DNA from: Verrucomicrobiia bacterium
Lineage (GTDB): Bacteria > Verrucomicrobiota > Verrucomicrobiia > Limisphaerales > JAEYXS01
Direction of reading: 5' to 3'
Assembly (NCBI GenBank): GCA_036405135.1
Contig: DASWYF010000033.1
Span: 64,001 to 128,000, forward strand
DNA length: 64,000 nucleotides
Part shown: one piece after another, positions 1 through 64,000 of the stretch
How the letters are laid out: the number at the start of each line of letters is the position of its first letter
Position numbering within the stretch: position 1 is the first letter of the stretch
The notes under the pieces: generated by a model
The model's database searches: none
Seen by the model: only the letters and a program-made list of their open reading frames with translations
What the model was told of the DNA's origin: nothing
Program-made: the position numbers and the translations under genes

Positions 1-1
1 C

Positions 2-115
2 TTCGGAGTGGTGCCTGACACCAGTCTCTTGAAGGACGGTGTGCATCCGGATGTGGCGGGAAATGTGCCGATCGCGGAGACGATTCTGCCAAAGTTGGTG
101 GCGGTGAAAAAGTGA
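2..115 (+). CDS. C-terminal fragment of an SGNH/GDSL-type hydrolase
   Basis: Only the last 37 codons lie in the window, in frame 2 and ending with TGA at 113-115. The peptide contains the stretch DGVHPDVAGNVPIAE, which matches block V of SGNH hydrolases (the Asp and His of the catalytic triad in a D-x-x-H context, followed by a small residue and G). This family deacylates or de-esterifies carbohydrates and lipids and is abundant in Verrucomicrobiota. The start, any signal peptide and the catalytic serine block are outside the window, so the substrate cannot be guessed. The short length keeps the family call tentative. Confidence 0.6.
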   Translation, partial: FGVVPDTSLLKDGVHPDVAGNVPIAETILPKLVAVKK

Positions 116-168
116 GCGGATTTCCTGAGGGACAACCTATTTTCCTGTGGCGTCAGGCATGACAGGCT

Positions 169-603
169 TTAGAGCGGTTGCGGACCGGGGGGCGGCTGGC
201 CTTGTCCTTGCGGGGGGAGCTGTACCACCTGCAGCGGGATGCGGGCGATAATGTTGTTATCCAAGCTCACATCGATGGAGTAGTGACCGGCCTTCTCGAA
301 CTTCAACCCTTGCAGGCTGAAGACCATGTTCATGCTGACGAAGAAAAGGTTCTCCGGCATGCGCACGTCCATGTTTGGTTCCAGACGGGGGAGGAGGTTG
401 CGGCCGTCTTCATCGATCATGGTGACCCGGAGCTGGTGTTTTCCCTGGTCTTGGTCATGGAATACGATGCGCAGCGCGATGGAGCAATGCGGGTGGGTGG
501 CCGGAAGATTGCGCACGCCGATGGTATCGAACGCACCGATCATGCACAGCTTGCCACCGTAATCAGCGGCGGAATCACAGAGGGCGGCTACTTGGACCTG
601 CAT
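169..603 (-). CDS. Conserved hypothetical protein, DUF6941-like
   Basis: The 144-residue protein has no signal peptide or membrane segment. Its N-terminus (VAALCDSAADYGGKLCMIG, then FDTI) and the alternating hydrophobic pattern after it suggest a beta-sandwich. I associate this arrangement with the DUF6941 family of unknown function, from memory. The last 20 residues are a Gln/Pro/Gly-rich tail. The gene starts with ATG and no clear Shine-Dalgarno sequence precedes it. It is transcribed towards the partial hydrolase and is separated from the pilin operon upstream by a terminator. The family is commonly found in Verrucomicrobiota and Planctomycetota genomes; no function is assigned. Confidence 0.75.
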   Translation of the reverse strand: MQVQVAALCDSAADYGGKLCMIGAFDTIGVRNLPATHPHCSIALRIVFHDQDQGKHQLRVTMIDEDGRNLLPRLEPNMDVRMPENLFFVSMNMVFSLQGLKFEKAGHYSIDVSLDNNIIARIPLQVVQLPPQGQGQPPPGPQPL

Positions 604-962
604 ATTGGAAATGGTCGCCGGTCAAGGGGACATGGCAAGGCGGAAATTTCGTTCGCTTTTCAAGGTTCCGGTTTTTGGGTTTCGAGCCGGAATTCACCAC
701 GGAGACAGCGGCAGCTTTGCCCCACCTTGATAAAGGGGGTTCAGGCGGATTTGGACGCTGTCTCCCCCTGTATAACCAGTAATGGTAATTCTCAGCACTT
801 GGGGAGAGGAAGCCACCGTTCACATCGGTTGAGACGGCTTGCGGGTAGCCCGGTTCGAGACGAGGGCGATTAGTTGCTGGTGACTTGTGTGGTCACGAAA
901 AAGCGGAGGCCACGAGGCCTCCGCTGCGCGCTACTACTTCTACCAACCTAAATTCGTCACGA
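604..962. other. Intergenic stretch with repeat remnants and a terminator
   Basis: No convincing gene lies here. An open plus-strand frame crosses it but runs antisense to the DUF6941-like gene and lacks protein-like features. Around 663-702 there is a run of short repetitive motifs (GGTTTTTGGGTTTCGAG, then CACCACGGAGACA). These resemble the GTTTC-type palindromic element seen inside the U32 gene and the CACGGAG-type repeat at 2719-2755. The terminator of the downstream pseudopilin operon occupies 897-925. Confidence 0.5.
897..925 (-). terminator. Rho-independent terminator of pseudopilin operon 1
   Basis: A perfect 10-bp stem (AGCGGAGGCC at 902-911, GGCCTCCGCT at 916-925) with a 4-nt loop is followed on the minus strand by a run of five T (902-898). 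It sits about 40 bp after the stop of the pseudopilin gene. The same stem sequence recurs at 2814-2839 behind the duplicated operon. Confidence 0.9.
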
Positions 963-1985
963 TCAATCCGTGGGATTGATGGTCCACATGCCGGTCTGGC
1001 GGGCAAGGGCGGTGTTGGTCTGGCCCAAGGTCTTGGCGGGCGCGAGGCTTTCCGCATGTCCGTCCACGAAGAGGTAGTCGATGTTGTCGTTGTGATAGGC
1101 TTTGCGATCGACGTATTGGATGTCCGTGGTGGTGGTGGTGCCGAAGTGGACATTGGCAGTATCAATGGTCTGGTTCTCCAGTGATCCTTGCTGGCAGGTG
1201 GATCCGCCGGTGCCGGAACTGGTATTGCGGCCCCGGATGATTTCCGTGAGGAGGATGGTGCCAGTGGGGTCACGGACGATGGCGTTGTTGATGTAGCGTT
1301 GACGGCGTGGCTCAGCCGCCAGGCCCCAACCATCGGTCCCCGTGTTGGCGGTCTCATCCTGCCAGGCCGCGCCGGGAGCATCACCATGATACCAGCGCAG
1401 GCCCACGCCCGTCTGGCTGGAGGGCGAGGGAGGCCACTGGGAAACGGTGGGGTAGAGGAAGGGAGCGGTGCCCGCGCCTGATCCCAAGATGTCCATGGAG
1501 TTACGGGGCATGGCGTAACTGCGGGTGGCGTCCGGGAAGCGGGTGTCCGAGGAGAACAGCTTGTTGGAGGGGCATTTGAGGACTTTGGCCGCAGGGGGAT
1601 TCTGGATGTAGTTGGCGCTGTTGGCGTATTGGGTGCCGCCCTGCATCCGACGCGGTTCCCAAGCTTTCAGAGTGCCCATGGTCTCCGGACCGCCCATGTA
1701 GTTATGCATGTAATCATCCCAAGACCAGGCGACACCGGCCACCCAGCGCAAGACAGCGGGAGGGATGCGATCGCCGTTATCCGCGCCGTACATGGACATC
1801 ATCACGCCGACCTGCTTGGTGTTACTCAGGCAGGTGTTTTGCAGGGCGCGGGCTTTGGCCTTGGCCAGGGCGGGGAGCAACATGCCGGCGAGAATCGCGA
1901 TGATGGCGATGACGACCAGCAGTTCGATGAGGGTAAAGGCGCGAAAGAGCCTGATACCCGGAAGCGAGGGTGGTTTTTGTTTCAT
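963..1985 (-). CDS. H-X9-DG type II pseudopilin (copy 1)
   Basis: The 340-residue protein starts with a short basic leader ([16 protein letters not shown]) followed by a class III prepilin helix beginning [18 protein letters not shown]. The conserved Glu is at +5 of the helix, and Ala rather than Gly precedes the cleavage site. The C-terminal region carries the family motif H-X9-DG ([16 protein letters not shown]). Such proteins are very numerous in Verrucomicrobiota and Planctomycetota and are thought to assemble via type II secretion or type IV pilus-like machinery; their cargo is unknown. The gene lies 34 bp behind a small lipoprotein gene and ends at a strong terminator, so the two form an operon. 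A paralogue of exactly the same length (2864-3886) is also paired with a lipoprotein. No Shine-Dalgarno sequence is visible; the leader is C-rich in both copies. Confidence 0.93.
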
Positions 1986-2019
1986 AGGAGGTTGGGTGGT
2001 TTTGCAGGTTTGACAGGGT

Positions 2020-2511
2020 TCATTGCGCGGTGATCTCGCCGGTTTTTTGATCGATCATGTATTTCTTTCCTTTGGGGGCGTAGAGGACCTTGGCGAGGTA
2101 GCGTGATTTCACGAGTTCCTCGATGTTGGCGGGGTAGCGGCGAAATTCCGCCTGAAAGCCGGTCACGGCTTCCATGACTGTGGCCAGATTGAGGTCATGG
2201 GTCTCCGGGGTGGCCTGGGATTTGAAATCATCGATGTCCCGCTGGGACATGCCTTTGAAGATGTCTTGGGGGCCGGTCTCCTGAGTTCCGGGGATGGCAG
2301 CAGCGGAGGCGGCACCGGGAGGCGGTGTCTGGCCCGGTGCCACGGGAGGCGCAGCCGGATCGGTGGCGGGGGTGATGGCAACGGCCTCCGAAGCTGGGGG
2401 AGGCGGCGGAGGGGCGACCATCCCGGCATCCTCTTTGTTGCCACAGCCGATGAGGGTGAGACCGGTAACGAAGGCGAAACCGGCGGAGAGAAATATTTTG
2501 GACTGGTTCAT
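2020..2511 (-). CDS. Pseudopilin-linked lipoprotein (copy 1)
   Basis: The 163-residue protein has a signal sequence ending in the lipobox LIGC, then a Pro/Ala-rich linker of about 60 residues. A conserved C-terminal domain follows ([25 protein letters not shown], ending [13 protein letters not shown]). I place the start at the ATG at 2511 rather than the in-frame TTG three codons upstream, because the paralogue shares the context TTGTGATGAA. The C-terminal 79 residues match the paralogue at 68 positions while the linker is free to vary. The [10 protein letters not shown] stretch recalls the end of pseudopilin globular domains. Being co-transcribed with a pseudopilin suggests a partner or envelope anchor for it (inference). 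The biochemical function is unknown. Confidence 0.88.
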
Positions 2512-2567
2512 CACAATCAAATCCGGTGTGGATGTGATGAACTGTAGGATTGTTTATTAATAAGTTA

Positions 2568-2580
2568 AATAGGCATTTTG
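2568..2580 (-). promoter_or_regulatory. Upstream box shared by both pilin operons (copy 1)
   Basis: On the minus strand the 13 bases CAAAATGCCTATT lie 57 bp upstream of the ATG at 2511. The identical 13-mer lies 56 bp upstream of the paralogous ATG at 4405. Flanking sequence is largely different, so the box looks retained for a reason. It may be part of the promoter or an operator; which one cannot be read from sequence. Confidence 0.5.
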
Positions 2581-2718
2581 TGTTACCTACTTATATTAGT
2601 TTATATAATTTATATAAAAATGATTGGCTGGAAACTAATGAAAGGGAATTTCAAATTCTCAGTGTTCAGTTTTCAGCGGGGAAGTGATTTTCGGGGCGTC
2701 GTTGGGGTTTCGGGGGAG

Positions 2719-2755
2719 AATTCAACCACTGAGACACGGAGGGCACAGAGACAGA
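2719..2755. repeat. CACGGAG-type short repeat
   Basis: The stretch contains CCACTGAGACACGGAGG followed by GCACAGAGACAG, a purine-rich 9-10 bp periodicity. A shorter relative, CACCACGGAGACA, is found at about 689-701. Such sequences are commonly dispersed in intergenic regions; no coding or structural role is apparent. Confidence 0.4.
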
Positions 2756-2808
2756 AGACGGACATCATAACGGCCGCTCGAGCCCAGTGATAATATCTGG
2801 GATGAAGC

Positions 2809-2839
2809 CAAAAAAGCGGAGGCCGTGGGGCCTCCGCTT
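2809..2839 (-). terminator. Rho-independent terminator of pseudopilin operon 2
   Basis: An 11-bp perfect stem (AAGCGGAGGCC at 2814-2824, GGCCTCCGCTT at 2829-2839) with a GTGG loop is followed on the minus strand by a T tract. It stands 25 bp behind the pseudopilin stop at 2864. The stem repeats that of the terminator at 897-925, so the terminator was probably duplicated together with the genes. Confidence 0.9.
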
Positions 2840-2863
2840 TGCGAAGTTTTATGTTAAACTAAA

Positions 2864-3886
2864 TCAGTCCCTAGGAGCGATGGTCCACATGCCGGTTTGT
2901 TTGGCCATGGCCGTGTTGGTAGAACCCAAGGTCTTGGCCGGCAACAAGGCTTCCGCATGACCGTCTATAAAGAGGTAGTCGATATAATCGTTGTGATAGG
3001 CACGAGGATCAACGTACTGGATGTCCGTGGTGGTAGTTGTGGCGTAGTGGACGTTCGCCGTGTCAATGGTCTGGTTGTCCAGTGATCCCTGTTGGCAGGT
3101 GCTGCCGCCCGTGCCCGAGCTGGTGTTACGACCACGGATAATCTCCGTCAGCAAAATGGTTCCAGTCGGATCTTGGATGATAGCACTGCTGATACCGCGC
3201 TGACGACGGGGTTCGGCGGCTTGCTGCCAGCCGTTATCCATCGGGTTGGCCGTTTCGTCTATCCAAGCGGCGGCAGGCGCTTCGCCATCCAACCAGCGGA
3301 GACCCACACCTGTGAGGCTGGCCGGAGAAGGCGGCCATTGAGAGGTGGTGTTCACCAAGAACGGTGCCGTGCCACCTGCACCCGGACCATTGATGTCCAT
3401 GGAGTTACGGGGCATGGCGTAGCTGCGGGTGCCGTCCGGGAACCGTGTGTCCGACGAGAAGAGCTTGTTCGACGGACACTTCAGCGTTTTGGAAGCCGGA
3501 GGGTTCTGGATGTAGTTGGCACTGTTCGCATACTGGGTGCCGCCTTGCATACGGCGCGGTTCCCAAGCTTTCAGGGTGCCCATCGTCTCCGGACCGCCCA
3601 AGTAGGCGTGGATATAATCATCCCAGCCCCAGGCAACGCCTGATACCCAGCGGAGCACACCTGGAGGAATGCGGTCAGCGTTATCCGACTGGTACATGCC
3701 CATCATCACACCGACCTGCTTGGTATTGTTCAAGCAGCCGTTCTGGAGGGCGCGGGCTTTGGCCTTGGCCAATGCGGGCAGGAGCATGCCGGCGAGAATC
3801 GCGATGATCGCGATCACGACTAGCAGTTCAATGAGCGTGAACGCCTTCAGGCGCTGGCTCAATGATTTGGGTTGTGGTTCTTTCAT
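2864..3886 (-). CDS. H-X9-DG type II pseudopilin (copy 2)
   Basis: The 340-residue paralogue of the 963-1985 product matches it along the whole length without obvious gaps apart from a few residues near the middle. It has a short leader ending [11 protein letters not shown], the same hydrophobic helix, long identical blocks ([39 protein letters not shown]) and a C-terminal H-X9-DG motif ([16 protein letters not shown]). It is encoded 30 bp behind its own lipoprotein gene and closed by its own terminator. Divergence is spread over the protein, so this is not a very recent duplication, and both copies appear intact. The role is as for copy 1: a predicted pseudopilin with unknown cargo. Confidence 0.93.
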
Positions 3887-3916
3887 AGGGGGGTGGGGGG
3901 TTGATCGGTTAAGAGC

Positions 3917-4405
3917 TTACTCAGCGGTGACTTCACCGGTTTTTTGGTTGATGGAGTACTTCTTGCCTTTGGGTGCATACAACACTTTGGCCAAATAGCG
4001 GGATTTAACGAGTTCTTCCATATTGGCGGGATAGCGGCGGAATTCGGCTTGGAAGCCGGTGATGGCTTCCATGATCGGCCCGATATTCATATCATGCGTC
4101 TCCGGTGTGGCCTGCGATTTAAAATCATCAATGTCACGCTGGGACATGCCTTTGAACATATCGGTAGGGCCAGATTGGGCGGCAGGAATCGCTGCAGCGG
4201 TGCCTGGAAGCGGTGCATCAGGAGTACCGGCTGGGGCAGGAGCACCTGGAGCAGCCGCAGGAGCGGTGGCATCCATGGCCACGGGAGCGGTGGACGCCGG
4301 AGGGGGTGCCACGCTGACATCCCCGCCATCTCCACCACCACAACCGGCCACCAAAAGGCCCAGAACAAGGGCACTGCCAGCGGTGTATCGATAATAGTTT
4401 TTCAT
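3917..4405 (-). CDS. Pseudopilin-linked lipoprotein (copy 2)
   Basis: The 162-residue protein has a signal peptide with lipobox LVAGC, a Gly-Gly-Asp segment, a Pro/Ala-rich linker and the same C-terminal domain as the 2020-2511 product. The ATG at 4405 is preferred over the GTG directly before it, by comparison with copy 1. The conserved C-terminus and divergent linker imply that the terminal domain is the functional part and the linker a spacer from the membrane. It is the first gene of the second lipoprotein-pseudopilin operon. No enzymatic motif is visible. Confidence 0.88.
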   Translation of the reverse strand: MKNYYRYTAGSALVLGLLVAGCGGGDGGDVSVAPPPASTAPVAMDATAPAAAPGAPAPAGTPDAPLPGTAAAIPAAQSGPTDMFKGMSQRDIDDFKSQATPETHDMNIGPIMEAITGFQAEFRRYPANMEELVKSRYLAKVLYAPKGKKYSINQKTGEVTAE

Positions 4406-4460
4406 CACAATTTCTTACAATTGGTATGTTTTGAATTTGCGCCTGCTAATTCTGGTTTTG

Positions 4461-4473
4461 AATAGGCATTTTG
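4461..4473 (-). promoter_or_regulatory. Upstream box shared by both pilin operons (copy 2)
   Basis: On the minus strand CAAAATGCCTATT lies 56 bp before the ATG at 4405 and equals the 13-mer at 2568-2580 in both sequence and distance to the start. A candidate promoter element or operator; no binding protein is proposed. Confidence 0.5.
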
Positions 4474-4599
4474 GGTGGGTGGAAAATAAGCTGCTCAAAG
4501 TGGAAAAAACAAAGGTATCACTCCAACGCCCCAAAAAAGGCCGATTTTAAAGGCAAAATGCAGGTTTTCACAAATATGACTCCTGCAGGAAGAATGCCA

Positions 4600-4628
4600 T
4601 ACGTAAAGGTACGCAAAAGGGCGTATAC
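4600..4628. promoter_or_regulatory. TACG repeat cluster, possible regulator site
   Basis: Two adjacent units, TACGTAAAGG (4600-4609) and TACGCAAAAGG (4610-4620), are followed by an inverted-looking GCGTATAC (4621-4628). The units are spaced about one helical turn apart and lie roughly 200 bp upstream of the second lipoprotein gene. Such an arrangement fits a multimeric DNA-binding regulator, but no other copy was found to support it. Confidence 0.3.
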
Positions 4629-5096
4629 CCCATGTGAGAGGTGAAAGGGGTTCTGCCAAGTCATGTTCATCAAGGGGTATCTCGATGGAATCGGGGATTT
4701 TGGTTCGATGGGGCGGGGAATAGCCTCTGGTTTCAGGTGGAGAGCGTTTTTTTTTATTCTGTGGCCGATTGGGGCGGGGATTATTGGGTTCGGGCGATGA
4801 AAAGATTATCAACCGAATGGGGCAAGAGAATGGAAGGTTAGGATTAAAAGGAGGAGGAGGAGGGGTGAATCATAGCAGGAGTTTTCAGCCGGTTGCACCG
4901 GTGGACTGCTCAATAGCCACAAAGAGGTACCGAAGGCGCAAAAGGGATGAACTGATTTCCAGTTTTGGATTTAGTCATGCAGTGAAAGGATGGACTTTTT
5001 GGTTTTCTTCGGTCCCCCCCAGAAACGTGCGTGATCCCTCCGGCATCGAAGTCAATCGTGCTGGAACAATCCGGCTTATTCCCGGATATTAGAGAT

Positions 5097-5474
5097 ATGA
5101 AGTTCCTGGAGTTAAACCACGTGGCCGTGCATGTCGCGGATGTGACGAAGAGCTGCGAGTTCTATCAACAAGTGCTGCGGTTGGATTCCATTCCACGACC
5201 CGCGTTTGATTTTCCTGGAGCATGGTTTCGCTTGGGGGAGCGGCAGGAACTGCATCTCATCGGGGATCGCACCGTGCCGGTGAATTCGCACAATCGCGGC
5301 GACCACTTCGCACTGCTGGTGGATGATATCGATGCGTGGGAGAGGCACTTGCAATCCACCGGCTATCCGTTTCGCCCGAAGAAAACGCGGCCGGATGGCG
5401 CATGGCAGATCTTCATCATCGATCCAGATGGGCATTACATCGAGCTATGCACGCCACCGGGACCGGTGAAATGA
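5097..5474 (+). CDS. VOC family (glyoxalase-like) metalloprotein
   Basis: The 125-residue protein is a typical single-polypeptide vicinal oxygen chelate domain made of two beta-alpha-beta-beta-beta halves. Candidate metal ligands are His8 (LNHVAVHV), His53 (ELHLI), His70 (GDHFALLV) and Glu116 (HYIELC), in the order used by glyoxalase I, dioxygenases and fosfomycin-modifying enzymes. The ATG at 5097 is chosen because the family begins a few residues before the first ligand; an earlier in-frame ATG at 5031 would add 22 unrelated residues. The substrate is unknown. The radical SAM gene follows 70 bp downstream on the same strand. Confidence 0.85.
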   Translation: MKFLELNHVAVHVADVTKSCEFYQQVLRLDSIPRPAFDFPGAWFRLGERQELHLIGDRTVPVNSHNRGDHFALLVDDIDAWERHLQSTGYPFRPKKTRPDGAWQIFIIDPDGHYIELCTPPGPVK

Positions 5475-5543
5475 TCCCTGTCTTCGTCATTCGGATTTGG
5501 ACATTGCCGCAAGCCCCTTGGCATTCGATCACATAACAGTATA

Positions 5544-6758
5544 ATGCGGCTGATGTATCTGCGCTTTGCCAAACGCCTGCTGGTCGAGACCGATAAACGC
5601 CTGCTCATGAAGCTGGCGTATAACTTCGGCTGGCGCGGCATGCGCTCCGTGCAGCTTTTCAAAAAGCGCATGAAGCAGGGAGAATACTTTCCGCCCTTCC
5701 TCTACGTCTCCGTGCTAAATAGCTGCAACCTCCGCTGCCAAGGCTGCTGGGTGGACGTCGCGGCCAAACAGGAGAAGATTCCGGCAGAGGATTTGCACCG
5801 GCTTATCCGTGAAGCCAGCGCGGCAGGCAACAGCTTCTTCGGCATCCTCGGCGGCGAACCCTTCATGTACAAGGGCCTGCTCGATATCCTCGCGGAGCAC
5901 AAGGACTGTTACTTCCAGATCTTCACGAACGGCCAGCTCATCACGGACGATCTTGCCAAGCAGATGCGCCAGATGGGGAACGTGACACCGCTCGTCAGCA
6001 TCGAGGGTAACGAGATCATCAGCGATGAACGGCGTGGCAAGGATCAGGTGTTCACGCGCTCGATGGCGGGCTTGCAACGCTGCCTGGATAACAAGTTGAT
6101 GACGGGCGTTTCCACCAGCCTGTGCCAGACGAATTTCAAGGACTTGTTGCGTGAAGAGTGGCTGGATCGGCTCATCGAGATGGGTGTGATGTATGCGTGG
6201 TATCACACGTATCGACCGGTGGGGCCGAATCCGAACACGCAACTCTGCCTCACGCCGGAGCAGCAGGTGGAGATTCGCAAGTTCGTGGTGGAGATGCGTG
6301 TGAAGAAGCCTATCGTGCTGGTGGATGCGTACTATCAACACGATGGTCAGGCGCTCTGTCCCGCCGCTACGGGCATCAGCCATCATATCAGCCCCTGGGG
6401 CGCGATCGAGCCGTGCCCCATCATCCAGTTCGCGAAAGAAAACATTCGCGACAAACGGAACATCAAAGACGTTTTCGTGCAATCCGAATACCTGCGCGAT
6501 TTCCGCCAGCTCGCCTCGCAGACCACGCGTGGCTGCATCGTGCTGGAGCGCCCGGACCTGCTGAAAGATTTCGTGCAGAAGCACAAAGCTCCCGATGGCA
6601 CCGCGCGCCAAACCTCACTCGCCGAACTCGCCGCCATGCAACCGCGCACTTCGCAGTATCGTCCGGGCACGGAAGTGCCGGAAAAGAGCTGGGCGTACAA
6701 GTTCGCGAAGAAACATTTCTTCCACGATTTTGGGGCGTATAAGGGGTTGAAATCTTAG
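5544..6758 (+). CDS. Radical SAM protein with SPASM-like C-terminus
   Basis: The 404-residue protein contains the radical SAM cluster motif C-X3-C-X2-C at Cys61, Cys65 and Cys68 (NSCNLRCQGCW), then LGGEPFMYKGLL, matching the GGEP SAM-binding segment. The C-terminal third has further cysteines (LCPAATG, EPCPII, RGCIVL) compatible with an auxiliary iron-sulfur cluster. Enzymes of this class cleave S-adenosylmethionine to start radical chemistry on peptides, lipids or cofactors. The N-terminal 50 residues are basic and amphipathic. No maturation partner or peptide substrate gene is adjacent, so the reaction is undefined. Confidence 0.85.
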   Translation: MRLMYLRFAKRLLVETDKRLLMKLAYNFGWRGMRSVQLFKKRMKQGEYFPPFLYVSVLNSCNLRCQGCWVDVAAKQEKIPAEDLHRLIREASAAGNSFFGILGGEPFMYKGLLDILAEHKDCYFQIFTNGQLITDDLAKQMRQMGNVTPLVSIEGNEIISDERRGKDQVFTRSMAGLQRCLDNKLMTGVSTSLCQTNFKDLLREEWLDRLIEMGVMYAWYHTYRPVGPNPNTQLCLTPEQQVEIRKFVVEMRVKKPIVLVDAYYQHDGQALCPAATGISHHISPWGAIEPCPIIQFAKENIRDKRNIKDVFVQSEYLRDFRQLASQTTRGCIVLERPDLLKDFVQKHKAPDGTARQTSLAELAAMQPRTSQYRPGTEVPEKSWAYKFAKKHFFHDFGAYKGLKS

Positions 6759-6807
6759 ATTTCTCTCGTCTCAAAAAATATGCCGCGCAGGGGAATCTCT
6801 TTCGAGA

Positions 6808-7446
6808 TCAATCCTGCCCGAATATTTTCTCGTAGATTTTCTTCTGTCCCAAAACACTTCCGTGCTCTATCTCGCGAATCGGCAAGGGCACGTTCTTTTG
6901 CACCTCAGTCACTAAAGGCATTAGCGTATCACGATCTAGCCCTTGAGCCAGGACGTACCGATCGGTTTTGCCATCGATTTCAAATACTAGTTGTAACTCA
7001 GAAAGCTTTGATTCACCCGTTCCTTCTGATGAATAAAAATCACTGATGATAAATGCAAAACTCAAATGACTGGTGACACCAAATGTCAGATTACGATCCG
7101 GAAGAGTTATCTCGCCTGTCTTGCGATCATAGCGGAATACCGTGCCACGCTTCTGAGCTGATCGATACTCAGCGCGGTTGAGCATGATGCTGAAAATTGT
7201 CGTAAAGACACCGAACAAAACTATGCCAGTCGCGATGATGTAAGAGCCCTTGCTGGCCATGAAACCAGCCATGCTGCAGGCGAGAACCATGATCAACACG
7301 CCGACGGCAAAGTGTTTGCCCGTGGGCATATTCGTCGGAACTATCTCAAACACATTCTCAGAAATCTGTGCTTTCCATTTCCGTTCCCCGCTATAAATGC
7401 CTTCACCCACAACGAACTTCTCTCGTGGTATCTGGTGAGGAGGCAT
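6808..7446 (-). CDS. Hypothetical membrane protein with two TM helices
   Basis: The 212-residue protein has a soluble N-terminus of about 45 residues, two hydrophobic segments (about 46-66 and 70-90) separated by a very short turn, and a cytosolic-looking C-terminal domain of about 120 residues containing YDRKTGEITLPDRN. This last stretch, with beta-rich alternation, recalls small membrane-anchored PH-like domains, though I cannot assign it. It converges on the radical SAM gene and lies alone between it and the acnA terminator. Confidence 0.7.
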   Translation of the reverse strand: MPPHQIPREKFVVGEGIYSGERKWKAQISENVFEIVPTNMPTGKHFAVGVLIMVLACSMAGFMASKGSYIIATGIVLFGVFTTIFSIMLNRAEYRSAQKRGTVFRYDRKTGEITLPDRNLTFGVTSHLSFAFIISDFYSSEGTGESKLSELQLVFEIDGKTDRYVLAQGLDRDTLMPLVTEVQKNVPLPIREIEHGSVLGQKKIYEKIFGQD

Positions 7447-7528
7447 GTAGGTTCCTTTTAGCTATGGTTGGTATGTATCAAAGGTTGGATTGCTGGAATA
7501 GCAGAAATCTGAAGTAAGGTTCTTTATG

Positions 7529-7573
7529 AAATTCAAACGCCGCGTTGATTGCTCAACGCGGCGTTTTGAATTT
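7529..7573 (-). terminator. Terminator downstream of acnA
   Basis: A long inverted repeat has a G+C-rich core (ACGCCGCGTTGA / TCAACGCGGCGT) around a TTGC loop and A/T-rich outer arms (AAATTCAA / TTGAATTT). It stands about 40 bp behind the aconitase stop. The A/T arms give a T-rich tail in either direction, so it could stop transcription both ways. Confidence 0.85.
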
Positions 7574-7580
7574 GCTACTC

Positions 7581-7602
7581 GCGCCGGGTCGGAGACCGGC
7601 GC
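7581..7602. repeat. Palindromic GCGCCGGGTC repeat
   Basis: GCGCCGGGTC, GGA, GACCGGCGC forms a hairpin with one bulged base between the acnA terminator and the acnA stop codon. The motif CCGGGTCGG also follows the hairpin at 21069-21088 inside the U32 gene, suggesting both derive from one dispersed repeat family. Confidence 0.45.
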
Positions 7603-7613
7603 TCCACAAGGCC

Positions 7614-10322
7614 TTACGCCTTCGCGATCAACTGGCGCAGCACATACGGCAGGATGCCGCCGTGCTGGTAGTAGTCGATCTCGATCGGGGTATCGATGCG
7701 GCAGCTCACGGGGACGTTCTCCACGGAGCCGTCTTTGCGCGTGATCTTGAGCGTGAGGTCTTGCTGCGGCTTCACGTCCGGGCTGAGGCCCACGACGTCG
7801 TAGGTCTCGCTACCGTCCAGCTTCAAGGTCTGTGCGGTGGTGCCTTCCTTGAATTGCAAGGGCAGCACGCCCATGCCGACGAGGTTGCTGCGATGGATGC
7901 GCTCGAAGCTCTGCGCCACCACGACTTTCACGCCGAGTAGGTTCGTGCCTTTCGCAGCCCAGTCGCGGCTGGAGCCGGTGCCGTATTCCTGACCAGCGAT
8001 GACGATGAGCGGGGTACCGCTGGCGATGTGTTTCACCGCGGCGTCATAGATGGACATCTTCTCACCCGTCGGTTGATAGATCGTGTTGCCGCCTTCTTCA
8101 CCACCGAGCATCAGGTTCTTGATACGGACGTTCGCGAACGTGCCGCGTGTCATGATGCGGTCATTACCACGGCGTGAGCCGTAGCTGTTGAAGTCCGCGA
8201 ATTCCACTTTGTTATCGCTCAAGAATTTGCCGGCAGGCGACGACTTCTTGATGGCACCTGCAGGGCTGATGTGATCCGTGGTGACAGAGTCACCGAAGAT
8301 GCCGAGGGCACGCGCGCCGGAGATCGACTTGATCGTGCCGGGTTGCAGGGAGAAGTCCGTGAAGAACGGCGGCTCCTGGATGTAGGTGGACTGGCGGTCC
8401 CATTCGTAAACGTTGCCCACGCTGGACGGGATCTCGTTCCACTTTGGATTCTGCGCGGCGAAATCTTTGTACAGCTTGCGGAAGACTTCCGGCTTAAGCG
8501 CGGACTTCATCGCGTCGCTGACTTCCGTGAGCGTCGGCCAGATGTCGGCGAGATAGACGGGTTCGCCGTCCTTGCCCTTGCCGATCGGCTCGCAGCTCAG
8601 GTCGATATCTACACGACCCGCGAGGGCGAACGCCACCACGAGCGGCGGCGACATGAGGAAGTTCGACTTGATGTTCTGATGCACGCGCGCTTCGAAGTTA
8701 CGATTGCCGGACAGCACGGAGGCCGTGACGAGATCGTTCTTCACGATGGCGTCTTCCACCGCTGCATCCAGCGGGCCGGAGTTACCGATGCACGTCGTGC
8801 AGCCGTAACCGACCGTGTTGAAGCGCAGCTTGTTCAGGTACGGTTGCAGCCCCGTCTTCTTGAGGTAATCCGTCACCACGCGTGATCCGGGGGCGAGGGA
8901 AGCCTTCACGGCAGGGTTCACCTTCAGACCTTTTTCCACGGCCTTCTTCGCGAGGAGACCGGCGGCGAGCATCACGCTCGGGTTCGAGGTGTTCGTGCAG
9001 CTCGTGATGGCCGCGATGAGCACGGAGCCGGTGCCGACGGTGGCTTTCTTCTTATCGGCCATCTCCAGCTTCACGGACTTGCTGAAATCTTTGCGCGTCT
9101 TGCCGAAACCGTTCTCGGTGACGGGGCGTTGGAACGCCTTGAAGAATTCGCGTTGCAGGTTGCCCAGCTCGATGCGGTCTTGCGGACGCTTCGGACCGGC
9201 GACGCTCGGCACCACGGTGCTGAGGTCCAACTCCACGACTTGCGAGTATTCCACATCGCCCTTGTTCGGGATGCCCCACAGGCCTTGCGCCTTGTAGTAG
9301 TTCTCATACGTAGCGCAATCCGCATCACTGCGGCCTGTGCCCTTGAGGTAATTCACGCACTCGGCATCGATCGGGAAGAAGCCCATCGTGGCGCCGTATT
9401 CCGGAGCCATGTTCGCGATCGTCGCACGATCGACGAGTGGCAACGCCGCGGCACCGGGGCCGAAGAATTCGACGAACTTGCCGACGACCTTCGCCTTGCG
9501 GAGCATTTGCGTAACAGTGAGAGCCACGTCCGTAGCAGTGACACCTTCGCGGATGGCACCCGTCAGATGCACGCCCACGACATCGGGCGTGAGGAAGTAA
9601 ACCGGCTGACCGAGCATACCAGCCTCAGCCTCGATACCACCGACACCCCAGCCGACGATGCCCAAACCATTGATCATGGTGGTGTGGGAATCCGTGCCCA
9701 CCAGCGTGTCCGGATAATAAACGCCTTCCGCGCTCAACACGCCCTTGGCGAGGTATTCGAGATTCACCTGATGCACGATGCCGATGCCCGGCGGCACGAC
9801 CTTGAAGGTATCAAACGCCTGCATGCCCCACTTCAGGAACTGGTAACGCTCGCGGTTACGGGAGAATTCCAGGTCGAGATTCTTCGCCATCGCCTCGGCG
9901 TTGCCGGAGAAGTCCACTTGCACCGAGTGATCCACCACGAGGTCCACGGGGACGAGCGGCTCGATTATCTTCGGGTTCTTGCCGATCTTCGCCACGGCGG
10001 TGCGCATGGCCGCGAGGTCCACGAGCAGCGGCACACCGGTGAAGTCTTGCAGCACGATACGCGCGACCACGAACGGGATCTCCGCCGTGCGGCTCTCGGT
10101 CGGCTTCCAGTTCGCCAGCTCTTTCACGTTCGCTTCCTGCACCTTGAGGCCATCGCAGTTACGCAGGACGGATTCGAGGACGATGCGGACGGAAACCGGC
10201 AGCTTGGAGATGGGGCCGACCCCGGCCTGTTCCAAGGCGGGCAGCGAGTAGAACTTGCCCTTTTTCCCGTTACCGAGTTCAAAAGTCTGGAGGGTATTGA
10301 AGAGATTATGCGGCGTGCTCAT
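7614..10322 (-). CDS. acnA: Aconitate hydratase AcnA
   Basis: The 902-residue protein has the full length of bacterial aconitase A, which interconverts citrate and isocitrate in the TCA cycle in the cytoplasm. The three [4Fe-4S] ligand cysteines are visible: one in [11 protein letters not shown] at about residue 441 and two in [10 protein letters not shown] at about 506 and 509. Other family blocks are [28 protein letters not shown], and [16 protein letters not shown] in the swivelling domain. The ATG start fits the usual N-terminus. It is monocistronic, with its own terminator. No iron-responsive or other regulatory element was recognised in the roughly 100-bp upstream gap. Confidence 0.98.
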
Positions 10323-10426
10323 AAGGCGGTGATCATCAAATCGTAAAATCTAGTGCGCTAAAAATGGGGTTTTGGACGGGGGATGTCAATAAACGCGATG
10401 AAAACACCGCTGCTTCGGCATGGAAA

Positions 10427-11839
10427 CTAGAAACCCAAGGCTTTCCACCATGGTTTCATGATCTTGCTGATGACTTTCGCGTCTTTCTCGGTCGTCACCA
10501 GCCGGTCTGGATAGATCCAAACATCAAAATCCCCGTCCTCTGTGCCGCAATAGATGATCCAGTCGTGCTTGGTCTGGCATAGCTCCTTTTGGATAGTCGC
10601 CACGATCCAAGGCAAATCCCGGATAGCCTTGCGCGAAAGCAGGCTGAGCGTGCTGGAGCGGAACATGCCGTTATTGATGGGGAAATTGAAATCCTTCTCG
10701 TTCTTAAACTTCTCACCCAGGGCCTTTTCCAGACGAGTAAGCAACCAGTCACGTTCGCTCCACATCATGGCCTCATTCAGATCTTCGGGCCGCAGGCCAT
10801 ATGCTTCCTGACCATTGTAGCGGAGGAACTCTGATTCGGTCACCGTTTCCATTTTAGCAGATGGAGAACTCTTGGGTTTAGGAAGCAGAAAATCTTCATC
10901 CCATGACCTCAATGATTGCAACAATTTCTCTTTTTGCTCCGGATCGGCTGACGTTTTTTCAGCCAAGCGAAACTCCCGTAATCCTTCATTCTTGGCGGCC
11001 AGCAGGTTGCTGACCTTGGGACAGTTGAAAGCCAGCGACCTAAGCCGGAGATGAACAGGTAATTCAGCTGCATCTAAAGCCTCATCAGTCCAGAGTTCTA
11101 AATGTGTAAGCTGTGCGCAGGAATGTAATGGATGCAGCTTCGAAAAACTTCCTTTCAGGAATACATTCTCAAGCTTTGGAAAATTTCCGATGCAGTCTAA
11201 TTTGGTCAAGTTGGCGGCACGAAGGTTGACCAACTGAGGCATGGCAGGCATCCCCTCCAGCGTGATGTCGCCTGAGCCATTGATCTTGAGCGTGACTAGG
11301 GCATTCAATGGTCCGCTATGGGACATGTGAGCCATTTGCGAGGGAGAGAGTTCCAGAGCCTTCAGCCGGGGCAGCGTTCCCAAGAATTTCAAATCCTCCG
11401 CTGGATTCCCACGCAGATCGAGGAATTCCAAGGCTTTCAATCCGCCCAACACGTTTAAGTTGGTGAGTTCGTTGCTGGCGAGATACAGCTTCCGCAACTT
11501 GGTCAATGAGGCTAAAGGAGCGATATCCCCCGTTGGATGCCCAGATAGCACCAATGTCTCCAGACCGGTCAGTAACGCCAAGGGGGACAGATCGGCAAGC
11601 TCATCCCTTTGAAAGCTGATCCATGTCTTCTTTTCCAGTTCCGACCAGGCCAGTTCCAATTCTTTCTCACTCAATTTGGCGAGGATACCATTGGCAGTCT
11701 GGGGAGTGGCTTCCCACAAAGTATCCAAATGCTTTGACAGAGCTCCAGTAGCCGAACCCAACATCTTCACCAGCGTATAGGCTGTCTGAGAGGCGAGGTT
11801 TTGGCTTCGACAAAGGTTGATGAAACTAGCTTGGCTCAT
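10427..11839 (-). CDS. Leucine-rich repeat protein with unknown C-terminal domain
   Basis: The 470-residue protein has a helical N-terminus of about 75 residues, then leucine-rich repeats from about 80 to 290 (LTGLETLVLSGHPTGDIAPL, LKALEFLDLRGNPAEDLKFL). After a Ser/Lys/Pro linker (KPKSSPSAK) a separate domain of about 140 residues ends with CGTEDGDFDVWIYPDRL. No signal peptide is seen, so it is probably cytoplasmic. The repeats suggest protein binding; the C-terminal domain is not one I recognise. Its last codons (LGF, stop) overlap a GTTTCTAGTTTCC motif like those in the U32 gene, so the very C-terminus may have been remodelled by such a repeat. Confidence 0.8.
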   Translation of the reverse strand: MSQASFINLCRSQNLASQTAYTLVKMLGSATGALSKHLDTLWEATPQTANGILAKLSEKELELAWSELEKKTWISFQRDELADLSPLALLTGLETLVLSGHPTGDIAPLASLTKLRKLYLASNELTNLNVLGGLKALEFLDLRGNPAEDLKFLGTLPRLKALELSPSQMAHMSHSGPLNALVTLKINGSGDITLEGMPAMPQLVNLRAANLTKLDCIGNFPKLENVFLKGSFSKLHPLHSCAQLTHLELWTDEALDAAELPVHLRLRSLAFNCPKVSNLLAAKNEGLREFRLAEKTSADPEQKEKLLQSLRSWDEDFLLPKPKSSPSAKMETVTESEFLRYNGQEAYGLRPEDLNEAMMWSERDWLLTRLEKALGEKFKNEKDFNFPINNGMFRSSTLSLLSRKAIRDLPWIVATIQKELCQTKHDWIIYCGTEDGDFDVWIYPDRLVTTEKDAKVISKIMKPWWKALGF

Positions 11840-11954
11840 GCTCCGGTTGGATTCGCTGCATTTATGATGCTTGGTGTATTTCGTGTCCAGCGCTGACTCT
11901 TAGTAAAACTCCCGCTTGCCCGCCTCGCCGTTTCTCCCGTAGCTTTTCGCCATC

Positions 11955-13064
11955 ATGGATGCCACGGAGGCGTATATCGCGTTAAACATGATTGAGGGTG
12001 TCGGCCCGGTGAGGGTGCGGCAGTTGCTGGACTATTTCGGCGATGCCCCATCTATCTTGAAAGCGGGCAAGGACCAGCTCATGCGCGTGAACGGCATCGG
12101 GCCGGAGATCGCCAATAGCATCGCCTCATGGGAAAGCGATGTGGACCTTAGCGGTGAACTGCGGCGCATCCAGGAATACGGCTGCCATGTGGTGACGAAG
12201 GAAGACGCCGTGTATCCCGCCCACCTCCGCGAGATCTACGATCCGCCGATTGTCTTGTATGTGAAGGGTAAGTTGCTGGAGAAGGATAAGCATTCCGTGG
12301 CCATCGTCGGTTCCCGCATGACCACGAATTACGGCACTGAGACCGCCCGGAAGTTTGGTTACCAGCTTGCCTATGTAGGTGTGACCGTGGTGAGCGGCGG
12401 CGCTCGCGGCATCGATACCAGCGCGCATCAAGGCGCCTTGAACGCCAAGGGCCGGACCATCGCGGTGCTGGGCACGGGCATCAATATCGTTTTCCCCACC
12501 GAGAATGTGCAGTTGTTCGAACGCATCTCTGAAACTGGCGCGGTCATCACGCAATTTCCCTTCAATCGTCCGGCGGACAAGCAGACGTTTCCCATCCGCA
12601 ACCGCATCGTGGCCGGGATGACCTTGGGCACCATCGTGGTGGAGGCGAATCTGGCCAGCGGCGCACTCATCACCGCACGCATGGCCGTGGATGCCGGGCG
12701 ACAGGTCTTCGCCGTGCCAGGTCGCATCGATTCTCCGCGCAGCAAGGGCTGTCACGAGCTCATCAAGAAAGGCGCGAAACTCTGCGAAGGCGCAGAAGAT
12801 GTGCTGAGCGAGTTCGAGTATCTTTTCCCGACGACGAACAAGCCGCCTTCCTTGGCGGAAGGCGGTGAACTGCCCGCTCTGGAACTCTCCACGAACGAAG
12901 CCAAAGTGCTGGACGCCTTCAATAAAGGCTCAGAGACGAGCATGGATGAGATCATCCGGGGCAGTGGATTACCTACATCGGCTGTAGGCGCGACTCTCTT
13001 CGGGCTGGAGATGAAGAAGATCGTGAAACGGTTACCGGGGAATCTGTTTACTCGGCAGCGTTAG
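11955..13064 (+). CDS. dprA: DNA-processing protein DprA
   Basis: The 369-residue protein has the three parts of long DprA proteins: an N-terminal helix-hairpin-helix/SAM-like region (MIEGVGPVRVRQLL, VNGIGPEIA), the Rossmann-like core (VAIVGSRMTTNYG, VVSGGARGIDTSAHQGAL, FPIRNRIVAGM, SGALITARMA) and a C-terminal winged helix (about 310-365). DprA binds incoming single-stranded DNA and loads RecA during natural transformation. With pilin-like genes elsewhere in the window this fits a competent organism, although no com genes are here. The gene converges on and overlaps the Sco-like gene by 17 bp. Confidence 0.97.
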   Translation: MDATEAYIALNMIEGVGPVRVRQLLDYFGDAPSILKAGKDQLMRVNGIGPEIANSIASWESDVDLSGELRRIQEYGCHVVTKEDAVYPAHLREIYDPPIVLYVKGKLLEKDKHSVAIVGSRMTTNYGTETARKFGYQLAYVGVTVVSGGARGIDTSAHQGALNAKGRTIAVLGTGINIVFPTENVQLFERISETGAVITQFPFNRPADKQTFPIRNRIVAGMTLGTIVVEANLASGALITARMAVDAGRQVFAVPGRIDSPRSKGCHELIKKGAKLCEGAEDVLSEFEYLFPTTNKPPSLAEGGELPALELSTNEAKVLDAFNKGSETSMDEIIRGSGLPTSAVGATLFGLEMKKIVKRLPGNLFTRQR

Positions 13065-14076
13065 GCGGGATCGGCACCGGCGGAGCTTCACCCGTCGCAG
13101 GCACCAGTGCCGCTTCTTTCAATTTCGCCACAAGTTCATCCACCTTCCACTCGTTGCCGATGAAGATCGAGTAAACTCGGCCGCGCGTATCGATGACCAC
13201 GGTGCGCATGTTGTGATTGAAGTTAAAGGTGCCGTCCTCGCGGCTGAAGACCATGCCAAAGCGCTCGCCGATGTCATCGATCTCGATCAACGCACCCGTG
13301 AGGAAGCTCCACTTCTCCGGTTTGTAATGCGTGCGCTGCGCGTAGGCGCGCAAGACTTCTGGCGTATCCATCTGCACATCGAAGGAGAGACTGAGCAGGT
13401 GCCAGTTCTTCGGAGCTGTCGTGTCCTCTTCGAGCTTCTGATAGGCGCGCTTGAAGTTATCCGTGAGGCGCGGACAGAAGTTCGGGAACGGACAGCGCGT
13501 GAACATAAAAGTCAACGCCACCGCCTTGCCGCGAAATTCATCCGTGCGGACGCCTTTGCCGAACTCATTGATGAAAGGATAGTCAGGCAGTTTATCGCCC
13601 AGTTTTAACACATCCACATTCCGCACCAAGCGGGTGGTGGGTGGCGGGACGGGTGGCGTGTTCGTATGGCCCAATACCTGAACCTGATCGATCCAGCCAT
13701 CGTCATGCGTCACCAGCATGCGGAAGGAGATGGTGTCACCCACCGCGACACCTGCGAGATCATTGGTGCTCTTGACGCTCAGAGGCATGGTCATCGCCTC
13801 CATGTAACCAGGTATCTCCTCATGGCGGATGACCGCTGTGGTCCCGTTCGGACGAAGCTGCTGCACCACGCCCTTTACCTCAAAAATATTGGTGGCACCA
13901 GGAAGCGGGTCTTTGACCCTCGCAACCGTGGGTTTGGCAATCGTTGGCTTAGTCGGTGCAGGCGGAGCGGTCACGGCTGGCACGGTTGGCGGCGGCGGGT
14001 CACAAGCAGTGACAAAGAGCGCAACTGCCACAAAGGCAGTCACGTAAGCAAATCGATGAACCATATCCAAACGCAT
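13048..14076 (-). CDS. CusF-like/Sco fusion lipoprotein (copper handling)
   Basis: The 342-residue lipoprotein has a signal sequence ending LFVTAC, a Pro/Thr-rich spacer, a CusF-like copper-binding domain (about 65-135: VKGVVQQL, then HEEIPGYMEAMTMPLSV with the His and Met residues expected for Cu(I)) and a Sco1/SenC thioredoxin-like domain (about 155-325). Sco proteins deliver copper to the CuA site of cytochrome c oxidase or keep its thiols reduced. The usual CXXXC is replaced by C-X5-C (RCPFPNFCP), while the downstream His (NFNHNMRTVVID) is present. I chose the ATG at 14076 because 29 codons further upstream would precede the signal peptide. No oxidase genes are in the window. Confidence 0.88.
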   Translation of the reverse strand: MRLDMVHRFAYVTAFVAVALFVTACDPPPPTVPAVTAPPAPTKPTIAKPTVARVKDPLPGATNIFEVKGVVQQLRPNGTTAVIRHEEIPGYMEAMTMPLSVKSTNDLAGVAVGDTISFRMLVTHDDGWIDQVQVLGHTNTPPVPPPTTRLVRNVDVLKLGDKLPDYPFINEFGKGVRTDEFRGKAVALTFMFTRCPFPNFCPRLTDNFKRAYQKLEEDTTAPKNWHLLSLSFDVQMDTPEVLRAYAQRTHYKPEKWSFLTGALIEIDDIGERFGMVFSREDGTFNFNHNMRTVVIDTRGRVYSIFIGNEWKVDELVAKLKEAALVPATGEAPPVPIPPNAAE

Positions 14077-14307
14077 GATGGACCTATTATAAGATCGTTT
14101 CTCCTGCCGCACAATAACGGGCGCAAACCACCTCGTTGCTAAGGTTTCCCGCCCGCGTCTCATATTACTAGACGTGTCTTACCCGCTTTATACTCAAAAA
14201 TCTTTGGCTGAATGTGCCGTCAGGTGCCTTCGTCAGTCTTTTCCTCATTGAATCGGAATGCCTTTATGGCTTTGCTAGGTTTACCCAAACAGCCCGTGAA
14301 TTTGTTT

Positions 14308-17300
14308 ATGCATCAGCGCATCCTTGCCATCACGTTCAGCCTGCTCGGCGCCGTCATCGCCCACGCCCAGCAACCGGCGAAGCTGGACCTCAAACCCGGC
14401 GAGCACATCGCCATCATCGGCAACTCCCTGCCGGACCGCATGCAGCACAGCGGCTACTTCGAGGCGCTCATCCAGGCCAAGTATCCCAAACACGAACTGG
14501 TGGTGCGCAATCTCGGTTTCGCCGGTGATGAAGTGATGAAGCGCAGTCGCTCGGAGAATTTCGGCTCGCCCGATGAATGGCTCACCAAAGTGCAGGCGGA
14601 TGTCATCTTCGCATACTTCGGCTTCAACGAATCGTTCAAAGGCTACGGCGGCATCGAGCAGTTCAAGGCCGAGCTGGGCCTGTTCCTGAAAGAGACGAAG
14701 GCGAAGAATTATTCCGGCAAAGGCGCACCGCGCATCGTCCTCTTCTCGCCGATCGCCAATGAGAAGCATCGTGATGCCAATTTCCCTGACCCGACGGCGA
14801 ATAACACGAATCTGGAGAACTACACCGCTGCCATGGCCGAGGTGGCCAAGGCGAATGATGTGCAATTCGTGGATCTCTTCCGCCCGTCACAGCAACTTTA
14901 CGCCGCGCAGAAAGGTCAATCACTCACGGTAAACGGCCTCCATCTCACGGAAGAAGGTGACAAAGTGCTCGCGCCCGTGATGTTCCAAAGCGTGTTCGGC
15001 GAGAAAGCTCCCGGCGGCAATCTGGAAAAACTGCGAGGAGCCATCAATGACAAGAACACCGAATGGCACGCGCGCTATCGCACGGTGGATGGTTACAACG
15101 TCTATGGCGGCCGCTCGAAGCTAAGCTACGAATCTCCCAAGGGCGCGGCGAAGATCTCTAACTACGATGTGATGCAGCAGGAGATGGCGCAGCGCGATGT
15201 GTTGACGGCGAATCGCGACAAACGCGTCTGGTCCGTGGCCCAAGGCGGTGATCTCAAAGTGGATGATTCAAATCTGCCTGCGGTGACCGAAGTGAAATCC
15301 AACAAGCCCGGCGCGAATGCCGACGGCTCGCATAAGTTCCTCGGTGCAGAAGAAGCCATCGCGGCCATGAAGGTTCACTCCAGCATGAAGGTGAATCTCT
15401 TCGCCAGCGAGGAGCAGTTCCCGGAACTGGTCTACCCCGTGCAGATGAATTGGGACACGAAAGGTCGTCTCTGGGTCGCCGCGTGGCTGAACTATCCCGA
15501 ACGCACACCGACCTCGAAGAAGGGCGATAGTCTCCTGATCTTTGAAGACACGAACGGTGATGGCAAAGCGGACAAGTGCACGACCTTTCTCGAAGGTCTG
15601 AATTGCCCGACTGGTTTCCAGTTCTATCAGGATGGCGTGTTGCTCATGCAGGCGCCGGACCTGTGGTTCGTGCGGGATACGAATGGCGATGGCAAGGCGG
15701 ACACGATGCAGCGCGTGCTGATGGGCATGGATTCGGCTGACTCGCATCATACCGCAAACGCCATCTGCTATGAACCGGGCGGTGCGATCTACTTGAGCGA
15801 TGGCGTGTTCCATCGTTCCCAAGTCGAGACGGCCAATGGCGTGGTGCGTAACAACGATGGCGCGATCTACCGCTACGAGCCGCGCACGGGCAAGTTCGAG
15901 ACGTATGTTTCCTACGGCTTCGCGAATCCGCACGGTCGCGTCTTCGATTACTGGGGCAATGACTTCATCACGGATGCCACGGGTAACAACACTTACTTCG
16001 GCCCGGCGTTCAGCGGTCGTATCGATTATCCCGCCAAGCATGCGAGCATGAAACAGTTCTGGGATCGTCCTTCACGTCCTTGCCCCGGCACTGGCATCCT
16101 CTCCAGCCGCCATTTCCCGGAAGAGTTTCAGAATAATTTCCTGAATCTGAACGTGATCGGCTTCCAAGGTATTTACCGCGTGAAGGTGGATCAGGACGGC
16201 TCTGGTCTGAAGGGGCAGACGCTTGAGCACCTGATCTTCTCGGAAGATCCGAATTTCCGTCCCTCCGATGTCCGCGTGGGGCCGGATGGCGCGCTTTATT
16301 TCACGGACTGGCACATCCCGCTCATCGGCCACATGCAGCATCACTTGCGCGATCCGAATCGTGGCAGCTCACGCGGTCGCATCTATCGCATCACGTATGA
16401 GGGCCGTCCGCTGCTGAAGCCTGCGAAGATCGATGGTCAATCCATCGAGAAACTCCTCGATCTCTTGAAGGAACCCGAGAACGGCACGCGTGAACTCGCG
16501 AAGATCGAACTCAGCAAGCACGACAGCGCAAAGGTCGTCGCAGCGGTGAAGAAGTGGGCGGCAGCCTTGGATAAGAAAGATCCCGCTTATGAGCATCACA
16601 TGATGGAAGCACTCTGGGTGCATCAGTGGCACAACATTGTGAACGTGGACTTGCTCAAGCGCATGCTCCGCTCACCTGAAGCGAATGCCCGCGCCGCCGC
16701 TACACGCGTGCTCTGCTACTGGCGCGATCGCGTGTCCGATGTGCTGCCGCTCCTCGCAGTGCAGGCAGCGGATGAAAGCCCACGCGTCCGCCTCGAGGCC
16801 GTTCGCGCGGCCAGCTTCTTTGAGAATGCTCAAGCCGCCGATGTCGCACTCGCCTCGCTTAAGCAGCAACCCACGGATTATTATCTGGATTACACGCTGG
16901 GCGAGACGATGAAGCAGTTGGAGAAATACTGGCGCAAGACGATAGCCGATGGCAAACCCATCGCCGCGGATAATGCCCAAGGAATCAACTACCTCCTACG
17001 CTTCCTCACATCCGGCGAGTTGCAGAAACTACCGCGCACATCAGGTGTGCTGGAAGCGATCCTCACACGCCCCGGCATCAGCGATGCAGACCGTGCATTG
17101 GCTCTCGATGAGCTGGCTCAACAACGCAAGACGGACAAAGCCACGCTGCTGATCAATCTGCTCGATAGTAATCAGAAGGACCGCACGGCGTCGGGCAATC
17201 TGGCTCGCTTGCTCGCGTGGCAAGCTCCGGCGGAATTGAAAGCGCAACGTGCGCGGCTGGCCATGCTGACCAGCTCCAATGTGCCGGATGTGCGCTCCGC

Positions 17301-18717
17301 TGCATGGGCCGCGCTGGCATTGGCGGGTGACGGATTTGAAACGGTCTGGAAAGATGCGAGCAAGGAACCCAAGACCTTGCAGGATCTGTTGGCGGGCATT
17401 CCGCGCCTGACGGATTCGGATTTCCGCGCGAAGGCTTACAGCAAAGTTCTTCCGCTCTTGAACGAGCTGCCTGCCGCATGGAACGCGAATGCGCCCAAGA
17501 CCGCGAAGGGTCGTTACGTTCGTATCGAATTGCCGCGCAAAGGCACGTTGACGCTGGCTGAGGTGCAAGTCTTCAGTGGCGGCAATAACATCGCGTTGAA
17601 GGGCAAGGCGAAGCAATCCACCACCTCGCATGGCGGCGATGCCAAACGGGCGATCGATGGCAAGATTGATACAAACTACGGCAGCGGCACACTGACACAC
17701 ACTCAGGAGAATTCGGACAATCCGTGGTGGGAACTGGACTTGGGCAGCGACCAGACGATCGAGAATGTGGCGGTCTGGAATCGCGTGGAGGGTGGCTTGG
17801 AAACGCGCTTGAATGACTTCACGCTCGTGGTGCTGGATGGCAATCGTGCAGAAGTTTTCAAGAAGGCGGGCAATCCGACACCGAAGCCGAGCGTGACACT
17901 CGCCGTGGGACCGAATGATCCGACGGGAAATATCCGACGCAACGCGATTCAGGCGCTAGTGAGCATGGGACATGAACCGAAGGCGGTCTTCAATGCGCTG
18001 GCGAAGTTGATCGCGGACAAGAAAGACGTGACTGCCGCTGCCCGCGGCATCGTGGTCCTTCCGCGCGCGGAGTGGCCAAAGAAGGAAGCAGGCGAGACGG
18101 CAAAAGCCCTCGCGGCTTGGGCCAAGACAGTGCCCGAAGGCGACCGCACGGCACAGGAATTCATCGAGACATTGCAGGTGGCGAACGATCTGGCGGGGCA
18201 GCTTCCAGCAAATGAAGCCACAACGCTCCGCAAGGAATTGCGGGCGATCAGCGTGTCCGTCTTCGTCATCCGCACAGTCGTCGAGCAGATGCGCTATGAC
18301 ACACCGCGCATCGTAGTGGAAGCGGGCAAGCCGTTTGAGATCATCATCGAGAACCCGGACTTCATGCCGCACAACCTGGTCGTCATCAAACCCGGCACGC
18401 GCGAGAAGATCGGCAATGCCACGGCCACGATGATGCCGGACCAGCTCGATAGCCAAGGCCGTCCTTTCGTGCCAAAGGGTGGCGATGTCCTTGCCGCCAC
18501 GAAACTGCTCGAACCCGGCATGCGCGAAACGCTCAAGATGACCGCTCCGACTCAGGAAGGCGTGTATGAATACGTCTGCACCTATCCCGGCCACTGGATG
18601 ATCATGTGGGGCCAGCTCGTAGTGACGAAGGATGTGGATGGCTATCTGCAAGCCAATCCGCAAGTGAAGCTCTCGGCGTCAGCCGAGGGCGAAGGCCACG
18701 AGCATCATAAGAAGTAA
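14308..18717 (+). CDS. Giant exported SGNH / PVC propeller / HEAT / discoidin / cupredoxin protein
   Basis: The 1,469-residue protein starts at the ATG at 14308, which gives a clean signal peptide ending AHAQ. An SGNH hydrolase-like domain follows (about 25-240) with GNS in place of GDS, a GFNE block and DGLHLTEEG-type block V (NGLHLTEEGDK). Then come a PVC-type glucose-dehydrogenase-like beta-propeller (about 356-700, with repeated DTNGDGKAD segments), HEAT-like helices (about 710-1040), a discoidin (F5/8C) domain (about 1068-1185) and a C-terminal cupredoxin (about 1315-1445). The cupredoxin has His in MPHNLVV, Cys in YVCTYPGH, His in PGH and Met in WMIMWG, a type 1 copper site. Related proteins typically carry a CXXCH haem motif; none is present here. 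It is probably a periplasmic dehydrogenase passing electrons to copper (inference). Confidence 0.9.
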   Translation: MHQRILAITFSLLGAVIAHAQQPAKLDLKPGEHIAIIGNSLPDRMQHSGYFEALIQAKYPKHELVVRNLGFAGDEVMKRSRSENFGSPDEWLTKVQADVIFAYFGFNESFKGYGGIEQFKAELGLFLKETKAKNYSGKGAPRIVLFSPIANEKHRDANFPDPTANNTNLENYTAAMAEVAKANDVQFVDLFRPSQQLYAAQKGQSLTVNGLHLTEEGDKVLAPVMFQSVFGEKAPGGNLEKLRGAINDKNTEWHARYRTVDGYNVYGGRSKLSYESPKGAAKISNYDVMQQEMAQRDVLTANRDKRVWSVAQGGDLKVDDSNLPAVTEVKSNKPGANADGSHKFLGAEEAIAAMKVHSSMKVNLFASEEQFPELVYPVQMNWDTKGRLWVAAWLNYPERTPTSKKGDSLLIFEDTNGDGKADKCTTFLEGLNCPTGFQFYQDGVLLMQAPDLWFVRDTNGDGKADTMQRVLMGMDSADSHHTANAICYEPGGAIYLSDGVFHRSQVETANGVVRNNDGAIYRYEPRTGKFETYVSYGFANPHGRVFDYWGNDFITDATGNNTYFGPAFSGRIDYPAKHASMKQFWDRPSRPCPGTGILSSRHFPEEFQNNFLNLNVIGFQGIYRVKVDQDGSGLKGQTLEHLIFSEDPNFRPSDVRVGPDGALYFTDWHIPLIGHMQHHLRDPNRGSSRGRIYRITYEGRPLLKPAKIDGQSIEKLLDLLKEPENGTRELAKIELSKHDSAKVVAAVKKWAAALDKKDPAYEHHMMEALWVHQWHNIVNVDLLKRMLRSPEANARAAATRVLCYWRDRVSDVLPLLAVQAADESPRVRLEAVRAASFFENAQAADVALASLKQQPTDYYLDYTLGETMKQLEKYWRKTIADGKPIAADNAQGINYLLRFLTSGELQKLPRTSGVLEAILTRPGISDADRALALDELAQQRKTDKATLLINLLDSNQKDRTASGNLARLLAWQAPAELKAQRARLAMLTSSNVPDVRSAAWAALALAGDGFETVWKDASKEPKTLQDLLAGIPRLTDSDFRAKAYSKVLPLLNELPAAWNANAPKTAKGRYVRIELPRKGTLTLAEVQVFSGGNNIALKGKAKQSTTSHGGDAKRAIDGKIDTNYGSGTLTHTQENSDNPWWELDLGSDQTIENVAVWNRVEGGLETRLNDFTLVVLDGNRAEVFKKAGNPTPKPSVTLAVGPNDPTGNIRRNAIQALVSMGHEPKAVFNALAKLIADKKDVTAAARGIVVLPRAEWPKKEAGETAKALAAWAKTVPEGDRTAQEFIETLQVANDLAGQLPANEATTLRKELRAISVSVFVIRTVVEQMRYDTPRIVVEAGKPFEIIIENPDFMPHNLVVIKPGTREKIGNATATMMPDQLDSQGRPFVPKGGDVLAATKLLEPGMRETLKMTAPTQEGVYEYVCTYPGHWMIMWGQLVVTKDVDGYLQANPQVKLSASAEGEGHEHHKK

Positions 18718-18738
18718 GCGAGCGAATCGACTGCGACT

Positions 18739-18772
18739 CATAGCCCTTTTGGCCTAGCCTCAAAGGGCTATG
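18739..18772 (+). terminator. Terminator-like hairpin after the giant propeller gene
   Basis: CATAGCCCTTT (18739-18749) pairs perfectly with AAAGGGCTATG (18762-18772) across a 12-nt loop, 22 bp behind the stop at 18717. The following sequence GGTTGTCAC is only weakly T-rich, so termination may be inefficient. Confidence 0.6.
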
Positions 18773-18819
18773 GGTTGTCACATAAGTGCATGCTACGTTT
18801 CTAATAATAAAGGAACGGC

Positions 18820-19545
18820 ATGAAGTTGATTCAGCCAACAAGCAAGCGCCTCACTGCCTTCACATTGATCGAACTCATTGTGGTTGTAGGGATATTGGCT
18901 GTGCTGCTTGTGCTGTTCTTTCCGATTCCTCATCCGCACCGCAAACGCAGCCAAGCTTCGGTCTGTCTGAATAATCTCAAACAGGTGGGCGTTGCCTTGA
19001 GCCTCTACGCGGCCGATCACTCCGGCCTTTTCCCCTGGCAACAGTTCAGTGTGCCGGGTGACACAAATTCAACACCCGCTATCCCTGCGGAAAATTTGCC
19101 TGTGTGGTCATACTACGGTCGCACGTTTTCTGATGCCTATGGACCTGATTGGTCCGGTGTTAACAAAAATCTCCTCTGCCCGGCCGATACCGAGCGCAAG
19201 CCAAGTTCATTCTCCAAGACACGTATCAAAAGCGATCGGGAAACCAGCTATTTCATCGGCTTGAATGAGTTTAATACCCGAGAAGATGTAGTGGCCTTAG
19301 GCGATCGAAACCTGTCACCCGGCAAGGGTCAGCCTTTCTATTCCAGTGCCCATCGTAAGCCAGTCAATGTCGATACCAACACCACCGTCTGGGTAACCAA
19401 CAAAAACGACCAGTTTCACGGAGACTATGGCAACCTGCTCTTCACGGATGGGCATGCGGAATCGATCAGAGACATGCCTGCGCTATTGATAAGCGCAATG
19501 AAATCTGGCGGCACCAATGCCAACAGATTCCTGTTTCCGCAATGA
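18820..19545 (+). CDS. H-X9-DG type II pseudopilin, short form
   Basis: The 241-residue protein has a basic leader (MKLIQPTSKRLTA), the prepilin helix FTLIELIVVVGILAVLLVLF and the motif CLNNLKQVGVALSLYAADH, closely parallel to the copies at 963 and 2864. The C-terminal H-X9-DG is intact (FHGDYGNLLFTDGHAE). The globular part is about 100 residues shorter and its helix lacks the standard [14 protein letters not shown] segment, having Pro/His/Arg residues instead, so it belongs to another subgroup. It stands alone and is not paired with a lipoprotein. Confidence 0.92.
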   Translation: MKLIQPTSKRLTAFTLIELIVVVGILAVLLVLFFPIPHPHRKRSQASVCLNNLKQVGVALSLYAADHSGLFPWQQFSVPGDTNSTPAIPAENLPVWSYYGRTFSDAYGPDWSGVNKNLLCPADTERKPSSFSKTRIKSDRETSYFIGLNEFNTREDVVALGDRNLSPGKGQPFYSSAHRKPVNVDTNTTVWVTNKNDQFHGDYGNLLFTDGHAESIRDMPALLISAMKSGGTNANRFLFPQ

Positions 19546-19561
19546 TTGCGGTCTGAAATCC

Positions 19562-20152
19562 TTAAAAACCGTTCGTCGATATCGGCAAACCGTGCCGGAT
19601 CAGTGCCGCATCGAAATTAGTCCGCTGGGAACGATCAATACGCAGAATGCGGTGCTCCAAGCTGTTCTCATGCATCGACACGCATTGGAAACAGATGATC
19701 AACTCCGTGCTTTTGTCACCACGTTTTATCTGCACTGCGTGATGTGGGTCAAAACAGGCAAACCTTGCACCAGTCGAAAGCTGCAGGCTCTTTTGCAGCG
19801 AGGAAATCAGCTCGCGCTGTTCGTTACGATTGGTGATGACAGCGCGCCCCAGCACCTCCCAACGACCGAGCATTTCAGGCTTAGGCTTGTTCGCAGGTGC
19901 GTTGGTCACGCCTAATGCCCAGTTCTGCGTTTCCGTGTCTAAACCTAGTGAGAGGAGAACAAACGAATCGGGCTTTTCTGCGATCCACAGCGTTTGCTTG
20001 GAAAGCACATTCTTCTTTGGATCAAAACCCGGCTCGCGGGTCGTCGCGGAGGCTGTCTTGTCAGCGGAATAGGACAGCGCAGTTATCGCCATGGCGGCCA
20101 TCGCGATAATCGAAAACCATATGCGTCCCTTATTTCCGTTGTGTCGGCTCAA
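19562..20152 (-). CDS. Hypothetical exported protein, TTG start, coupled to the U32 gene
   Basis: The 196-residue protein has an N-terminal hydrophobic segment (IWFSIIAMAAMAITALSYSA), either an uncleaved anchor or a signal peptide. A small domain follows with FACFDPHHAVQI and, about 20 residues later, LIICFQC, so three cysteines and two histidines cluster as in a possible metal site. I recall similar small proteins in this phylum but no function. The start is TTG, supported by a strong GGAGGG Shine-Dalgarno sequence about 8 bp upstream; the next in-frame ATG would destroy the signal segment. The gene overlaps the end of the U32 gene by 23 bp, so translation is probably coupled. Confidence 0.72.
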   Translation of the reverse strand: MSRHNGNKGRIWFSIIAMAAMAITALSYSADKTASATTREPGFDPKKNVLSKQTLWIAEKPDSFVLLSLGLDTETQNWALGVTNAPANKPKPEMLGRWEVLGRAVITNRNEQRELISSLQKSLQLSTGARFACFDPHHAVQIKRGDKSTELIICFQCVSMHENSLEHRILRIDRSQRTNFDAALIRHGLPISTNGF

Positions 20153-22847
20153 TCCGCAATCCCTCCAATTGCCCGCGCGTCACGCCTAGCTGGCTCACCA
20201 GTTTCAATTCACGCCAGAGCTGTTGTCCGGTGATTTCACCGCGCAAGAGTTGGCGATACTTCGCAATGGTGTGCGTGACTTGCTCCGGTGTTTCGTTCAG
20301 GAAATCGATGCGGAACTGGCGCGCGCCCAAGGCCACCATGCGCTCGAAATATTCCGCACCCGTCTGCGCCATGGAATTGAACACCGTGTTACGGCAACCT
20401 GCATCCGCCTTCAATGAATGCAACGCGCCTACGCGATCGCGCAAGCGCACGTCGTGCTTCTCGCACGGGCGACCGCAATCGTGGTAATCCTTGCCCTTCG
20501 AGAGGAAGGCGCAGAAGACGCAATGTTCCATATGGAACATCGGCATGTGCTGGTGCAGCGTGATCTCCAGATACTGCTCGGGCGTGGCCGAGAGCAATGC
20601 CTCAAGCTGCGTCACGTTGAGGTCATATGAAGCCGTGACGCGCTCCAAACCATACCGTTGGATGAAATACTCCGCCGTGAGCGGATTCGCCACGTTCAGC
20701 GAGAAATCCCCGCGCAGACGTGAACCGGCGAAGTAGCGCAGGTGCTCGTAATTGCGGACCACATAACCATCCGCATTGCTGGACTGCACCAGCTTCAGAA
20801 TCCATTCCTCACCGGATTTGAAGATACGCGGCGGCAGCACGAAGATGCCAGCCTGCGAGCTGCTCATCGGCACCTTGCATCCACGCGCCGTGTGATACAG
20901 CGTCACCGCTTCACGATATTTCTTCGGGTCTTCGAATTCGCAATAGATTGTCTCCGCGCCGCATTGCAGCGCCGTCTCCAGTTGCGCGAGATTGCGCACG
21001 AGGATGATGAGTTCGCTATTCTGCGGCTGCCGTTGCGCATTATCAGCCGCGGCTGCGGAAAAGGCCACGGACGCGGAGCACCGCGTCCCTACCGGGTCGG
21101 GGGTGAGTGTCCACCGCTTCGGCGCGGCGCACTGTGCTTCCAATTCCGCTGCTACTTCCCGCCGGATGCGGTTCAACTCACTCACCGGCAAGATGACATT
21201 CCCCTCGAGATGATTCGTGAGTTCGCCTAAGCGGAATGGCGTGCCACCGAGGCGACCAAGCTGCTCCTTCAAGCGTTCCGTGCTCAGTGGCGTTTTCTCG
21301 GCGACCGCCAGCATCACCTCGGATTGCTTCTGCACGATGTGCCCATTCTCATCCCGCGCGATGAGTGTGAACGGCTTGCCCGCCAGCCCATGCACTTCCA
21401 TCGAGATGGGACGCTGATAACGGATCTGCTCGCCCTCGAACGTCTGCCGCACGCGCTTGTCCAGTTCCGGATCATTCGTCTTCCAGAGGATGTGGCCCGC
21501 TTGGATGCGCGCGAACTTGAGCGAGCCGTGCTTGAACGTCAGCCCCACTTCACGCGCTCCGGGTGTCACCGTGCGTGATTCAAAAATCTCGTAAACGCGT
21601 CCGCCTTCTTCGCCCTCTTCCGGTTTGCCCGCATCAAACACCACGCCATCACCGGGCTTCAATGCGCCTTCCAGCTTCACGATGACGCGCTCACCTAGCA
21701 CGCGCACGACCTTGCCGAGATACACGCCGCGTTTCTTCCCGAAGCGCGCATGCACCAGCCGTTGATTATCGATCCCCTCAAACCAACCAGTGAACAACCC
21801 GCGCGAGAAGGACATCTCCAGCTCGTATTTGGCGGAGATTTCGGGTTTCGCGTTTCTAGTTTCGGGTTTGGTGCTGACGGATGCTTTCGGCGACTCGAAA
21901 CCAGAAACCCCTAACTCGGAACCAATCTTATCGAGCGCTTGGCGATAGACGCGCGTGATGCTTGCAACGTATTCAGGCGATTTGAGACGGCCTTCAATCT
22001 TGAGCGAGGCCACGCCGCTGCGTACCAACTGCGGCAACACTTCCAAGCCCGCGAGATCTTGCGGGCTGAGGAGGTAGCGCTTGTCACCGAGCGGCACTTG
22101 GGTGCCATCGGAGATCAAATCATAAGGCATGCGGCACGCTTGCGCGCACTCCCCGCGATTCGCCGAACGACCACCGAGCGATTCGCTCGTCAGGCACTGA
22201 CCGGAATAGGCCACACACAAAGCGCCATGCACGAAAACCTCGAGCGGAAGTTTCGTGTTTTTGGTTTCTGGTTTCTGTTTATTAGACTCGAAACCAGAAA
22301 CTAGAAACTCGGAACCAGCCTGCCCTGCCTGAATCTTTTCGATCTCGGCGATGGAACATTCGCGCGCAAGCACCACAAGATTGCAGCCGAGTTCTTTGGC
22401 GAAATCCACACCCGCCGCGCTGGTGACCGTCATCTGCGTGGAAGCGTGGATCGGAAAATCGGGAGAGAGCTTGCGGATGAGACGGCAGATGCCCACGTCT
22501 TGCACGATGGCGGCATCCACACCCGCCGCGATGATGGAGCGCAGATATTGTTCCGCCGCTTCCAGCTCATTCGCGAAGACGAGCGTATTGAACGTCACAT
22601 AACCGCGCACGCCGCGCCGATGCAGAAACTCCATCAGCTTCGGCAGATCGGCCTCGGTGAAGTTGTGCGCCCGCATCCGCGCGTTGAATTTATCGAGGCC
22701 GAAGAAGATGGCGTCCGCGCCGTTTTCCACGGCGGCCTTGGCGCATTCCCAATCCCCGGCGGGAGCGAGCAATTCAGGCAGGCGCAGGGGGACTTTGCCA
22801 GCGGCTGGCTGGGCGGTCGTCGATTCAGTTGGTGCTAAGGCGGACAT
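20130..22847 (-). CDS. Peptidase U32 family / RlhA-like protein with repeat insertions
   Basis: The 905-residue protein begins LPELLAPAGDWECAKAAVENGADAIFFG and carries the U32 signature (EVFVHGALCVAYSGQCL, RSANRGECAQACR) whose cysteines bind an iron-sulfur cluster in characterised members. A DUF3656-like middle and a second U32-like half with another cysteine set (HCVFCAFL, DCGRPCEKH) follow. RlhA of E. coli hydroxylates C2501 of 23S rRNA, so an RNA hydroxylase role is more likely than collagenase activity. Three segments absent from the family core are encoded by palindromic repeats, at about 22249-22316, 21842-21923 and around 21069-21104, all in frame. The ATG at 22847 is preferred over the preceding TTG codon. 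Confidence 0.9.
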   Translation of the reverse strand: MSALAPTESTTAQPAAGKVPLRLPELLAPAGDWECAKAAVENGADAIFFGLDKFNARMRAHNFTEADLPKLMEFLHRRGVRGYVTFNTLVFANELEAAEQYLRSIIAAGVDAAIVQDVGICRLIRKLSPDFPIHASTQMTVTSAAGVDFAKELGCNLVVLARECSIAEIEKIQAGQAGSEFLVSGFESNKQKPETKNTKLPLEVFVHGALCVAYSGQCLTSESLGGRSANRGECAQACRMPYDLISDGTQVPLGDKRYLLSPQDLAGLEVLPQLVRSGVASLKIEGRLKSPEYVASITRVYRQALDKIGSELGVSGFESPKASVSTKPETRNAKPEISAKYELEMSFSRGLFTGWFEGIDNQRLVHARFGKKRGVYLGKVVRVLGERVIVKLEGALKPGDGVVFDAGKPEEGEEGGRVYEIFESRTVTPGAREVGLTFKHGSLKFARIQAGHILWKTNDPELDKRVRQTFEGEQIRYQRPISMEVHGLAGKPFTLIARDENGHIVQKQSEVMLAVAEKTPLSTERLKEQLGRLGGTPFRLGELTNHLEGNVILPVSELNRIRREVAAELEAQCAAPKRWTLTPDPVGTRCSASVAFSAAAADNAQRQPQNSELIILVRNLAQLETALQCGAETIYCEFEDPKKYREAVTLYHTARGCKVPMSSSQAGIFVLPPRIFKSGEEWILKLVQSSNADGYVVRNYEHLRYFAGSRLRGDFSLNVANPLTAEYFIQRYGLERVTASYDLNVTQLEALLSATPEQYLEITLHQHMPMFHMEHCVFCAFLSKGKDYHDCGRPCEKHDVRLRDRVGALHSLKADAGCRNTVFNSMAQTGAEYFERMVALGARQFRIDFLNETPEQVTHTIAKYRQLLRGEITGQQLWRELKLVSQLGVTRGQLEGLRIEPTQRK
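21069..21088. repeat. GGACGCGG hairpin repeat inside the U32 gene
   Basis: GGACGCGG, AGCA, CCGCGTCC is a perfect 8-bp hairpin, followed by CTACCGGGTCGGGGG. It encodes part of the linker read as TPDPVGTRCSASVAFS in the U32 protein, between two conserved halves. The trailing CCGGGTCGG is shared with the palindrome at 7581-7602. Confidence 0.6.
21842..21923. repeat. In-frame GTTTC/GAAAC palindromic element, copy B
   Basis: The right arm (21892-21923) matches copy A (22285-22316) at 27 of 32 bases, with identical 17-base and 10-base blocks. The left arm has GTTTCGGGTTT (21859-21869), which pairs with AAACCAGAAAC (21898-21908) with one mismatch. On the minus strand it encodes GSELGVSGFESPKASVSTKP and a few more residues, without a frame shift or stop. 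Confidence 0.7.
22249..22316. repeat. In-frame GTTTC/GAAAC palindromic element, copy A
   Basis: GTTTCTGGTTT (22264-22274) pairs perfectly with AAACCAGAAAC (22291-22301). On the minus strand the element encodes GSEFLVSGFESNKQKPETKN plus two residues, inserted between IEKIQAG and the conserved LEVFVHGALC of the U32 domain. The peptide shares GSE, VSGFES and KPET with copy B. Confidence 0.7.
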
Positions 22848-23011
22848 CAATCAATCTGCTTTACGCTGCCAATACTATACAGCGAAGCAGTCTAGACTAC
22901 ACGTGCGAATATGGAGGGCAATGGAAAGATTTCGGGGCGTGATCGTTCCAAGAAGTTGATGGAGTGATCTTCATTATTTCTACGATCACGACCCGCTTCA
23001 GCCAACTGCGG

Positions 23012-24238
23012 CTACTCCACTACCGTCTCCGCCATCACCCGGATGAGTTGCGCCCCATACTTCAACCGGTCTTCATGTGTTGTATAACGTCCCAGCTTCG
23101 GGCCTTTGAGCGTGCGCAATTCCATCAACGCCACGGGCACCTTCGCATCGTGATACATCGAATTCGCATCACCTGAAGTCTGCAACCGGATGCCCAGTTT
23201 GCGCGTGGGATCAAACAGCGTCTTGGCCTGCAGGTTATCGAACAGCTTCTGGAACATCGCCTGGGAGGCTTCATCGCTCGCTTGCGTATCGATGTATTCC
23301 GTCTTGGTATTGTGCAGGTTTACCATCACGGCGATGGGATATTGCGCGTGGTGAGCGAGGATCGTTTTCTTCGCATACCAGATCTCCGGCATCAGCTTCA
23401 GAAATTCTTTGTGTTGCAGATCCACCTTGTTCCAGTGGCGGTTCACATCATAGCCGTTCGCATTGAAACGCACCTGGCCGGTGGCGCAACCATCCGGGTC
23501 CAGCATGGGCGTGAATTTGAAGATGACCTTGTCCCTCAGCTCCTTCGCCACCGGATCATCAGAGATCACCCAGCGCAGCGCCCCTTCCATGGTGAACGAA
23601 GTCCCCGTCTCCCAAGCATGCTGGCGCGCTTGCAGCCATACGGTTTTCTTCTGCGCGTTCGGGATGTCGGGATTCGTGACGGTGACGAGATGCAGATCGC
23701 GGCCTTGCACAGTACGCCCGAAGACTTCCACCGTCGCGTGCGGAGAATGATCTACTTCATCCAATAATTTTAACAACTTGGAATGGGTGTATGGCACCAG
23801 CAGGGCGACCCATACAGTGTCTTGCTCGGGTGTGAAACGCAGCGTCATCTCCTTCGCCTCAGTGTTCCACGAGGTATTCGTCTGGTAGTGCCAAGTCTGC
23901 TGGTCGTAACTGATAACGGGTTGATCCTCTTTATCCGTGGAGACTGAACCAGGCTTATCGTTGTACTCGCCCTCAAGTTCGGTGAAGGTCAGCGTGAGCG
24001 GGCGTTTCGCCACGTTATCCAGGCGGAAGTAGAACCAGCTCACCTGCCGGTTGCGACCCCGCTCGTCATACTGGCCCACCAACGCGCAGCGAAACTCATT
24101 TTCGTTCACGGCCACGATCTTGCCGAGGGATGCACCTTCAAACCTGGTATTGAAACGGGGGGCGGTATTAGTCTGGGCAAACGTTTGCGACGCAAACATG
24201 AACATAAGGCCGAGTGCGAAAAGAAAACGATGGCGCAT
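23012..24238 (-). CDS. Exported M14 family zinc carboxypeptidase
   Basis: The 408-residue protein has a signal peptide (cleavage near TFAQ), an N-terminal beta domain of about 140 residues like that of cytosolic carboxypeptidases (WFYFRLDNV), and an M14 catalytic domain. Zinc ligands are His207 and Glu210 in RQHAWET, and His309 in NLHN; Arg267 (GYDVNRHWN) would bind the substrate carboxylate and Glu373 (ALMELR) is the catalytic base. The complete set predicts an active carboxypeptidase in the periplasm or outside the cell. The nearest relatives I can name are the M14B/CCP-type enzymes (from motif style); the peptide or glycan-peptide substrate is unknown. Confidence 0.88.
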   Translation of the reverse strand: MRHRFLFALGLMFMFASQTFAQTNTAPRFNTRFEGASLGKIVAVNENEFRCALVGQYDERGRNRQVSWFYFRLDNVAKRPLTLTFTELEGEYNDKPGSVSTDKEDQPVISYDQQTWHYQTNTSWNTEAKEMTLRFTPEQDTVWVALLVPYTHSKLLKLLDEVDHSPHATVEVFGRTVQGRDLHLVTVTNPDIPNAQKKTVWLQARQHAWETGTSFTMEGALRWVISDDPVAKELRDKVIFKFTPMLDPDGCATGQVRFNANGYDVNRHWNKVDLQHKEFLKLMPEIWYAKKTILAHHAQYPIAVMVNLHNTKTEYIDTQASDEASQAMFQKLFDNLQAKTLFDPTRKLGIRLQTSGDANSMYHDAKVPVALMELRTLKGPKLGRYTTHEDRLKYGAQLIRVMAETVVE

Positions 24239-24331
24239 GGAAACATTCTAAGGCCGCTTCGCGTTTCTGGGAAGTATTCGTTGCCGCTTTGTCCTTGTGC
24301 GTTGGCATCCATGAACTAAACCTTTTGGTGG

Positions 24332-24826
24332 ATGTTCCTTTCCCAGAAGCACAAACTGTTGCTCGGCGTGGTCGCTTTGCTGCTGCTTGCGTTCATCGGC
24401 ATAAAGCGGTCCCAATCGCGCCCCGCCTATATTGCCATCGACATCAGGTTTCAGAGTATCACCACCAACTCGGCCGGCGTCCGGCTTGCTCAGTTCGATG
24501 TGCAGAACAATTCTTCTTTCCCGATCGAACGTGCGTGGTTCTCCGAGATACAGATCCAGACTCCTACTGGCTGGCGAACGTTGACCAACATCCATCAGTC
24601 CCATCCTGTTCCTGGCCCGGCAGTTCTTCCGGGTGAGAGCGAAGTCACGGACGTCCCTGTTCCCACCACGGCTTCTCCCTGGCGTGTTTCCTTCGTTTAC
24701 TTTGAGCACGAGAGGCAGTTCGGCGCGTTGCTTCGCAGCCTGAAGAACAGCCTGCGCCAGTTCGGCCTGCCGGTGGAGAATGGGACCAGGGCGTACGCTT
24801 TTTCCAGCGATGCCGTAACGCCCTGA
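24332..24826 (+). CDS. Hypothetical membrane-anchored protein
   Basis: The 164-residue protein has an N-terminal hydrophobic helix (KLLLGVVALLLLAFIGI) and an outside beta-rich domain with FDVQNNSSFPIERAWFSEIQ, suggesting an immunoglobulin-like or FxLYD-type fold in which the conserved phrase describes interactions between strands. No catalytic residues are evident. It is a single gene between two minus-strand genes. Function unknown. Confidence 0.65.
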   Translation: MFLSQKHKLLLGVVALLLLAFIGIKRSQSRPAYIAIDIRFQSITTNSAGVRLAQFDVQNNSSFPIERAWFSEIQIQTPTGWRTLTNIHQSHPVPGPAVLPGESEVTDVPVPTTASPWRVSFVYFEHERQFGALLRSLKNSLRQFGLPVENGTRAYAFSSDAVTP

Positions 24827-24851
24827 GAAAACTAATTCACTTTAAAAAACG

Positions 24852-27335
24852 TCACTCGGGAAAGGTGTATTTGAGGCGGAAGAACCTGCTCCCCTCCAAT
24901 GTGTTTGTCACGGTGCGAAGATTTCCTATGGTATGCACCGTGCCGAAATAGGTTATCCATGACGGCGGCGCGATTGTTTCGCTATGTTGCAGTTGGAAAC
25001 TGGGCGAATCCACCGGCCATTGGATCACCAGCTTGCCGTTCGCTGACAGCAGCGTTGACATGCTCGGCAGTATGACAAAGCCGGGATTCACCACCGTGAT
25101 GCCCGCCGGATTGAAGAGCCGGACATTGCCGGACGGAGCCGTCGGTATCGTGAGCGTGAGGCGGGTGCCGGATTCCACCGTGAAGGTCGCCGGGGTGAAG
25201 GAGAAGGTCACATTCGTGACATCCAGAAGATTGATGCCCTCCAAGGTGACCGTCGTGCCGTGAGGCCCGGCCCGGGGACTGAGATCCGTGACAGTCGGAA
25301 ATACCAGGAAAGGCATTGTGGACACGGCGGTACCTTCACCCGTGATGACTTCGACCGTGCCGGAGGTGACTCCGGCAGGGACCGTGGCAGTAATGAGGTT
25401 CACGGAATTATTCGTGTAAGTGGTCGCGATGCCATTGAACTTCACGCTGGTGACGTTGAAGAGGCCGGAGCCTTGGATCATCACGCTGTCACCCGCGCGG
25501 CCGCGATCAGGCACGAGCGCATCCAGCTTGGGCAGCATGGCGAAGTTTGTGATGGTGGTCATGAGGCCTGCCGGTGTCTTGATGGTGATGGGTGCGCTGA
25601 CACAACTCTCCGGGACAAAGAAGCTGACGCGTGTGTTGTTCACCAACTGCGGCGTGATCACCACTTCACCGATGCGCACCTCCATGGTGGCGGTGAAATT
25701 GACGCCAGTAAGCGTGAGGGTGGAGAGCGCGGTGGCTTTCACTGGCCCGAAGCTGCCGATGTGCGGCCAGACATAGAAGAGATTGGTGCTGCTGCCGGTG
25801 CCGCCAGAAGTGGTGACGGAAAAACTGCCAGTCGTGGCATCTGCCGGAAGAGTCGTCGATATCTGGTTGGTGCCGCTGATGGATGTGACGGTATAATTTA
25901 CTGACTGATTGTTCAATTTGACCGAGGACGCTCCGTTGAAACCGTAACCGAACAGCGTGACGATAGAACCGGGAGAACCAGATTTCGGCGAGAAATCTAT
26001 TATCGAGGGCGTTGTGCCCACCACTGTGAACGATTCGGAGCTGGTCGACACGCCGAGCGAGTTCGAGGCGGTGATGAAGCCACTCGTCGCTCCGGCGGGG
26101 ATGGTCGCATGGACTTGAGAGCCACCGGAACCAGTCATCGCGTAATTTGCCTGCACACCGTTGAAACGGATATAGACTTCATTAGCGCCGCCAGCGTGCA
26201 GCAAATTTTCACCGCCGATAACGACTGTGCTACCCACGCTGCCGCTGTTCAGATTCAAGGATGTAATCTTGGGTGCCGGACCCACGATAAAGTTACTGCT
26301 AGTTGTGAAGGAATTGGTGCCCTTAGTCAGTTTGATCGGACCGGTTGTTGCCGTGGCAGGAACAACGGCCTGTACTTGGGAGTCCGACGTCACCGCTCCG
26401 CTAATGGCTGCCACGTTATTAAAGTGAACGCTATTGAGACCAGTGAAACCGGCTCCCGTTATCAAGACGGTGGTGCCGACTGCTCCAGCAGCGGGACTGA
26501 ACTCTGTAACAATTGGTCCTGGCCCGGTGATCAGATTCGTCACACTGGTCGCTTGCCCTCCGGGTGTCTGCACCTTGATCGGACCGCTGGTAGCATTAGC
26601 CGGGATTTGGGCCTGCACTTGGTTTTGCGCGGTGATTGCAAAACCGGTCGCAGGTTGTCCGTTGAAAAGCACATTCGTAACGCCCGTAAAGTCGCCACCA
26701 TCGATGATCACGATCGTGCCCCAGATGGCTACAGTGGGTGAGAACGAGCGGATAATTGGCTCGCCAGTGACGAGAAAATTGTTGGTCGTGATCGTGAAAC
26801 CCGCTGTAGTCATGACCTTCACCGGAGCATTGGTCGCTTCTGGCGGAACAGTCACAGATATCTGGGTGTCACTGACAGGAACAAACGTTGTGGCAATGTC
26901 ACCGAAATAAACATTTGTGACATTGGCCAGGTTGTGACCCTGGATGAGCACGTTGCGACCGCTCAACCCGCGGTCGGGCGTCAGTTCCGTGATACGTGGC
27001 GTCACCACAAACGAGGTGGAGCTGGCACCACCACCAATGCTGTTATTGACACCGATCGGTCCAGTCAAAGCGTCGTCTGGCACAGTGGCATACAGAACGG
27101 TATCGCTCTCGATGAAGAAAACGGCCTGCACACCGAAAAACGTGACCGTTTTGGCCGTGGTGAAGTTCGCACCGGTGATCTTTACGCTGGCGCCGGGTTT
27201 GCCGGAAAGGGGTTGAAAGGCAGAGACAGTCGCTACCTGCGCTTGTGCTGAACCAGCCCCGAGCAGCAGAGCAAATGCACATATCAGCCACGCGTGGGCG
27301 CAGCAACCTCCTAGGATACGACGTAACGACTTCAC
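24852..27335 (-). CDS. Exported protein with nine IPT/TIG domains
   Basis: The 827-residue protein has a signal peptide (WLICAFALLLGAGSAQAQ) and nine successive IPT/TIG immunoglobulin-like domains of about 80 residues. Each opens with a variant of PxITxLSPxxGxxGTxVxI and has GxNFxxxTxVxFxG and VPxxATSGPI elements. The last 65 residues (LQHSETIAPPSW, then SRFFRLKYTFPE) form the C-terminal domain often seen in verrucomicrobial exported proteins. TIG repeats build extended adhesive or carbohydrate-binding stalks. The frame stays open upstream to a GTG at 27419, but that lies inside the terminator hairpin of the preceding gene. The GTG at 27335 is the best start directly before a basic n-region. 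Confidence 0.85.
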   Translation of the reverse strand: MKSLRRILGGCCAHAWLICAFALLLGAGSAQAQVATVSAFQPLSGKPGASVKITGANFTTAKTVTFFGVQAVFFIESDTVLYATVPDDALTGPIGVNNSIGGGASSTSFVVTPRITELTPDRGLSGRNVLIQGHNLANVTNVYFGDIATTFVPVSDTQISVTVPPEATNAPVKVMTTAGFTITTNNFLVTGEPIIRSFSPTVAIWGTIVIIDGGDFTGVTNVLFNGQPATGFAITAQNQVQAQIPANATSGPIKVQTPGGQATSVTNLITGPGPIVTEFSPAAGAVGTTVLITGAGFTGLNSVHFNNVAAISGAVTSDSQVQAVVPATATTGPIKLTKGTNSFTTSSNFIVGPAPKITSLNLNSGSVGSTVVIGGENLLHAGGANEVYIRFNGVQANYAMTGSGGSQVHATIPAGATSGFITASNSLGVSTSSESFTVVGTTPSIIDFSPKSGSPGSIVTLFGYGFNGASSVKLNNQSVNYTVTSISGTNQISTTLPADATTGSFSVTTSGGTGSSTNLFYVWPHIGSFGPVKATALSTLTLTGVNFTATMEVRIGEVVITPQLVNNTRVSFFVPESCVSAPITIKTPAGLMTTITNFAMLPKLDALVPDRGRAGDSVMIQGSGLFNVTSVKFNGIATTYTNNSVNLITATVPAGVTSGTVEVITGEGTAVSTMPFLVFPTVTDLSPRAGPHGTTVTLEGINLLDVTNVTFSFTPATFTVESGTRLTLTIPTAPSGNVRLFNPAGITVVNPGFVILPSMSTLLSANGKLVIQWPVDSPSFQLQHSETIAPPSWITYFGTVHTIGNLRTVTNTLEGSRFFRLKYTFPE

Positions 27336-27409
27336 AATATGATGGCGCAAATAATTAGCAGAAACTCTTGGACGGGAAAGAGGTAAGTTTTGCTCCCAAA
27401 TAATGAGAA

Positions 27410-27436
27410 ACGGCAGCACTTTCTGAGTGCTGCCGT
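27410..27436 (-). terminator. Terminator of the DUF6268-like gene
   Basis: ACGGCAGCACT (27410-27420) pairs perfectly with AGTGCTGCCGT (27426-27436) around a 5-nt loop. On the minus strand the hairpin lies about 40 bp behind the stop at 27478 and is followed by TTTCTCATT. Confidence 0.8.
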
Positions 27437-27477
27437 AAAGCTACCTGGTTTTTCTTTCGAAAAACCCCGTCTGAATC

Positions 27478-28359
27478 CTAGAACCGGGCGTTCAAAGTGA
27501 GGCCGAAGTAAAGGGCTCCATCGCCGTTGAGTTGAAGATCCGCATCTTCAAAGACAAACCGGCGATCCACCACCCAGCCTGCTTCTGCCGCAACGCTAAA
27601 ACCCTTACCCAACCGCGCACGCACGCCACCACCCACGCGAATCTCACGATAGCTCACGATCTCGTCGTTAAGATTAGGACGGCCGGTGCGATCACCAAAA
27701 TCCTCGGCCACGCGATAGGCTCCGCCCATGAGTTCAGCACCAGCAAAAAGAGTGGTTTGCGGGTTGAGTTGATATTCCAAGGCTGGCTTGGGCAAAATCA
27801 GGGAAAGAGTCCAATCCTGAGCGAATTGCCAACGGACACCCACACCGCCGATCACCGGAATATCACGCAGGTAATCCACATTCAGCGCCGCCACCCACAT
27901 AAGGGTGGCACTCTGCTGATAGGAAACACCGACGGTTAGCGGCACGTTGACATCACCGCCATCAATGTCTTCCAGATCACTGAAAAGGCCGGGGCGGACA
28001 TCAATACGCAGATTCCATTTATCCGCGAATTTCCAGTCATTTTGAAAATTCAACGTTAGCGCATTCACCGTGTTCGGTAGGGGCACACCGGCTGGCAGGC
28101 CGAACCCGGAGCGTTCCCATCCAAAGCCGACGCCCCAAGCATAGCTATCACTGGTCGGAAAACGCAGCAAGTAGCTGAGATCCGTGTGAAAAGCGTCCAT
28201 CTCGCCTGCATTCACATCACCGATATTGAGATCCGCTGGTGCCGAGTAGGAGAATCCGGTGGAGAACTGGTGACGGATCTCAGTCTCTGGAGCAGCGATT
28301 AAAGCAGAGGTCGTTCCAAAAAAAACCATCGCGGCCAATACAGTGTGTTTGATACGCAT
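27478..28359 (-). CDS. Predicted outer-membrane beta-barrel, DUF6268-like
   Basis: The 293-residue protein has a signal peptide (ending SALIAAP) and many amphipathic strands with aromatic girdle residues (YAWGVGFGWERSGFG, WNLRIDVRPGLFSD). It ends in Phe (LTLNARF), as outer-membrane barrels do. I associate it with DUF6268, a family of putative surface porin-like proteins. It is monocistronic with a clear terminator. A transport role is an inference only. Confidence 0.72.
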   Translation of the reverse strand: MRIKHTVLAAMVFFGTTSALIAAPETEIRHQFSTGFSYSAPADLNIGDVNAGEMDAFHTDLSYLLRFPTSDSYAWGVGFGWERSGFGLPAGVPLPNTVNALTLNFQNDWKFADKWNLRIDVRPGLFSDLEDIDGGDVNVPLTVGVSYQQSATLMWVAALNVDYLRDIPVIGGVGVRWQFAQDWTLSLILPKPALEYQLNPQTTLFAGAELMGGAYRVAEDFGDRTGRPNLNDEIVSYREIRVGGGVRARLGKGFSVAAEAGWVVDRRFVFEDADLQLNGDGALYFGLTLNARF

Positions 28360-28428
28360 AGATAAAAAGGAAGCCTCACTATAGCAGGAAAGCGGCTGGT
28401 TGCAAATTGCACAGACGAGAAGGTTTCT

Positions 28429-28980
28429 TTAATCAACCTTAGTCGAGGGGGGCACCGCCTGAGCCTCTTCTTCCTTGGCCTTCTTCATCTCCTCCGCACC
28501 ATTCCGCCATGAAAGCAGGAACAGTAATCCTACACCTGTGCAGATGGCTATATCGGCTATGTTAAAGGCGGGAAAGCCCGCCTCACCCCCGCCGCGCTTA
28601 TAGACAAAAAAATAGAGGAAATCGATGACGTGATAGCGATCCGGGTGCAACCGATCCACAAGATTGCCCAAGATGCCGCCGAACATCAGCCCGAGCGCTA
28701 TCTGGCCGAGCTTGGTATGCGCTTCAAAATGATGGCGGAAGAGAACGAGCGCTCCGAACGCGAGGAGCGAGATGATGGCCAGCATCTCATTGTTTCCATG
28801 GAAAAGACTCCACGCAGCTCCGGTATTCGTCCAATGAACGAATTTGAAAAAACCATCGACGATGACCACTTCCTCGGCGCGACCGAGGAAGCGCAAGACG
28901 ATGTATTTGGTGAGCTGGTCGAGCAGCAGGATGGTTCCCGCAAGGGCGGCCATCCGCTGATTTCCAGTCAAGGCAGGCAC
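28429..28980 (-). CDS. lspA: Lipoprotein signal peptidase (signal peptidase II)
   Basis: The 183-residue protein has four membrane segments and the two catalytic aspartates, in GNLVDRLHP and in FNIADIAI. LspA removes the signal peptide from diacylglyceryl-prolipoproteins in the inner membrane, which this organism needs for the lipoproteins encoded in the window. The charged C-terminal tail (EEMKKAKEEEAQ) is longer than usual. The start is GTG, confirmed by a CAGGAG Shine-Dalgarno sequence about 7 bp before it. The gene lies 14 bp behind dnaN and is surely co-transcribed. Confidence 0.96.
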   Translation of the reverse strand: MPALTGNQRMAALAGTILLLDQLTKYIVLRFLGRAEEVVIVDGFFKFVHWTNTGAAWSLFHGNNEMLAIISLLAFGALVLFRHHFEAHTKLGQIALGLMFGGILGNLVDRLHPDRYHVIDFLYFFVYKRGGGEAGFPAFNIADIAICTGVGLLFLLSWRNGAEEMKKAKEEEAQAVPPSTKVD

Positions 28981-28994
28981 TAGAACGCTCCTGC

Positions 28995-30098
28995 TTAGCT
29001 CATGCGCATGGGCATGAGGACGTAGAGGAACGGGCCATTGATCTTGATGACGCCCGGGCTGAGCTCATCCGTCAGCTCCAGGAACACTTCATCCCCATCC
29101 AAGGCCTTCAGCGGATCCATCATATACGTCGGATTGAACGCGATGGAAAGATCGTTGCCCTTGTAGTTCACCGCAATGCTTTCACGGCCTTCACCGACTT
29201 CCGGCGTGTTCGCATTGATGGAAAGGGTATTCTTGGAGAAGGTCAGTTTGACGGAGTTCGTCTTCTCGCTGGTCATGATTTCTGCACGGCGCAGGGCGTG
29301 CAGCAGTTCTTCGCGGCTGAGGGCGATGCGTTCCTTGGACTCTTGCGGAATGACCTGCTTGTAATTCGGGTAGTTGCCTTCCACGAGTTTCGAGATGAGC
29401 AGGATGCTGCCACCCTTTTCATCCTTCAACGTGAACGCCACCTGATTCTCCGTGAACTTGATCTCCACTTCACCCGCAGTACCGAGCAAGCGGTTCAATT
29501 CATTGATCGCTTTCGTGGGAACGATGAATTCGCCTTGGGCATCTGTGCCGATCTCTTCTTCGGCGAGCGCGAGACGTCGGCCATCCGTGGCCACCATCGT
29601 CACTTTATCTTGCTTGAGGATGACGAAGATGCCGTTCAGCACGTAGCGCGTCTCGTCTGTGGAGATGGCGAAAGACGTGCGCTTGAGCATGGCCTTCACC
29701 TTTTCCTGCGGGAGCGTGACTTTCTTGTTCTCTTTGAACTGGGGCAGGGGAGGAAATTCTTCTGCAGCCAAACCGTTGATCTTGTAGAAGGACGCACCAG
29801 CACGGAGGCTGCAAACACTCTTCTCATCAATCTCCAGTTCGATCTCACCGGCGGGTAATTCGCGCACGATGCTGAAGAGGCGTTTCACCGGTAACGTGAC
29901 AGAGCCACCTTTGGCGATCTGCGCCTCGACGGATCCAGAGATGGACACGTCCAGGTCTGTGGCGGTCAGTTCGAGGCGGGTCCCTTCGCCACGCAGCAAC
30001 ACGTTGGAGAGGATGGGTAGCGTGGTGCGCGTGCTGACAACATTTTGCACGGCTTGCAACCCATTAATGAGCTGGTCTTTGGCGATGGTGAATTTCAT
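28995..30098 (-). CDS. dnaN: DNA polymerase III beta subunit (sliding clamp)
   Basis: The 367-residue protein has the length and three-domain order of bacterial beta clamps, beginning MKFTIAKDQLINGLQAVQNV with TLPILSNVLL and ending in the conserved VLMPMRMS. Two copies close into a ring that tethers the replicative polymerase to DNA. Unlike in many bacteria it is not beside dnaA, recF or gyrB; lspA follows it directly and a cysteine desulfurase gene lies upstream. A sequence matching a DnaA box lies about 50 bp upstream of its start. Confidence 0.98.
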   Translation of the reverse strand: MKFTIAKDQLINGLQAVQNVVSTRTTLPILSNVLLRGEGTRLELTATDLDVSISGSVEAQIAKGGSVTLPVKRLFSIVRELPAGEIELEIDEKSVCSLRAGASFYKINGLAAEEFPPLPQFKENKKVTLPQEKVKAMLKRTSFAISTDETRYVLNGIFVILKQDKVTMVATDGRRLALAEEEIGTDAQGEFIVPTKAINELNRLLGTAGEVEIKFTENQVAFTLKDEKGGSILLISKLVEGNYPNYKQVIPQESKERIALSREELLHALRRAEIMTSEKTNSVKLTFSKNTLSINANTPEVGEGRESIAVNYKGNDLSIAFNPTYMMDPLKALDGDEVFLELTDELSPGVIKINGPFLYVLMPMRMS

Positions 30099-30149
30099 GC
30101 GCGCTTACTAGTACAGAGTATCTTTCAAGAACTCCGTATTATTAAGGGG

Positions 30150-30158
30150 TGTGAATAA
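30150..30158 (-). promoter_or_regulatory. Candidate DnaA box upstream of dnaN
   Basis: On the minus strand the sequence reads TTATTCACA, a perfect match to the DnaA box consensus TTATNCACA. A weaker relative, TTATTCGTA, lies about 100 bp further upstream. One exact 9-mer of this type is expected by chance in a window of this size, so its meaning rests on its position before dnaN. Confidence 0.35.
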
Positions 30159-30307
30159 GGAAAATAACGTACATTGTCAAGGTTCTGACAGGCACTTACA
30201 CAAGATATTGCGGTCTGAATAACCAAGGCCCACCAAGGCTGGCATCTCCCAAAAGTCCAAGTTATTCGTATTGTTCGCAATTCATTAACAGGTTTTTGGA
30301 ACGATTC

Positions 30308-31450
30308 TCAGGCACGTATTCGCATCACGACCACGGGAAAACGGTCGCAGACATAGGCAACTTGCTCCGCAGTAGAATCCCGGCCTAGGGAAAACCGGAC
30401 CAGTGCATTAGCTTGATTCGGCTCTACACCCATAGCCGTCATGACATGGGAAGGTTCCAAAGAACCTGCCGAACACGCGGAACCACTCGAAGCACAGATA
30501 CCTTCTAGGTCTAAACCGGCCATAAGAGAGATGCCATCACATCCTTCAACGGTAACGGAGATAGTATTTGCCAACCTCTGGGTGTAAGAACCGCGAAAAT
30601 GAACTCCCGGAACCGTAAGACAGCCTGTGAGTAGCTGTTCGGTAAGAGGTTTTAGGTGATTCGGGTTAAAAACCGGTTTCTGAGCGTTCTGGGCGAAGGC
30701 TTCTACCAATCCAGCTATGGCAACCATGTTCTCCGTTCCAGCGCGCCGTTCATTCTCATGGCCGCCTCCGAAGAGGATAGGGTCAGGCAGCAAAGGTGAT
30801 TGGATATAGAGTGCGCCCGAACCTTTCGGACCGTGAAACTTATGGGCGCAAACGGAGACTAGGTTGGCATTGAACTGCCGGATGTCCGTAAAGGGCTCTT
30901 TGCCGATCCATTGCGCGGCATCCGTATGGAAGAGGACGCCGTGTTCCTGACAGATGCTTCCCAGCTCAGCAACGGGCTGAATGGTCCCGGTCTCGTTATT
31001 CGCGGCCATCAGGCTGGCGAACACGGTGTCTGGACGGATGGCGTTGACCAAGTCATCCGGCGAGATGCGGCCGGTGCTATCTACCGGTAGATAGGTGACC
31101 TCGAAACCCTCTTTCTTCTGCAGATATTGAAAGCAGTGCAGCGCGGCATGGTGCTCGATGGAAGACGTGATGAGGTGGCGGCCTTTGCTCTTCAGCATCC
31201 GCGTGACACCGAAGATCGCGAGGTTATTGCTTTCAGTACCGCCGCTGGTGAAGACGACTTCGCTGGGTTTCGATTTCCAGAGATGCGCCAGGCGGTCGCG
31301 CTGTTCGTCCAAGTGTGCCCGGGCGCGTACGCCGATCTGATGCACGCTGGAGGGGTTGCCGAAGATCTCATCGAGATACGGCAACATCGCGGCTTTCACC
31401 GCCGAATCAAGCGGAGTGGTGGCATTGTAATCAAAATAGACCGGCAGCAC
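30308..31450 (-). CDS. Cysteine desulfurase (IscS/NifS-like)
   Basis: The 380-residue protein is a class V PLP enzyme that takes sulfur from cysteine for iron-sulfur clusters, tRNA thiolation and cofactors. It shows YFDYNATTPLD at the N-terminus, TSGGTESNNLA, the cofactor Lys in CAHKFHGPKG, RAGTENM and the active Cys in SSGSACSAGSLEPSHV. The long loop around this Cys resembles the IscS/NifS group I type. I use the GTG at 31450, which gives the family's normal beginning; the longer frame from a TTG at 31513 would add a hydrophobic stretch with no counterpart. No scaffold gene (iscU or sufU) is adjacent. Confidence 0.94.
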   Translation of the reverse strand: MLPVYFDYNATTPLDSAVKAAMLPYLDEIFGNPSSVHQIGVRARAHLDEQRDRLAHLWKSKPSEVVFTSGGTESNNLAIFGVTRMLKSKGRHLITSSIEHHAALHCFQYLQKKEGFEVTYLPVDSTGRISPDDLVNAIRPDTVFASLMAANNETGTIQPVAELGSICQEHGVLFHTDAAQWIGKEPFTDIRQFNANLVSVCAHKFHGPKGSGALYIQSPLLPDPILFGGGHENERRAGTENMVAIAGLVEAFAQNAQKPVFNPNHLKPLTEQLLTGCLTVPGVHFRGSYTQRLANTISVTVEGCDGISLMAGLDLEGICASSGSACSAGSLEPSHVMTAMGVEPNQANALVRFSLGRDSTAEQVAYVCDRFPVVVMRIRA

Positions 31451-31847
31451 ATCTCTGAAGTAGGCTAAAACAGGGACAAAGACAATGAGGTGTGAAATAA
31501 TTATTAATAGCAAGGAAGGCTCTGCAGCCGGGCAAACTTATTGTCGCTAAACGCATGCTTTGAAGGGATGTGGGACTTGGTCATAGATGGGACAAAATCA
31601 ATCCTAACAAGGTTTCGCAGGGTCTGGGAGAGATTCTTCAGGAGATAGTATTAAGTATTCTTCCTGAGACATGTCCTGAAAAAGCACGGAAAAACTAAGG
31701 CCAAATGGCTGCTAAAAGGCGTGGATTTCAGGCCGAAACACCCTCTTTCCATTAAGGCTGTAATAGTTCGTTGAAAAAATTGTCGGAACACAATTTAGAG
31801 TCGATATTCAGGATGATACGTGCAGCAAAGGCTGGCTTCATACCAGC
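31451..31847. other. Intergenic region between divergent genes
   Basis: About 400 bp without a supported gene. Around 31638-31663 an imperfect dyad (AGGA, GATAGTATTAAGTATT, CTTCCT) could be an operator. An ATACCAGC near 31841 mirrors GCTGGCTTC upstream. No standard promoter could be chosen with confidence. Confidence 0.4.
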
Positions 31848-32372
31848 ATGATGCGACCGTTTATGTGCAAACATAATTTCTCCACTCCGCCCGGAATCCG
31901 ATGGTCTGCAGCGACTTTGTTGCTATTCGTGTTCTGCCTCAGTGCGGGGGCGCAACCATCTCTTGCCGCTGAAGGCAACCCCAAAGGCAAGGGAAAGTCT
32001 AAACCCAAGGTGAGCGAGAGGCCTCAAGTCATCGGCGCAATATCCTCAACAACAAAACCCCTACGCCCCAGCCAAGCGGGCGGCGGTACCGAGACCTCTC
32101 AACTGGTGGCCCAGTTCCAATCTGCCCGGAATGACTATCTAGAAGCGCAAAAAGAATTGAAGATCGCCAAAGGGACCGAGCTGAACGAAGAACAACGCGC
32201 TGTATTGCGTGAAAAATCCAAAGACGCCCTGAACAGGTGGCGCGAAGATCACCGGCAATTTACTGAAGAGCAGCAAGAGCGGTTGAAGACGATCAAGGCC
32301 GAGTTGCAAACAGACCTCGCGCAACGCGTGGATAGTGTGAGAGAAGACACCACCGGCGGTCGTGGTCGTTGA
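31848..32372 (+). CDS. Hypothetical exported coiled-coil protein
   Basis: The 174-residue protein has a signal peptide (LLLFVFCLSAGAQPSLAAEG), a Lys/Gly-rich segment (GNPKGKGKSKPKV) and a C-terminal helical coiled coil of about 90 residues rich in Glu, Lys and Gln (LEAQKELKIAK, QFTEEQQERLKTIKAEL). No enzymatic motif is present. The downstream regulator starts 150 bp later on the same strand, but there is no evidence of a shared role. Confidence 0.7.
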   Translation: MMRPFMCKHNFSTPPGIRWSAATLLLFVFCLSAGAQPSLAAEGNPKGKGKSKPKVSERPQVIGAISSTTKPLRPSQAGGGTETSQLVAQFQSARNDYLEAQKELKIAKGTELNEEQRAVLREKSKDALNRWREDHRQFTEEQQERLKTIKAELQTDLAQRVDSVREDTTGGRGR

Positions 32373-32525
32373 TCTGTCCTGATTCAGGACTGCGCGCAGC
32401 CCGTGCCACATGGCCGGAGAGGTCCCCAGCGGATTTTTTCTGATCCACGCCATTTGCGCAGCCAAATGGCCATTGTAAGGAGGGGCGACGGTTTATTATC
32501 TAACCCCGTCAATTTCTTTGCAATC

Positions 32526-33206
32526 ATGGAGACGGTTTCGGAAAAAATCCGTGTTTTGGTGGCAGATGACCAGCCTATGGTCCGTGTGGGACTTAGAGCC
32601 ATGCTGGCTTTATTCCCGAAGCTCGATCTCGTCGGCGATGCTTCCAGTGGTAAGGAAGCGGTTTTACAAGCAACCCGTTTACACCCGGATATCGTCCTGC
32701 TGGATGTGCAGATGCCTGATGGACCTGCGTTTGAAGCCTGTCGCAGCATAGTAGCACTGAACAAAGGGATCCGGGTGATATTCCTCACTTCCTTTGCGGA
32801 TGATGACGTGGTTTTCGAGGCCATTTCTGCGGGCGCTGCCGGGTTTCTGCTAAAAGACTCTTCCGGTGATGATGTCGTGCATGCCATCAACCAGGTCATG
32901 ACCGGAGGTTCTGTGGTGGCGCCATCCATCACGCATCACCTGATAATGCGAATCAAAAGAGGAGCCGAAAAAGCGCCAGCCGCAGGATTCGATGCACTTA
33001 CTTTTCAGGAAAAACGGGTACTAGTGCTGGTGTCCCAAGGAAAGACGAACAAGGAAATCGGTGCCGAAATGTCCCTTAGTCCTAAAACAGTAAATAATTA
33101 TTTGAGCAGCCTGCTGGACAAATTGGCCCTAAAAAGGCGCTCACAAGCCGCTGCCTTCTACGCCCGGAGCGTTCATGACGCCACCAACAAGGCCCTACGC
33201 GAGTAG
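32526..33206 (+). CDS. NarL/FixJ-type response regulator
   Basis: The 226-residue protein has a receiver domain (1-125) with the acidic pair Asp14-Asp15, phosphoacceptor Asp60 (DIVLLDVQMPDG) and the conserved Lys in FLLKD. A LuxR-type helix-turn-helix follows at about 157-215 (LTFQEKRVLVLVSQGKTNKEI, SPKTVNNYLSSLLDKL). The ATG at 32526 fits the family start; earlier in-frame codons would add about 40 non-conserved residues. No histidine kinase is adjacent, so the input is unknown. The minor pilin operon starts 135 bp behind it on the same strand, which makes regulation of that operon or co-expression with it possible but unproven. Confidence 0.93.
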   Translation: METVSEKIRVLVADDQPMVRVGLRAMLALFPKLDLVGDASSGKEAVLQATRLHPDIVLLDVQMPDGPAFEACRSIVALNKGIRVIFLTSFADDDVVFEAISAGAAGFLLKDSSGDDVVHAINQVMTGGSVVAPSITHHLIMRIKRGAEKAPAAGFDALTFQEKRVLVLVSQGKTNKEIGAEMSLSPKTVNNYLSSLLDKLALKRRSQAAAFYARSVHDATNKALRE

Positions 33207-33340
33207 AGTCCATTTTTGTGCTTCAATGGCTCTGGTGAACCATTGGAGAACACCTAGGCTGGAATCGTGGGAACGTGAGTCATCTGGATGCCTGTTTCGG
33301 GATGAAGCGGGAGATGGTCGCGCTTCCTCAAAGTCTCATC

Positions 33341-33856
33341 ATGAACCTCAGTTCGCTAGCCAGACAATGCCGTGTTGCCCGTGCTCAGGCGTTCACGCTG
33401 ATTGAAGTCATGATTTCCATGACTGTAGTGGTCATGATGTTTGTCAGCCTGTATGCAGGCATCACGCAAGGTCTCGCTGTGATATCCAGCGCGCGGGAAA
33501 ACATGCGGGCCACGCAGATCATTATCGAAAAGATCGAGCTGCTGCGCCTGTATTCGTGGGATGAGATCACCACACCAGGCTACATTCCTATGGCTTTTGC
33601 CGAGCGGTTGATGCCCAGTTCCATCACCAATGCCTCCTCCGTCGCAGCAAATGTGGATGCCCTCTCCACGCCAGGCGGTGAGGGCACTATATTCGTTGGC
33701 ACCATCGAGCTTGCCACGCCTTCTATAGCCGCTGGTTACAACGACAACTTGCGGCTCGCCACCCTGACTGTGGCCTGGACAAACGGCAATATCCGGCGCT
33801 CGCGCACGATGCAAACCTTGGTGGCCCAACAGGGCCTGCACGATTATGTGTATTAA
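33341..33856 (+). CDS. PilV-like minor pilin / prepilin
   Basis: The 171-residue protein has a leader ending RAQA, then FTLIEVMISMTVVVMMFVSLY with Glu at +5, as in type IV prepilins; the first residue is Ala rather than Gly before the cut. The globular domain is about 120 residues long (LLRLYSWDEITTPGYIP, LRLATLTVAWTNG), in the style of PilV/GspI. The start is uncertain: ATG codons at 33302, 33314 and 33341 and a GTG at 33275 are in frame. I prefer 33341 because it gives a leader of normal length. It is the first gene of a three-gene minor pilin operon and overlaps the next by 11 bp. Confidence 0.82.
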   Translation: MNLSSLARQCRVARAQAFTLIEVMISMTVVVMMFVSLYAGITQGLAVISSARENMRATQIIIEKIELLRLYSWDEITTPGYIPMAFAERLMPSSITNASSVAANVDALSTPGGEGTIFVGTIELATPSIAAGYNDNLRLATLTVAWTNGNIRRSRTMQTLVAQQGLHDYVY

Positions 33857-34379
33857 CCGTCATCGCAAGGTCCGGGGCATGACGCTGGTCGAGATGATGG
33901 TGGCCATCGGCATCGGCGGCATCGTGCTCGCCGCCTTCGCCTCCCTCAGTTTTTACACCGCGCGGAGTCTGGCCGCCATGAGCAATTATGCAGACTTGGA
34001 CAGACAGAGCCGCAATGCTCTTGACCAGATGACGCTGAAAATCCGTTCTGCGGAAAGGTTGACCTCTTTCAGCACTAATGAAGTGTTGTTTCTCTACCAA
34101 GGTGAAACCCTCAAATACACCTTTAACCCATCCGCCAAAACGCTGAGCGAAACTTCCGGAACGCAAACCAGAGTCCTGTTGGAGGATTGCGATCAGCTTC
34201 AGTTCAGCATGTTCCAACGGAACGTCATCAGCAACTCCTTCACCCAGGTGCCTACGCCCACAAGTGATGAAGCGAAATCCATCATCGTCACTTGGACCTG
34301 TTCCCGTTCACTGCTCGGCAATCTGATCAATTCTGAAAGCGTTCAGTCGGCGCGCATCGTCATCCGTAACAATCCTTAG
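33846..34379 (+). CDS. PilW-like minor pilin / prepilin
   Basis: The 177-residue protein has a short leader (MCINRHRKVRG) and the prepilin helix MTLVEMMVAIGIGGIVLAAF with Gly at -1 and Glu at +5. The globular part includes DLDRQSRNALDQMTLKIRSAERL, a segment typical of PilW/GspJ-type minor pilins, and two cysteines (EDCDQL, VTWTCSRS) that may form a disulfide. It is translationally coupled to the gene before it and 5 bp from the gene behind. Confidence 0.83.
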   Translation: MCINRHRKVRGMTLVEMMVAIGIGGIVLAAFASLSFYTARSLAAMSNYADLDRQSRNALDQMTLKIRSAERLTSFSTNEVLFLYQGETLKYTFNPSAKTLSETSGTQTRVLLEDCDQLQFSMFQRNVISNSFTQVPTPTSDEAKSIIVTWTCSRSLLGNLINSESVQSARIVIRNNP

Positions 34380-34384
34380 GGCCT

Positions 34385-36019
34385 ATGAAAATGAGAATTT
34401 CATCCCGAGCCGGAGAGCAGGGCAGCATGCTGATCATCACAGTAGTGATTTCGGCCATCATCGGGCTGACACTGGCCGCCTACCTCTCCATGGTACAGTC
34501 CCAGCATTTGAGCGTCATGCGGTCACAATCTTGGAATGCCGCCATCCCTGCTTGCGAGGCGGGCATCGAAGAGGCGCTTGCCCACCTCAACAGCATCGGC
34601 AACGGGGACCGCGCCACCAATGGCTGGACGCTAAGCGATGGCGTTTACGTCAAATCCGGATCTCTTCAGCATGCTGAATACGATGTCAGCATCAGTCCTG
34701 CAGACTCGCCGGTGGTCATCAGTTATGGATATGTCCCTGCCCCTTTGGGCAAAGGTGAAGTCGTGCGCGCTGTGCGGGTGGTGACCTCCCGGCAGAGCAC
34801 TGGAATGAAGGGACTTGTGGCCAAAGGTGCGATCGTCCTCGGTCCAGGCAGCATCGTGGACAGCTACGATTCACGTGTGACGTTGGTTTACAACCCGTCT
34901 ACAGCGAAATCGAATGCGTTTGTCGGAGCCGTGAACGGCAGCATTTCCGGTGGCCAGATGATCAAAGGCGATGTAGCCACCGGCCCGGGTTATACGATCA
35001 CTTCCCCGCATACCGGCGATGCCTCCAGTGACTTGAGCATGTCTTTCCCTCCGGTGACGGCGCCATTCTCCGGCGGATTTTCACCACCTGCCAGTGTGAC
35101 GGTCACCGTTACGAACTTCTCCGTCAACAACACAACGGTGACCACCAACCTGTTTCCCAGTCCACTCCCGGCGAGCGGTGTGATCACAAACGTGGTCGTA
35201 AAAACGAATACATCTGCCCCAGCGACGGGCAGTTATTCGGCCATGACTGTCAGTGTGACGGAAACCGTCTGGCCCGGATCCTCTGTGGGAACGGTCGTCA
35301 CCAACACGACTTCGATCAGCAGTGCCAAATACGCTCCGCCCGATGGCACTTACATTCCCCCGTATGTTTACGGCGGCTCTCCCAAACGGTATAGTTATCT
35401 GCGCATCGACAGCTACACCTATTCCACCAGCCGTTACGTCTACGCGGTCACCAATTTTATCTATTCGACCTCCAGCACCAATGCTGTGACCACCACCACC
35501 GAGCAATATGCCTACGTCCTGGACTCCGATAATTATAAGACGACCTTGATCAGCCTCAGCGGCACCCAGCCGCGAACCGCAGAAATGCTCGTACGCGGTG
35601 ATGCGGTACTGTGGGTTACAGAAGGACTGGTCATGACGGGTAATGCACGCATCACGATCCTGCCCGGAGCGAGCCTAAAAATCTATGTCGGTGATGGCGA
35701 AGGTTCATCTGCAGAGATCAAGATAGCAGGCAACGGCGTGCTGAATATGCCCGGAGATACGGAGAAAATGTCGATCTTTGGCATGTCAGACAACACCGTT
35801 GTGAAGATCGCTGGTAACGGAACATATGTCGGGACAGTCTATGCGCCCAGCGCGGAATTGCAGGGCAAAGGCAGCGGCAGCGATGTGGATGATTTCCAAG
35901 GCGCAGCGATCGTGGCCAATGTCTCCTATAATGGCCATTTCAACTTCCACTATGACGAGAAACTGGGTGATAACGGGGGAATGATGCAGTGGAAAATCAA
36001 TTCTTGGACGGAGTTTTGA
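34385..36019 (+). CDS. PilX-like pilus assembly protein with DUF7305-type C-terminus
   Basis: The 544-residue protein begins with a short basic leader and hydrophobic helix (GSMLIITVVISAIIGLTLAAY), then SQSWNAAIPACEAGIEEALAHL, as in PilX N-terminal domains. A Ser/Thr/Val-rich middle (about 215-400) looks like an exposed stalk. The C-terminal 150 residues form a beta-helix-like region (VLWVTEGLVMTGNARITIL) ending in NGHFNFHYDEKLG, the mark of DUF7305 surface proteins. It is the last gene of the operon with the PilV- and PilW-like genes and probably contributes to a pilus tip or pseudopilus complex. The size is about three times that of a classical PilX. Confidence 0.82.
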   Translation: MKMRISSRAGEQGSMLIITVVISAIIGLTLAAYLSMVQSQHLSVMRSQSWNAAIPACEAGIEEALAHLNSIGNGDRATNGWTLSDGVYVKSGSLQHAEYDVSISPADSPVVISYGYVPAPLGKGEVVRAVRVVTSRQSTGMKGLVAKGAIVLGPGSIVDSYDSRVTLVYNPSTAKSNAFVGAVNGSISGGQMIKGDVATGPGYTITSPHTGDASSDLSMSFPPVTAPFSGGFSPPASVTVTVTNFSVNNTTVTTNLFPSPLPASGVITNVVVKTNTSAPATGSYSAMTVSVTETVWPGSSVGTVVTNTTSISSAKYAPPDGTYIPPYVYGGSPKRYSYLRIDSYTYSTSRYVYAVTNFIYSTSSTNAVTTTTEQYAYVLDSDNYKTTLISLSGTQPRTAEMLVRGDAVLWVTEGLVMTGNARITILPGASLKIYVGDGEGSSAEIKIAGNGVLNMPGDTEKMSIFGMSDNTVVKIAGNGTYVGTVYAPSAELQGKGSGSDVDDFQGAAIVANVSYNGHFNFHYDEKLGDNGGMMQWKINSWTEF

Positions 36020-36077
36020 TTACCAGACCCCTCCCTGACCCGGCCGCAGAAGAAGGGGCTTGCGCGACCGCCGCCGT

Positions 36078-37739
36078 TCATCTCTCCGTTCCCCGTTCCG
36101 CGTGCCCTTTTTCCGCGACCGGTGGCACATAGATGCGGAGTGAATACGGATTTTTAACACCCACCCACCCCTGCTCCCGGCACCACTGATCCAAAGTAGA
36201 GTCACTCCAATACCCGGTGTCGTACAATCCGGAAAGGACCGCTGCCGGCGGTTCTTTTCTCAAAAGATCCGCCAAAGCTTGCGGGCCCAGAAAGTGTGAG
36301 CGGTGACGCAAATGCTCCGGCAAACGATCTGCGATGACATAGGTGAATGGCGCATAGGCCAGGTCTGCATAAGGCGTCCAGAGACCGGATTCGATCGCCA
36401 TAAGTTGTTGCAAACAAAGTAAGCGTCCTCCTGCGGGGCCAGCGCCTGGCGTTTTTGCGGCCAGTTCCCGGGCGATCTGGGGCAGGCTCACTGCCACCCA
36501 TTGCGAGCGGTTACTCAGCTTGACCAAATTCTCCTTCAGGAACGGTGCCACCCCGTAAAGTGAACACGCCGTCATCAAGGAGGAGAGCAGCAACGCTGTT
36601 CGGGATTGTAACGCCGTCATGCCTGCCAGCAATACGCCCGCTAGCAATACGCCAAACGCTATCGGCATGCCGAGATATTGGTACCACATGGGCGTGGGAG
36701 CAAACGCTGCTGGCCAGGCACAGAGAAAAGTGCCCGCGGCGATCAATACGGCGCTCGATAGCAAATGCAGCTGTCGCCCGGATTTTATATATACGCTTAT
36801 CGCGACGAACAAGGTGATCAGCAACGCGAGGTTCGCCGGCTCGGCCAGCACCGATTGTGTGAAGCCTGATTTCTCCGCCAAGGTCAGGCGCAATCCCGGT
36901 TCGATATTATTCGCCCGGTAACGCGCCGCAGTTTCCACCCACCATGCTGTGGTATGGTGATGCGCACCCAGATTGTTCAACATGAAAAGCTCGGGATCGC
37001 GAAACCAGAAAGGCAACACCGGCAGCAGCCCGACCACGAAACCGATGATGTAAGGCACGGCCAGCTTTTTGATCACCATGGGAAAGCCTCCCTCACGTCT
37101 CACACACAGCAAGGCTACTCCGGCACCGAACGCGGCCAGCAGATAGTAAAGCTTGGTCCCGACAGCCAAAGCCATGAGCAACCCGGCTATGCCGGGCCAG
37201 ATTGGCGTCCTTTGGCTGCAAGACAAGCCCACCACTGCTGCCCAACACCCTGCCAGTGAGAACGCGATGGGCATGATGTAGTTCGACGCCTCCATGGCAC
37301 AGCGCACCACTGTGATATTCAGCACAAAACTCGCAGTGACGGCCAGAGTCAACCACCAGCGCCTGCTCAGATGATGCACCAGTCCTGCCAATGAAACCGC
37401 AGCCATCACCAGAAAAAAGAAGCTCGTGATTTTCCCGGCCAGCAGATGGTTATCCGGCTGGAATATCTTGAAAACAGCTGCATAGATCATCGGGCTGTAC
37501 GGCATCTGCCAAAATGCAAAGTCCACATACAGACGGTGATCATGCACCATCAACCAGCCCGCCGTCAGATAAAGGCTTTCGTTGTGATCATAAGAATTGA
37601 CGATCAAAGAGAAGGCATTGGCCAAGCCCAGCAATGTCATTCCCAGAAAGATCAGCAACAAAGTCATCTCCAGATTACGCGAAAGAGCAGCCGGTGTGGC
37701 GGCTTCGGTTGGGCGATCAGTATCTTGGCTGGCTGACAT
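36078..37739 (-). CDS. GT-C fold membrane glycosyltransferase-like protein
   Basis: The 553-residue protein has about eleven membrane helices. The first periplasmic loop contains DHNESLYLTAGWLMVHDHRL followed by YVDFAFWQMPYSPMIYA, the acidic-residue loop and P-x-x-Y pattern of ArnT/PMT-like transferases (GT39/GT83) that use polyprenyl-phosphate sugars. A soluble C-terminal domain of about 120 residues follows. The sugar and acceptor are unknown. The gene converges on the pilin operon, 58 bp away; glycosylation of pilins would be a possibility but is only an inference from proximity. Confidence 0.78.
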   Translation of the reverse strand: MSASQDTDRPTEAATPAALSRNLEMTLLLIFLGMTLLGLANAFSLIVNSYDHNESLYLTAGWLMVHDHRLYVDFAFWQMPYSPMIYAAVFKIFQPDNHLLAGKITSFFFLVMAAVSLAGLVHHLSRRWWLTLAVTASFVLNITVVRCAMEASNYIMPIAFSLAGCWAAVVGLSCSQRTPIWPGIAGLLMALAVGTKLYYLLAAFGAGVALLCVRREGGFPMVIKKLAVPYIIGFVVGLLPVLPFWFRDPELFMLNNLGAHHHTTAWWVETAARYRANNIEPGLRLTLAEKSGFTQSVLAEPANLALLITLFVAISVYIKSGRQLHLLSSAVLIAAGTFLCAWPAAFAPTPMWYQYLGMPIAFGVLLAGVLLAGMTALQSRTALLLSSLMTACSLYGVAPFLKENLVKLSNRSQWVAVSLPQIARELAAKTPGAGPAGGRLLCLQQLMAIESGLWTPYADLAYAPFTYVIADRLPEHLRHRSHFLGPQALADLLRKEPPAAVLSGLYDTGYWSDSTLDQWCREQGWVGVKNPYSLRIYVPPVAEKGHAERGTER

Positions 37740-37811
37740 GCTGCCCTTTTAAGTCGCCACCGCTCATTAGAAAAGGAATTCCGTTCCATCCATTACTGTG
37801 TCCCCGCATCT

Positions 37812-38783
37812 TTACATCAGGAAATGTGGCCTGAATCCCTTCAGCAAATCATTCACTCTCTTGGATAGATAGTCTTCCCAAGGCAGTAAAAGTGCCTCGC
37901 AATCCTGATGATAATATCCCTTCCGGATATGGGCCCGATGCCCATCCAAGATCATCTGTTTCTGCGTCAGCAAAGAAAGCGCATCACCTGTCAGCGCACC
38001 GGCGCGGCCAAACGGATTAGTCCAAAACCACAACCACTCAAACGAGGCAAGGTCATGCGTCCGCTCAGGGAAACTACGCTTTGGATCATTGGCGCGTGAC
38101 CAATATTGCTGAGCTTCCTGCCGGATATTCGGCACCCAGCGATTGTCCGGATGTTCAATGAGGTGAACGTCTTTACTATAATGCAATCGGCGCAACCAGA
38201 ACGGTCCATCTCGACGGGCGCGGAACTGGGGCTGATGATGGCGTCCCCAGACTGGCATCACGGGAAAGGGTTTATGCGGACCGTACGGTAGCGCAGGAAA
38301 CGGTTTGAGTTTCTCATCCCACACCCGTTCTCCATTCGGAGATTCCTCCACCTGTTCACACCATGAAAAGAAACGGGCGGTGCGTGGCATTTGCCGAATG
38401 GCAAAGCTGGAACAATGCCCTTCCGCTACACCCGTGTAACGCTCTCGCCATAACTCCCGATCGCCCGCGAGCATCTGCTTGGCGAACTGTGTGTGATACT
38501 TCTGCGCGAGTTCGAGACGCCGCCGAAAGAGTTGAAAGGCCAGCACTTTGCAATGACCCGGACTGTTATCGCCGCCCTTGCGCGCTACCGTTTCATCCAG
38601 CCATGCACCGAAGATGTGCTGAAACTCACGCCCCATCTCGTCGTAAGGCTCCTCTGCGATGATCGGCGCAAAGGTCTTCGGCAGTTTCATGGCCTTCATT
38701 TCATGACGGAAGGGCGCGGAATTGTCGATGCTGTGAATCCACCACCTTGACGAAAACTGTTCAGCCACAACTGAAAACAACAT
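37812..38783 (-). CDS. Conserved-looking hypothetical protein, aromatic-rich
   Basis: The 323-residue protein has no signal peptide or membrane helix. It is rich in Trp, His and Arg (RARRDGPFWLRRLHYSKDVH, FEWLWFWTNPFGRAGALTGD) and I do not recognise its family. An ATG at 38699 would give a shorter start (MKAMKLPKTFAPI) that looks more natural than the first 28 residues. The neighbours (GT-C protein behind, divergent oxidoreductase before) give no functional hint. Codon pattern is like the surrounding genes. Confidence 0.6.
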   Translation of the reverse strand: MLFSVVAEQFSSRWWIHSIDNSAPFRHEMKAMKLPKTFAPIIAEEPYDEMGREFQHIFGAWLDETVARKGGDNSPGHCKVLAFQLFRRRLELAQKYHTQFAKQMLAGDRELWRERYTGVAEGHCSSFAIRQMPRTARFFSWCEQVEESPNGERVWDEKLKPFPALPYGPHKPFPVMPVWGRHHQPQFRARRDGPFWLRRLHYSKDVHLIEHPDNRWVPNIRQEAQQYWSRANDPKRSFPERTHDLASFEWLWFWTNPFGRAGALTGDALSLLTQKQMILDGHRAHIRKGYYHQDCEALLLPWEDYLSKRVNDLLKGFRPHFLM

Positions 38784-38884
38784 TTCACCATCATCCCTGA
38801 ATGCCCGTGAATTTTCCCTTGTTGGAAGCCGTCAGGCATTTTTAACTTAGTCACATCACGTGACAGCCCTTAGCCTATTGTAAC

Positions 38885-40168
38885 ATGCCTATGTCTTCAC
38901 CATCGCTGAACCGCCGCCAATTCGTGAAACAAACCGCCGCGCTCGGTGCCATCGCTGTGGCCACGCCGAATCTCTTGCTGGGCCAGGCCAAAGGTGCCAA
39001 TGCCCGTGTGCGCGTTGGCATCATGGGCTTGGGCCGCGGTCGTGCCCACATTGCTGGCTACTTGGGCGTGCCGAATGTAGAGATCGCTTACCTCTGCGAT
39101 GTAGACTCCGCCAAGCTGGCTGCCGTGGCGAAGGACTTGGAGAAATTTCAATCGAGCAAGCCCAAGACGGTCACCGATTTCCGCGAGATTCTGAACGATC
39201 CGGAGATTGATGCCATTTCCATCGCCGCACCGAATTATTGGCACACACCCGCCGCCATCCTCGCGTGCAAGGCAGGCAAGCATGTGTATGTGGAAAAACC
39301 CGGCAGCCACAATGCGCATGAGGCCGGACTCATCGTCGCAGCTGCGCGTAAGTACAATCGCAATGTGCAGATGGGCAACCAGCGGCGCAGTTATCCGGCG
39401 ATGATTGAAGCCATCGCCAAGCTACGCGAAGGGGCTATCGGCAAGATCTATAATTCGCGTTCGTACTACACGAACAGCCGCGAGAGCATCAAAAAGGGCA
39501 CGCCAGAGAAACCGCCGGAAACGTTGAATTATGAGCTCTGGCAAGGCCCGACCCCGGAGCGGCCTTACCAGAAGAACCTCACACCGTACAACTGGCATTG
39601 GGTCTGGCACTACGGCGGTGGCGAGATGGCGAACAATGGTCCGCACATGCTGGACATCGTTCGCTGGGGCCTCGGCGTGGATCACCCGAAGAGCGTGGTC
39701 TTCAACGGCGGCCGCTATCATTTCGATGACGACCAGGAAACGCCCGATACCGGAGTGGCCGTCTATGACTTCGGTCATTGCGGTGCCACGCTCGAGATAT
39801 CGAGCTGCCATGCGCGCAAACCAACACCGCCACCATTCTGCGAGTTTTATGGCGATGGCGGCATGATGACCGTTTCCAGCTCGGGTTACATCATCTTCGA
39901 TAACAACGGCAAAGAGGTGGCCAAGAATCCGGGCAAAGCGAGTGACATCCCGCACTTCACGAACTTCATCAATTCCATCCGTCTCGGCGAACGCCTGAAC
40001 TCGGAGATCGAGGAAGCGCAAAAGAGCTCCATGCTGTGCCACTTGGCGAACATCGCCTATCGCAGCGGCAAGGTCGTCCAGTTCGATGGAAAGAAGATCA
40101 CCAATCCGGAAGGCACCGAGAAATTCTGGGGTCGCACCTATCGCCCCGGCTGGGAGCCGACGGTATAA
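38885..40168 (+). CDS. Tat-exported Gfo/Idh/MocA family oxidoreductase
   Basis: The 427-residue protein opens with a twin-arginine signal (SLNRRQFVKQTAALGAIAVA). A Rossmann domain follows (VRVGIMGLGRGRAHIAGYLG, LCDVD), then YVEKPGSHNAHEA, where the Lys of EKP is the usual catalytic or NAD-contact residue, and the C-terminal alpha/beta domain (WHWVWHYGGGEMANNGPHML). The family oxidises or reduces sugars and inositols with NAD(P). Tat-exported versions with pre-bound cofactor are widespread in this phylum and are linked to glycan breakdown. The substrate is unknown. A terminator follows 23 bp behind the stop. Confidence 0.93.
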   Translation: MPMSSPSLNRRQFVKQTAALGAIAVATPNLLLGQAKGANARVRVGIMGLGRGRAHIAGYLGVPNVEIAYLCDVDSAKLAAVAKDLEKFQSSKPKTVTDFREILNDPEIDAISIAAPNYWHTPAAILACKAGKHVYVEKPGSHNAHEAGLIVAAARKYNRNVQMGNQRRSYPAMIEAIAKLREGAIGKIYNSRSYYTNSRESIKKGTPEKPPETLNYELWQGPTPERPYQKNLTPYNWHWVWHYGGGEMANNGPHMLDIVRWGLGVDHPKSVVFNGGRYHFDDDQETPDTGVAVYDFGHCGATLEISSCHARKPTPPPFCEFYGDGGMMTVSSSGYIIFDNNGKEVAKNPGKASDIPHFTNFINSIRLGERLNSEIEEAQKSSMLCHLANIAYRSGKVVQFDGKKITNPEGTEKFWGRTYRPGWEPTV

Positions 40169-40191
40169 GCGAACACAAACGGTTTGAGCAT

Positions 40192-40236
40192 TTGCGGCGG
40201 CCTTGCCTTGCGCGGAGCCGCCGCAATGTTATTTTT
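40192..40236 (+). terminator. Rho-independent terminator of the Gfo/Idh/MocA gene
   Basis: TTGCGGCGGC (40192-40201) pairs with GCCGCCGCAA (40217-40226) and is followed by TGTTATTTTT. The GTG start of the DoxX-like gene lies just behind it at 40243. Confidence 0.85.
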
Positions 40237-40242
40237 CCGACA

Positions 40243-40653
40243 GTGAACCAGTCCGCTGATCCCAAACAAAGCACACGTCAGCGCGCCCGTTATTTTCTCG
40301 CTGTATTCTTTTTCATCGCCGGGCTGAATCACTTCCTAAATCCCCGACCTTATCTCGCGATGATGCCCGAGTCTCTGCCTGCACATGAAGCATTGAACAT
40401 TATCAGTGGGCTGGCAGAGATGATGGGAGCTATCGGTGTGCTCATCCCTTCCGTGCGCCGCCTCACCGGCTGGTGCCTTATCGTACTGCTGGTGGTCATT
40501 TTCCCGGCGAACATCAACGTCGCCTTGAACGGCTGGGAAGGTGTCTCCATTCCGCAATGGGCGCTGTGGGCACGGTTGCCTCTGCAGTTTGCGCTGATTT
40601 ACTGGGTCTACTTCGCGTGTTTGTTGCCGAAGCAGATGTCAGGAAAGCATTGA
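40243..40653 (+). CDS. DoxX-like small integral membrane protein
   Basis: The 136-residue protein has four hydrophobic segments and the DoxX-type N-terminal phrase FFFIAGLNHFLNPRPYLAMM. Proteins of this family act in quinol or thiosulfate redox chemistry and in oxidative stress, but this subgroup is uncharacterised. I chose the GTG at 40243 because it directly precedes the conserved part; the open frame further upstream overlaps the preceding terminator and gene. It may have its own promoter within the gap, as the terminator separates it from the upstream gene. Confidence 0.82.
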   Translation: MNQSADPKQSTRQRARYFLAVFFFIAGLNHFLNPRPYLAMMPESLPAHEALNIISGLAEMMGAIGVLIPSVRRLTGWCLIVLLVVIFPANINVALNGWEGVSIPQWALWARLPLQFALIYWVYFACLLPKQMSGKH

Positions 40654-40693
40654 ATCTCTTTGAATTTCCTTTCAGATAGGCGCTTCAAATCTC

Positions 40694-41941
40694 ATGCCTA
40701 TGCGCCTTGTCACCGGACTCTTTGCTGTCGCCCTACTCGCTCGAAGTGCCTTTGCAGATTCTGACTGGCCGAAGTTTCTAGGCCAAGGCCAACCAGGTCA
40801 TGCGCAGGGTAAGAATATTCCCATAGAGTTCGGTGAAGATAAAAACGTGCGCTGGAAAGTGGCGATTCCGGGTGAAGGCTGGTCCTCCCCCATGGTCTTG
40901 GGAAAACAGATCTGGATGGCTACGGCCACGGATGAAGGGAAATCTCTCCGCGCCATCTGCGTGGAACGTGAGAGCGGAAAGCTGCTGCATAATATCGAAC
41001 TTTTTCAGGTAGCTGCCCCTGCCCCTAAACACGCGCTGAATAGCCACGCGTCACCCACACCTGCATTGGAAGAAGGCCGCGCTTATTTCGCCTTTGGCAT
41101 GTATGGGGCCGCATGTGTTGATACCAAGACTGGCAAGATTCTCTGGAAGAATGCACGGCTCCCACACGATCACGGCGGCAATGGTCCGGGCAGTTCACCG
41201 ATTCTGTACAAGAACCTGTTCATCCTGAATTGCGACGGCACAGAGCTTCGCTACGTCGTGGCGTTGGACAAAAACACCGGCAAGCAGGTGTGGAAGACGG
41301 ATCGCTCGAACGACATGAGTACGGCGCATCCGCAGAAGCGCAAAGCCTACGCCACGCCCGCGATCATAAACGTGAACGGCCAGGACCAGCTCGTGAGCCC
41401 CGGTGGCTTCCGCCTCAGCAGCTACGAACCGCTCACCGGCAAAGAGATATGGTGGTCCGATGTCCCCGGCTACTCCAACGTGCAACCGCCCGTTTATGAA
41501 AACGGCCTCATCTACGTCTCCTCCTGTTTTGACAAAGCTCAACTCTGGGTCATCAAGCCCGATGGCAAAGGCGACGTGACCACCTCGCACCTCGCCTGGA
41601 AATACCTAAAAGGCGTGCCGAGCAAACCCACACCCATCGTCATCGGCAAAGAACTCTACCTCGTCTCCGATGATGGCATCGTCACCTGCCTCGATGCGAT
41701 CGCTGGCACGGAGATCTGGAAAGAACGCATCGGCGGTGCCTACTCCGCCACGCCCCTCCATGTCGATGGCCGCCTCTACCTCTTCAGTCACGCGGGCGAC
41801 ATCACCGTCCTCCAACCCGGCCGCGAATTGAAGATTCTCGCCAAGAGCAAGCTCGGTGACGGCTTCATGTCTTCCCCCGCCGTGGTGGATGATGCGCTGA
41901 TCCTCCGTAGCAAAACGCATCTGTATCGGATACAGAAGTGA
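40694..41941 (+). CDS. Exported PQQ-like beta-propeller protein
   Basis: The 415-residue protein has a signal peptide (cleavage after AFA) and repeated blades of the PQQ type: SWPKFLG-like start (SDWPKFLGQGQ), VRWKVAIPGEGWSSPMVLG, GKILWKNARLPHDHGGNGPG, GKQVWKTDRSN and ATPLHVDGRLYLFSHAGDI. Related proteins are described as PQQ-binding-like or WD40-like; few have been shown to bind PQQ, and dehydrogenase residues are not evident here. It is probably a periplasmic structural or binding protein. Its stop is only 12 bp from the left end of the IS200-like element. Confidence 0.88.
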   Translation: MPMRLVTGLFAVALLARSAFADSDWPKFLGQGQPGHAQGKNIPIEFGEDKNVRWKVAIPGEGWSSPMVLGKQIWMATATDEGKSLRAICVERESGKLLHNIELFQVAAPAPKHALNSHASPTPALEEGRAYFAFGMYGAACVDTKTGKILWKNARLPHDHGGNGPGSSPILYKNLFILNCDGTELRYVVALDKNTGKQVWKTDRSNDMSTAHPQKRKAYATPAIINVNGQDQLVSPGGFRLSSYEPLTGKEIWWSDVPGYSNVQPPVYENGLIYVSSCFDKAQLWVIKPDGKGDVTTSHLAWKYLKGVPSKPTPIVIGKELYLVSDDGIVTCLDAIAGTEIWKERIGGAYSATPLHVDGRLYLFSHAGDITVLQPGRELKILAKSKLGDGFMSSPAVVDDALILRSKTHLYRIQK

Positions 41942-41952
41942 TGGAGCGTGCC

Positions 41953-41991
41953 TTGGCCCAAAAGGGCCAAAAGATTCCAGCCCAGGGCAGC
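41953..41991 (+). repeat. Left terminal inverted repeat
   Basis: Begins with the palindrome TTGGCCCAAAAGGGCCAA, continues AAGATTCCAGCCCAGGGCAGC, and mirrors 42577-42614. Confidence 0.8.
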
Positions 41992-42015
41992 GTCTGTCTT
42001 TTACGCTGCCCTGGG
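41981..42015. repeat. Left hairpin 2
   Basis: CCCAGGGCAGCGT (41981-41993) pairs over 13 bp with ACGCTGCCCTGGG (42003-42015), 9-nt loop. Its arm is shared with the terminal repeat. Confidence 0.8.
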
Positions 42016-42034
42016 ATAAAAGCATTGCAAAACC

Positions 42035-42051
42035 GTGCCCTGAAAGGGCAC
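42035..42051. repeat. Left hairpin 3
   Basis: GTGCCCTGAAAGGGCAC, a 7-bp stem with a GAA loop, just before the transposase start; it may occlude the ribosome site. Confidence 0.7.
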
Positions 42052-42061
42052 AAGAACCTCC

Positions 42062-42514
42062 ATGCCACAATCGCTCGCCAAGATTTACATCCATCTGATT
42101 TTCTCCACCAAAAATCGCGAGCGAATGATTTCCGACTCAATTCGTAAAGAACTACACGAATATATGGGCGGCATCTTGAACGGACATGGATGTATACCCG
42201 TGGAGATCAATTCCGAACCTGATCACGCCCACATCTTATTCCTTATGACCCGCACCGAAACATTGAGCGAGGTAGTCGGCCAGTTGAAGAAAAGTTCGAA
42301 CGATTGGCTAAAAAGAACTTCATCCGAATATGCTCAATTTTACTGGCAAGGCGGCTACGCAGCATTCTCTGTCAGCAAATCGCAAGTTGAAGAAGTGCGT
42401 CAGTATATCAGGAATCAAAGAGAACATAATCAGGTGAAATCTTTTCAGGATGAATTGCGGGCGTTCTTCAAAGCATACGAAATGGAATATGATGAACGCT
42501 ATGTCTGGGAGTGA
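42062..42514 (+). CDS. IS200/IS605-type Y1 transposase (TnpA-like)
   Basis: The 150-residue protein is a complete single-domain HUH transposase. It has the HUH histidine pair in PDHAHILF (His-x-His) and the catalytic tyrosine in QYIRNQREH, as in TnpA enzymes that cut and join single-stranded DNA at hairpins. The opening LAKIYIHLIFSTKNRE is typical of the intact 145-155 residue group found beside palindromic repeats. The reading frame is undamaged, so the enzyme may be active. No TnpB or IscB partner gene is present. The start is 10 bp behind hairpin 3. Confidence 0.92.
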   Translation: MPQSLAKIYIHLIFSTKNRERMISDSIRKELHEYMGGILNGHGCIPVEINSEPDHAHILFLMTRTETLSEVVGQLKKSSNDWLKRTSSEYAQFYWQGGYAAFSVSKSQVEEVRQYIRNQREHNQVKSFQDELRAFFKAYEMEYDERYVWE

Positions 42515-42522
42515 TGCTTCTG

Positions 42523-42539
42523 GCGGCCCTTCAGGCCGC
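42523..42539. repeat. Right hairpin 3
   Basis: GCGGCC, CTTCA, GGCCGC, directly behind the transposase stop; it is the counterpart in position of the hairpin at 42035-42051. Confidence 0.7.
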
Positions 42540-42562
42540 TATTATTAGTTAGCCACCGATTA

Positions 42563-42587
42563 CCCAAGGCAGCCAAGCTGCCTTGGG
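42563..42587. repeat. Right hairpin 2
   Basis: CCCAAGGCAGC and GCTGCCTTGGG form a perfect 11-bp stem with a CAA loop; counterpart of 41981-42015. Confidence 0.8.
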
Positions 42588-42614
42588 CTGGAATCTGTTG
42601 GCCCTTTGGGCCAA
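42577..42614 (-). repeat. Right terminal inverted repeat
   Basis: Ends in the palindrome TTGGCCCTTTGGGCCAA (42598-42614); inverted copy of 41953-41991. It stops 3 bp before the LysR stop codon. Confidence 0.8.
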
Positions 42615-42617
42615 ATA

Positions 42618-43535
42618 TCAAAACAACACATTCTGGATAAACGCCTCCAACGGCTCTGCCCTTGGCAATCCTTTCCTCACCACCACCGCCAGTTCCCGCT
42701 CAAACATCGGCTTGATCAGAATGCGACGGACTGCACGGCGTTTCTCATACAGAGGCAAGACACGGTGCGGCACCAGACTTACGCCCAACCCTAACGAGAC
42801 GAGATTCACTATCGTATCAAAGCTGTCTAACTCCATCGCAGGCTCCAGCGGCCAGTTCTGTTTCTCCAGCCAGAGATTTAGCAGCCGGCCTGTGTTTCCA
42901 TTCGGATCCAGCATCAACCACCGCTGGCCTTGCAGTAACTTCTTGGCCTCACGTAATGTGAGATGCTTCCCCGCCTTCGTCATCGAAAAACCCGGTGGTG
43001 TGATCAACGTGAACTCATCGATAAAACGATGCGTTATCTCTAACCCGCGCGGCAACCGTCTTGGCGGACACAATAATCCCGCATCCAATGTCCTTGCTTC
43101 TAGCGCAGCAATGATCTCGTTGCTCGACTGCTGGGTAACGTGCAACTGCACGTTCGGAAACTTCCGTTGAAACGAAAAGAAATAACCCGGCAGATATGCC
43201 AGCCCGATGCTGCGTGCCACCCCGATGCGCAAGGTCTGTGGCACCAATTGAAACGCCTGCTGCAATTCATGCACCAGACTCTCCGTGGAATGCATGATCT
43301 CTCGCGACCGTTTCCACAACAATTCTCCCGCTGCCGTGAGATGCACGCGTCGCGTCGTCCGCTCGAAGAGTGCCACGCCCAACTGCTCCTCCATCCCCCG
43401 GATCTGTCGTGTGACTGCACTCTGCGTCAACCCCGCCTTCTGCGCTGCCTGCGTGAAACTCCCCGTTTCCGCCACGAGCTGGAACAGGCTCAAATCGTAG
43501 AGATCGAAAGGATGCTGATTCAGATATTCATGCAT
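42618..43535 (-). CDS. LysR family transcriptional regulator
   Basis: The 305-residue protein has the standard N-terminal winged helix-turn-helix (about 13-72: LFQLVAETGSFTQAAQKAG, SAVTRQIRGMEEQLGVALFE) and a periplasmic-binding-like effector domain. It is divergent from the ferredoxin gene with a 119-bp gap, the usual place for a LysR-controlled promoter. So it probably regulates the ferredoxin and itself; whether it also reaches the chromate transporter, which is on the opposite strand beyond, is uncertain. The effector cannot be predicted; CysB/Cbl-like specificity is possible but unproven. Confidence 0.93.
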   Translation of the reverse strand: MHEYLNQHPFDLYDLSLFQLVAETGSFTQAAQKAGLTQSAVTRQIRGMEEQLGVALFERTTRRVHLTAAGELLWKRSREIMHSTESLVHELQQAFQLVPQTLRIGVARSIGLAYLPGYFFSFQRKFPNVQLHVTQQSSNEIIAALEARTLDAGLLCPPRRLPRGLEITHRFIDEFTLITPPGFSMTKAGKHLTLREAKKLLQGQRWLMLDPNGNTGRLLNLWLEKQNWPLEPAMELDSFDTIVNLVSLGLGVSLVPHRVLPLYEKRRAVRRILIKPMFERELAVVVRKGLPRAEPLEAFIQNVLF

Positions 43536-43607
43536 TTATAACATCAATCTAATCATATTAATGAATTATGAGCAAATGAATGCTGCTGGCAGGATAGGGA
43601 CATGAAA

Positions 43608-43628
43608 ACCGGCTGGATGTCAGCCGGT
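43608..43628 (+). promoter_or_regulatory. Hairpin in the LysR-ferredoxin intergenic region
   Basis: ACCGGCTG (43608-43615) pairs perfectly with CAGCCGGT (43621-43628) around a GATGT loop, 26 bp before the ferredoxin ATG. It has no T tract, so it may be an operator dyad or leader structure rather than a terminator. Confidence 0.45.
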
Positions 43629-43654
43629 CATAAAACAAAAAAGAAAGAAAACCT

Positions 43655-43903
43655 ATGGCTTCACCAGAACTGCGGTTGCCGGAGAATGCACCCGGACCAT
43701 TCTATGTAACAAGCGAGTGCATCGACTGCGACTTGTGTCGTGAAGTGGCTCCGTCGATTTATCGGCGCAACGAAGAAGTAGGCACCACCGTCGTTTATCA
43801 TCAACCTGTGAATGCCGAAGAACGCGCCTTGGCTATCGAAGGCATGGACGGCTGCCCCGTCGAAGCCATCGGTTGTACCGAACCGATCACTCAACCTGCT
43901 TGA
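43655..43903 (+). CDS. Small [4Fe-4S] ferredoxin
   Basis: The 82-residue protein has one cluster motif, C-X2-C-X2-C (SECIDCDLC), and the fourth ligand in DGCPVEAIG, so a single [4Fe-4S] cluster of the monocluster ferredoxin type. Other cysteines are few, and a second cluster is absent. It would carry electrons in the cytoplasm for an unknown partner. It is divergent to the LysR gene and ends 7 bp before the convergent chrA stop. Confidence 0.9.
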   Translation: MASPELRLPENAPGPFYVTSECIDCDLCREVAPSIYRRNEEVGTTVVYHQPVNAEERALAIEGMDGCPVEAIGCTEPITQPA

Positions 43904-43910
43904 TTGAGGC

Positions 43911-45272
43911 TCACATCCCTAGCAGCAGCTTGTAGATTACACCCATCATCCCCGCACCCAGCACCACGGGGATGATGTCCCATTTCCACTTCACCATCCC
44001 CACGAACGTCACGAGGCTTACCACCACCGCAAACCAATCCACCGTTTGCGGCGCAGGAAAAAGCACGTGCAATCCCAGCCACACGGCGAGATTCAGGATC
44101 ACACCGACCACAGCGGCTGTTACGGCGGAGAGAGATGCGGTGAGGCTATCCTTGCCACGTAATTGCTCGATGTGCGGCGCACCAAGAAAGATCCAAAGGA
44201 AGCACGGCAGGAATGTCACCCATGTGGTGATGAAAGCGCCCAGTGTTGCTCCCATCATAGGTGATAATGTTCCCGGTTGATTCCAACCGCCGAGAAACCC
44301 GACGAACTGCAGCACCATGATCAGCGGTCCCGGGGTCGTCTCAGCGAGGCCCAATCCATCCAGCATCTGCCCCGCCGTGAGCCATTGGTAATTTTCCACC
44401 GCCTGCTGCGAGACATACGGCAGCACCGCATAAGCACCACCGAAGGTGACCATCGCAGCTTTGCTGAAGAAGAGCCCTTGTTTCACCAGAGTGTGATCCC
44501 AGCCCAAGCTCACACCGAGCAGCAACACCGGTGTCCACCACAGCGCGAGACAAACCGCGCAAACCTTGAGCGCCCGCGCGAGTGAAGGTTTCGCGTGGTC
44601 AGGTGTGGAAGATTCATCACTGATAAGCGCGGTCTTTCCGTCCTTCTTGCTGGCATGCCCCTTCAAGATTAGAAACTTATCCCGCCAATATTTCCCACCG
44701 AAGTAACCCACAGTCGCCGCTCCCGCGATGATGACCGGAAACGGCACATGCAGAAAAAAGATGCCGATGAACGCCACCGTCGCCAGCGCCCACATGACAT
44801 TATTCTTCAACACCTTCTGCCCGATGCGGATGACCGCCGCCATCACGATCGCCAGCACCGCCGGTTTCAGTCCGTAAAAAATCGCCTCGATCCACGGCAC
44901 TTTTCCGTACTGCACATAAACAAAACTCAACGCCCATAAGATGAACATGGACGGCAGCACAAACAGCGCCCCCGCCACGATGCCACCCCAGGTGCGATGC
45001 AACAGCCAGCCAATGTAAGTAGCAAGCTGCTGCGCCTCCGGCCCCGGCAGCAGCATGCAATAATTCAACGCGTGCAGGAACCGGCTATCGCTGATCCAGC
45101 GCCGCTTCTCCACCAGCTCAGTGTGCATGATGGCGATTTGTCCCGTAGGCCCGCCGAAACTGATGAAGCCGAGCTTGAGCCAAAACCGGAACGCCTCTGC
45201 AAAAGTCGGCGGCCGTGGCGGCTCACTGAGTACCACCTTCGTTTCATTGCCGCTGTTATCCACGTTGCTCAT
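43911..45272 (-). CDS. chrA: Chromate transporter ChrA (two-domain)
   Basis: The 453-residue protein has two homologous halves, each with an FGG motif and a PGP motif: FISFGGPTGQIAI and MLLPGPEAQQ in the first, VTFGGAYAVLPYV and ETTPGPLIM in the second. This is the CHR superfamily long form with about 12 membrane helices. Characterised members export chromate by proton-coupled antiport; some family members may move other anions such as sulfate. A hydrophilic linker (GHASKKDGKTALISDESST) joins the halves. The start matches the family; no Shine-Dalgarno sequence is obvious. Confidence 0.95.
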   Translation of the reverse strand: MSNVDNSGNETKVVLSEPPRPPTFAEAFRFWLKLGFISFGGPTGQIAIMHTELVEKRRWISDSRFLHALNYCMLLPGPEAQQLATYIGWLLHRTWGGIVAGALFVLPSMFILWALSFVYVQYGKVPWIEAIFYGLKPAVLAIVMAAVIRIGQKVLKNNVMWALATVAFIGIFFLHVPFPVIIAGAATVGYFGGKYWRDKFLILKGHASKKDGKTALISDESSTPDHAKPSLARALKVCAVCLALWWTPVLLLGVSLGWDHTLVKQGLFFSKAAMVTFGGAYAVLPYVSQQAVENYQWLTAGQMLDGLGLAETTPGPLIMVLQFVGFLGGWNQPGTLSPMMGATLGAFITTWVTFLPCFLWIFLGAPHIEQLRGKDSLTASLSAVTAAVVGVILNLAVWLGLHVLFPAPQTVDWFAVVVSLVTFVGMVKWKWDIIPVVLGAGMMGVIYKLLLGM

Positions 45273-45486
45273 CTATCAGTTCGGAGGAATCTGGTTGTGA
45301 ATCGATCTTCTGACAACGGGGAATATGGTCCAGAGTCGATTCGTCACACATCTGTAACTAAAAAACTGCTAACGCCTCCACTCTTAGTGAAGAGTCAAAC
45401 TCAAGCGATCAGCCTGCTGCCTAAGCACAATACTTAAAGAGTTGGGCATCCGCTATGAAATGCCGGATAAGATCGTATCGAGCGGT

Positions 45487-45885
45487 TCACTTCTCGAAGC
45501 TCGTGACGAACATCCAGAGAGACACGCAAGTAAGCCCAGTCAAAGGAATCAATAGAAAACCAGAAATTGCCAGCGCGCAGGTCGCTACGGTTTTATTGTC
45601 GCCAGTCTTACGTGCGCGCCAGGCAAAAAAGAGACACCAAGGAGCGCTTAAAAAGAAAAGCGCCGTCACCAAAATGCTCACAACAATTTGGAGATGATTT
45701 TTCCATTCGCCTAAAGCCGCTAGGCCGATAAGTGCGATACCCGGAATAAGCGTGAGCATCAAGGCAGAGGAAGCCGAGGCTGGCTTGTATCGGCTGCGCC
45801 AACCAAGAATAGCGCCAACGCTAACTAGCAATATTGGCATACAGAGAAACAGACGGAAAAGGGCAATTTTGGTTTCTGGCTCCAT
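45487..45885 (-). CDS. Hypothetical small membrane protein behind ruvB
   Basis: The 132-residue protein has four predicted membrane helices (about 8-27, 40-58, 66-90, 103-125) with short loops and no recognisable motif. The start lies only 2 bp from the ruvB stop, so it is the third gene of a GNAT-ruvB-hypothetical operon and translationally linked to ruvB. Whether this reflects function or just compact packing is unknown. Confidence 0.7.
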   Translation of the reverse strand: MEPETKIALFRLFLCMPILLVSVGAILGWRSRYKPASASSALMLTLIPGIALIGLAALGEWKNHLQIVVSILVTALFFLSAPWCLFFAWRARKTGDNKTVATCALAISGFLLIPLTGLTCVSLWMFVTSFEK

Positions 45886-45887
45886 CG

Positions 45888-46907
<1,020 letters not shown>

Positions 46908-46946
46908 GTCGCGAAGAATGGGGAAGGGTGCGTGAGCGGGCAAGTC

Positions 46947-47366
46947 CTAAGCGCGTCGAATCACTCGCTTATCCCGTGCCAAGAGCCATGCTTGCGGATG
47001 ATGCTCGAAGCCGATGTGAGGGTAGTAACTGACCGCTGCGGGAGCCGAGAGCAATATGAGCGAGCAGCGAGGACCGAGCTTGCTCTGCGTGAGAGCGATC
47101 AATTCACGACCGATGCCTTGTTTCTGATACGTTTCATCCACTGCCAAGTCCGAGAGGTAACAGCAGTAGTGAAAATCGGTGACGGAGCGTGCGATACCTA
47201 CAAGCTTGTCGCCATCCCAGCACGTTGCGGTGAGGTCGGTGTGGTCCAGCATCCCTTGCAGACAGGCATCGTCGCTGAGCGGGCGGCGAACACCGAGCGC
47301 GCAACGGCTCAAAACATCGCGGAACTGTTCGAGAGAGATTTTAGCGTCCGTGGAATAGCTCAGCAT
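46947..47366 (-). CDS. GNAT family N-acetyltransferase
   Basis: The 139-residue protein has the GNAT fold with acetyl-CoA loop motif Q-K-Q-G-I-G in YQKQGIGRELI, preceded by LSDLAVDETY. A C-terminal YYPHIGFEHH gives the common GF-x-x-H ending. The ATG at 47366 is preferred because upstream codons (to 47459) would overlap the divergent ceramidase-like gene. It acetylates an unknown amine. It lies 39 bp upstream of the chosen ruvB start and probably shares the transcript. Confidence 0.85.
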   Translation of the reverse strand: MLSYSTDAKISLEQFRDVLSRCALGVRRPLSDDACLQGMLDHTDLTATCWDGDKLVGIARSVTDFHYCCYLSDLAVDETYQKQGIGRELIALTQSKLGPRCSLILLSAPAAVSYYPHIGFEHHPQAWLLARDKRVIRRA

Positions 47367-47462
47367 GGATGGAGCGTAATGAGGGTTGATGATGCATTCA
47401 ATGCTTTGACGTGAGTGAATGATTGAGGAATGCTGTGCGTCACTGATCACCCGGAGCATCGC

Positions 47463-48812
47463 ATGAAAATCATCGCCTGTTTGATCCTGAGTTTTTCACT
47501 GGCTATCACGGCTTTTTCTTCTGATTACCAAGCTGGTGTGGGCCGGGCGGACATCACGCCGAAGGAACCGATCTGGCTCGCGGGTTATGCGAGTCGAAAC
47601 AAACCATCCGAGGGCATCGACCAGAAACTGAACGTGAAGGCGCTAGCGTTGAAAGATGCTGCAGGAGCGCTCACGGTCATCGTCTGTGCGGATACGATCG
47701 GGACAGCGCGGGAATTCACCGACAGAATCGCAGGACGTTTGGCGGAGAAGCATAAGCTTCCGCGCGAACGGTTTCTTTTCGCCGCCTCGCACAGCCACAA
47801 CACACCGGTGATCTACGGCAACTTGAAAGATATGTATGGGCTGGAAGGTGAGAATCTGGCCGTAGTGAAGCGTTACACGCAGTTCTTTGAGGATCAGGCC
47901 GTGGCTGCAGCAGAACAGGCGTTGAATTCTTTGGAGCCAGTAAAGCTGAAATACGCGGAAGGGAATGCGGGGTTCGCGGGGAATCGCCGTGAGTTTGGTC
48001 CGGCGGGGGTTAAGTTCGGCATCAACGCGACCGGTGCGGTGGAACATTCGGTGCCGGTGCTGCGAATTGAAAAGCCGGACGGCTCGCTGAAATCCATTTT
48101 GCTCGGTTATGCCTGCCATTGCACGACGCCGGGGCAGGAATACAAAGTCTCGGGCGATTGGGCGGGCTATGCGCAGGAATATCTGGAGCTGACATATCCC
48201 GGCGCGAGCGCGCTGTTCATCACCGGTTGCGGTGCAGATGCGAATCCAAATCCGCGTGGGTCATTTCACTACGCACGCCAGCATGGACTGGCCTTGGCCG
48301 GTTCTGTTGCCCGTGTGCTCAATGAACCGATGAAGGAAGTGAAAGGGAACATCACCGCCAAGCTGACGAATGTGGATCTGCCCATCGGCACGCCTCCGGG
48401 CAAGGCTTACTACGAAGTGATGCTCACGAACAAAGCGCCTGCCGTTCAACGCTATGCGCAGCGGCACATTGGGATGATGGAGCGCAACGAGCCGTTCATG
48501 AAATCGTATCCATGTCCGGTGCAAGTGTTCCGCTTCGGCAACGATCTCACGATGATCTCGCTCGGTGGTGAGGTGGTGGTGGATTACACGCATCGTTTGA
48601 AGCGCGAGTTGCCGCAGGAGAAGCTGTGGGTGTCTGCCTATTGCAACGACGTCTTCGCCTACGTGCCATCCATGCGGATCCTGACGGAAGGCGGTTACGA
48701 GGCGGACTTCAACCTGATCTATTACAGCATTCCTTACCGCTTCACACCACAGGTGGAGGATATTTTGGTAAAGGCGATCAAGGGGATGGTGACGGAAACG
48801 GCTACGAAGTAA
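47463..48812 (+). CDS. Exported neutral/alkaline ceramidase-like protein
   Basis: The 449-residue protein has a signal peptide (cleavage near AFSSDY) and the N-terminal domain of neutral ceramidases: AGVGRADITPKEPIWLAGYA, zinc ligands in ASHSHNTP and GYACHCT, and GCGADANPNPRG. In real ceramidases the last segment carries the catalytic Ser; here I see Cys-Gly-Ala instead, so the activity may differ. Members of this shorter group are common in this phylum and are only called ceramidases by homology. The start ATG at 47463 gives the signal peptide. It is divergent to the GNAT gene and convergent with waaA. Confidence 0.85.
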   Translation: MKIIACLILSFSLAITAFSSDYQAGVGRADITPKEPIWLAGYASRNKPSEGIDQKLNVKALALKDAAGALTVIVCADTIGTAREFTDRIAGRLAEKHKLPRERFLFAASHSHNTPVIYGNLKDMYGLEGENLAVVKRYTQFFEDQAVAAAEQALNSLEPVKLKYAEGNAGFAGNRREFGPAGVKFGINATGAVEHSVPVLRIEKPDGSLKSILLGYACHCTTPGQEYKVSGDWAGYAQEYLELTYPGASALFITGCGADANPNPRGSFHYARQHGLALAGSVARVLNEPMKEVKGNITAKLTNVDLPIGTPPGKAYYEVMLTNKAPAVQRYAQRHIGMMERNEPFMKSYPCPVQVFRFGNDLTMISLGGEVVVDYTHRLKRELPQEKLWVSAYCNDVFAYVPSMRILTEGGYEADFNLIYYSIPYRFTPQVEDILVKAIKGMVTETATK

Positions 48813-48823
48813 GTCGGGTTACT

Positions 48824-50113
48824 TCACGGAATCTTCGTGAGCAGCATGTCGATGGTGCGCTGGGTGGCACCTTGATTTTGCTTCACCACAGCCAATCCAT
48901 TACGGCCGAGTTCTTCGCGTTTGGTCGGATTGTGCAGCAGGTCGGCCAGCACACGCTCGAGTTCCGCAACATCCTTCACTTGCACTGCGCCATTGGCTTG
49001 TAAAAACGCACGCACGATACTGGTGAAGTTCTGCATGTTGGGCCCGAACGTCATCGCCTTGCCTAGGGCAGCAGGTTCGATCGGGCTTTGACCGCCATTT
49101 GCCGTGATGCTCTTGCCGACGAAAACGACGGTGGCATGCTCGTAAAAAAAGACCAGTTCACCCGTGCTGTTCACCAGCAGGCAATCTGACTTCTGCGGTG
49201 CATCAAGCCCATTGAGTTCGCTGCGCAGTGTCACCTTCAAACCCAAGGCATTGAGATCCGCCAATGCTTCATGGGCACGCTCGAAATGACGCGGCACCAA
49301 GACAAGGAAAAGATCGGGATGCTGTTGCCGTAAGCGCAGGAAGATATCACCGAGGATTTTCTCCTCACCCGGAAATGTACTACCGCCCAGCAGGATGGGT
49401 GCGTCCGATTTCACACCCAAGGAAGCGAGCAGGGTGGGGACATCGATGGGACGTTTCGTAGGCAGATGGACAGCATCGAACTTCAGGTTGCCAAACACAT
49501 GCACGGTTTCTGGGCGGCAGCCGATCTCACGCAGGCGCACAGAATCTTCTTCATTCTGCGCGCCGATGCCTTGGAATGATTTGAACAAAGGCGCGAAGAG
49601 GAAGCTGAACCGGCGATAACCGCGATAGGAACGCTCGGAGACGCGGGCATTTACAAGGAAACGCGGAATGTCACGGCGTTGCAATTCCCACAAGAAGTTC
49701 GGCCAGATCTCCGCCTCGATAAGCGCGACGGCAACCGGCTGGATGCGATTCAAAGCGCGCTTTACGAAGGGCAGGAAATCGACGGGGTAATAGACCTTCT
49801 CAATGTCTTCGGGCAGGCGTTTGCGGAGTTCACCCATGCCCGTGCTGGTGGTGGTGGAGACGATGATGCGGTATTGCGGTGCACGCTGGCGCAGATCGCG
49901 GATGACCTGCGCGCAGATGTTCACCTCACCCACGCTTACCGCATGCAGCCAGATGGCGGGGCGCTTCGGGTCTGCGGGCGGCAAATCTTCATAACGGCCG
50001 AAGCGCTGCTTGAAGCCCGCCTGCCAGTTGCCCCGTCGCCACATCTTCCAGAAATAGTACGGCGCACTAAGGCAGAAGAAGATGACGAACAGTATGTTAT
50101 ATAAAAACCGCAT
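48824..50113 (-). CDS. waaA: 3-deoxy-D-manno-octulosonic acid transferase
   Basis: The 429-residue protein has an N-terminal membrane helix (MRFLYNILFVIFFCLSAPYY), then IWLHAVSVGEV, VSTTTSTGMG and EAEIWPNFLWE of the N-terminal KdtA domain. The C-terminal GT30 half has FVGKSITANGGQSPIEPAA, which binds CMP-Kdo. It attaches Kdo to lipid A on the cytoplasmic side of the inner membrane, showing that the organism makes LPS. The ATG at 50113 is chosen; the longer frame would begin before the membrane helix. The lipid A and Kdo synthesis genes are not in the window. Confidence 0.96.
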   Translation of the reverse strand: MRFLYNILFVIFFCLSAPYYFWKMWRRGNWQAGFKQRFGRYEDLPPADPKRPAIWLHAVSVGEVNICAQVIRDLRQRAPQYRIIVSTTTSTGMGELRKRLPEDIEKVYYPVDFLPFVKRALNRIQPVAVALIEAEIWPNFLWELQRRDIPRFLVNARVSERSYRGYRRFSFLFAPLFKSFQGIGAQNEEDSVRLREIGCRPETVHVFGNLKFDAVHLPTKRPIDVPTLLASLGVKSDAPILLGGSTFPGEEKILGDIFLRLRQQHPDLFLVLVPRHFERAHEALADLNALGLKVTLRSELNGLDAPQKSDCLLVNSTGELVFFYEHATVVFVGKSITANGGQSPIEPAALGKAMTFGPNMQNFTSIVRAFLQANGAVQVKDVAELERVLADLLHNPTKREELGRNGLAVVKQNQGATQRTIDMLLTKIP

Positions 50114-50231
50114 CAGAACCGCCCCGTATGTGTCAAAAATGGGAGAGTCTGACAAAGTAAATCGCAGGCAAGCGTTTCGCGGGGGTGACTTTTGAATTCA
50201 TTTTGACCTCCACCTGTGACAGCATCGAGAT

Positions 50232-51626
50232 ATGAAACCTTCTCCATCCTTGAGGCGTCTCATGCTTTGGAACATGAAACTTTTTTCTATCTTCAGCGCG
50301 GTGATGCTTTGTCTTTTGGCGGTCTCAACGGCGATCCATGCTGCGGAGGCGAAGAAACCAAATGTCATCCTCATCATGGCGGATGACTTGGGCTATGAAA
50401 CGATCGGGGCGAATGGCGGCACGTCTTATCCTACGCCGCATCTCGACAAGCTCGCCAAGGAAGGCGTGCGCTTCACCCAATGCTATGTGCAACCGCTCTG
50501 CACGCCTACGCGGGTGCAGTTGATGACGGGGAAGTATAACATCCGCAACTACTCCACGTTCGGCCAGATGGATCCGAAAGCCGTGACGTTTGGCAACCTC
50601 TTCAAGCAAGCTGGTTACGCCACCACCATCGCGGGTAAATGGCAACTTGGTCAGGACCCGGAACTGCCGAAGAAGTATGGCTTCGAGGAACATTGCCTCT
50701 GGCAGCACACACATCGCCCGCCGCGCTATGCCAATCCCGGCCTCGAGATCAACGGTGTGAAAAAGGATTACAGCAATGGTGAATACGGACCGGATGAGGT
50801 GAACCGTTACGTGCTGGATTTCATCGCACGTAAGAAAGACGCGCCATTCTTCGTTTACTATCCCCTGATGCTCACGCACTCGCCGTATCAACCCACGCCG
50901 GACAGCAAGGATTGGGATCCGAAAGCGATCGGCGAGAACGTGAACAAGAATGAAAAGCACTTCGGCGAGATGGTCACCTACATGGACAAGCTCATCGGCC
51001 AGATCATCGCGCAACTCGACAAGCAGGGCTTGCGCGAGAACACGCTCGTGATCTTCCTCGGCGATAACGGCACTGGCTCAGGCACCAAGTCTATGATGGG
51101 CAGCAAAGTGGTCATCGGCGGCAAAGGCAAGACGACGGATGCCGGTATGCATGTACCGCTCATTGTGAACTGGCCCGCCAAAGCCGCGAAAGGCAAAGTC
51201 TCCGACGACCTCGTGGACAGCACGGATTTTCTCCCGACCATCTGCGATGCCGCAGGCATCAAGCTGTCCAAAGACTTCGTGACCGATGGCCGCAACTTTC
51301 TGCCGCAAGTGCGCGGCGAGAAAGGCCAGCCGCGTGAATGGGTTTATTCCTGGTATGCGCCTTACGCGGAGAACTTGCGCGAGATGGCGTTCACCTCTCG
51401 CTATAAATTGTATCGCAACGGCAACTTCTACGACCTGACGAAAGACTTGGAGGAGAAGAATCCGCTGAAGGTGAGTGATCTGACTGGAGATGCCGCCAGC
51501 TCGGCAAAGCTGCTGCAAGGCGCCTTGGCGAAATATGAGAAAGCGCGTCCCGCGTCTTTGCCACAGCCGGGCGCGGATACTGGCGAGGGTAAAAAGGCCA
51601 AGAAAAAGAAAAAGCAGGACGAATAA
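50232..51626 (+). CDS. Exported sulfatase (formylglycine-type)
   Basis: The 464-residue protein has a signal peptide (either from the first ATG or from MKLFSIF at residue 15) and the alkaline-phosphatase-like core: [20 protein letters not shown] with the metal-binding Asp pair, the active-site motif C-T-P-T-R at Cys90 (converted to formylglycine in family members), AGKWQLGQ, and [10 protein letters not shown]. The C-terminal tail is Lys-rich ([11 protein letters not shown]). It hydrolyses sulfate esters of an unknown glycan. No sulfatase-maturing radical SAM enzyme is adjacent; the 5544-6758 radical SAM protein is not an obvious match. Confidence 0.93.
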
Positions 51627-51674
51627 GACGAATCTGGTGTTGGCTTTTACGATTTTCTCAGTGACCTTCGCGAC

Positions 51675-52541
51675 GTGCTGTTGAGTATTTCGCACATCAC
51701 GCTTTATCGCTACGACCAACCGGTCGCTTTGGGAACCCATCGCCTTATGGTTCGGCCGCTGGAGGGACATGACGTTCAGATCCGATCCTCCACGCTGAAA
51801 ATCTCGCCTACTGCACGGGTCCGTTGGATTCACGACGTCTTTGGCAATTCCATAGCGCTTGCCGATTTTCTGGAACCAGCCGCCGAGCTGCGCGTGGAAA
51901 GTGCTGTCAAAGTCGAGCAATACAACACGAACCCTTTTGATTTTGTGTTGGACCCGTCAGCCGTTGAGCTGCCATTCAATTATTCTGTAAACGAATTCCC
52001 GGATGTGGCTCCTTACTTGCAACGTCAGCATCCGGAGGATGAAGAGCTCTTGCGGCACTGGCTGCGACCTTTTTTGAGGGTTAATGGAAGCGCGCGGACA
52101 CTGGATTTTCTTATAGCCTTGAACAAATCCGTTCCGATCTTCTTCAACTACCGGCGGCGCGAGGAACATGGCGTGCAAAGTCCCGGTCAGACATTGCGTT
52201 ACCGCTCCGGTTCATGTCGGGATTTTGCGCTGCTTTTAATGGAAGCGGCACGGATAATGGGCTTGGCCGCCCGTTTCGTAAGCGGATACATGTGCCAGTC
52301 TGCCAGCGGCGTGCATCAGGCAGCCTTGGGTGCGACCCACGCCTGGACCGAGATCTATCTGCCGGGAGCGGGCTGGAAAGGTTTTGACCCGACGTGTGGC
52401 ATCCTCGCAGCAGATTCACATGTAAGGGTCGCAGTCACGCGATTGCCTTCACAGGCGGTGCCGGTCGGCGGCAGTTTCACGGGAAATTCTGTGCATTACC
52501 GGGGATTGCAAGTGATGGTGGACGCTCGCGTAGTGGAGTAA
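51675..52541 (+). CDS. Transglutaminase-like cysteine protease family protein
   Basis: The 288-residue protein has the N-terminal beta domain of bacterial transglutaminase-like proteins (SISHITLYRYDQPV) and a catalytic core with Cys in SGSCRDFALL, His in ATHAWTEIY and Asp in GFDPTCG. There is no signal peptide, so it is cytoplasmic. Members are often encoded with alpha-E and circularly permuted ATP-grasp proteins, but none is here. The start is GTG at 51675, 49 bp behind the sulfatase stop. It converges with the ligase gene leaving one base between the stops. Confidence 0.9.
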   Translation: MLLSISHITLYRYDQPVALGTHRLMVRPLEGHDVQIRSSTLKISPTARVRWIHDVFGNSIALADFLEPAAELRVESAVKVEQYNTNPFDFVLDPSAVELPFNYSVNEFPDVAPYLQRQHPEDEELLRHWLRPFLRVNGSARTLDFLIALNKSVPIFFNYRRREEHGVQSPGQTLRYRSGSCRDFALLLMEAARIMGLAARFVSGYMCQSASGVHQAALGATHAWTEIYLPGAGWKGFDPTCGILAADSHVRVAVTRLPSQAVPVGGSFTGNSVHYRGLQVMVDARVVE

Positions 52542-52542
52542 A

Positions 52543-53829
52543 TCACTCCACCACCCATCGCTTCGCCTTCAATTCATAACGCGGCAAAGCATTGGCCGCT
52601 ACGATCTCGATGGGCACCCGCAAAGCGAGTGATTCTTGAAACGCCTTTTGCAGACGTTGCACGAAAGCTTTCGTGTCCGCGCAATCAGCCACTAGCTCCA
52701 CTTCCAACTTCAGTTCGGTGAGTGATTGCACTTTCGTCACACGCACGCGGTATTCGGCCACTTCAGGAAATTGACGCACGATGGATTCTATCGCGGTGGG
52801 ATAGACGTTTACGCCGCGTACCACGATCATGTCATCTACGCGACCCAAGATGCCGCCTTCCAACGCGAGGACGTGGCGTCCGCATACACAAGGTTCATTA
52901 GCACCCCGCGTCTGCACCTTCACCAGATCACCTGTGCGATAGCGCAGGAGCGGGGAACCGGTGCGGCCCAAGGTGGTGAGGACGAGTTCGCCACGGGCAG
53001 CAAGTGCGCCGGTTTGTGTGTCGATGACTTCGGGGTAAAAAGCCGGTTCAATGATATGCAGAACGCCTGCTTGAGCAGGGCATTCGTAGGTCACCGGGCC
53101 CACTTCTGTCATGCCGTGATGATCGAAGATGCGGGCATTGTTCCAAAGGTGGCTGAGCCGTTCACGCGTGGCCGGAATGCTGCCGCCAGGTTCACCGGCA
53201 ACGACGATCGTGCGCAGCGGAATCTGCGTAAGATCGATCTTCTCCTGCGCGGCCACTTCGGCGAGATGCAGCGCGTAAGTGGGCGTGCAGCAGAGGGCGG
53301 TGGCCTGATGCGCGATCATGGAGCGCAAACGCGCGGCGGTGCTGAGGCCCCCACCCGGAATGCACATCGCCCCGATGTGTTCACCGGCTTCGAACGCGAG
53401 CCAGAAACCGATGAACGGGCCGAAGGAAAAAGCGAAGAAGATGCGGTCCTTGTTCGTGATCCCGGCGGCGTGAAAGACCTCCGCCCAATTCGTCACCATC
53501 CAAGCCCAGCTTTCCGGCGTATCCAGCCAGCGCAAGGGATTGCCCGTGGTGCCACTGGTCTGGTGCGTGCGCGTGTAACGCTCGAGCGGAAAGGAAAGGT
53601 TCGTGCCGAAGGGCGGATGCTCCGCATGATCGGCCACGAGTTCGGTCTTCGTCGTGAAAGGAAAGCGCGCGCTGAATTCCGCGAGCGAGGCCACGCGATG
53701 TGGCGCATCGGCAGCCATGAACTTTTCCTGATAGAAGGCGTTGCCCGCGTGGATAACCTCCAAGAGCCGGTTCACCGCGGCGAGTTGCTCGCACGCGATG
53801 ACATCACGGTTGGGAAAGTCACCAGGCAT
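52543..53829 (-). CDS. Phenylacetate-CoA ligase-like adenylate-forming enzyme
   Basis: The 428-residue protein is of the PaaK family: ATP-binding TSGTTGNP, FDHHGMTEVGPV, LLRYRTGD and GRVDDMIVVRGVNVYP, with a C-terminal small domain ending LPRYELKAKRW whose Lys would catalyse adenylation. These enzymes activate aryl acids or other carboxylates with ATP and CoA. Two cysteines (EPCVCGRH) near the hinge are as in PaaK paralogues that bind a metal. The substrate is unknown and no phenylacetate pathway gene is near. It ends 9 bp from the small EamA-like gene, so the two are probably co-transcribed. Confidence 0.88.
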   Translation of the reverse strand: MPGDFPNRDVIACEQLAAVNRLLEVIHAGNAFYQEKFMAADAPHRVASLAEFSARFPFTTKTELVADHAEHPPFGTNLSFPLERYTRTHQTSGTTGNPLRWLDTPESWAWMVTNWAEVFHAAGITNKDRIFFAFSFGPFIGFWLAFEAGEHIGAMCIPGGGLSTAARLRSMIAHQATALCCTPTYALHLAEVAAQEKIDLTQIPLRTIVVAGEPGGSIPATRERLSHLWNNARIFDHHGMTEVGPVTYECPAQAGVLHIIEPAFYPEVIDTQTGALAARGELVLTTLGRTGSPLLRYRTGDLVKVQTRGANEPCVCGRHVLALEGGILGRVDDMIVVRGVNVYPTAIESIVRQFPEVAEYRVRVTKVQSLTELKLEVELVADCADTKAFVQRLQKAFQESLALRVPIEIVAANALPRYELKAKRWVVE

Positions 53830-53838
53830 CGCGAGAAA

Positions 53839-54423
53839 TCATTTCGGCGCTTGCGGAGCAGTCGGTGCCGGAGCAGCAGGCGTCTGCACTGCAGCGGTCT
53901 TCACCGGAGCCGGCGGAGGCGGCTTGAAGTAAGTAGCCATGGTGCCACCCACGGCAGCGAGTGCGATGCCAACGTAGAACTGCCACTTGATGGAACCCCA
54001 ACCTCCGGCGGGCGGGTGCAGGAGAATGGCGACCACCGCATTAACGATGGGCGCACCGGCAAAGATGATGGACATCACGACCGTAGGTGAACCTTTCGCA
54101 CCGAAAGCCAGCAACACACCAAACGCGCCGATCGCCCCTGCGATACCGGCGATGAGAGACCACCACATGCCCTTGCTCGAGTAACCGGTGAAGGCCACAC
54201 CTTTCGCCATCAACAAGGCCAGCGGCGCTAGCACGGCCACGAGGAAGTAGGCGATGCCGACGAACAGGAACGCCTTGTAACGGTTCATCGTGGGATCACC
54301 GCCGGGATTGATGCTTAACTGGCCCGTATGCAGCAGGAGGCCGTAAACGCCCCAGCAGACGACGGTGAGGAGTGAAAAGTAGAGCCAGGCAAAACTCGAA
54401 TTGGCAGGACTGTCAGTCGGCAT
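53839..54423 (-). CDS. EamA-like small membrane protein
   Basis: The 194-residue protein has five predicted membrane helices (WLYFSLLTVVCWGVYGLLL first) and SLIAGIAGAIGAFGVLLAFG and SPTVVMSIIFAGAPIVNAVVAILL, which resemble half of a ten-helix drug/metabolite exporter. The last 45 residues are Pro/Ala-rich. It may function as a dimer, as other half-size EamA proteins do. It precedes the ligase gene and starts from its own ATG with no visible regulatory element. Confidence 0.72.
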   Translation of the reverse strand: MPTDSPANSSFAWLYFSLLTVVCWGVYGLLLHTGQLSINPGGDPTMNRYKAFLFVGIAYFLVAVLAPLALLMAKGVAFTGYSSKGMWWSLIAGIAGAIGAFGVLLAFGAKGSPTVVMSIIFAGAPIVNAVVAILLHPPAGGWGSIKWQFYVGIALAAVGGTMATYFKPPPPAPVKTAAVQTPAAPAPTAPQAPK

Positions 54424-54532
54424 AATGGGTAAAAATCTAGCTTCCGGTGCCCTTTACAGCAAATGGTTTATGGGCATACATTTGAGAAACAAACTGAATC
54501 GCTGGTGCGATCGGTGCGTCCAATGATTTATC

Positions 54533-54967
54533 GTGAAGCTGTATCTGACAGTCCTGATGGCCGGAATGCTGGCCTTGGCCGGTTGCAAGTCCAGCACCGT
54601 GGAGACGCGGCGTGCTGAACGTCCAGATGCCTATGCGGCGTTGAAGCCCGAGCAAAAGGTGCTCGTGGATCAAGGCCAGATCAAAGTGGGCATGACGGAG
54701 GATGCTGTTTACATCGCCTGGGGCAAACCCGCGCAAGTCGTCACCAGTGAAGATCAGACCGGTCGCACCACCACATGGTTGTATCACGGCACGACTCTGG
54801 AAGAGAGCCGCTATTGGTCGTATCGCGAAGTGTCGCGCGATGGCCGGGTGTATCTAGAGCGTTATCTGGACCGGGATTACAACGCACGGGATTACATCAG
54901 CTCCGAGATCGTTTTTCAAAACGGGGTGGTGACGCGCTGGCGGACTTTGCCGCGGCCGACGAATTGA
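54533..54967 (+). CDS. BamE/SmpA-like lipoprotein
   Basis: The 144-residue protein starts with GTG, has a lipoprotein signal (LMAGMLALAGC) and a domain containing VGMTEDAVYIAWGKPAQV, the pattern of small outer-membrane lipoproteins of the BamE/OmlA group. It also has an unusually charged C-terminal half (WSYREVSRDGRVYLERYLDRD). BamE helps fold outer-membrane barrels; I do not claim orthology, as the rest is unlike BamE. It ends one base before the convergent YkgJ-type gene. Confidence 0.78.
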   Translation: MKLYLTVLMAGMLALAGCKSSTVETRRAERPDAYAALKPEQKVLVDQGQIKVGMTEDAVYIAWGKPAQVVTSEDQTGRTTTWLYHGTTLEESRYWSYREVSRDGRVYLERYLDRDYNARDYISSEIVFQNGVVTRWRTLPRPTN

Positions 54968-55507
54968 TCAATTCTGCGGATAAAACTTTTCAGCCAGGAC
55001 CATGTTCAGCTCATGCACGGCGAGTGTGAGTTGCCCGAAGAGGTCGTAGAGTTCCTCTTCGCTTTTCTGTTCCAGCCATTCTTCTATATCACCAGATTCA
55101 AAACGCTGACGGAGTTTGCGGAAGCGCACGCTGAGAGAAACCGTTTCGTTTTTGTCTCCGATCTCGCGCATCAGTTTGAGTACCTTGTCCGCCTTGCGAC
55201 GCGTGGAGCGGATGAGTTTCAGCGCCGGCTCGGTATCTGTGTGACCTGCCATCACATCCAATAACAGAGCGCATTCGAACTGACGGCAGCGGGTGGGACG
55301 ATCTGCGTAAATGCGGCATTTGCAATCGGCACCCAGAGCCACGCAGGGCTGGTTGAATTTCCCTGCTTTTCCGCGGACGGGCATCGCCAACGTCTTCAAT
55401 TTGCCTACATCATCGCCCGGCTGCAGTTCCACATCACGAAAAAGCACGCCATTGCAACAGAGGCCACATTGGAGACAGAGCTGGTCGATGGTTTGGTTGG
55501 GAAGCAT
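54968..55507 (-). CDS. YkgJ family cysteine cluster protein
   Basis: The 179-residue protein has the YkgJ (UPF0153) cysteine pattern: CLQCGLCCNG at the N-terminus and CRIYADRPTRCRQFEC in the middle, in all a set of eight conserved Cys expected to hold a zinc or iron-sulfur site. The C-terminus is helical (SEEELYDLFGQLTLAVHELNM). The function of the family is not established. It is the last gene before the phospholipid operon and lies 9 bp from the stop of cdsA, so it may be the tail gene of that operon. Confidence 0.85.
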   Translation of the reverse strand: MLPNQTIDQLCLQCGLCCNGVLFRDVELQPGDDVGKLKTLAMPVRGKAGKFNQPCVALGADCKCRIYADRPTRCRQFECALLLDVMAGHTDTEPALKLIRSTRRKADKVLKLMREIGDKNETVSLSVRFRKLRQRFESGDIEEWLEQKSEEELYDLFGQLTLAVHELNMVLAEKFYPQN

Positions 55508-55516
55508 GGCGGCTGG

Positions 55517-56461
55517 TCAGGGAGTAAAGTAATAGCGCGTGACGTGAAAAAACACCGGCGCAGCAAAGCAGATGGAATCAATACGATCCATCACGCCACC
55601 GTGGCCTTCGATGAGATGGCCCCAGTCTTTCACACCGCAATCGCGTTTGATGGCGGACATCACTAAACCACCTGCGAAGCCCAGGAGGCAGATCAGGAAC
55701 GCCATACCGGCTGATTGCCAGGGTGTGAACGGCGTGGCCCACCAAAGGCCTGCACCAATCAATGAAGTCGTGGCAACCCCGCCGATGAAACCTTCCCAAG
55801 TTTTGTTAGGGCTGACCAAGGGCGCGATCTTTCGCTTGCCCGTCGTCTTGCCCCATACGTATTGCATCACGTCGCTCAACTGGACAACGAGGATGAAGTA
55901 GAAGAGCAGCTTGCCGTTCTGGCCTTCGTAACCAGGGATGTTTAACGTGAGCAAAGCAGGTGCATGACTGACGCAGTAGACACAGATCATTAGCGCCCAT
56001 TGTATCTTGGCGGTGCGTTCCAGAAATTTTTCACAATCACCAGAGAGTACGCTGCGCAAAGGGATAAACAGGAAGGCGTACACGGGGATGAGAATGGTGA
56101 AGAGACCATACCAATCAATCGCCACCAGCAAGTATTGCAACGGCGTGATGATGAAGAAGCTCCAGAACAACGTGCGATGATCGCCCGGACGCGAAGGTGT
56201 CAGCGTGATGGTTTCTCGCAATGCGAGAAAAGAGAGAACTCCGAAGAGGATAACGGAACCGAGACCGCCGGTAGCCAAAGCCACACAGAATACCGCCACC
56301 ATGCCCCACCAAGCGCGGATGCGGTCGTTCAGGTTGGCGATGGTTTTGGATTCGCCGCCGTTGCCGCGCGCGAGCATCCAGCCGATCATGCTGGAAATGA
56401 TCAGCAGCGCGATGACGCCGCCAACGAGCCAGATGGTTTCCTGATCCAGTTTCAGATTCAT
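55517..56461 (-). CDS. cdsA: Phosphatidate cytidylyltransferase
   Basis: The 314-residue protein has about eight membrane helices and the C-terminal family signature (SAIKRDCGVKDWGHLI, then GHGGVMDRID). CdsA makes CDP-diacylglycerol from phosphatidate and CTP in the inner membrane. It lies directly behind plsC with an ATGA overlap, so the start is ATG at 56461 rather than 18 bp upstream. Together with the two genes before it, it gives a three-step phospholipid module: acyl transfer, CDP activation and headgroup exchange. Confidence 0.93.
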   Translation of the reverse strand: MNLKLDQETIWLVGGVIALLIISSMIGWMLARGNGGESKTIANLNDRIRAWWGMVAVFCVALATGGLGSVILFGVLSFLALRETITLTPSRPGDHRTLFWSFFIITPLQYLLVAIDWYGLFTILIPVYAFLFIPLRSVLSGDCEKFLERTAKIQWALMICVYCVSHAPALLTLNIPGYEGQNGKLLFYFILVVQLSDVMQYVWGKTTGKRKIAPLVSPNKTWEGFIGGVATTSLIGAGLWWATPFTPWQSAGMAFLICLLGFAGGLVMSAIKRDCGVKDWGHLIEGHGGVMDRIDSICFAAPVFFHVTRYYFTP

Positions 56462-57057
56462 GTGAGTCGCAGGTTCCACACCGCCAGGCGGGCGCGTTCC
56501 AAGAAGTCCGCTTTGGCTTCTTCCGCACCCAAGCTGATGGGCGCACCCACGGTGATACTGCCGAGCATGGGCACCGGCAGCACTTCGCCTTTCGGCAGCA
56601 CGCGATTGAGATTCTCCAAGTAGACGGGCACGAGCTCCAGTTGCGGCAACTTGCGGGCGAGGTGGAACAGGCCGCCTTTGAACGCATGCGGTTCCGGTCC
56701 GGCATTGCGCGTGCCTTCGGGAAACAGGATGAGCGAAGAGCCATTGGCCAAGGCCGCTTCCATCTGTTCCAGGGGATTATCACTGGCCGTCACTTTCTTT
56801 CGCTCGATGAGCAAGGCGTGCAAGACTTCATTCGCCAGATAAGCACGCAGACCACTTGACCAATAATCTTTGGCGGCGATGGGTCGTGTCTGTTTACGGA
56901 TGGCTGATGGCAAGGCTGCCCAGATGACGAGTGCGTCTAGGTTGCTTGAGTGATTGGCGAAGTAGATGCGTTGTCGCAGTTCAGGCCCTGTCCCTTGCCA
57001 GCGCATGCGTGCACCGGTGAGCAACCGGACCAGGCCGATGAGCAAGGCGGCGATCAT
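56458..57057 (-). CDS. plsC: 1-acyl-sn-glycerol-3-phosphate acyltransferase-like (PlsC)
   Basis: The 199-residue protein has the two acyltransferase motifs, NHSSNLD (NHX4D) and FPEGTR, with a membrane helix at the N-terminus (MIAALLIGLVRLLTG). It makes phosphatidate by adding the second acyl chain. The ATG at 57057 overlaps the stop of the gene before it (ATGA), which supports this start over the longer frame; an ATGA overlap also joins it to cdsA. This neat chain argues strongly for co-translation. Confidence 0.9.
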   Translation of the reverse strand: MIAALLIGLVRLLTGARMRWQGTGPELRQRIYFANHSSNLDALVIWAALPSAIRKQTRPIAAKDYWSSGLRAYLANEVLHALLIERKKVTASDNPLEQMEAALANGSSLILFPEGTRNAGPEPHAFKGGLFHLARKLPQLELVPVYLENLNRVLPKGEVLPVPMLGSITVGAPISLGAEEAKADFLERARLAVWNLRLT

Positions 57058-57710
57058 TGGCTCTCCAAAGTGCGGACGATACGGCTGGTGCGGCGGAAGA
57101 TCGTGATCAGGCAACCGATGCTGACGATGACCAGGCACCATGGCAGCAGAGTGAATGACCAGCCGAACCAGAGAGCGAATGCATCGAGCAACGAAGCAAT
57201 CGTGACCGCAGCCATGCGGTGTGGCTTAGCCATCGGACCACAGAATTGCTGCCCGGCACCGGTGGAAGCACCGAGTGCACGGACATACGCGGTCATCACC
57301 GCTAGTGCTGCTGCGAGCCAACCGACATGATGCAGCCAAGAAATCGTGAGTGAAGTGTACCCGGCACCCACCAGAATAAAGATGTCAGCAAAGCGATCAG
57401 GCAGTTCGTTATAGATCTCGCCGGACTTCGTCTTGAAACCGCCTTCAATGGCGATCATGCCGTCGAAGAGATTGCACAGAAGGCGGAGCTGGATGTTCAG
57501 CGCGGCTGCAAAGAGAAACCAGGGTTGCAACGAAGGGATTTGCTGTGGGGCGAGCCAGAATGCCACTCCGGCGAGAGCGGCGAAGAAAATGCTGAGCACG
57601 GAAACGGTGTTCGGACGGAGACCGCAACGGATAAGCAAACGGGCCGCCGCACCTGCCCAGAGGGTATCGCGTGACTTCAGCGGACGACGTGAAGGAGAGT
57701 TTTCGACCAT
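57054..57710 (-). CDS. CDP-alcohol phosphatidyltransferase family protein
   Basis: The 218-residue protein has six hydrophobic segments and a variant of the CDP-alcohol signature: NLFDGMIA in the first part, then SGEIYNELPDRFADI. In the canonical D-X2-DG-X2-AR-X8-G-X3-D-X3-D pattern the first catalytic D pair is weakened here: NLFDG in place of DxxDG, and N in place of the third D. It exchanges CMP of a CDP-lipid for an alcohol such as glycerol phosphate or inositol phosphate; specificity is unknown. The start at 57710 has an AGAGGA Shine-Dalgarno sequence about 9 bp upstream. It is the first gene of the phospholipid operon. Confidence 0.85.
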   Translation of the reverse strand: MVENSPSRRPLKSRDTLWAGAAARLLIRCGLRPNTVSVLSIFFAALAGVAFWLAPQQIPSLQPWFLFAAALNIQLRLLCNLFDGMIAIEGGFKTKSGEIYNELPDRFADIFILVGAGYTSLTISWLHHVGWLAAALAVMTAYVRALGASTGAGQQFCGPMAKPHRMAAVTIASLLDAFALWFGWSFTLLPWCLVIVSIGCLITIFRRTSRIVRTLESQ

Positions 57711-57941
57711 GGTCCAGTTTCCTCTGCACAAAGTGAGATTTTCGACGGAGCTTGGAAAGGAGAAACCGACAAAAGTCCCAGAGCGAAGGTGCATTTCCGC
57801 GTGCAAGCACCGCTTCCTTCGCTATGGTTAGCGGCATCAGCAAAACGAGCCGCCCGCAGACCGGTCTAATCCGGGGAAGGCGTCCGCTTATCCGGCGCCG
57901 GTCTTGAACAGGACGACACGTTTGCAACGAAAGATATCGCC

Positions 57942-59075
57942 ATGCCCGTCAGCACTTGCAGTCATTGCGCACAACACATCGAATTTCCCATTGAGATGGC
58001 CGGCCAACGCGTCGAGTGCCCCTCGTGCGGTGGACCGACCACGCTTGTTCTACCACAGAGCGGCGGTGCCATCCATGTGCCACAGCAGGGACGCCAGGCA
58101 CGCGTGGGCAATGAGGAAGTGATGCGCGTGGGCTCCACGGCGATGCGCATCATCGACAACGTGGAGAAAGTCATCGTGGGCAAGCGACAAGAGGTCACGC
58201 TCACGCTCATGGCCCTCTTCGCGGAAGGACATGTGCTGCTGGAAGACGTGCCGGGTGTGGCGAAGACCATGCTGGCACGGGCTCTTGCGCAAAGCATCGG
58301 GTGCAATTTCAAACGATTGCAATGCACGCCCGACCTGTTGCCGAACGACATCACAGGCGCCTCTATCTTCAATCCCAAGACGACGGAGTTCGAGTTCCGC
58401 CCCGGACCGCTCTTTGCACAGATCGCCCTCGCGGATGAAATCAACCGTGCCACACCGCGTGCCCAATCCGCGCTGCTGGAAGCGATGGCGGAGCGGAAGA
58501 TCACGGTGGATGGGACGAATTATGAATTGAAGCGGCCGTTCTTCCTCATCGCCACGCAGAATCCGGTGGATCACGAAGGCACATTCCCGCTGCCAGAGGC
58601 GCAACTGGACCGCTTCCTCGTGCGACTCAGCTTAGGTTATCCGAGCATGGAGGAGGAAGGACGCATGATTGACCGCATGCGTACTGCGCATCCGATTGAT
58701 TCACTCGGTGCGGTGGTGAGCGCGGAAGAAGTCGTCGCCTGCCAGCAAGCGGTGCGTGAAGTGCAGGCGGACCCGAAGGTGCGAGATTACATCCTGCAGA
58801 TCGTGCGCGGCACGCGGGAACATGATGCGGTGCGCTTGGGCGGCAGCCCACGTGCTACGCTCTCGCTCTTCCGCGCGGCGCAATCCATGGCGGCCATCCA
58901 AGGGGATGAATTTATCCTGCCAGATTACGTGAAACAGATAGCACCAACGGTGCTCGCGCACCGGTTGATTTTGAAACCGGAGAGCAGGTTGCGGAAGGTG
59001 ACGCCAGCGGGTGTGATCGAGGAAGTGTTGCGTAAGGTACCGGTGCCGCTGTTGCCAGATACGATGAGACGATGA
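57942..59075 (+). CDS. MoxR-type AAA+ ATPase with N-terminal zinc ribbon
   Basis: The 377-residue protein has an N-terminal C-X2-C...C-X2-C unit (STCSHCAQ, VECPSCGG; residues 5-30), then a MoxR core: EDVPGVAKTMLAR (Walker A variant), ADEINRATPRAQSALLEAM (Walker B), LIATQNPVDHEGTFPLPEAQLDRF. MoxR proteins act as chaperones for metal or membrane enzyme assembly, usually with DUF58 and VWA partners. A zinc-ribbon fusion is uncommon in MoxR and might tether another protein or nucleic acid. The gene overlaps the DUF58 gene by ATGA. The first 130 bp upstream contain a low-complexity region and no clear promoter. Confidence 0.93.
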   Translation: MPVSTCSHCAQHIEFPIEMAGQRVECPSCGGPTTLVLPQSGGAIHVPQQGRQARVGNEEVMRVGSTAMRIIDNVEKVIVGKRQEVTLTLMALFAEGHVLLEDVPGVAKTMLARALAQSIGCNFKRLQCTPDLLPNDITGASIFNPKTTEFEFRPGPLFAQIALADEINRATPRAQSALLEAMAERKITVDGTNYELKRPFFLIATQNPVDHEGTFPLPEAQLDRFLVRLSLGYPSMEEEGRMIDRMRTAHPIDSLGAVVSAEEVVACQQAVREVQADPKVRDYILQIVRGTREHDAVRLGGSPRATLSLFRAAQSMAAIQGDEFILPDYVKQIAPTVLAHRLILKPESRLRKVTPAGVIEEVLRKVPVPLLPDTMRR

Positions 59076-60397
59076 AGTGGATCATTGGAGCGCTGGTGTT
59101 GCTGGTGGCCGGGCTGGTTCTGCGGCTCGAGCTGCTGGTGTATGCCATGTATGTGCTGCTGGGCGTCTTGCTCGTCAGCCGTCTGCTGGCGCGCACATGG
59201 ATCGAGAGCCTGTCGGCGAAACGGAAGTGTGAGGAGGCGCAACTGGAAGTAGGCGGCACATTGCCCGTGAAAGTCACGTTGAGCAACAGTGGGGCGCTCG
59301 CAGTGCCTTGGGCGCTGGTGGAGGATTCGTTACCCACGGAAGCGTTACAGGCGAGTCCGGCGCAATTGCAGATAGAAGGCCCGCGGTTGGGCTTAGTTCG
59401 CGTACCATCGCGCGGAGAGAAGGTCATCGAATACAGCGTCACGTTCTTGCGACGAGGTTATTATCAAGTCGGTCCGTTGCTGGTGGAGAGCGGCGATCTG
59501 TTCGGATTGCACCGGCGCTATCGCGTGCTAACGTTGCCGCATTACGTCACGGTGCTGCCGCATGTGGTGCCGCTGGAGGGATACGACATCGCATCGCACC
59601 GGCCACTCGGCGAGATACGGCTGACGCATCGGCTCTTTGAGGACACGGCACGCATCTCGGGTGTGCGGCAATATGTGGAAGGCGATGCGTTGAATCGCAT
59701 CCACTGGCGGGCGACGGCACGCACGGGTGTGTTGCAATGCAAGACGTTCGAGCCTTCATGCATCGCCGGTGCCACGCTTGTTCTGGATTTTCACAAGGAC
59801 AGTTTCAATGTGCCCGGTGCGGAGTATCGGGCGGAACTGGGCGTGACCACGGTGGTATCCATTGCGAACGCGCTTTACGAATTGGGCGAGCAGTTCGCCT
59901 TTGCCACGAATGCACGCGATGGTGCGGAGCGAGTGGCCACAGAAGGCTGGCGCTTTGAATTCACCACGCGTGATGCGGCACAGAAGATGGCGGCGCCAGC
60001 AGAGCGGAAGGATAGGCTGCGCCCGGTGGTGATCGAGCCGAACACAGGCGACGAGCATTTTACTCATCTACGCGAAACACTGGCGCGCGTGGAATGGAAT
60101 GACGGGCTGACGTTATCGCAATTGCTGAACGAAGTGGAATCAAGGCTCTCGCGGGATACAACGGTCATCGTAGTCGTGCCGCAGATCACGGAGGAGATGG
60201 CGTTCGCACTCGGGGCATTGCAACGGAACGGTTTCAAGGTGTTCGCAGTGATGATCACGTTCGGGGATGAGGATTACCATGATTGGGCCAAGCCACCGGT
60301 GTGGGCGGGACGTTTGTTGGCGGAAGGAGTCGAGTTCCGCTGGATCTTTGATGAGGCGGGGTTGTCGTCTCTGTGTGCGAGCGAGGTGTGGAGATGA
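59072..60397 (+). CDS. DUF58 domain protein
   Basis: The 441-residue protein has two N-terminal membrane helices (about 3-22 and 25-42), a beta-sandwich region (about 55-150) and the DUF58 motif EGDALNRIHWRATARTG (about 215). DUF58 proteins contain a VWA-like fold and partner with MoxR ATPases in membrane protein assembly or stress tolerance. The start overlaps the MoxR stop (ATGA) and the end overlaps the next gene in the same way, showing a three-gene operon. Confidence 0.92.
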   Translation: MKWIIGALVLLVAGLVLRLELLVYAMYVLLGVLLVSRLLARTWIESLSAKRKCEEAQLEVGGTLPVKVTLSNSGALAVPWALVEDSLPTEALQASPAQLQIEGPRLGLVRVPSRGEKVIEYSVTFLRRGYYQVGPLLVESGDLFGLHRRYRVLTLPHYVTVLPHVVPLEGYDIASHRPLGEIRLTHRLFEDTARISGVRQYVEGDALNRIHWRATARTGVLQCKTFEPSCIAGATLVLDFHKDSFNVPGAEYRAELGVTTVVSIANALYELGEQFAFATNARDGAERVATEGWRFEFTTRDAAQKMAAPAERKDRLRPVVIEPNTGDEHFTHLRETLARVEWNDGLTLSQLLNEVESRLSRDTTVIVVVPQITEEMAFALGALQRNGFKVFAVMITFGDEDYHDWAKPPVWAGRLLAEGVEFRWIFDEAGLSSLCASEVWR

Positions 60398-62121
60398 GCG
60401 CTTACCAGCCACCACCGCAGAAGACGATCGTAGATCACCTGGCGATCCTCGTTTGTCCGCTGGTCATCATGGTGATGGTGGGGAGCCTGGCACTGTTTTT
60501 GGCTAAGATCGGTTACACGGGGCGTTATGTCTCGCGCGTGAATTGGGCGTTGTGCTGGTTCGTGTTGGCTTCCGTACTCACATCTCGCATTGGGATTCAA
60601 TACGGTTCGGAGCGGGCTTCTATTTATGGATTATTCTTGGGTGGCGCCATCGCCGTGTTCTTCTGGCGGTTCCTAGGGTTTGGCATGCCGCTGTATATCC
60701 TGCTCGCGATCCTGTGTTTCATCTGGTGGTGCACGAGCCAGCTCACGTGGGACTGCACGATGATCGATGATGATGAAGATTCCTCAGGGCAAGGTTTGCT
60801 GGAGGCATCGGGGTTGGACGGCAATGCGGCGAAGGAAGCGCAGGAGGAGACGAAGAAACATCAACTTCGGCGGAAGCGCAAGCTGTGGTGGCAACATCTC
60901 TTCGGCAGTCAGGCGAATCGCAAAGGACAACCGCATGCGCCGGGCATCTGGATCATCCTGTTCTCGCTGCTGGCGCTACCATTGTTTGGCATCGGCCAGT
61001 TGAAGTTCGGTTCCGCAGATTCGCCGGACCGGCGGTTCGGTTTCATGCTGCTGGGTATTTATGTCGCGGCTTCGTTGACGTTGCTGTTACTCACGAGCTT
61101 CTTGGGATTGCGTCGTTACTTGCGTCAGCGGCGGCTGGAGATGCCGGCAATCATCACGGGTTCGTGGATGATCTATGGCGTGATCCTTGCGGCCTTGGTG
61201 ATGGGCGCGTGCCTCTTGCTGCCGCGACCGAATGCGCAGTTCACGCTCACGGCCTTCGTCAACAAGGTGAGCCAGGAGATTGAGCAGAAGGCATCTAAGT
61301 ATTCGATGCTTGGCGGGGAATCAGCGCAGGGCGAAGGCAAGCGCAAGGGAGAAGGTGAAGGCGAGCCGAAGGGTGAGGAGCAGGACAAAGGCAGCGGCGG
61401 CGAGAAGAAAGGCGAGAGCAAGGGCAAGACAGGCGCAGGGGAGGAAAAAGGAGAGGGCCAAGGAAAGCAGAAGTCAGAACCTGGCGAGCAGAAGAGTGAT
61501 GCGAAGAAAGGCGAAGTCTCAAACGAAGGCCAGAAAGATGGTGAAGGGCAACGCCCGGAGAATCCGACGGAGCAGCCGACATTGACGCCGCAGGAGGAGA
61601 AGACGAACTGGATCAAGTGGATCATCTACGGGTTGCTTGCGCTGACGGCGCTGTATCTCCTCTGGCGTTATCGGCAGATCATCAAGAAAACATTGGCTGC
61701 CATGTGGCAGGCTATCTGCAAATTCTTCCGTGAACTGTTGGATTCATTCAAACGGGTGCCACGTCCGGAAGCATTGGAGTCGAAACAAAACGAAATACCA
61801 AAGCGGCGATTCAGTGAGTTCATGAATCCTTTCATCGCGGGGAAGACGATGTCATCGGACGAACTGGTGGCGTATACGTTTGAGGCGTTACAATGTTGGG
61901 CGAGTGAGCATGGAGCGGCCCGGGCGCACGGAGAGACGCCGTATGAATTTGCGGGACGATTGGGAAACAAGGAACCGATGCTGGCGGAGGATGCGCGGCA
62001 ACTGGCGTGGTTCTATACGCGGATGGCGTATGCGCAGCAGAGTCCGCCTGAGAGCGTGGTAAAGAATGCGCGGAGTTTGTGGGAGTTCATGAGTGTGGCG
62101 GGGGTGGTTGAGGTGAGGTGA
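60394..62121 (+). CDS. DUF4129-type membrane protein with charged low-complexity linker
   Basis: The 575-residue protein has several membrane helices in the N-terminal half (about 20-120 and 195-300), a linker of about 90 residues composed almost only of Gly, Glu, Lys, Gln and Ser (about 310-400), one further helix (WIIYGLLALTALYLLWRY) and a C-terminal helical domain of DUF4129 type (FTRMAYAQQ, SLWEFM). It is probably the third partner of MoxR and DUF58, as in transglutaminase-type operons, although the transglutaminase gene itself is missing from this operon. The start is the ATG of an ATGA overlap. Confidence 0.85.
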   Translation: MSAYQPPPQKTIVDHLAILVCPLVIMVMVGSLALFLAKIGYTGRYVSRVNWALCWFVLASVLTSRIGIQYGSERASIYGLFLGGAIAVFFWRFLGFGMPLYILLAILCFIWWCTSQLTWDCTMIDDDEDSSGQGLLEASGLDGNAAKEAQEETKKHQLRRKRKLWWQHLFGSQANRKGQPHAPGIWIILFSLLALPLFGIGQLKFGSADSPDRRFGFMLLGIYVAASLTLLLLTSFLGLRRYLRQRRLEMPAIITGSWMIYGVILAALVMGACLLLPRPNAQFTLTAFVNKVSQEIEQKASKYSMLGGESAQGEGKRKGEGEGEPKGEEQDKGSGGEKKGESKGKTGAGEEKGEGQGKQKSEPGEQKSDAKKGEVSNEGQKDGEGQRPENPTEQPTLTPQEEKTNWIKWIIYGLLALTALYLLWRYRQIIKKTLAAMWQAICKFFRELLDSFKRVPRPEALESKQNEIPKRRFSEFMNPFIAGKTMSSDELVAYTFEALQCWASEHGAARAHGETPYEFAGRLGNKEPMLAEDARQLAWFYTRMAYAQQSPPESVVKNARSLWEFMSVAGVVEVR

Positions 62122-62162
62122 GGTTTTCAATCCGCTTGGCTCGCTCAACCCTCATCACGGCT

Positions 62163-62199
62163 CTCTCCCTGGCCGAAGTTCGGCTTCCCAAAGGGAGAG
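62163..62199. repeat. CTCTCCCT/AGGGAGAG inverted repeat
   Basis: CTCTCCCT (62163-62170) pairs with AGGGAGAG (62192-62199), with an inner palindrome GCCGAAGTTCGGC. Without a T tract it resembles a dispersed intergenic repeat more than a terminator of the MoxR operon. Confidence 0.55.
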
Positions 62200-62262
62200 G
62201 GAGAACATTTGACGCTCCCTTAAAATGATATGGGGCGGTGATTTTCGAATGCGCCGTTGCGA

Positions 62263-62295
62263 AAAGGGTTTGGGCATCGCGGCAACGATGCCCAA
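62263..62295 (-). terminator. Terminator of recN
   Basis: TTGGGCATCG (62270-62279) pairs with CGATGCCCAA (62286-62295) around a 6-nt loop. On the minus strand the hairpin is followed by ACCCTTTTC, and it lies 12 bp behind the recN stop. Confidence 0.75.
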
Positions 62296-62307
62296 CCGGG
62301 ATAAGGC

Positions 62308-63996
62308 TTACTTCCGTTTCGCAGATTTTAGAAGGGATTCGGCGTGGGTGCGGGCAGCCGCAGATTGTCCGCCGAGCATGCGGGCAATCTCGCTTACGCG
62401 CGATTTCTCATCGAGCAATTCGAGGGACGTGGTGGTGCGGCCTTCGGCGACGTGTTTGGCCACGACGTAATGGGCATCTGCACAGGCAGCCACGGGGGCG
62501 AGGTGCGTGATGCAGAGGGCTTGGCGATTCGCACCGATTTGGCGCATCTTGTCGCCCACAGCATTCGCAGTTTCACCACCTACATTCGCATCCACTTCAT
62601 CGAAGACGAGCACGGGGATCTGATCGTGTGCGGCGAGGACCGTTTTCAATGCGAGCATCACCCGGGCCATTTCACCTGAACTCGCGATGGCACGGAGCGG
62701 GTGAGCAGGTTCACCAGGATTCGGAGCGAAGAGAAATTCGATGGTGTCCAGGCCGGAGCTGGCGGGGAGTTTATCGCTAGAAACTTCGGTGGCGCTTTCG
62801 ATCCGTACATCGAACTGGCTTTGCTTGAAGCCGAGGTCGGTGAGTTGGGTGACGACGGCTTTGCTCAATTTGGGCACGAGCTTCTTGCGTTTGGCGCTGA
62901 GATCTTTGCCGGCTTCCATCATCTGCTTGTTCAGCTTGGTGATGCCGGTGTTGATGCGTTCCAGTTCGGCATCGCGGCTCTCAAGCTGGCGCAATTTATC
63001 CGCACTCTCCTCACCGAAGGCGATGACATCGCCGAGAGTGGAACCGTACTTGCGCTTGAGCGTGTGGATGAGGTTCAGGCGCTGCTCGACTTCTGCCAGG
63101 CGTTCGGGATCGATATCCACGCGATCGGCATATTGTGTGAGCGCGTGCTGGAGATCGTTCAGAGTGGAGACGGCGGTGGCGTGGAGCTCAGCCATCGAAG
63201 AGACAGAGGAATCGATGCGCTGGAGTTCATGTAAGGTCCGCCCCACGGCACCGAGGGAATCCATGGCGTTGCTCTCGGCTTCGGACAAGGCGCCGAGGGC
63301 GTTGCGGCTGAGTTCGATGAGGCGCGCGGAGTTCGTGCCACGTTGGTACTCTTCATCGAGGCCCGCTTCTTCATCCGGTTTCACGCGGGCGGCGGTGATC
63401 TCGTTCGCCTGATGGCGGAGGAGATCGAGTTGCTGCGCATAGGTCCGCTCATCCACGACGAGATCGGCCTTTTGCGCTTCGAGTTCCTGACGTTGCTTCA
63501 CCAAGCCGGCAAATTGCGCGCGCGCTTCGGCCAAGCCTCCGAAAGAGTCGAGGATATCGAGCTGCTTGGAAGCGTGCAGTAGAGACTGATGATCGTGCGG
63601 GCCGTGCATGTCCACGAGCCATTCGCCGAGTGTGCCGAGGGCGTTGAGCGTGGTGGGTGAGCCGTTCACGAACTGGCGGTTCGCGCCGGTGGCGGTGAAG
63701 GTGCGCTTGATGACGAGCTGACCGTCTTCACACGGTTCCAAGCCGTTCTCATCCAAAAATTCTTTGAGCGGGACCTTGAGCTGCGAGACATCGAAGACGC
63801 CTTCCACGGTGCAGGCATCGGTGCCGCTGCGGATGAGGGTACGGTCGGCGCGCTCGCCGAGCAGGAGGTTCAGTGCACCGATGATGATGGACTTGCCTGC
63901 GCCGGTCTCGCCGGTGAGGGCGTTAAAACCGGGGCGGAACTCCACCGTCAGGTCACTGACCAGCGCGAGATTCTTGATGCGCAACGTGCTTAACAT
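62308..63996 (-). CDS. recN: DNA repair protein RecN
   Basis: The 562-residue protein is complete: Walker A in GETGAGKSIIIGAL at the N-terminus, a central coiled coil (about 150-370) with the ECR-like region, and the C-terminal ABC signature and Walker B (SGEMARVMLAL, VLVFDEVDANVGGETA). RecN is an SMC-like ATPase that tethers DNA ends in double-strand break repair. Together with DprA and RuvB it makes three recombination genes in this window, unlinked to each other. It starts only 4 bp from the window edge, so any upstream partner (often argR or nadK) cannot be seen. Confidence 0.96.
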   Translation of the reverse strand: MLSTLRIKNLALVSDLTVEFRPGFNALTGETGAGKSIIIGALNLLLGERADRTLIRSGTDACTVEGVFDVSQLKVPLKEFLDENGLEPCEDGQLVIKRTFTATGANRQFVNGSPTTLNALGTLGEWLVDMHGPHDHQSLLHASKQLDILDSFGGLAEARAQFAGLVKQRQELEAQKADLVVDERTYAQQLDLLRHQANEITAARVKPDEEAGLDEEYQRGTNSARLIELSRNALGALSEAESNAMDSLGAVGRTLHELQRIDSSVSSMAELHATAVSTLNDLQHALTQYADRVDIDPERLAEVEQRLNLIHTLKRKYGSTLGDVIAFGEESADKLRQLESRDAELERINTGITKLNKQMMEAGKDLSAKRKKLVPKLSKAVVTQLTDLGFKQSQFDVRIESATEVSSDKLPASSGLDTIEFLFAPNPGEPAHPLRAIASSGEMARVMLALKTVLAAHDQIPVLVFDEVDANVGGETANAVGDKMRQIGANRQALCITHLAPVAACADAHYVVAKHVAEGRTTTSLELLDEKSRVSEIARMLGGQSAAARTHAESLLKSAKRK

Positions 63997-64000
63997 GCAA

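Follow-up and report, generated by a model that had tools for sequence, protein, structure and literature searches.

A verrucomicrobial TIGR02604 propeller protein with a predicted C-terminal type 1 copper site, and the copper and haem endings of its relatives

The window analysed here, a stretch of 64,000 nucleotides of verrucomicrobial DNA, encodes a multi-domain propeller protein that ends in a type 1 copper (cupredoxin) domain. We lean towards reading it as the single-chain, copper-only member of a conserved verrucomicrobial orthologue group within the PVC TIGR02604 superfamily, that is, a redox propeller with its exit at copper. The predicted copper site appears to be real and to have the auracyanin/azurin fold, as judged by fold matches and ligand alignment, and the tree supports the copper ending as the normal background state of the orthologue group. 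Among the TIGR02604 paralogues of its own genome, the protein is instead the odd one, carrying copper where those carry haem.

Domain layout and copper site

The order of domains proposed in the earlier note (SGNH-like, propeller, HEAT repeats, discoidin and type 1 copper) was recovered by Pfam and TIGR matches along the 1,469 residues (Table 1). A signal-peptide-like MHQRILAITFSLLGAVIAHAQQ, recognized by eye, starts at 14308, and reading of the frame also allows an upstream start at 14212, 32 codons earlier. Comparison with two congeners gave a whole-gene dN/dS of 0.07-0.10, indicating purifying selection. With 218.5 bits against a cut-off of 122.2, the protein belongs to the TIGR02604 PVC propellers. 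The curated HEAT_2 (PF13646) match covers residues 782-857 (16651-16878, 48.8 bits), and the discoidin domain, which 41 of 55 copper-only proteins of the single-chain form contain, matches FBP32 (3cqo) at 7.5e-25 and also fucolectin-related proteins. As had been noticed before, there is no CxxCH anywhere in the chain; nor does the open reading frame at 14308-18717 match TIGR02603, so the name of the haem-binding family does not apply to it. Caution is thus advisable with proteins named "PVC-type heme-binding CxxCH protein", which may have no haem site.

Table 1. Features of the copper-tailed gene and its divergent neighbour (window coordinates)
Feature	Position	Strand	Basis
Divergent neighbour, CusF-like + SCO1/SenC copper protein	13051..14163	-	PF11604 44.0 bits, PF02630 64.1 bits
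Complete gene for the exported propeller protein with several domains and a cupredoxin tail (1,469 residues)	14308..18717	+	Open frame; purifying selection
SGNH/GDSL-like domain, probably non-catalytic in the family	14449..14964	+	Lipase_GDSL_2 PF13472, residues 48-219, 48.1 bits, cut-off 32.9
DUF7133 / TIGR02604 beta-propeller	15349..16401	+	Pfam DUF7133, residues 348-698, 231.5 bits, cut-off 27
HEAT-repeat array	16408..17571	+	Span of the P0001 segment conserved in orthologues
Discoidin / fucolectin-like domain, interrupting the HEAT array	17647..17865	+	F5_F8_type_C_2 PF22633, residues 1114-1186
Type 1 copper (cupredoxin) domain	18283..18624	+	Copper-bind PF00127, residues 1326-1439, 40.5 bits, cut-off 21.2
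Predicted copper ligand His1355 (MPHN)	18370..18372	+	Invariant 44/44; aligned to His of auracyanin A and azurin
Predicted copper ligand loop Cys1424, His1429, Met1433 (CTYPGHWMIM)	18577..18606	+	Invariant 44/44; aligned to CTVPGHYPLM of auracyanin A

The C-terminal type 1 copper site, which had also been proposed earlier, is well supported. The PF00127 score lies above its cut-off and is accompanied by a complete His-Cys-His-Met set, the sequence signature of type 1 copper, and this set (H1355, C1424, H1429, M1433) is identical across all 44 aligned relatives. In the predicted model the cupredoxin core reaches a pLDDT of 94-98, and its fold matches those of auracyanin (Z 19.1) and azurin (Z 16.8). 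The score for the azurin equivalog TIGR02695 is 31.7 bits, below the cut-off of 105.1. Measured against a congener, dN/dS of the copper domain (0.032) is as low as that of the propeller (0.033) and below that of the discoidin domain (0.131), which argues that the copper domain is neither a chance match nor a relic. PF00127 occurs once in the genome.

Auracyanin and azurin (PF00127) share with this domain the fold, the His-Cys-His-Met set and the C-x4-H-x3-M loop. However, they are free carriers, whereas the domain in the window is tethered at the C-terminus of a 1,469-residue protein, and where the latter has MPHN, the accessible part of an azurin survey gives MGHN for azurin (PMC8779525). According to the same part, that survey dropped hits longer than 200 residues, so it could not count copper-ended propellers (PMC8779525).

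The SGNH-like domain, in turn, is probably non-catalytic in the family. At what we take to be the positions of the Ser nucleophile and of the Asp-His pair of SGNH hydrolases, the window protein has Ser40 and His212, with Asn209 where Asp would be expected. The 71 rows of the single-chain class do not conserve this catalytic set: the serine position of the GNS motif holds Ser in 2 rows (the window protein among them), Ala in 44, Gly in 15 and Thr in 5, the Asp position of block V holds Asn in 67 and Asp in 4, and the His of the pair is present in 28. Since the nucleophile is absent from nearly all relatives, it is unlikely that this domain adds a second enzyme for the polymer on which the propeller would act, as the earlier note had suggested from the GNS motif.

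Fold and possible activity of the propeller

The propeller was modelled with a pLDDT of 86.7, and its closest solved folds are AA12 pyranose dehydrogenase and sGDH (6i1t with Z 28.5, rmsd 2.8 and 292 aligned; 1qbi with Z 26.7, rmsd 3.2 and 298 aligned). Lactonases and SMP30 have the same fold, with Z about 23-24. Searching solved structures with a profile of the propeller alignment returned weak or chance matches only, and hence no solved enzyme onto which the PQQ ligands could be placed by sequence. A tentative mapping of the PQQ site, made with hhalign through one weak GSDH-like protein, places it at His481 and Asn540, which are conserved, and puts the position of the Arg at Ala539, which is Ala in 64 of 71. 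Neither PqqC nor PqqE exceeds its cut-off in the genome, which is 97.8% complete (best scores of 33.6 bits against 240, and of 44.9 against 381.35, respectively). These low scores, the tentative placement of Ala539 and the sharing of the fold with lactonases and SMP30 count against a redox propeller.

In the mechanism that we favour, an exported propeller of AA12/sGDH fold, probably acting on carbohydrates, would be held on a HEAT scaffold together with a discoidin domain of sugar-binding type. Its electrons would most likely go singly to the C-terminal azurin/auracyanin-like copper domain, and from there onward. We infer an oxidoreductase activity for the propeller, transfer of its electrons to the copper and different acceptors in the different forms of the protein; an electron exit via copper is plausible. 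CcPDH from Coprinopsis cinerea (AA12) similarly joins a sugar-dehydrogenase-type propeller to an electron-transfer domain. In the accessible text, this PQQ-dependent pyranose dehydrogenase hands electrons to its fused haem domain, but it does so with bound PQQ and an N-terminal cytochrome b (AA8; PMC6881789), whereas the window protein has a C-terminal copper domain.

The alternative that survives best, although we consider it unlikely, is that the propeller is a beta-galactosidase-like glycoside hydrolase, with the C-terminal copper and haem domains serving for docking or in a separate redox role. The sole characterised TIGR02604 protein found in the literature searched is indeed a beta-galactosidase: Lac161_ORF7 (AGW45552), a verrucomicrobial TIGR02604-HEAT_2-cytochrome c protein which, in the part of the report available, was purified and freed glucose from lactose with a Km of 1.8 mM (PMC5342196). 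By description, rather than by alignment, it shares TIGR02604 and HEAT_2 with the window protein, but it ends in cytochrome c and is reported to hydrolyse lactose (PMC5342196). The lectin-like character of the discoidin domain and the low scores for PqqC and PqqE would also fit a hydrolase. However, the hydrolysis of lactose is described there as measured by glucose release only (PMC5342196), and all complete orthologues for which the C-terminal gene was seen carry a copper or haem domain of the one-electron kind. A pure hydrolase would not need such a domain, yet the copper domain is strongly constrained.

A wider proposal, which we regard as doubtful, is that of a PQQ-independent family of extracytoplasmic glycoside oxidoreductases with exchangeable outputs, where a conserved sugar-oxidising propeller would pass its electrons, according to lineage, to either copper or haem by itself, or to copper and then haem. 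If true, oxidation of the sugar to a possible keto-sugar that then breaks would also account for the beta-galactosidase activity reported for the relative.

Copper and haem endings

In the genome, 25 ORFs exceed the TIGR02604 cut-off, a large expansion for which the literature searched holds one biochemical report. CxxCH is found in the chain of 22 of the 24 other ORFs, in 17 with TIGR02603 over its cut-off and in 5 by motif; of the other two, one (L208) is followed by an ORF that carries the haem domain and one (L206) is located at a contig end. The PVC-type heme-binding CxxCH proteins (TIGR02604 + TIGR02603) have in common with the window protein the TIGR02604 propeller, the HEAT repeats and the many paralogues per genome, but the latter lacks TIGR02603 and its chain ends in the type 1 copper domain.

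Orthologues were sampled as 79 named loci, fetched blind to their ending. These comprise 54 single-chain copper-only proteins, 14 split forms with copper and haem, 1 split copper-only form, 7 split forms with gene 2 outside the locus and 3 cut loci, with no haem-only case. The earlier view that related PVC propellers normally end with CxxCH thus holds for the paralogues of the same genome but fails for the orthologues, in which domain counts make the cupredoxin the standard ending. Of 15 loci from outside the order, 3 have the haem-only form, and copper endings are also found further out, in several groups (L100-L103, L107-L110). Gene 2 of the 14 split loci ends in the cupredoxin followed by the TIGR02603 haem domain; of 27 gene 2 sequences, 26 have a CxxCH after the cupredoxin, and the remaining one is cut at a contig end. 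Among 116 genomes from the order, 28 have gene 1 of the split form, 27 have gene 2 and 26 have both, while neither occurs in any of the 25 single-chain genomes (a set that excludes G060, copper-ended and with 54% identity). Such a fusion/fission pair ties the two genes functionally, even where they lie apart.

The split and haem-only clades nest among copper-only proteins in the tree, from which 19 rows (near copies or cut) and 2 outgroup rows that were very long had been left out, and whose root is weak (SH-aLRT 41). A single copper-only clade was rejected with a p-AU of 1.7e-60 (61 rows, with long branches flagged and the group named after the tree had been seen). The tree supports that in one clade the gene was split inside the HEAT array and a TIGR02603 haem domain gained right after the cupredoxin, giving copper and then haem; in another lineage, haem stands in place of copper. 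Haem appears, from these sequences, to have been added once and substituted once, with no recent replacement of haem by copper, because the haem-bearing forms are nested and copper-only as one clade is rejected. Total loss of copper domains in the haem-only lineage was rejected, since cupredoxin domains occur elsewhere among the proteins of G217 and G498.

The title claim of the earlier note, that in the lineage of the window protein an ancestor with a haem ending exchanged its cytochrome c domain for a cupredoxin, has become improbable. Haem endings do dominate the superfamily within the genome, and copper may once have replaced one of them. Nevertheless, the orthologue group has copper as its standard ending, which the note itself had named as a finding that would refute its claim. 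Copper also recurs in the distant groups, and at orthologue level the distribution, the tree and the one-clade test all reject the replacement. The sNOR, gNOR and eNOR nitric oxide reductases, as far as the accessible text describes them, also have a cupredoxin in the place of the haem c fold of their relatives, but the enzyme is unrelated and the swap is found there in a separate, second subunit (PMC8756737).

No description of a copper-ended propeller family was found in the literature searched. The orthologue group offers a natural experiment, in which one scaffold is joined to an output of copper, of haem or of both, and comparing the forms could reveal the role of the propeller and which carrier receives its electrons.

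Genomic neighbourhood

In each of 3 genomes of the genus, the gene for the SCO-CusF protein adjoins the copper-tailed gene. It was found at none of the 78 other named loci, many of which have short upstream flanks, with one partial SCO ORF in L092, and a copper-chaperone neighbour as a general feature was rejected on this basis. A role of the copper domain as a metal sink or sensor, handling copper beside this gene and outside the electron route, is very improbable: the neighbour in the genus and the C-terminal His residues (at least two within the final 15 residues in 30 of 54 single-chain proteins) would suit it, but the neighbour is not kept outside the genus, and the domain is of electron-transfer type and directly precedes the haem domain in the split form. 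A conserved operon was likewise rejected, as no family in the clustering of neighbours accompanied more than 8 of the 79 named loci. The larger neighbour clusters came mostly from closely related genomes.

Domain composition and the copper site

The best curated models, each above its cut-off, assign to the 1,469-residue protein an SGNH/GDSL-like domain, a DUF7133/TIGR02604 propeller, HEAT repeats, a discoidin domain and a plastocyanin/azurin-type copper domain. Residues 1-22 resemble, by eye, a Sec signal peptide, and no CxxCH is found in the whole chain, so that the domain set and missing haem motif described in the earlier note are borne out.

Positions of the copper-tailed propeller gene, its discoidin domain and the adjoining copper gene
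Feature	Window position	Strand	Remarks
Copper-tailed propeller gene	14308-18717	+	open frame, 1,469 codons
Discoidin domain	17647-17865	+	interrupts the HEAT array; similar to FBP32 and fucolectin-related proteins
CusF_Ec + SCO1/SenC copper protein	13051-14163	-	divergent from the cupredoxin gene

The type 1 copper site proposed from the motifs MPHN and CTYPGHWMIM is upheld by a predicted auracyanin/azurin fold, by ligands invariant in all 44 aligned rows, and by strong constraint on the domain (dN/dS against a congener of 0.032, compared with 0.033 for the propeller). The copper-domain model, built from 44 aligned relatives, has a mean pLDDT of 91.8, with core 10-residue block means of about 94-98. 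Its best Foldseek match among solved structures is Roseiflexus auracyanin (8.7e-12), and VIA-align superposes it on auracyanin (Z 19.1, rmsd 1.8, 119 aligned) and on azurin 2aza (Z 16.8, rmsd 2.0, 120 aligned). A profile alignment with auracyanin A (1.6e-18) pairs His in MPHN, and Cys, His and Met in CTYPGHWMIM, with the equivalent residues, the positions that bind copper in auracyanin and azurin. The arrangement of these residues around the metal is inferred from fold and alignment.

The discoidin domain, whose similarity to the proteins named in the table is strong, occurs in 41 of 55 single-chain relatives and evolves fastest, under the weakest constraint (dN/dS 0.131). The N-terminal SGNH domain had been suggested to be an enzyme acting on the same polymer as the propeller; it is probably not an active esterase, because nearly every relative has Ala, Gly or Thr in place of the nucleophile.

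Endings among paralogues and orthologues

Related propeller proteins had been expected to end in haem, and within the same genome this holds. Twenty-five ORFs exceed the cut-off of TIGR02604, the family model of the propeller, and 22 of the other 24 carry CxxCH after it (17 with a domain above the cut-off of the haem model TIGR02603, five by motif). Of the remaining two, one has its haem domain on the next ORF, and the other, in which none is seen, ends about 230 bases short of the contig end. With the only match to PF00127 (Copper-bind) in the genome, the copper-ended protein is odd among its paralogues. At C43:28040-31089 (L024, L208), a paralogue is divided over two ORFs, one for the propeller and one for the haem domain, which share some 20 bases.

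Among orthologues it is not odd: this family normally ends in copper. Named genomes were searched with an alignment restricted to the SGNH-propeller-HEAT part, without the ending, although 24 of its 29 rows derive from single-chain copper-only proteins; of the 79 loci obtained, 54 are single copper-ended chains without CxxCH, 14 consist of two genes, the second with HEAT, cupredoxin and CxxCH, seven are split with the second gene absent from the fetched stretch, three are cut by a contig end, one is split with copper only, and none ends in haem alone. The earlier note saw the feature correctly, while its reading of a cupredoxin replacing haem in this lineage fails: haem is probably the newcomer. 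Outside the order, 14 of 387 sampled genomes of the phylum, own genome included, match at 1e-200 or better; the other 13 yield 15 loci, of which 11 are single chains with copper, one is split with copper, and three (L202, L203 and L205, one family) have CxxCH and no copper domain.

The split form and the probable order of events

The same order was sampled with 116 genomes, some of which also supply loci among the 79, so that the two samples are not independent. The cupredoxin domain is matched in 65 of the 116, and 68 match the propeller with its SGNH domain at 1e-110 or better. Sorted by hand, 25 genomes have the single chain, 28 have gene 1 (SGNH-propeller-HEAT) and 27 have gene 2 (HEAT-cupredoxin). 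The two genes co-occur in 26 genomes (Fisher p 1.8e-22, not corrected for kinship), and neither is found in any of the 25 single-chain genomes. Gene 1 alone is found in G018 and G114 (75% and 62% complete), and in G056, counted under gene 2 alone, a truncated gene 1 adjoins gene 2 (L096). Of the 27 gene 2 sequences, 26 have CxxCH beyond the cupredoxin and the other is cut at a contig end; the one haem domain tested (L142) is TIGR02603 (93.8 bits, cut-off 68.15). The genes need not be neighbours, since they lie on separate contigs in several genomes and gene 2 is not found within 6 kb of gene 1 at L151.

In a tree of 88 rows of the SGNH-propeller-HEAT part, whose root is weak (SH-aLRT 41) and whose outgroup has some long branches and does not fall on one side of a branch, 19 split rows form a group (SH-aLRT 98), with one more, L187, just outside. 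The haem-only family is likewise a clade (SH-aLRT 98), and both are nested among copper-only chains. A single clade of copper-only chains is rejected (p-AU 1.7e-60; 61 rows, the group having been picked after the tree was seen). In a tree of the copper domain only, split-form domains stay together (SH-aLRT 87), which fits their descent with the propeller rather than a fresh acquisition.

The simplest account, drawn from the nested haem-bearing clades, the rejected constraint and the copper-domain tree, would place the copper-only ending first. Haem would then have been gained once, behind the cupredoxin, when the gene broke within its HEAT array, and a separate family would have swapped its copper for haem, also once. 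Copper-only (8 rows) and copper-plus-haem chains (4 rows) also occur among more distant propellers, so such changes have happened more than once. The interest of the family lies in these three interchangeable endings on one scaffold. Distant chains at L104, L105 and L106 carry cupredoxin and CxxCH in tandem, with lengths of 1,578 to 1,958 residues, plus a divergent one of 1,319.

Propeller function and a possible copper-supply neighbour

Structural comparison puts the propeller model (pLDDT 86.7) closest to AA12 pyranose dehydrogenase (Z 28.5), followed by soluble glucose dehydrogenase (Z 26.7); SMP30 and lactonases score lower, at Z 23-24. The fold is therefore compatible with redox as well as hydrolytic chemistry. 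CcPDH, whose PQQ hands its electrons to a haem domain in the same chain (PMC6881789), offers the nearest parallel to a propeller fused with a carrier. Evidence against the use of PQQ here is that neither PqqC nor PqqE exceeds its cut-off in the genome, and that, in a tentative alignment, Ala stands opposite an Arg of a GSDH-like protein. Lac161_ORF7, which shares the family model and HEAT repeats and has a cytochrome, was purified and reported to release glucose from lactose (PMC5342196), a result that counts against the propeller being a redox enzyme at all.

Sugar oxidation is pointed to by Opitutae-type relatives, which have a ThuA-like N-terminal extension (judged from one scanned relative, L186, at 25.6 bits, below the cut-off of 33.4) and lie near genes for a Gfo/Idh/MocA oxidoreductase and a xylose-isomerase-like TIM barrel. 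Proteins of these three kinds belong together in keto-sugar pathways. Some 400 extra N-terminal residues are seen in L186 (4705-6000), L164, L172, L182, L184 and L189, several of them labelled Opitutae.

The CusF-SCO1 gene lies beside the copper-tailed gene in each of the genus's three genomes and in none of the other 78 named loci; its product may load copper into the copper-tailed protein within the genus, and a role as general partner is not supported. Eight loci from metagenome bins titled 'Akkermansia muciniphila' (L122, L123, L134, L152, L175, L176, L178 and L190) cluster with Pedosphaera-like relatives, and their titles look wrong.

Follow-up and report, generated by a model that had tools for sequence, protein, structure and literature searches.

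Anatomy of the element

A compact transposase unit of 662 bp lies between two convergent host genes in the window, the 64,000-nucleotide stretch of Verrucomicrobiia DNA analysed here, and its tnpA gene is framed by three hairpins on each side. The features of the region are as follows (window coordinates).

40694–41941, + strand: left host gene, PQQ/BamB-like beta-propeller (Pfam PQQ_2); context, outside the element
41953–42614, + strand: whole element, 662 bp, from the span of similarity to a congener copy and the inverted-repeat arms, which reach 42615
41953–41970, + strand: outer hairpin hp1-L, left terminus, TTGGCCC-AAAA-GGGCCAA (covariation model A2/R1)
41977–41980, + strand: CCAG tag immediately 5′ of hp2-L, at the YAG position, corresponding to the GTAG tag of REPs
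41981–42015, + strand: middle hairpin hp2-L, CCCAGGGCAGCGT...ACGCTGCCCTGGG (helix 2, compensatory changes in 10 of 16 pairs)
42035–42051, + strand: inner hairpin hp3-L, GTGCCC-TGAAA-GGGCAC (helix 3 of the covariation alignment; ssDNA folding)
42062–42514, + strand: tnpA, 150-aa Y1 HUH transposase (Pfam PF01797, NF033573, alignment A1, AlphaFold)
42523–42539, + strand: inner hairpin hp3-R, GCGGCC-CTTCA-GGCCGC (covariation, ssDNA folding)
42563–42587, + strand: middle hairpin hp2-R, CCCAAGGCAGC-CAA-GCTGCCTTGGG (inverted arms, covariation)
42588–42591, − strand: CCAG tag of hp2-R, inward when read on the minus strand (inward/outward YAG count)
42598–42614, + strand: outer hairpin hp1-R, right terminus, TTGGCCC-TTT-GGGCCAA (inverted arms, covariation)
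42618–43535, − strand: right host gene, LysR-type regulator (Pfam HTH_1 / LysR_substrate); context, outside the element

All six hairpins have perfect stems, and the inverted-repeat arms (41953–41991 and 42577–42615) comprise 39 nt with 87% complementarity, the core GATTCCAGCCCA being common to both ends. As single-stranded DNA, the left and right ends fold with z values of −6.9 and −5.6, respectively, and none of 200 dinucleotide shuffles was as stable. Similarity to a copy at an unrelated locus of a congener covers 41954–42613, so that the coordinates of the original prediction are right to about 1 bp. Its description of a discrete unit with three hairpins per side, inverted repeats of 38–39 bp and a shared core is likewise borne out, and the ends, being inverted, are indeed unlike those of classical IS200/IS605 elements. 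The stop codons of the PQQ and LysR genes are 11 and 3 bp from the element. An Rfam search over window positions 40000–45000 returned no RNA families. The tag of the element's own family is CCAG and not GTAG, the form common across loci being YAG.

TnpA is a constrained Y1 transposase

The open reading frame encodes an intact Y1 transposase, as predicted, of 150 aa, matched by Pfam PF01797 (Y1_Tnp, E 7e-27) and by NCBIfam NF033573, a family named IS200/IS605 family transposase. Its HUH motif is DHAH (D54-H55-A56-H57), followed by W95-Q96 and the Y motif YIRNQREHN (Y115-xxx-Q119-xx-H122). Across an alignment of 23 proteins D54, H55, H57, W95, Q96, Y115, Q119 and H122 are invariant, including the catalytic residues H55, H57, Y115 and Q119; position 123 is H in at least 90% of these proteins, where the element's TnpA has N123, and it also has A56. 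The folds closest to the AlphaFold model (pLDDT 87) are those of the ISDra2 and IS608 transposases, then TnpAREP 4er8.

By signature, the protein appears to match TnpA-Y1 subclass 1.2, defined by DH[IV]H, WQ, Y-xxx-Q-xx-HH and a median of 148 aa (Quentin 2018, PMC6006769); Y motif, HUH, WQ, size and C-terminal extension all agree, while the class 2 Y-xxx-NP motif of TnpAREP is absent. Comparison of tnpA between the element's genome (G000, 5.8 Mb) and one of its two congeners (G001; the other is G002) gave a pN of 0.11 with saturated synonymous sites (pS 0.84), indicating strong constraint on TnpA by purifying selection; because of this saturation, recent activity cannot be read from tnpA divergence.

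Base pairing of the ends is conserved

In a covariation alignment of 30 end sequences, compared with 500 shuffles, 96.3% of the cells were paired (86.8% shuffled), 13 pairs had changed on both sides (8.0 shuffled), double-change cells numbered 86 (27.9 ± 4.9 shuffled) and the covariation score was 0.250 (0.096 ± 0.008 shuffled). None of the 500 shuffles reached the observed values, a comparison which yields no strict probability, as the aligned ends are mutually related. When the partner was shifted by one column, pairing fell to 43–51%. Covariation is found mostly in hp2 (10 of its 16 pairs). Even though the sequences are related, conserved structure is the simplest reading of this slide control and of the frequent compensatory changes in hp2.

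Copies, miniatures and solo ends in the genome

Six tnpA genes are present in G000, the other five being 38–46% identical to that of the element; within the genome, the L002/L003 pair shares 93% identity and the rest 38–50%. Inverted hairpin-bearing ends flank all six, a result unaffected by the fact that the six-locus comparison took minus-strand loci as plus and thereby swapped their upstream and downstream flanks. The REP tag GTAG occurs at four of the six loci (L002–L005). Both of the other end families searched, belonging to the five remaining tnpA genes, also have dispersed copies.

A BLAST search with the element's left end gave matches at 19 places, and a covariance model of the 30 ends recovered the tnpA element, seven complete miniatures, one decayed copy and approximately eight solo ends, in total about 24 ends:

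C48:12114-12322, complete miniature
C48:148350-148558, complete miniature
C10:4460-4666, complete miniature
C20:238283-238506, complete miniature
C27:8925-9134, complete miniature
C19:54463-54672, complete miniature
C16:27287-27518, complete miniature
C31:75548-75760, decayed copy

These are the other copies and solo hairpins that the original prediction had proposed to look for. The miniatures (about 207–232 bp) consist of a left end joined to a right end without tnpA and are always inverted with hp1 outermost. Those inspected by eye combine a left-type end (long hp2, hp3 GTGYCC) with a right-type end (hp3 GCGGCC), with a spacer of a few to about 30 bases from one hp3 hairpin to the other, a layout that would be expected if tnpA had been deleted. 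A 209-nt miniature has a folding z of −11.8, and its two ends could pair with each other. Some of the solo ends resemble miniatures that have been truncated; L008, for one, retains a mutated remnant of the opposite hp3.

Further repeats were noted in G000. C10:95289-95377 and C28:76348-76434 (L024 and L025) are L006-type miniatures with differing outer hairpins, GTGCC..GGCAC at one end and GGCCC..GGGCC, that of the element family, at the other, which suggests an exchange of hp1 between families. At C10:84501-84757, a gap of about 45 bp separates a truncated copy of the element family from an end belonging to the L002/L003 family. G000 also contains no fewer than 30 copies of a palindromic repeat of approximately 50 bp, CTTCTCCCCTCGGAGGGGAGAAGGATTGAGGATGAGGGG, which is unrelated to the element family and of which some further copies occur in G001 and G002.

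Insertion sites differ between congeners

In the congener G001, a tnpA of 83% identity, flanked by the same ends (C140:2346-3007), occupies another locus than in G000. The two elements are absent from each other's sites: the PQQ gene in G001, and the PQQ and LysR genes in G002, are not accompanied by the element, and the genes on either side of the G001 element lie next to each other on contig C20 of G000, where no such element separates them. In G002, a solo right end in opposite orientation lies beside the same gene that flanks the G001 element. Two miniatures show the same pattern, C20:238283 having no counterpart in the equivalent gaps of G002 (C220) and G001 (C9), and C27:8925 none at the equivalent G002 site (C355). 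Insertion sites are hence polymorphic between the species. The comparison with relatives that the original prediction had suggested for defining the exact ends succeeded in part: sites lacking the element were seen, but the intergenic DNA of G001 and G002 is too diverged for an empty site to be read to the base, and the PQQ–LysR adjacency is not conserved. In relatives, the neighbouring genes contain no continuation of the repeats.

Two further observations concern these regions. Before one gene in G000 (C47:135988-136341, L244), an L006-family miniature and a solo end of the element family are found, while the same upstream region contains a complete miniature of the element family in G002 (C339:2425-2630) and neither in G001 (C109); this may be an insertion site that was repeatedly used or is partly shared. 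Where G000 has a miniature in one intergenic gap, G001 has about 625 bp of unrelated DNA (C9:6475-7099).

The flanks of 34 ends share no target base outside hp1, the information there being at most 0.45 bit (n = 12–22); the comparison is relied on for this negative result alone, because in miniatures the search stretch extended into the other end and some left/right labels were wrong. That the element is an ordinary insertion sequence of the IS200 type (subclass 1.1), with ends palindromic by chance, is quite improbable. The NCBIfam name, the nearest solved folds (ISDra2 and IS608) and the different locus in the congeners would fit such an element, but the protein has the Y-xxx-Q-xx-HH and WQ of subclass 1.2 instead of Y[IV]ENQ with W[TS] (PMC6006769), the genome copies are single and diverged (38–46%, one pair 93%) rather than near-identical, and the ends are inverted, not hairpins of the same orientation, with no fixed base outside them.

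A second alternative, somewhat less improbable but still unlikely, is a domesticated, immobile TnpA with a host role, for example in DNA processing or repair, the hairpins being structural or RNA leftovers. The strong purifying selection with saturated synonymous sites, the presence of one gene per end family, the widespread low copy number and the literature on REP-like repeats, which are often kept for mRNA effects, are in line with it. Against it, the reciprocal absence at sites and the tnpA-less copies with intact covarying hairpins show that the element has moved in the past.

A terminator role is not supported

The position between two convergent genes had led to the prediction that the element also serves as their terminator. 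Of 13 copies that could be placed using gene calls from a simple codon score, five lie between convergent, six between tandem and two between divergent genes (9, 20 and 9, respectively, among the 38 gene pairs of the window), and one terminator-like motif was found compared with 1.1 expected from shuffles. On this mixture of orientations and the shuffled-level motif count, the terminator reading was rejected. That the hairpins are host transcription terminators which merely resemble transposon ends is hardly credible: a copy lies between convergent genes here and at four other sites, often a few bp from the stops, but tandem and divergent placements, the lack of motif enrichment and the same sequence around tnpA at another locus of a congener speak against it, and the dispersed homologous copies already contradict it. 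Nor do the ends prove to be chance host terminators. Passive termination at some sites is possible, but it is not what the element is: the locus holds a mobile element.

Inverted hairpin ends recur across phyla

Eighty relatives from named genomes were chosen by protein similarity alone, and 77 were usable. When the flank upstream of each gene was matched in inverted orientation to the one downstream, the best score was at least 15 in 57 of the 77 loci (5.3 expected from mismatched pairings) and at least 20 in 37 (1.2 expected). By the phylum labels in the record titles, inverted flanks occur in 14/18 loci of Verrucomicrobiota, 11/11 of Planctomycetota, 21/32 of Bacteroidota and 3/4 of Acidobacteriota, with few from other phyla. 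Hairpins with a stem of at least 7 number 1.27 per flank, as opposed to 0.26 in shuffled flanks and 0.34 in nearby segments at a distance of about 1 kb. Among 321 hairpins, YAG precedes the hairpin in inward orientation 74 times and in outward orientation 8 times. The tag is common but was not seen at every locus, since a strict perfect-stem search found tagged hairpins at both ends of 22/83 loci and at one end of 26/83. Relatives of TnpA occur in 63 of 288 Verrucomicrobiota genomes, with one to six copies each, and viral contigs yielded three, all weak.

The loops of hairpins at subclass-1.2-like loci (L075–L154) are strand-asymmetric, their sequence in the inward reading often being AAC, GAA, AAA or TGAAN; TGAA(N) loops appear 27 times in the inward and 5 times in the outward reading.

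Subclass 1.2 has been described as occurring mostly in Cyanobacteria and Bacteroidetes, at a mean of 1.7 copies per genome with 36% identity between copies, with no REPs listed and terminal hairpin features generally absent (PMC6006769). Our data disagree with the last two points, which we take as correcting the description for the phyla sampled, Cyanobacteria being outside the sample.

Proposed mechanism and significance

Taken together, we consider the locus to be probably an autonomous single-stranded DNA transposable element of the REPtron/TIRtron type that moves itself and its miniatures. We propose a hypothetical mechanism in which (i) TnpA would recognise the folded end of three hairpins with the YAG tag on the middle one; (ii) TnpA would cut and rejoin single-stranded DNA exposed by unwinding of the region, for instance on the template of the lagging strand; (iii) the whole element, and likewise the non-autonomous miniatures composed of a left and a right end, would be moved or copied, the latter by TnpA acting in trans; and (iv) each tnpA lineage would be paired with its own matching ends. 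As the ends are inverted, each strand presents a tagged end resembling a REP together with a complementary one resembling an iREP; from this single tagged hairpin per strand, as in REP/iREP, we infer that TnpA acts on folded single-stranded ends. TnpAREP binds only the tagged strand and cuts at CT, and positions 3–4 of GTAG have been proposed as site selectors (PMC8266576). The AG conserved in YAG is consistent with this role and may guide the choice of the CT site, following the A3G4 model of that study. Points against the proposal are the copy number, low for a REP-like family (about 24 ends), the CCAG instead of GTAG tag, the saturated synonymous divergence, the failure to find a base-exact empty site and the absence of a common target base outside hp1.

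On a broader scale, subclass 1.2, until now an orphan group said to be without IS properties or REPs (PMC6006769), could comprise the transposases of a widespread class with three-hairpin, YAG-tagged inverted ends that mobilise six-hairpin miniatures and bridge IS200/IS605 and RAYT/REP systems, a generalisation that we regard as evenly balanced. The ends described here are candidate substrates for this transposase subclass, to which the main survey assigned none (PMC6006769), and its biochemistry therefore becomes directly testable with defined oligonucleotides. The element would also supply an intermediate between IS200/IS605 and REP/RAYT systems, the origin of which is an open question, and account for one set of the hairpin repeats scattered through Verrucomicrobiota genomes, and probably through those of Planctomycetota and Bacteroidota.

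Comparison with known systems

REP/iREP pairs flank tnpAREP. Inverted repeats beside RAYT-like genes were already known from these pairs and from TIRtrons, and on this point the original prediction, which called the nested symmetric design unusual, was overstated; the gene does behave as a low-copy, constrained and RAYT-like one. TIRtrons are RAYT-like genes lying between TIRs, which recur as solo and dimeric repeats and some of which are 'double palindromic' (Di Nocera 2013, PMC3733652), and published TIRYTs belong mostly to subclass 2.1, also to 2.2 and 2.5 (PMC6006769). The element resembles them in having a RAYT-like Y1 gene between long terminal inverted repeats (39-nt arms, 87%), some self-complementary in TIRtrons, and in the single or dimeric repetition of its ends elsewhere in the genome (about 24 ends in G000). 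It differs in its subclass 1.2-like protein with Y-xxx-Q instead of Y-xxx-NP and in its three hairpins per end, the middle one tagged; inspection of the element's ends revealed no GGGGWSAS motif.

With REPtrons, that is REPIN/BIME repeats with TnpAREP (subclasses 2.2, 2.4, 2.5, 2.7 and 2.8), it shares a low-copy Y1 gene, inverted tagged hairpins, an own repeat family and dispersed inverted pairs. Opitutus terrae and Rhodopirellula baltica are known to carry GTAG repeats, and in G000 GTAG stands at the paralogous loci L002–L005. In contrast, the element's Y motif is Y-xxx-Q-xx-HH, not Y-xxx-NP, its family tag is CCAG/YAG, extra outer and inner hairpins are present, and copies number in the tens, not hundreds. 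With IS200/IS605 elements (subclass 1.1; IS608, ISDra2), the Y1 HUH fold, catalytic residues, protein size and presence of end hairpins are common, but the element's ends are inverted and triple, tnpB is lacking, miniatures occur, and copies are diverged and single; same-orientation subterminal hairpins, near-identical copies and a fixed left-end target were not found. Both recognised hairpins of IS200/IS605 are on one strand, whereas the element has one tagged end per strand. With subclass 1.2, the element agrees in protein motifs (DH[x]H, WQ, Y-xxx-Q-xx-HH), length, C-terminal extension, low copy number and low identity between copies, yet inverted hairpin ends are the rule here and the host range is wider than in the published account (PMC6006769). 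No description of a three-hairpin inverted end of subclass 1.2 with miniatures was found in the open-licence papers searched.
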